The notes under the pieces were generated by a model. The model searched no databases. It was not told where the DNA came from and saw only the letters and a list, made by a program, of their open reading frames with translations. This document shows positions 1 through 16,036 of a stretch of 16,036 nt of DNA, piece by piece. The translations under genes and the position numbers were made by a program. The number at the start of each line of letters is the position of its first letter. Positions within the stretch are counted from its first letter, which is position 1. Source of the stretch: an uncultured Bacilli bacterium (GTDB lineage: Bacteria > Bacillota_I > Bacilli_A > RF39 > UBA660); NCBI GenBank assembly GCA_944359595.1, contig CALVSV010000016.1, positions 1-16,036 on the forward strand, written 5' to 3'.

Positions 1-6
1 TTTAAA

Positions 7-34
7 ATTATATCATAAATATTATATATGTCAA
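7..34 (-). promoter_or_regulatory. Strong SigA-type promoter reading out of the left edge
   Basis: Read on the minus strand, a perfect -35 box TTGACA (29-34) is followed after 16 bp by a perfect -10 box TATAAT (7-12) preceded by TGA, an extended -10 arrangement. A/T tracts lie just upstream (about 49-66) and could act as an UP element. Transcription would start at about position 1 or beyond the window, so the gene or RNA it serves is not visible. The strength suggests a highly expressed gene or stable RNA, which is inference. Confidence 0.7.
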
Positions 35-364
35 TAGAAAAGTTGATTTTTTTATTTTTTTTTCACATAAAAACAAATAATAAATAGTTTTATTTACCAT
101 TAGAATTCACCTAAAATTCAATTTAAATATTGAATAATATTTTTTCTTTATCAGTTTTGGTTGAAGTATGGAAAATTGTGATTTTTAAGTTAAAATGTCC
201 TATTGTAAAATATAATACTATAAAGGTTACTTAAGAGATATGGTAACACTGAGGAGCGATCAGAGTTTTTAAATTATATAAACCAGAAAATGAATAAAAT
301 TTCAAAATTATAATGACAAAGAAGCAAAGTAATATAAAATAAACTAAAAATAGTTATTCAAATA
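35..364. other. Gene-free AT-rich intergenic region
   Basis: About 330 bases between the edge promoter and the terminator of the 467-residue membrane protein. I see no convincing coding region on either strand: the few ATG-initiated frames are very short and lack a good ribosome binding site. The only distinct structure is the GC-richer hairpin element at 225-270, listed separately. The rest is A/T tracts. Confidence 0.6.
225..270 (+). other. Small structured element, possible short RNA, unidentified
   Basis: This patch is richer in G and C than the surrounding AT-rich spacer. It has two adjacent inverted repeats: GTTAC (226-230) with GTAAC (243-247), and CTGA (249-252) with TCAG (260-263). 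A run of five T follows at 266-270, so the second hairpin resembles a weak intrinsic terminator on the plus strand. A TATAAT box at 211-216 lies just upstream, but no good -35 box is present at the right distance. I do not recognise it as a known riboswitch, tRNA or signal recognition particle RNA. It could be a short transcript, a decayed element or chance. Confidence 0.3.
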
Positions 365-402
365 ATAATAACTACTGTATCAATGGATATAGTAGTTATT
401 AT
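365..402 (-). terminator. Intrinsic terminator of the 467-residue membrane protein gene
   Basis: A 12-bp perfect inverted repeat (365-376 with 391-402) extends inward past one mismatch by TATC/GATA around a CATT tetraloop. It lies about 45 bases downstream of the stop codon of the minus-strand gene. The tract after it on the minus strand is T-rich but interrupted (ATTATTTG), so termination may be only moderate. It is nearly symmetric and could also act on plus-strand transcripts. Confidence 0.6.
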
Positions 403-447
403 ATATTAAATAAACTAAGCAAATACAAGATTTTTTAAAAATTTATA

Positions 448-1851
448 TTACATAGAATAATCATAATAACTTGAGTAATCATTATTGTAATAATAATCAT
501 AATTATCATAACTATTTGAATAACTGTTGTTATAACTATTTGAATAGCTATTGTTATAACTATTAGTAATTGATTCGAATGGAGTGCCTAACAAAGCTGT
601 ATTTAAATTGTTGTAAAGTTCAGTATAAAATGAATCTGATAATGTATTATAATCAACAGCATTTGAAGTATCGAATATTTCTAGATTATCTACATACTCT
701 TCAGTTACATTATTTGTTATTTCAATAGATTCTTTTTCGCCATTGTTATTAACATTTATTTGTATAATCATTTTGCTTGTAGACTTATCATTTGATTCCT
801 TAGTTGTTTCTATATTTATGCTACCACCTATAATTTCTTCTGAATTTACTGTATAACTATATGCGATTTCAACTTTATCATCGCTATTTTTTATGTTAAT
901 AGAAATTACATTAGTTGAAATAGAATATATTATATTGTAGACATTATCTTTTACTGTCATACTCATATTATTATCACTATTATTATTATCAACTAATTCA
1001 TATTTTACAACTTTATTTCCCTTGGTATATAAATTGATTATTAATGCATTAGAATTAGTTGGTGTATATTCTTCGTTTAATATTGTTTTAAGTTCATCTT
1101 CACTTACACCAGACATTTTTGCAACAATTGACATAGCTTTAGTATCATTTAAAATTGCCGATTTCATATTGCTTACAATTTTTTGTATTTTTTCTTGATT
1201 ATAAATATAGCTCATCTTATATACGTTTGTATCTTTACCATCTAAATTAATTTTTACTTTTTCTTTTGTAAAATCATTATCTGCAAAAGAATTAATAATT
1301 GAATCTTTTAGTATTTTTAATATATAATCAAAGTCTTCATCAGATATTTCTGTTTCAGCTTGTAGGAAATCATTAAACGTTGCTTCATTATTCATCAGTA
1401 TTTCTTCAAACAATGTATTTGATTTTAAATACATAGCCTTATCATCAATTAACGAACTAATATCAATTACATCTTTTTGAGTATCATTAAGCACACCTTC
1501 TAATAATGCTTTTTTATTTTTATAATCCATACCAATCTTGTACTTTAGTTTATAATTATTAAATTGACTTATATCAGCAAGATTTGAATTAATTGACATT
1601 TCACCACTATACATTACAGGTTCATTTAAATATCTTGTATCACCATCAATTGTTAAACTTCTACTTTTTTCATATAAAGTGTTAATTGTATTTATAAAAT
1701 ATGTTTTGGGTCTTGCAAAAAACACATTAATCGCAACATATGCCATTAAGCTAATTACAAGTATAATTAATACGATGCATACAATTATTTTTGTCCCACT
1801 ACTTTTTTTCTTTGGGGTACTATCTAAAATAGTATCTAAATTATCGTTCAT
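448..1851 (-). CDS. Single-pass membrane protein with N/S/Y/D-only tail, function unknown
   Basis: I do not recognise the family. The 467 residues begin with a short cytoplasmic N-terminus bearing a Lys cluster (14-16), followed by one hydrophobic segment (about 21-46) that should act as a signal anchor. A large, polar, probably extracellular region (about 47-425) is rich in Asn, Ser, Asp, Lys and Ile and has alternating beta-like stretches. Residues 430-466 consist only of Asn, Ser, Tyr and Asp, with 13 tyrosines, and include two copies of an 8-residue NNSYSNSY repeat. The start is supported by GAGGAG seven bases before ATG. It has its own promoter (1920-1948) and terminator (365-402), so it is monocistronic. 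A cell-surface or wall-associated role is inferred from topology only. It is not necessarily related to the FtsEX operon upstream. Confidence 0.85.
   Translation of the reverse strand: MNDNLDTILDSTPKKKSSGTKIIVCIVLIILVISLMAYVAINVFFARPKTYFINTINTLYEKSRSLTIDGDTRYLNEPVMYSGEMSINSNLADISQFNNYKLKYKIGMDYKNKKALLEGVLNDTQKDVIDISSLIDDKAMYLKSNTLFEEILMNNEATFNDFLQAETEISDEDFDYILKILKDSIINSFADNDFTKEKVKINLDGKDTNVYKMSYIYNQEKIQKIVSNMKSAILNDTKAMSIVAKMSGVSEDELKTILNEEYTPTNSNALIINLYTKGNKVVKYELVDNNNSDNNMSMTVKDNVYNIIYSISTNVISINIKNSDDKVEIAYSYTVNSEEIIGGSINIETTKESNDKSTSKMIIQINVNNNGEKESIEITNNVTEEYVDNLEIFDTSNAVDYNTLSDSFYTELYNNLNTALLGTPFESITNSYNNSYSNSYNNSYSNSYDNYDYYYNNDYSSYYDYSM
510..564. repeat. 24-bp in-frame tandem repeat in a surface-protein tail
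   Basis: Two 24-bp units (510-533 and 534-557) differ at two positions. A 7-base start of a third unit follows at 558-564. On the minus strand each unit encodes eight residues of the NNSYSNSY type. Because the unit is a multiple of three, slippage would change tail length without shifting the frame. Confidence 0.8.
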
Positions 1852-1919
1852 TTTTTCACTCCTCTATTTTAATCATATGCTAAAAACAAATGTTATTACC
1901 ATATGATTTCTATATTTAA

Positions 1920-1948
1920 ATAATATCATATTTGACATATATTTACAA
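1920..1948 (-). promoter_or_regulatory. Promoter of the 467-residue membrane protein gene
   Basis: On the minus strand TTGTAA (1943-1948) and TATTAT (1920-1925) are separated by 17 bp. TGA directly before the -10 gives an extended -10 element. The start codon at 1851 would leave a leader of about 60 bases. The promoter lies between the terminator of the peptidase operon and the gene, which fits independent expression. Confidence 0.6.
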
Positions 1949-1964
1949 TATTCAAATTAAATTA

Positions 1965-2006
1965 TATAAAAATACTAATAATTACACGTAAATATAATTA
2001 TTAGTA
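1965..2006 (-). terminator. Intrinsic terminator of the ftsE-ftsX-M23 operon
   Basis: A perfect 12-bp inverted repeat (1973-1984 with 1995-2006) has a 10-base loop and starts 7 bases beyond the stop codon of the M23 peptidase gene. On the minus strand it is followed by five T and then TATAT. The stem is almost wholly A/T, so its stability is modest, but position and T-tract fit an intrinsic terminator. Confidence 0.7.
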
Positions 2007-2013
2007 ATATTAA

Positions 2014-3240
2014 TTAATATCTAGTAGTTCTATCATTAAAATATCTATAACTTCCAACTGGTGGAAAATTTACGAGAGTTCTAGGATCAAATGATTTATT
2101 TTGAACTTGTGAATATGAATTGTTCAATCCATTAGACATCATAAAATGTATATGTTGTCCAGTCGAACATTTATCCCATGGTGTATATCCGGGATTTCCA
2201 TATCGATTTCCACCAACAACCCCAAGCATTGTATCTTTAGTTACAGATTGACCAACGCTTACTGATACACTTTTCATATGTGCATACGCAGTTGTATAAT
2301 ATTTTCCACTTATATTATGTTGAATAATTACATAGTTTCCACCACAACTATTGGAATTGCTGTTTTCTACACCAACAACTTTACCTGCAGCTGATGCATA
2401 AACATATCTAGTGGATGATACACCAACTCCTATATCAGTTGCATAATGCATCTTTGTATATCCATATAATGCAATGTTTCTATATCCATATTCGCTAGAT
2501 ACATATCCATAATCAGTAGGTCTATAAAATACTGTATCATATGGTAATTGATTACTTAAGCAAGAAGTAATATCTTGTGAATCACTTTTACATATTTTAG
2601 AATAATAATTTACTGTTTCTTTTAATTGTTTAATTTCTACTTCTTTATCAACTTGAACTTCGGATATACTACTAAGAGATGCTCCATAAGATTCTATTTT
2701 CTTTTCATATTCCTTAATTTTTTCTTCTAATACTATTTGTTTTTTTTCTAACTCTTCTTGTAATTCTTTACTTTCTTCGACTGTTTCATTCATGTCATCT
2801 ATCAATTTATCATTATATTCACTTATCTCTTCAGCAATAGTCGTTCTATGTATAAGATCTGTCATACTTTCAGACCCAAATATATAATCTAAATATGCAA
2901 TATCACCATCAGTAAGTTGAACTGCCTTCATAAGTTCTTTAATTTGAGCTTGTTTTTCTTCAATCTCAACATTTAAATCTTGAATTTTTTGTCCAGCAGC
3001 TGTTATATCTTTTTGTGCTTGATCTATAGCTTGTTGAGAACTTTTAATCTCTTTATTAGAATAATCAATATTATTTTGAAGATTTTCTTTTTGATTTTGA
3101 TTTTCTTCATATTCTTTTTGTGCTTGTGCCAACTCATTTTTTAATTGTCCTAGTGTTTTGGCATGTGTTTTTGTTGGTATAAATGTAGTAGTTATACAAA
3201 TTATAAATACAAAAATTATTATTATAATTTTTTTATACAT
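2014..3240 (-). CDS. Secreted coiled-coil M23 (LytM-type) peptidoglycan endopeptidase, FtsEX partner
   Basis: A predicted zinc endopeptidase that cuts peptidoglycan cross-links outside the membrane. The 408 residues begin with a hydrophobic signal or anchor segment (about 4-22) ending near an AHA-type site. A long coiled coil follows (about 30-215), including YLDYIFGSESMTDLIHR (116-132), the motif shared by EnvC, PcsB and CwlO-type FtsEX partners. The M23 domain spans about 245-390. All family active-site residues are visible: H265 and D269 of HxxxD, H321, and H363 and H365 of HIH. The enzyme should therefore be active, unlike the degenerate M23 domain of E. coli EnvC. Four cysteines (217, 227, 299, 358) lie in the exported part. 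The ATG overlaps the ftsX stop codon (TAATG), so it is translationally coupled to ftsX, which strongly supports control by FtsEX. A terminator follows. Confidence 0.9.
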   Translation of the reverse strand: MYKKIIIIIFVFIICITTTFIPTKTHAKTLGQLKNELAQAQKEYEENQNQKENLQNNIDYSNKEIKSSQQAIDQAQKDITAAGQKIQDLNVEIEEKQAQIKELMKAVQLTDGDIAYLDYIFGSESMTDLIHRTTIAEEISEYNDKLIDDMNETVEESKELQEELEKKQIVLEEKIKEYEKKIESYGASLSSISEVQVDKEVEIKQLKETVNYYSKICKSDSQDITSCLSNQLPYDTVFYRPTDYGYVSSEYGYRNIALYGYTKMHYATDIGVGVSSTRYVYASAAGKVVGVENSNSNSCGGNYVIIQHNISGKYYTTAYAHMKSVSVSVGQSVTKDTMLGVVGGNRYGNPGYTPWDKCSTGQHIHFMMSNGLNNSYSQVQNKSFDPRTLVNFPPVGSYRYFNDRTTRY

Positions 3241-4139
3241 TATATTTTCAAATACTTTCTAACAGCTCTATAACTACCAATCATACCAACACACACTCCT
3301 ATAAGTATTAATACGCCACAAACACTATAAACATATGGAAATGGTTTCATTAATTTAAATATTGGCGTAAATAAATGACCATCAAAATATTTATATAAAG
3401 AATTATATCCATATATAGTTATTATTATTGGAATTATTGAACCAATAAGTCCTAATATAAATCCTTCAACAACAAATGGAAATCTAATTGTCGTATTACT
3501 TGCTCCTACCAATCTCATTATTTCAATTTCTCTTTTTCTTGAAAAAATTGTAAGTTTAATAGTATTGGCAATTAAAAATGCAGTAACAACTATTAATCCA
3601 GCAACGATTATTATCATTCCATTTTGTATACCTTTAAATATAGTAACCATTTTTTCAACCATACCTTCACCGTATTTTACTTCTTCTATCGAAGGCATTT
3701 TTTCTATTTGTTTTGCTGTATCATTTATTTTTTCTATATCAATAACTTTTACAAACAATTCATTATGAAGTGGATTGTTATCATCACTCCAAGTACTAAC
3801 AATATTTTCATATGTTTTACTTTCTTTAGCTAACTCTTCCTTTTTATCTTGCTTAGTAATAATTTCTACACTTTCAATATTTTCCATTTTTTTTACTTCA
3901 TTTGCCAAAGATTTTAATTCATCATAAGTTAAATCACTATCTACAAATGAAACAATAGTAACGTCATCTTCAATTGCAGTTGTTGCTTTATTAACATTGG
4001 TTGTTAACATAATAGATATTGACACAAGAATTAATGTAACAATAATACATGAAATCGATGCAATACTTAAACTAAAGTTTCTGAATACACTTTTAAATGC
4101 ATCTCTAATATACCTTGGCAACATTCTAAATGCTTTCAT
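3240..4139 (-). CDS. ftsX: FtsX, membrane subunit of the FtsEX cell-division complex
   Basis: FtsX is the membrane half of an ABC-type complex that, in known systems, transmits FtsE ATPase activity to an extracellular peptidoglycan hydrolase rather than moving a substrate. The 299 residues show the family layout. There is a cytoplasmic N-terminus with RYIRDAFKSVFRN (9-21), TM1 at about 22-46, and an extracellular domain at about 47-170 that should bind the hydrolase coiled coil. TM2 is at about 173-195, the diagnostic loop RKREIEIMRLVGAS at 201-214, and TM3 and TM4 at about 222-246 and 271-290. The length is normal. The ATG follows AAGGGA with 9 bases between. It overlaps the 3' end of ftsE by 14 bases, and its stop overlaps the peptidase start, so the three genes are tightly coupled. 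Confidence 0.96.
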   Translation of the reverse strand: MKAFRMLPRYIRDAFKSVFRNFSLSIASISCIIVTLILVSISIMLTTNVNKATTAIEDDVTIVSFVDSDLTYDELKSLANEVKKMENIESVEIITKQDKKEELAKESKTYENIVSTWSDDNNPLHNELFVKVIDIEKINDTAKQIEKMPSIEEVKYGEGMVEKMVTIFKGIQNGMIIIVAGLIVVTAFLIANTIKLTIFSRKREIEIMRLVGASNTTIRFPFVVEGFILGLIGSIIPIIITIYGYNSLYKYFDGHLFTPIFKLMKPFPYVYSVCGVLILIGVCVGMIGSYRAVRKYLKI

Positions 4140-4830
4140 TTTTAAACGTCCCTTCTATATAATCTTTAACTATGTGTCCTTTATCTATATAAATAACCCT
4201 TTTCTTCATCTTTTCGACTATTTCGCGATCATGTGTAGCCATAACTATTGTAGTACCTAGTTTTCGATTTACATTATTCAAAACTTTCATAATTTCTAAA
4301 CTTGTTTTAGGATCTAAATTACCCGTTGGTTCATCACAAATTAATATTTTTGGATCGTTTACTATTGCACGAGCAATAACTACTCTTTGTTGTTCACCAC
4401 CTGATAATTGATCAGGATACGACTTGACTTTTTCTTTTAAGCCAACTAACTTTAGTACTTTAATTACTCTATTTCTTATTTCAGATTTTTGCATACCAAT
4501 TACTTCTAAAGCAAATGCAACATTTTCATATACATTAAGTTTTGGTAATAACTTATAGTCTTGAAAAACAACACCTATTTTTCTTCTTAACTTATAAACT
4601 TTCCCATTACGAAGTTTTCCTACATTAATTCCTCCAACAATTATTTGTCCACTTGTTGGTTTTTCTTCTCTATACATCATTTTTATTAAAGTAGATTTAC
4701 CCGATCCTGAAGCACCAATAACAAAGACAAATTCGCCCTTATTAATACTTAAATTTATATTATATAAAGCAGTAACTCCATTTTTATACTGTTTTTCGAC
4801 ATTCATTGCGCGTATTATTTCCACGAACAT
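4126..4830 (-). CDS. ftsE: FtsE, ATPase subunit of the FtsEX cell-division complex
   Basis: Cytoplasmic ABC ATPase that drives conformational change in FtsX. Numbered from the chosen ATG (234 residues), it has Walker A GASGSGKS (39-46), Q-loop VFQD (88-91), signature LSGGEQQR (142-149), Walker B ILICDEP (162-168) and switch His200. The FtsE-typical NGVTALYNINLSINKGEFVFVIG precedes Walker A. The open frame reaches back to 4848, but that start lies upstream of the only good ribosome binding site (AAGGGA). That site suits the ATG at 4830 or the GTG at 4824, which would remove two more residues. A promoter at 4854-4882 would give a very short leader. First gene of the ftsE-ftsX-M23 operon, overlapping ftsX by 14 bases. 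Confidence 0.95.
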   Translation of the reverse strand: MFVEIIRAMNVEKQYKNGVTALYNINLSINKGEFVFVIGASGSGKSTLIKMMYREEKPTSGQIIVGGINVGKLRNGKVYKLRRKIGVVFQDYKLLPKLNVYENVAFALEVIGMQKSEIRNRVIKVLKLVGLKEKVKSYPDQLSGGEQQRVVIARAIVNDPKILICDEPTGNLDPKTSLEIMKVLNNVNRKLGTTIVMATHDREIVEKMKKRVIYIDKGHIVKDYIEGTFKNESI

Positions 4831-4853
4831 CACTTCCCTTTTGCTCACTTTCC

Positions 4854-4882
4854 ATTATAACATTTTAAAAAATTTTTTTAAA
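4854..4882 (-). promoter_or_regulatory. Probable promoter of the ftsE-ftsX-M23 operon
   Basis: A perfect TATAAT (4854-4859) lies 17 bp from a weak -35 TTTAAA (4877-4882) on the minus strand, within a 7-A/6-T tract that is probably bent or rigid DNA. Transcription would begin near 4847, only about 17-20 bases before the ftsE start. The 63-base spacer downstream of the preceding gene has only a weak, all-A/T hairpin, so some read-through from that gene is also possible. Confidence 0.5.
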
Positions 4883-4911
4883 TATATTTTTAAACGTTAT
4901 ATTTAAAACAT

Positions 4912-5316
4912 TTATACACTATCAAAATACGTTATTCTTCTTTCCATTACATCATCTTCAATTAGATCTCTTAATAATTTTCTTACTTTCTCACAATTAT
5001 ATATATTTTTTAAATAGATTCTTTGTCCAGCTCTAGTACTATTACCCTTACTATCAACCATAACAGAAACAGTACCAATCTTTAATAATTTCTGATATAA
5101 GCTAATTGTCATATCTGGGTCTTTTAACATATATAATTCAACTGTATTAGTATTTTGTCTAAAAAATCCTTTTTTTATTATAAGTTCATCTTTTGTAATT
5201 TGGTACGTAGTAAAATTTAAATGTATTTTTGTTAAGAATCTTTGTATCAAACCAGAAGGCTTGCCTTCCCATTTTATTTCAAATTGAACATCATGAATAG
5301 TATTATTTTCAGCCAT
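4912..5316 (-). CDS. Small soluble protein of unrecognised family, possibly PH-like
   Basis: 134 residues from the chosen ATG. The frame also opens with GTG nine bases earlier (5325), but that GTG sits inside the apparent ribosome binding site GTGAGG, which is correctly spaced from the ATG at 5316. No signal peptide or transmembrane segment is visible. The protein is predicted to be mostly beta strands with a C-terminal helix (KVRKLLRDLIEDDVMERRI). The pattern of a strand, then ITKDELIIKKGFF followed by NTVELYMLKDPDM, recalls bacterial PH-like domains that begin with conversion to a standard frame of beta strands, but I cannot confirm this from sequence alone. It has its own promoter and lies between the rpoC terminator and ftsE, where rpsL would be found in many Bacilli. 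Function unknown. Confidence 0.8.
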   Translation of the reverse strand: MAENNTIHDVQFEIKWEGKPSGLIQRFLTKIHLNFTTYQITKDELIIKKGFFRQNTNTVELYMLKDPDMTISLYQKLLKIGTVSVMVDSKGNSTRAGQRIYLKNIYNCEKVRKLLRDLIEDDVMERRITYFDSV

Positions 5317-5347
5317 ATTTACCACCTCACTAAAAAATTATATTTTA

Positions 5348-5377
5348 ATTATATCAAATATACACTATTTTATACAA
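5348..5377 (-). promoter_or_regulatory. Promoter of the 134-residue protein gene
   Basis: On the minus strand TTGTAT (5372-5377) and a perfect TATAAT (5348-5353) are 18 bp apart, with TGA directly before the -10. The element lies just after the rpoC terminator, so the downstream gene is transcribed independently of rpoBC. The leader would be about 25 bases. Confidence 0.65.
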
Positions 5378-5390
5378 TATGATTATACAC

Positions 5391-5418
5391 AAAAAACAAA
5401 GTCTTAAATGACTTTGTT
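5391..5418 (-). terminator. Intrinsic terminator of the rpoBC operon
   Basis: A perfect 9-bp stem AACAAAGTC/GACTTTGTT (5395-5403 with 5410-5418) with a 6-base loop is followed on the minus strand by a continuing run of T. The hairpin begins inside the rpoC stop codon (5417-5419), so termination occurs with essentially no 3' untranslated region beyond the hairpin. Confidence 0.88.
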
Positions 5419-8400
5419 AATTTTCATCATCCACTATAGCGTGAATTTCATCTGTCTCATCATCAGCTAGCAAATTATTTTCTAAAACTTCGGCAGGATC
5501 ATCATCTGTAATATTTGTTGCTAAATGATAATTTATATTTTGATATTGTTTAGCACCAGTACCGGCAGGAATTAATTTACCAATAATTACGTTTTCCTTA
5601 AGTCCTTGTAAATAATCAACTTTACCACGGATAGCTGCATCAGTTAAAATTCTTGTTGTTTCTTGGAATGAAGCAGCAGATAAATATGAATCTGTTTCAA
5701 GACTTGCTTTAGTAATACCTAATAATATTGGTCGACCAATCGCTGGCTTTTTGCCTTGAACAATAACTTTCTTATTAGCTTCAGTAAATTCAGTAATTGA
5801 TATTAATGATCCAGGTAATATTTCTGTATCTCCACCATCACTTATTCTTATTTTAGAAATCATTCTTTTAGCGATAATTTCGATATGCTTATCACTTATA
5901 TCAACACCTTGTGAACGATATACTTTTTGTATTTCTTTTAAGATATATTCTTGTACAGTAATTGGATCTGTTACTGCAAGTAATTCCTTTGGATTAACTG
6001 AACCTTCTGTAAGACTTTCACCTGCACTAACAATATCACCTTTAGAAACTTTTAATTTAGCTCCATAATTCGTAGTATGTTCACGTGTTTCAACATCGTT
6101 TTTAATATATATTTTAAACTTGCTATTAACTTCTTCGATTTTACTAATTTTACCATCAATTTCAGCAATAGTTGCTTTACTTTTTGGGTTTCTTGCTTCG
6201 AATAACTCTTGAACACGTGGAAGACCTTGTGTAATATCGTCTCCAGCAACTCCTCCAGTATGGAATGTACGCATAGTAAGTTGTGTACCAGGTTCACCGA
6301 TTGATTGTGCAGCCATAATTCCTACTGCTTCTCCAACTTCTACAAGTAATCCTGTTGCTAAATTTTTACCATAACAATGTTTACATAAACCATTATGTGT
6401 TTTACAAGTTAACGCAGTTCTTATTTCGACTGATTTAATTCCAGCATTAACTATTTTTTCAGCAATATTTTCAGTTATATACTCATTCTTATCAATAATT
6501 GTTTCTTTTGTTTCAGGATTAATTACTTTTTTATTAGTAAATCGTCCAACAATTCTGTCATATAAACTTTCGATTACGGTATTTGCTTTTTCATCAATGA
6601 ATTCACTTACTACTTGCCCTTGAATTGTTCCACAATCTTCTTCTTTAATAATTACATCTTGTGCAACATCAACTAAACGTCTAGTTAAGTATCCAGAGTC
6701 TGCTGTTCTTAATGCAGTGTCGGCACTACCTTTTCTTGCACCGTGAGTAGATAAGAAGAATTCTGATACTGATAACCCTTCTCTAAATGATGATTTAACA
6801 GGAATTTCTACAGGTTGTCCATTTGGTTTTTGCATTAATCCTCTCATACCAGCTAATTGAGTAAAGTTTGAAATGTTACCACGAGCCTTAGAGTTCATCA
6901 TCATAAATATTGGATTATCAACGTTTGATGGATCTTTAGCAATTTCTTCAAGTTCATCAGAAACAATTTTCTTTGCATCGTTCCATGTAGCAATTACTTT
7001 ATTAAATCTTTCGTCTTCAGTTATTAAACCTCTTTGATATTGCTTATTTATTTTATTTACCATTGTATTACCGTCTTCAATAACTTGTTTTTTCTTTTTA
7101 CTACTTACAATATCTGTTACTGCAATAGATACACCAGCTTTTGTTGAATATTTAAAACCTTGATCTTTTAATTTATCAAGCATTACAGATGTTTCAGTAG
7201 TTTTATATCTTTTATATATTTGAGCAATAATGTCTTCAAGTGTTGATTTAATAAATGGTTTTACAATTGGCATTTTAGCAATTTCTTCTGGTATATTAGC
7301 GCCTTTTTCTATAAAGAATTTATTTGGCGTAACTCTTTCAATATTTTCAGCACTAGGTTCATTTATATATGCAAATGAATCAGGTAAAATTTCATTAAAT
7401 ATTAGTTTACCAGCAGTAGTTACAAGATATTTACCTTTTTGTGAATCAATAAACACTTTATGTTTAAATGAATTAACTGGTAACGCTATACGAGCATGCA
7501 GTGATATTTCACGTCTTTCGTATGCCATAATAGCTTCGTTTGTATCTTTAAATATTCTACCTTCACCAGGAAGACCCGGCTTTTCAATACTTAAATAATA
7601 ATTACCAAGTATCATATCTTGTGTAGGTGTAACAATCGGTTTTCCATCTTTAGGATTAAGAATATTATTTGAACCAAGCATAAGCAATCTAGCTTCAGCT
7701 TGTGCCTCATTTGATAAAGGCACGTGTACAGCCATTTGATCTCCATCAAAGTCTGCATTAAATCCAGGTGTTATTAAAGGATGAAGCCTTATAGCTTTAC
7801 CACCAATTAAAACAGGTTCAAAAGCTTGAATACCTAATCTATGTAATGTAGGAGCACGGTTTAATAATACAGGATGCTCTTTAATTACTTCTTCAACAAT
7901 ATTCCATACTTTTTCATCTTTATTTTCTATCATTTTTTTTGCTGTTTTAATATTTGTAGCTATCTCTTTTGAAACTAATCCATTAATTACATGTGGTTTA
8001 AACAATTCTAATGCCATATCTTTAGGAATACCACATTGATACATTTTTAATGATGGACCAACAACAATTACACTACGACCAGAATAATCTACACGTTTAC
8101 CAAGTAAATTTTGTCTAAATCTTCCTTGTTTACCTTTTAACATACTAGATAATGATTTTAATGGTCTGTTTCCAGCACCAGTAACGTTTCTACCACGTCT
8201 TCCATTATCAAACAATGCATCCACTGCTTCTTGTAGCATACGTTTTTCGTTTTGGATAATTATTGATGGTGCACCTAATTCTATTAATCTTTTTAATCTA
8301 TTATTTCTATTTATTATTCGTCTATATAAATCATTTAAATCACTAGTAGCAAATCTTCCACCATCTAATTGAATCATTGGTCTAAGTTCTGGAGGTATAA

Positions 8401-9097
8401 CGGGAAGAACGTCTAAAATCATCCATTCAGGTTTATTACCAGATTGATAAAAAGCATCAAGTACATCAAGACGTTTAGTTAGTCTAATTCTTTTTTGCCC
8501 TTGTGAATCTTTTAATTCTTCTCTTATTTCGTCTAGTTCTTTTTTTACGTCAACTTCTTGCAACAATTTTTTTATTGCTTCAGCACCCATTCCAACTTCA
8601 AAACCATTGCCATATTTTTCATAGTAAGCTCTATATTCTTTATCTGATAATGTTTGTTTTTTTTCTAACGGTGCATTACCAGGATTAATTACTACATATG
8701 AAACAAAGTATAGCACTTCCTCTAAATCACGAGGTGACATATCAAGTACTAATCCCATACGTGATGGAACACCTTTAAAATACCAAATATGAGATACAGG
8801 AGTAGCAAGTTCAATGTGACCCATTCTCTCACGTCTTACTTTAGATTTTGTAACTTCAACCCCACATCTATCGCATACTATTCCTTTATATCTTAATTTT
8901 TTGTATTTTCCACAAGCACATTCAAAATCTCTTGTAGGTCCAAATATTTTTTCACAAAATAACCCATCACGTTCTGGTCTTAATGTTCTATAGTTTATAG
9001 TTTCTGGTTTTTTTACTTCTCCATATGACCAACTACGTATATCTTCAGGAGATGCAAGAGAGATTTTTAATGCTTCAAAATTATTAACACCTATCAT
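5417..9097 (-). CDS. rpoC: DNA-directed RNA polymerase subunit beta'
   Basis: Catalytic clamp subunit of RNA polymerase, 1226 residues, close to the usual Bacilli length. Visible landmarks in order: N-terminal zinc site C60, C62, C75, C78; the active-site motif [16 protein letters not shown] (447-462), whose D449, D451 and D453 bind the catalytic Mg; the bridge helix region [21 protein letters not shown] (about 787-807); the second zinc site C822, C898, C905, C908; and the trigger loop [18 protein letters not shown] (932-949). The C-terminus ends in an acidic stretch. The ATG overlaps the rpoB stop codon (TAATG), with GGGAG inside the end of rpoB as ribosome binding site, so the two largest subunits are translationally coupled. 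A terminator hairpin starts at the stop codon. No large lineage-specific insertion is obvious. Confidence 0.99.
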
Positions 9098-12000
9098 TAA
9101 AAATCACTCCCTTCTATATCTATATCACTATCATCAAATTCTTCATCATCATCATCAACATATTCTTCATCGCTATCAATATCTTCATTATCATCTAAAT
9201 CTTTATCTTTTTTATTTTCAATAGCGATTCTATCAATTAATGCTAACTTTTCTTTTAATTCGGAATCATCCATATCATCCATTGTTAGTGATGAATCATC
9301 ATTATCCTCTATTTCTTCTAATTGTTTTAATCCAATTTCTATATTATTATCATTAATTATTGACATATTTAAGCCTAACGCTTGAAATTCTTTGATCAAC
9401 ACTCTAAATGATTCTGGAATTCCGGCTTGTTCTACTGTATGTCCTTTAACAATTGATTCATATACTTTTACACGCCCAACTACATCATCTGATTTTACAG
9501 TCATCATTTCTTGTAGTGTATGTGCTGCACCATAAGCATATAAAGCCCAAACTTCCATTTCACCAAATCTTTGACCACCAAATTGTGCTTTACCACCTAA
9601 TGGTTGTTGTGTTACTAATGAATATGGTCCAGTAGAACGTCCATGTAATTTATCATCAACCATGTGTGCAAGTTTTATCATGTACATTACCCCAACACTT
9701 ATTCTATTATCAAATGGTTCACCAGTTCTACCATCATACAATACTGTTTTATAGTCATCATCAATTCCTGCTTCTTTCATCATCTTGTCTATATCGTCAG
9801 TTTTTGCACCATCAAATACAGGAGTAGCAACATAACAATTTAATTTTTTAGCAGCCATACCTAAATGTAATTCCAAAATTTGTCCAATATTCATACGAGA
9901 TGGAACACCTTGAGGATTTAGCATAATATCAACTGGAGTACCATCTGGTAAATATGGCATATCTTCTTCTGGTAATATTAAAGATATAACCCCTTTATTA
10001 CCGTGACGTCCACTCATTTTATCCCCAACTTGTATCTTTCTTTTTTGTACTATATAAACTCTTACGACTTTTGATACACCAGCAGGCAGTTCGTCGTTAT
10101 CTTTTCTTGTATAAACTTTTACGTCATGAACTATACCATCACCACCATGTGGCACACGTAAAGATGTATCTCTTACCTCACGAGTTTTTTCACCAAATAT
10201 AGCATGCAATAATTTTTCTTCGCTAGTTAATTCACTCATTCCTTTAGGTGTTACTTTACCAACTAATATATCACCTTCATGGACTTCAGTACCAATTCTT
10301 ACAATACCTTCTGAGTCTAAATTGCGTCTAGCATCTTCCCCAATATTTGGTATATCACGAGTAATTTCTTCAGGACCTAATTTTGTTTCACGACATTGTG
10401 TTTCATAATCTTCAATGTGTATTGATGTATATACATCATCTTTAACTAATCTTTCGTTCATTATTACTGCATCTTCATAGTTGTAACCATTAAATGTCAT
10501 AAATGCAACTACAACGTTTTTACCTAGTGCTAATTCACCTTTGTCAGTACTAGGTCCATCTGCAATTGTTTCTCCGCGTTTTACTTTGTCGCCAACTTTT
10601 ACAAATGGTCTTTGATGATAACATGTGCCTTGGTTTGACCCTTCAAATGTAGTTAAATAATATGTATCTTTCCCCTTAGCATTTTTAATAACAATTTTTC
10701 TACCATCAACGTACTCAACAATACCATCAGCTTTTGCAACAACTACAGCACCAGAATCTTTAGCTGCTATATATTCAACACCTGTACCAACAAATGGCGC
10801 TTCAGTTTTAAGTAGAGGAACTGCTTGACGTTGCATGTTAGCACCCATTAAAGCACGAGTTGCATCATCATGTTCTAGAAATGGTATACAACTTGTTGTA
10901 ATAGATACAACTTGTTGTGGTGAGACATCAATATAATCAATTTTATCTTTATTTATCATTATATTTTCTTCCATATAACGAGCTGTAACTACTTCGTCAA
11001 GTATCTTTTTATTTTTAATATTTATTGTTGCTTGTGAAATATAAAAATCTTTTTCTTCGTCTGCAGTTAAGTAATCAACTTGATCAGTTATTATACCATT
11101 TTCAACTTTACGATATGGTGTCATAATAAATCCATATTCATCAATTTTAGCATAACTTGCTAAAGATGTAATTAACCCGATATTTGGTCCTTCTGGTGAT
11201 TCAATCGGACAAATTCTACCATAATGGCTAGAGTTAACGTCACGAACTTCCATACCAGCTCTATCTCTTGATAACCCGCCAGGTCCTAGAGCAGATAAAC
11301 GTCTTTTGTTAGTAAGTTCTGCAATTGGATTTTGTTGATCCATAAATTGAGACAATTGACTACTACCAAAAAATTCTTTTATTGCAGCAGTAACAGGACG
11401 TATATTTATAAGTGTTTTAGGAGTAATAGTATCTATTTCTTGTGTTGTCATTCTTTCTCTAATTACTCTTTCCATACGCGCTATACCAATTCTAAATTGA
11501 TTTTGTAATAGCTCACCAACTTGTCTAACTCTTCTGTTACCTAAATGATCTATTTCGTCAGTATGTCCAATGCCATCTAATAAATTTAAATAATATGAAG
11601 TAGCTGCATAAAAATCTGATATAGTCAATCTTTTAATTGTTAATGATGGATCATTACCAATAATAGATGTAACTTTTTCTTTATTATAAGGCATAAATAC
11701 TTTAATTTCTTGCACAATATTGTATTCATCTAAATCATGATTAATTAAAACTTCGTGTGTACCATATCCACTATTCAAAATAGGTTTAATTTTTTCAAGA
11801 ATATCTTTAGTTATTAGTGTACCACTTTCAACTACAACTTCACCATCTACAATAATATCTTCTGCAATTATATTGTTAAGAAGTCTATCACAAACGCCTA
11901 ATTTTTTATTGAATTTATATCTACCAACTTTAGCTAAATCGTATCTAAATTCATCAAAGAATCTAGTAATTAATTGGTTTTTTGAACTATCTAAAGTTGC

Positions 12001-12735
12001 AGGTTCTCCTGGTCTTAGCTTTTCATATATTTCAATTAATGCTTCGTCAGTATTTTGCGAAGTATCTTTATTTAATGTATTTAATATATATTTGTTATCT
12101 TTAAATACATTTTCAATTTCTTCAGATGAAGATAAACCAAATGCACGCAAAAGTGTAGTTAAAGGCACTTTTCTAGTTCTATCAATTCGCACATATATTA
12201 CATCTCTAGCATCTATTTCAAACTCTAACCATGTACCACGTGTAGGGATTATTTGAGAAGTATACACAGTACGCCCATTTTTATCCATTTCTTTTGAATA
12301 ATAAACACTAGGTGAACGAACTAATTGGGATACAATTACTCTTTCTGCACCATTTATAATAAATGTTCCCGCATCAGTCATAATAGGCATTTCACCTAAA
12401 AATATTTCTTGTTCTTTAACTTCTCCGGTTTCATTATTGTATAAACGCGCTTGTACTTTTAAAGGTGCTGCATATGTAGTTTCTCTATATTTTGCCTCTT
12501 TTATTGTGTATCTAGGTTCATCAAATTGATATGAAACAAAGTCTAATCTGATTCCTCCAGAATTATTTTCTATAGGAAACAAATCTTTAAATACTTCATC
12601 AATACCATTAGTTAAGAACTCTTGATATGATTTTTTTTGAATTTCAAGCAAATCTTGAAGTTCATAAGTGTTTTCAATACTTGAGAAATTTCTTCTTTCT
12701 CTATGATTATTAATTTTTTTAATTTTATATGCCAC
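9097..12735 (-). CDS. rpoB: DNA-directed RNA polymerase subunit beta
   Basis: Beta subunit, 1212 residues. It starts with GTG (12733-12735), preceded by AGGGGTG six bases upstream. The rifampicin pocket is clear at about 457-500: [14 protein letters not shown] (457-470) followed by the [13 protein letters not shown] stretch (475-487). Residue 476, equivalent to E. coli His526, is Asn (codon AAC at 11308-11310). The Gln513, Asp516 and Ser531 equivalents (Q463, D466, S481) are kept. The [12 protein letters not shown] motif (904-915) and the C-terminal [19 protein letters not shown] region (1047-1065) are standard. After the conserved C-terminal end at about 1140 there is an extra acidic tail: 23 of the last 42 residues are Asp or Glu. 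It is driven by a promoter inside the end of the preceding methyltransferase gene and coupled to rpoC by a TAATG overlap. Confidence 0.99.
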
Positions 12736-12818
12736 TTAATTCACCCCTATAACTATAAAATATAAATTATTAACAAAGAACATAGACTTATTAAAAAAGA
12801 ATATGTCGCTAATTTATA

Positions 12819-12847
12819 ATATTATCAGAGATATTTCAATTTGTCAA
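12819..12847 (-). promoter_or_regulatory. Promoter of rpoBC, overlapping the upstream stop codon
   Basis: On the minus strand a perfect TTGACA (12842-12847) and TAATAT (12819-12824) are separated by 17 bp, with TGA before the -10. The -35 hexamer contains the TGA stop codon of the methyltransferase gene (12844-12846). Transcription would begin near 12812, leaving a leader of about 75 bases before the rpoB GTG. No strong regulatory fold is seen in that leader. Confidence 0.75.
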
Positions 12848-13434
12848 TTATTTTTCAAACTAATTACAAAAAAATCATGTTTTTTTTCTATTATAGAAAC
12901 AAGATAATATTTACTCATGTCTTTTATTAATGTTTTAGCGCCTTGATGTTTATTAATAACTATAATAAGTTCTCCGTTCTCTCTTAAATAATTTTTGGCA
13001 GTAATTAATATATTATATAAATTATTTTTCCCAATTCTTATTGGAGGATTAGATATTATATAATCATATTTTTTATTTATTTTTTCGTATGCATCGCTTA
13101 AAAAGACGTATGCATTACATACTTTATTTAATTCGATATTTTCTTTCGCTAATTTTATTGCACGTTCGTTAATATCTACCATGTCTATTTTCGCATCGCA
13201 ATTTTTAGCAATAACTATACCAATAGTACCATAACCACAACCCATGTCTAGCACGTTTCCGCTAATGTTTTCAAAATTTAATGACGATAACAACACAGTT
13301 GTCCCTATATCTATATTGTCTTTTGAAAATACACCATTATCAGTCATAAATTTATATTCTTTGTTATTTAATTTAAATTTTATTATTTTTTCATTGCTTT
13401 TAAGTTTTGTATTATTTGTAAAATAATGTTGCAT
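12844..13434 (-). CDS. ybxB: Class I SAM-dependent methyltransferase, YbxB/RsmC-like
   Basis: Predicted S-adenosylmethionine-dependent methyltransferase of 196 residues, in the rplL-rpoB position where Bacillus has ybxB. The family resembles the catalytic half of RsmC, which methylates a guanine N2 in 16S rRNA. The true substrate of the Gram-positive members is less certain. Motif I VLDMGCGYGTIG (61-72) is the cofactor-binding glycine loop. The acidic residue after strand 2 is D87, D114 follows, and motif IV is NPPIRIG (129-135), the NPP type seen in enzymes acting on exocyclic amino groups of bases. The start has GAAAGG seven bases upstream. It is separated from rplL by a hairpin, and its stop codon TGA is part of the rpoB -35 box. 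It is the only gene in the window ending in TGA. Confidence 0.88.
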   Translation of the reverse strand: MQHYFTNNTKLKSNEKIIKFKLNNKEYKFMTDNGVFSKDNIDIGTTVLLSSLNFENISGNVLDMGCGYGTIGIVIAKNCDAKIDMVDINERAIKLAKENIELNKVCNAYVFLSDAYEKINKKYDYIISNPPIRIGKNNLYNILITAKNYLRENGELIIVINKHQGAKTLIKDMSKYYLVSIIEKKHDFFVISLKNN

Positions 13435-13459
13435 TATTATACCTTTCTAAAACGACTAT

Positions 13460-13483
13460 AAGCCCGTGTAAAAACACGAGCTT
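13460..13483 (-). other. Stem-loop between rplL and the methyltransferase gene
   Basis: A 10-bp stem (13460-13469 with 13474-13483, one G-T pair) has a 4-base loop and is the most GC-rich hairpin of the minus-strand operon. The sequence after it on the minus strand (ATAGTCGTTTTAG) has no continuous T-run, so it is a poor intrinsic terminator. It may act as a partial terminator, RNA processing site or 3'-end protector that keeps rplJL transcript levels above those of downstream genes. That role is inferred. Confidence 0.6.
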
Positions 13484-13500
13484 AAAACCCCAGCTTTAAA

Positions 13501-13872
13501 TTATTTGAATTCAACGCTAGCTCCGGCTTCTTCAAGTTTAGCCTTAATTTCATTAGCTTCATCAATAGATGCATTTTCTTTAACATTACCACCATTATCA
13601 GCAATATCTTTTGCTTCTTTTAAACCTAATCCAGTTATTTCTCTTACTATTTTAATAACTTGAATTTTGTTAGCTCCACAATTTGTAAGTACAACAGTAG
13701 CAGTTGATGGACCTTCGTTACTATCACCTGCAGCAGCTGCTGGAGCAGCAACAGCAAGAGCTGATGGATCTACACCAAATTCTTCTTTCATTGCGTCTAC
13801 TAATTCTTTAATTTCTAGTAATGTCATTTCTTTTAATGAACTAATAAATTCTTCTTTATTTAACTTAGCCAT
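13501..13872 (-). CDS. rplL: Ribosomal protein L7/L12 (bL12)
   Basis: Stalk protein of the 50S subunit that recruits translation GTPases. Its 123 residues comprise an N-terminal dimerisation and L10-binding domain (about 1-35), an Ala/Pro/Gly/Ser hinge (about 40-56), and the C-terminal factor-binding domain (about 57-123) with the diagnostic CGANKIQVIKIVREITGLGLKEAKD (65-89). The usual charged EKTEFDV start of the C-terminal domain is replaced by GPSTATV, and Cys65 sits where Ala is common. Both are mild departures. The start is supported by AAGGGAGGA. It lies 19 bases after rplJ under the same promoter and L10 leader. A hairpin follows. Confidence 0.98.
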   Translation of the reverse strand: MAKLNKEEFISSLKEMTLLEIKELVDAMKEEFGVDPSALAVAAPAAAAGDSNEGPSTATVVLTNCGANKIQVIKIVREITGLGLKEAKDIADNGGNVKENASIDEANEIKAKLEEAGASVEFK

Positions 13873-13891
13873 AATTTATTTCCTCCCTTAT

Positions 13892-14392
13892 TTAATTTTC
13901 TTGACTTTCTAATTTATCAGCATACATATTTAAGCATATTGATAAATCTCTTACAATACCAATCATACCACCAGCAAGCATTGTTAGTAGTCCTTCTCTT
14001 GAAGGTATTGTAGATAACATATTTAATTTTTCTGAATTAGAAATTTCACCATCAATTAATCCAACTCTTAATTCTAGTTCCTTATGATTTTTTGCAAAAT
14101 CAGCTAAAACTTTAATTGGAGCAATTGCATCTTTAGAAAATGCAACAGCATTTGGTCCTTCTAAATATTCATCAAAATTAATGTTTAATGAATCTAATGC
14201 ACGTTTCATTAAAGTATTTTTATATACTTTAAGTTCAGAATCATTTTCTCTTAGTTTTCTTCTAAGTTCTGTTTCATCTGCAACAGATAATCCAGAATGG
14301 TAGAAAAGCACAAATGAATTTGACTCTTTAACGTTATTAGCAATTTCATCAACGATCTTTTGTTTTTGATCCAATATTTTTTGATTTGCCAT
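13892..14392 (-). CDS. rplJ: Ribosomal protein L10 (uL10)
   Basis: Base of the ribosomal stalk: binds 23S rRNA and, through its C-terminal helix, carries L12 dimers. Its 166 residues match the usual length. The N-terminal rRNA-binding part is typical, with SNSFVLFYHSGLSVADETELRRKLR (24-48) and the YKNTLMKRAL stretch soon after. IPSREGLLTMLAGGM lies near the C-terminal end, followed by the helix that holds L12. The ATG has AAAGGAGGA in front. The gene follows a leader RNA with the L10-binding signature and an attenuator, so its expression is probably repressed by the L10-L12 complex. Confidence 0.98.
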   Translation of the reverse strand: MANQKILDQKQKIVDEIANNVKESNSFVLFYHSGLSVADETELRRKLRENDSELKVYKNTLMKRALDSLNINFDEYLEGPNAVAFSKDAIAPIKVLADFAKNHKELELRVGLIDGEISNSEKLNMLSTIPSREGLLTMLAGGMIGIVRDLSICLNMYADKLESQEN

Positions 14393-14404
14393 GGTATCCT
14401 CCTT

Positions 14405-14529
14405 TACTTTATGTAATACCGTAAAATAAAACTCTTAAGAATTACCTAAGAGTTCTAAAGAGTTTATCTTTAAGACCTCGGTAGGATAATTAAGATTACT
14501 CCCCTACTGTCTACGGTACTTCCTTACAC
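14405..14529 (-). ncRNA. L10 leader, autoregulatory RNA of rplJL
   Basis: The untranslated region before rplJ contains the two conserved strands of the L10 leader: a segment reading GUAGACAGUAGGGG at 14501-14514 and CCUACCGAGGU at 14475-14485. GUAGG and CCUAC pair to form the core stem. Such leaders are bound by the L10-L12 complex in Bacteria. A second hairpin with a bulge (about 14455-14477) and then the attenuator hairpin (14422-14454) follow, the arrangement described for transcription attenuation of rplJL in Bacillus. The coordinates are approximate and follow from the promoter at 14536-14564. Confidence 0.88.
14422..14454 (-). terminator. Attenuator of rplJL inside the L10 leader
   Basis: An 8-bp stem AACTCTTA/TAAGAGTT (14430-14437 with 14447-14454) has a 9-base loop and runs into TTTTATTTT on the minus strand. 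It lies between the L10-binding fold and the rplJ start, as expected for a terminator used when L10-L12 is in excess. The upstream leader repeats a similar AACTCTT segment, offering an alternative pairing, though the exact antiterminator cannot be settled by eye. Confidence 0.75.
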
Positions 14530-14535
14530 ATAATT

Positions 14536-14564
14536 ATTATATAATAGTTTTTATTATTTGTCAA
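14536..14564 (-). promoter_or_regulatory. Perfect consensus promoter of rplJL, embedded in rplA
   Basis: On the minus strand TTGACA (14559-14564) and TATAAT (14536-14541) are exactly 17 bp apart, both perfect matches to the SigA consensus. The -35 box lies within the last sense codons of rplA and the spacer includes its stop codon (14554-14556). Transcription would begin at about 14529, at the start of the L10 leader. Confidence 0.88.
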
Positions 14565-15252
14565 AACTATTTATATCAATTTTAATACTTGGTCCCATTG
14601 TAGTAGAAACAGCTATGTTCTTTATATATGTTCCTTTTACTACAGATGGTTTTACTTTAATAATTGTACTAACAAATGTATTTAAATTTTCTACTAATTT
14701 GTTTTCATCAAATGATACTTTCCCAATTATACCATGAACGTTACCATAACTATCTGTTCTATATTCAACTTTACCCATATGAGCTTCTTCAACAGCTTTT
14801 TTTACATCCATAGTAACAGTTCCTGTTTTTGGGTTTGGCATAAGTCCTTTAGGACCTAATATTTTACCTAATTTACCTAAATGTGCCATCATATCAGGTG
14901 TCGCTATAATAGTATCAAATTCAAACCAATTTTCTTTTTCTATTTTTTGTAATACATCTGTATCTCCTACAAAATCAGCACCCGCTTCTTTTGCTTCTTT
15001 TGCTTTATCACCTTTAGCAACAACTAGCACTTTTTTGCTTTTACCAGTACCATTTGGTAATACAATAGCGCCACGTAATTGTTGATCAGATTTTTTAGTA
15101 TCTAAATTTAATTTTATTGCAACTTCAACAGTTGCATCAAATTTAGATGTACTAGTTTCTTTAACTAGTTTCATAGCTTCTTCAACTGTATATAATTTAC
15201 CTTTTTCTATTTTAGATAGGGCTTCATTATATTTTTTACCTTGCTTTTTCAT
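14554..15252 (-). CDS. rplA: Ribosomal protein L1 (uL1)
   Basis: Protein of the mobile L1 stalk of the 50S subunit and, in many bacteria, translational repressor of its own operon. Its 232 residues match the usual length. The family signature [21 protein letters not shown] occupies about 126-146, preceded by the [12 protein letters not shown] segment (38-49) that contacts RNA. The ATG has AAGGAGG eight bases upstream (15260-15266), and that site abuts an L1-type RNA stem (15266-15298). The last codons contain the -35 box of the rplJL promoter. Confidence 0.98.
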
Positions 15253-15259
15253 ATTCTAT

Positions 15260-15298
15260 CCTCCTTATGTGGTATATGCGGATTATTCCTCCCACATA
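15260..15298 (-). promoter_or_regulatory. L1-binding RNA operator before rplA
   Basis: The rplK-rplA spacer folds as an outer stem UAUGUGG/CCACAUA (15292-15298 with 15266-15272) with an asymmetric internal loop (GAG side and GCAUAUA side) and an inner GGA/UCC hairpin with an AUAA loop. The GUGGGAGG...UACCAC pattern is that of the L1 operator, a mimic of the 23S rRNA L1 site. The 3' side of the outer stem touches the Shine-Dalgarno AAGGAGG (15260-15266), so bound L1 could block rplA initiation. A similar element precedes rplK. Confidence 0.75.
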
Positions 15299-15320
15299 GG
15301 TATTAAACCTATATGTTTTA

Positions 15321-15758
15321 TTATGCTTCGTAGTCTTTTATTTCAATTCCCATATTTTTTGCTGTACCTGCTACTATTTTCATAGCTTCTTCAACAGTAT
15401 ATGCATTTAAATCTGGTAATTTTGTTTCTGCAATTTGTCTTAATTGATCCACAGTAATAGTAGCTACTTTTTCATTTCTACCTTTACTAGATCCCTTCTT
15501 AATACCTGCAGCTTTCATAAGTAAAAATGCTGCTGGTGGTGTTTTAAGTACAAAATCAAAAGTTCTATCATCATAAATATTGATTTCAACTGGTAGTACA
15601 TCACCCATTTTATCACGACTAGCATCGTTAAATTTTGTACAAAATTCTTGTAAATTAATTCCTGCTGGACCCAATACAGTTCCTACTGGTGGAGCTGGTG
15701 TTGCTTTTCCTGCTGGAATTTGTAATTTGATTTTTTTAGTAATTTCTTTTTTTGCCAC
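15321..15758 (-). CDS. rplK: Ribosomal protein L11 (uL11)
   Basis: L11 of the GTPase-associated centre of the 50S subunit, 145 residues. The N-terminal domain has [20 protein letters not shown] (11-30) with the conserved prolines of the thiostrepton-binding face. The C-terminal rRNA-binding domain ends in [14 protein letters not shown]. The open frame extends upstream to 15815, but those residues (GGADKLFV...) are not L11-like and overlap the regulatory leader. I chose the GTG at 15756-15758, which gives the usual VAKKEITKK start with GAAGGGAG about nine bases upstream. An in-frame ATG three codons earlier lies directly against that ribosome binding site and is unlikely. First gene of the operon. 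Confidence 0.96.
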
Positions 15759-15784
15759 GAAAAACATCTCCCTTCTTTTTCGTT

Positions 15785-15815
15785 GTGGTACAAATAGCTT
15801 ATCCGCGCCTCCCAC
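15785..15815 (-). promoter_or_regulatory. L1-binding RNA operator in the rplK leader
   Basis: The rplK leader contains GUGGGAGG (from 15815) and UACCAC (ending at 15785), giving an outer GUGG/CCAC stem around an asymmetric loop. This is the same signature as the element before rplA and as known L1 operators upstream of rplK. An additional self-complementary hairpin, CUACAU/AUGUAG, lies 5' of it (15819-15834). The position between promoter and GTG start fits autoregulation by L1. Confidence 0.72.
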
Positions 15816-15845
15816 TCACTACATACATATGTAGATGCGTCTAAA

Positions 15846-15874
15846 ATAATATCATATTTTCCTTAAATATACAA
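15846..15874 (-). promoter_or_regulatory. Promoter of the rplK operon
   Basis: On the minus strand TTGTAT (15869-15874) and TATTAT (15846-15851) are 17 bp apart, with TGA directly before the -10. Start of transcription near 15839 gives a leader of about 80 bases that contains the L1-type operator. It implies rplK is first in its transcript here, with no read-through needed from nusG. Confidence 0.65.
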
Positions 15875-15909
15875 GTGTTTTAAAAATAAAAGTTCAAAAA
15901 TTTTTATGC

Positions 15910-15937
15910 TGCGAGTTGTAATTTGAACTGCAACGCA
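15910..15937. repeat. Imperfect inverted repeat, possible insertion-sequence terminus
   Basis: TGCGAGTTG (15910-15918) and CAACGCA (15931-15937) pair except for a two-base bulge around a 12-base loop. The repeat sits about 70 bases before the start of a divergent plus-strand gene and is locally more GC-rich than its surroundings. It could be the left end of an insertion sequence or an operator. The opposite end is outside the window, so this cannot be tested here. Confidence 0.3.
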
Positions 15938-15948
15938 AAAAAATAAAG

Positions 15949-15977
15949 TTGACACAGGGATTTTAACCTTATATAAT
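15949..15977 (+). promoter_or_regulatory. Perfect consensus promoter of the right-edge gene
   Basis: TTGACA (15949-15954) and TATAAT (15972-15977) are exactly 17 bp apart on the plus strand, a perfect SigA match. They are followed by an AAGGAGG ribosome binding site (15993-15999) and an ATG at 16007. It fires divergently from the rplK promoter about 75 bases away. Confidence 0.85.
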
Positions 15978-16006
15978 AAATATCACAACAAAAAGGAGGT
16001 TAAAAT

Positions 16007-16036
16007 ATGTGTCAAATAGATTATAACACAGAAAGA
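16007..16036 (+). CDS. 5' end of an unidentified gene, cut by the window edge
   Basis: Only ten codons are visible (MCQIDYNTER), after AAGGAGG spaced seven bases from the ATG and a perfect promoter. It is the only convincing plus-strand gene in the window. The N-terminus faintly recalls those of some IS30-family transposases, and an imperfect inverted repeat lies upstream, but ten residues are too few to assign a family. The start itself is well supported. Confidence 0.6.
   Translation, partial: MCQIDYNTER

What the first reader, a model, noticed from the sequence alone, without database searches (positions are those of the whole stretch)
11308..11310. RpoB carries Asn at the E. coli His526 position: predicted natural rifampicin insusceptibility
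The rifampicin pocket is otherwise wild type (Q463, D466 and S481 match E. coli Q513, D516 and S531), but residue 476, between LT and KRR, is Asn encoded by AAC. Asn at this position is the natural change linked to rifampicin insusceptibility in Spiroplasma and other Mollicutes, and substitutions of His526 are classic resistance mutations elsewhere. Here it occurs in an organism that appears to have a cell wall, since it encodes FtsEX and an active M23 hydrolase. This suggests the trait is older or broader than the wall-less lineages.
Basis: partly seen in the sequence, partly recalled or inferred. Interest (0 to 1): 0.7.

Follow-up and report, generated by a model that had tools for sequence, protein, structure and literature searches.

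The report
Rifampicin-site asparagine in gut-lineage polymerase
An uncultured bacterium from a gut lineage, probably with a cell wall, naturally carries an amino acid in the rifampicin-binding site of its RNA polymerase that makes E. coli resistant, and its relatives show several other natural changes in the same drug pocket.

Summary
In detail: RpoB residue 476 (E. coli 526) is Asn, AAC, window 11308-11310. It is no error: 39 of 65 genomes read in the window's family carry Asn. The genome has four transpeptidase domains and an MraY signature, so a wall is likely. Published 526N is high-level resistant in E. coli, "disputed" in M. tuberculosis, and already noted in Tenericutes. This is a walled-lineage member of a known kind; insusceptibility is predicted, not shown. 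Of 192 genomes of the class read, 32 keep Q513/D516/H526/S531. Izemoplasma-like families replace Asp516, with Asp at 522 in 15 of 15 genomes and 160 of 160 listed proteins lacking Asp516, a candidate reason for a published "surprising" rifampicin enrichment of an Izemoplasma relative. Against: an RF39 variant fell under rifaximin in rats, and I521 sits at a position where E. coli mutations raise sensitivity.

The parts
9097..12735 (-). rpoB, RNA polymerase beta subunit, 1212 aa, GTG start; the only match of PF04565 in the genome
11308..11310 (-). Asn476 codon AAC (E. coli His526)
11347..11349 (-). Gln463 (E. coli Gln513), consensus here; Lys in the linked K513/D526 sister genera
11338..11340 (-). 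Asp466 (E. coli Asp516), consensus here; Ala/Gln/Ser in Izemoplasma-like families
11293..11295 (-). Ser481 (E. coli Ser531), consensus here; Thr in families f4 and f15 (TGA = Trp)
11275..11370 (-). rifampicin-site stretch [32 protein letters not shown] (E. coli 506-537)
11197..11199 (-). Ser513 (E. coli Thr563), second rifampicin cluster; Ser in 142 of 145 rows of the family set with a letter there
5417..9097 (-). rpoC, beta prime subunit, directly downstream
4126..4848 (-). FtsE-like ABC ATPase (wall context)
   Evidence: (ABC_tran) and position beside FtsX
3240..4139 (-). FtsX (wall context)
   Evidence: FtsX_ECD and FtsX
2014..3240 (-). PcsB-type peptidoglycan hydrolase with M23 domain (wall context)
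   Evidence: CC_PcsB and Peptidase_M23

Best explanation
The Asn is a natural, lineage-level variant of the rifampicin pocket in RpoB of a probably walled gut lineage of Bacilli (RF39-like; the name RF39 is my recall for relatives of Ca. Onthousia/Scybalousia). Asn lacks the imidazole of His526 that contacts rifamycins (recalled from published structures), so drug binding should be weakened while the polymerase stays functional; the organism is predicted to be less susceptible to rifampicin and rifaximin by target structure, without an acquired resistance gene. Shown: the residue, its occurrence in close relatives, wall genes, no match to the rifampin ADP-ribosyltransferase family in this genome, and recurrent remodelling of the same pocket in the class. 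Inferred: weaker drug binding and higher MIC in this organism.
For: Residue and context. 39 of 65 genomes of the family read have Asn; 66 of the 80 nearest database loci have Asn. E. coli saturation mutagenesis: 526N high-level Rif resistance, nearly every substitution at 526 resistant, and 526N noted in Tenericutes including Mycoplasma (PMC10550828, passages and section 9 read). Reviews state that mycoplasmas are intrinsically resistant through rpoB (PMC8532757 and PMC10892753, one passage each). No Arr family match in the genome (genome 92% complete; other inactivating enzymes not searched). In the class, 160 of 192 genomes read lack the consensus Q513/D516/H526/S531.
Against: No phenotype for this lineage. 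H445N (=H526N) in M. tuberculosis is graded disputed and low-level (PMC12844990, passages). The window has Ile at 521; E. coli mutations at L521 raise rifampicin sensitivity (PMC10550828, passage), though that passage does not name L521I. In healthy rats one RF39 sequence variant was among those reduced with rifaximin (PMC12491630, passage); its RpoB genotype is unknown. His-bearing sister clades show that the residue is not indispensable. The Mollicutes whose resistance is reviewed mostly carry Thr531 as well (33 of the 34 Asn526 genomes of f4, f15 and f23 read), which the window lacks, so Asn may not act alone there.
Confidence: 0.68

Rival explanations
1. The variant is tolerated or selected for polymerase properties (faster elongation, termination behaviour, nucleotide use) and any drug insusceptibility is a by-product; the residue moves between His, Asn, Asp and Gln because the helix 523-527 tolerates change.
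For: E. coli 526N has fast-polymerase character and helix 523-527 is highly mutable (PMC10550828). At least 15 changes at this position on the 279-row RpoB tree. The window DNA is 24-32% GC, so a C-to-A change of the His codon fits its composition (inference).
Against: Some changes come as tightly linked pairs (K513 with D526; non-Asp516 with D522), which looks like constraint rather than free drift. It does not exclude the best explanation; it is about cause.
Confidence: 0.4
2. Asn526 here gives little or no real drug insusceptibility because the local context (I521, A522, L524, Q518) restores binding; the organism is rifamycin-sensitive in practice.
For: M. tuberculosis H445N is low-level and disputed. 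L521 is a sensitising position in E. coli. One RF39 variant was reduced with rifaximin in rats. The TGA = Trp genomes with Asn526 read here also have Thr531 in 33 of 34 cases, so Mollicute resistance may not rest on Asn alone.
Against: E. coli 526N alone is high-level resistant.
Confidence: 0.27
3. Asn526 was inherited once from an ancestor shared with wall-less Mollicutes, and the His, Gln and Asp states in the class are later changes.
For: Asn is the commonest state read (114 of 192), present in 11 of the 23 families read, and favoured by one step as the ancestral state of the window's family (and hand count).
Against: Deep RpoB nodes are weak or misplaced (Bacillus falls inside the class when rooted on E. 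coli); Mollicute Asn mostly comes with Thr531, the window's does not; on that tree some Asn appear as separate gains (one Turicibacter-like genome, three f16 genomes, f8), some on weakly supported nodes.
Confidence: 0.3
4. Sequencing or binning error.
For: The genome is a fragmented assembly (166 contigs).
Against: Separate genomes at 84-87% identity carry the same residue with another codon.
Confidence: 0.01

Closest known systems
Intrinsic rifampicin insusceptibility of Mollicutes (Asn526 RpoB; Mycoplasma, and by recall Spiroplasma)
   Same: Asn at E. coli position 526 in the native rpoB
   Different: The TGA = Trp families read here have Thr531 as well (f4 26 of 26, f15 9 of 9; the single f23 genome has Ser531); the window has Ser531, wall genes, and genes open without TGA = Trp
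526N in the E. coli rifampicin-site mutant collection (PMC10550828)
   Same: same residue change; resistance measured there
   Different: laboratory single mutant in a pocket with L521, S522, I524; here I521, A522, L524
M. tuberculosis rpoB H445N
   Same: same residue change
   Different: clinical mutation graded disputed and low-level (PMC12844990); here the natural state of the lineage
Rifamycin resistance by drug-modifying enzymes (Arr and others)
   Same: would give the same phenotype
   Different: no Arr-family match in this genome; other modifying enzymes not searched

Membership tests
Mollicute-type intrinsic rifampicin-insusceptible RpoB | Asn at E. coli position 526 in the only rpoB match of the genome | tested here: met
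Mollicute-type intrinsic rifampicin-insusceptible RpoB | Thr531 beside Asn526, as in 33 of 36 genomes of f4, f15 and f23 read here (a feature seen here, not a published definition) | tested here: not met
   window has Ser531
Mollicute-type intrinsic rifampicin-insusceptible RpoB | polymerase or growth insensitive to rifampicin | not testable with these tools
   no culture or assay; prediction from E. coli data only
Mollicutes (wall-less, TGA = Trp) | no peptidoglycan synthesis genes | tested here: not met
   4 PF00905 matches and one MraY signature in G000
Mollicutes (wall-less, TGA = Trp) | TGA read as Trp | tested here: not met
   indirect: rpoB (1212 aa) and rpoC (1226 aa) are full length under table 11, so hold no in-frame TGA
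Resistance by rifampin ADP-ribosyltransferase (Arr) | Arr domain PF12120 | tested here: not met
   0 matches in G000; genome 92% complete

The most novel reading that the evidence does not exclude
Most of this class of Bacilli (window family, Haloplasma- and Izemoplasma-like lineages, Mollicutes) is intrinsically rifamycin-insensitive through at least four different natural solutions in one pocket: Asn or Gln at 526; Asn526 with Thr531; a linked Lys513-Asp526 pair; and loss of Asp516 paired with Asp at 522. The paired changes are compensatory charge moves that keep the polymerase working, gained and lost together, and they account for unexplained rifampicin tolerance in uncultured or newly cultured relatives.
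Probability: 0.4. Interest if true: 0.62.

Novelty: new member of a known kind. Interest (0 to 1): 0.42.

Why it matters
If true, a large set of uncultured gut bacteria would ride through rifampicin and rifaximin treatment by inherited target structure, which a search for resistance genes would not flag. The window's family is a natural experiment: related genera with Asn, His, or Lys+Asp can be compared in existing rifaximin studies. The paired changes (513/526 and 516/522) give testable cases of epistasis inside one of the best-studied drug sites, and the 516/522 swap is a candidate reason why an Izemoplasma relative was unexpectedly enriched on 100 ug/mL rifampicin (PMC11129491, passages).

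Tried and rejected
Naming the rpoB of Thomasclavelia (Clostridium) ramosa: PMC13134403 reports high rifampicin and rifaximin resistance (MIC >256) in its T. ramosa strains with no mechanism found (passages and section 18). I hoped that the Asp516-changed families were its kin; the names returned by two protein searches (best 120 of about 8000 each) are Izemoplasma-like or broader (Mycoplasmatota, Tenericutes, Bacilli), and none is T. ramosa. The link stays a lead.

First extraction scripts missed some loci (mostly Mollicute) and misread L234; corrected. L245 and L278 were taken from the extraction, L253 and L280 by a looser motif. L041 (G036) could not be read. L039 was too short for the trees but is in the counts.

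55 of 247 genome handles were not read (18 f15, 11 f1, 5 f10, 5 f4, 3 f12 and 13 others): G017, G039, G080, G089, G136 and G146 had no match to the searched family, G036 could not be read, and I did not fetch the rest, mostly because another genome of the same genus was read. Of the 149 genomes of the class search, 122 were read. Family f1 and, through, f4 and f15 are over-represented, so the fractions are not class-wide frequencies. The phylum search drew only genomes of the same class. Second RpoB pieces in G021 (L037) and G006 (L038) were left out of the genome counts.

Rooting the whole tree on E. coli put Bacillus inside the class, so deep direction of change was not used. Papers searched for this claim: rpoB with RF39 and rifamp- gave 0 papers; rifampicin with Asn, 526 and Mollicutes gave 0; the open-access library only. 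PMC8397711 (Izemoplasma isolate) has no word beginning antibiotic-, rifamp- or ampicillin- in its main text.

Full report
Observation. The window is one whole contig (C16) of a 1.19 Mb, 166-contig assembly, 92% complete. rpoB lies at 9097-12735 on the minus strand. Codon 476, window 11308-11310, is AAC, Asn. The three alignments shown to solved polymerases place it opposite His in ELTHKRR, and alignment to E. coli K-12 RpoB places it at 526 with Q513, D516 and S531 conserved. The pocket is not entirely wild type: among 35 listed positions it also differs from E. coli at 518, 521, 522, 530 and 563, and from Bacillus methanolicus at 518, 521 and 563.

Who it is. The nearest database records are metagenome assemblies, many with animal-gut sample names, titled uncultured Bacilli, Bacillota or Tenericutes, with Candidatus Onthousia and Scybalousia among them; I recall these as GTDB order RF39, which no call confirms. 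The window's own sample is unknown. PMC7301438 (passages) reports mraY in 86.9% of RF39 genomes. Here the genome has 4 transpeptidase-domain matches and an MraY signature, and the window carries FtsX, an FtsE-like ATPase and a PcsB-type M23 hydrolase. All 8 genomes of the family tested have both PF00905 and MraY-signature matches.

Distribution. I read the site in 192 genomes of the class, of 247 handles. Position 526: Asn 114, His 47, Asp 18, Gln 11, Thr 1, Ser 1. In the window's family (f1), 65 genomes: Asn 39, Asp 18, His 8. Only 32 of 192 genomes have Q513, D516, H526 and S531 together. Sampling is uneven, so these are not population frequencies.

Walls and Asn526. Asn526 genomes with transpeptidase domains among the 33 tested: f1 genomes, f8 (Haloplasmataceae by a name), f13, f19, one f11 (Turicibacter-like) and one f16; Asn526 genomes without: f7, f18, f4, f15, f23 and one f16. 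The MraY signature was not found in the two f19 genomes, one of two f13 and one of two Asn526 f8 genomes, but that 13-residue profile also missed 2 of the 10 control genomes that have PF00905. So Asn526 and wall loss are not tied to each other. Haloplasma is reported to lack a wall in spite of peptidoglycan genes (PMC7301438, passage), so genes alone are not proof of a wall.

Linked pairs. Lys513 occurs with Asp526 in 18 of 18 genomes and in none of the other 174. On the careful family tree (78 family rows, 7 others), built without the site's own columns, the Lys-Asp rows form one clade (100/99) that contains one row, L124, back at Gln513 and Asn526; the nearest node has 75/17 and the next 99/96, and the AU test rejects the Asp rows as a clade of their own (p 0.024). 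So the pair was gained together once and probably lost together once. His526 in the family falls in two places, and one clade is rejected (p 0.006). These groups were named after a tree was seen, so the p values are optimistic. Asn as ancestral state of the family goes with 6 changes on this tree, His with 7 by my hand count: a one-step preference only.

A second pair lies outside the family. In f3, f12, f20 and f22, Asp516 is Ala, Gln or Ser and position 522 is Asp in 15 of 15 genomes; none of the other 177 genomes has Asp522. One f1 genome (L276) has Glu516 without Asp522, the single exception to the pairing. Protein searches name relatives of f12 and f3 as Ca. Izimaplasma HR1, Xianfuyuplasma, Izemoplasmatales or Mycoplasmatota; f20 and f22 join f12 on the tree. 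Among the 166 proteins first listed in those two searches, 160 lack Asp516 and all 160 have Asp522; the 6 with Asp516 do not. These overlap in part with genomes already counted. f10, f14 and f21 have Gln526 with position 535 changed (11 of 11). The TGA = Trp families f4 and f15 have Thr531 in 35 of 35 genomes, with Asn526 in 33 of them; the one f23 genome has Asn526 and Ser531.

Function. In E. coli, 526N gives high-level rifampicin resistance and fast-polymerase character, nearly every change at 516, 526 and 572 gives high-level resistance, and 526N was already noted in Tenericutes (PMC10550828, passages and section 9). In M. tuberculosis the same change is disputed and low-level, while the H526D and Q513K equivalents are high-level (PMC12844990, passages). 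So resistance is more secure for the K513/D526 and Asp516-changed relatives than for the window's own Asn526. Mycoplasmas are reviewed as intrinsically resistant through rpoB (PMC8532757, PMC10892753, one passage each).

Phenotypes in kin. For: an Izemoplasma relative was enriched (to 22%, not isolated) with 100 ug/mL rifampicin, which its authors called surprising (PMC11129491, passages); its own RpoB was not read. Against: an RF39 sequence variant was among those reduced with rifaximin in healthy rats (PMC12491630, passage); whether it carried Asn or His is unknown. T. ramosa (Erysipelotrichales by recall) has MIC >256 with no mechanism found, its rpoB having been mapped to its own species reference (PMC13134403, section 18 and passages); I could not retrieve its RpoB.

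Verdict. The feature is real and of a known kind (natural 526N). New here, as far as the searches show (listings, and the passages named above), are its presence as the commonest state in a probably walled gut family, its lability there, and the two linked pairs in relatives. The mechanism (loss of the His526 contact with the drug) is inferred from published mutants and structures as I recall them; no assay was possible.

Noticed in passing
L124 (G076:C1) against L133, L277 and other K513/D526 rows: One genome inside the Lys513/Asp526 clade is back at Gln513/Asn526 while keeping Ser532, an apparent joint reversal of both linked residues.
   Followed up: partly
families f3, f12, f20, f22 (for example L035, L209, L029, L225): Asp516 replaced by Ala, Gln or Ser, with Asp at 522 in all 15 genomes read (Izemoplasma-like lineages).
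   Followed up: yes
families f10, f14, f21 (for example L246, L250, L245) and f5, f16: Gln526 together with Thr, Val or Ser at E. coli Pro535; Pro535 is also replaced (Gln, Ala, Lys, Ser) in f5 and f16.
   Followed up: partly
L037 (G021:C14:17600-21604): A second, different RpoB-like piece (His526, KRK instead of KRR) in a genome whose main RpoB has Lys513/Asp526; may be a contaminant contig.
   Followed up: no
window 448-1851 (-): 467-aa protein with an N-terminal membrane segment and an Asn/Tyr/Ser-rich tail, no Pfam match, downstream of the PcsB-like gene.
   Followed up: no
window 12844-13434 (-): Small-domain methyltransferase (MTS, PF05175) gene between rplL and rpoB.
   Followed up: no
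window 4912-5325 (-): 137-aa bacterial PH-domain protein between rpoC and the FtsE-like gene.
   Followed up: no
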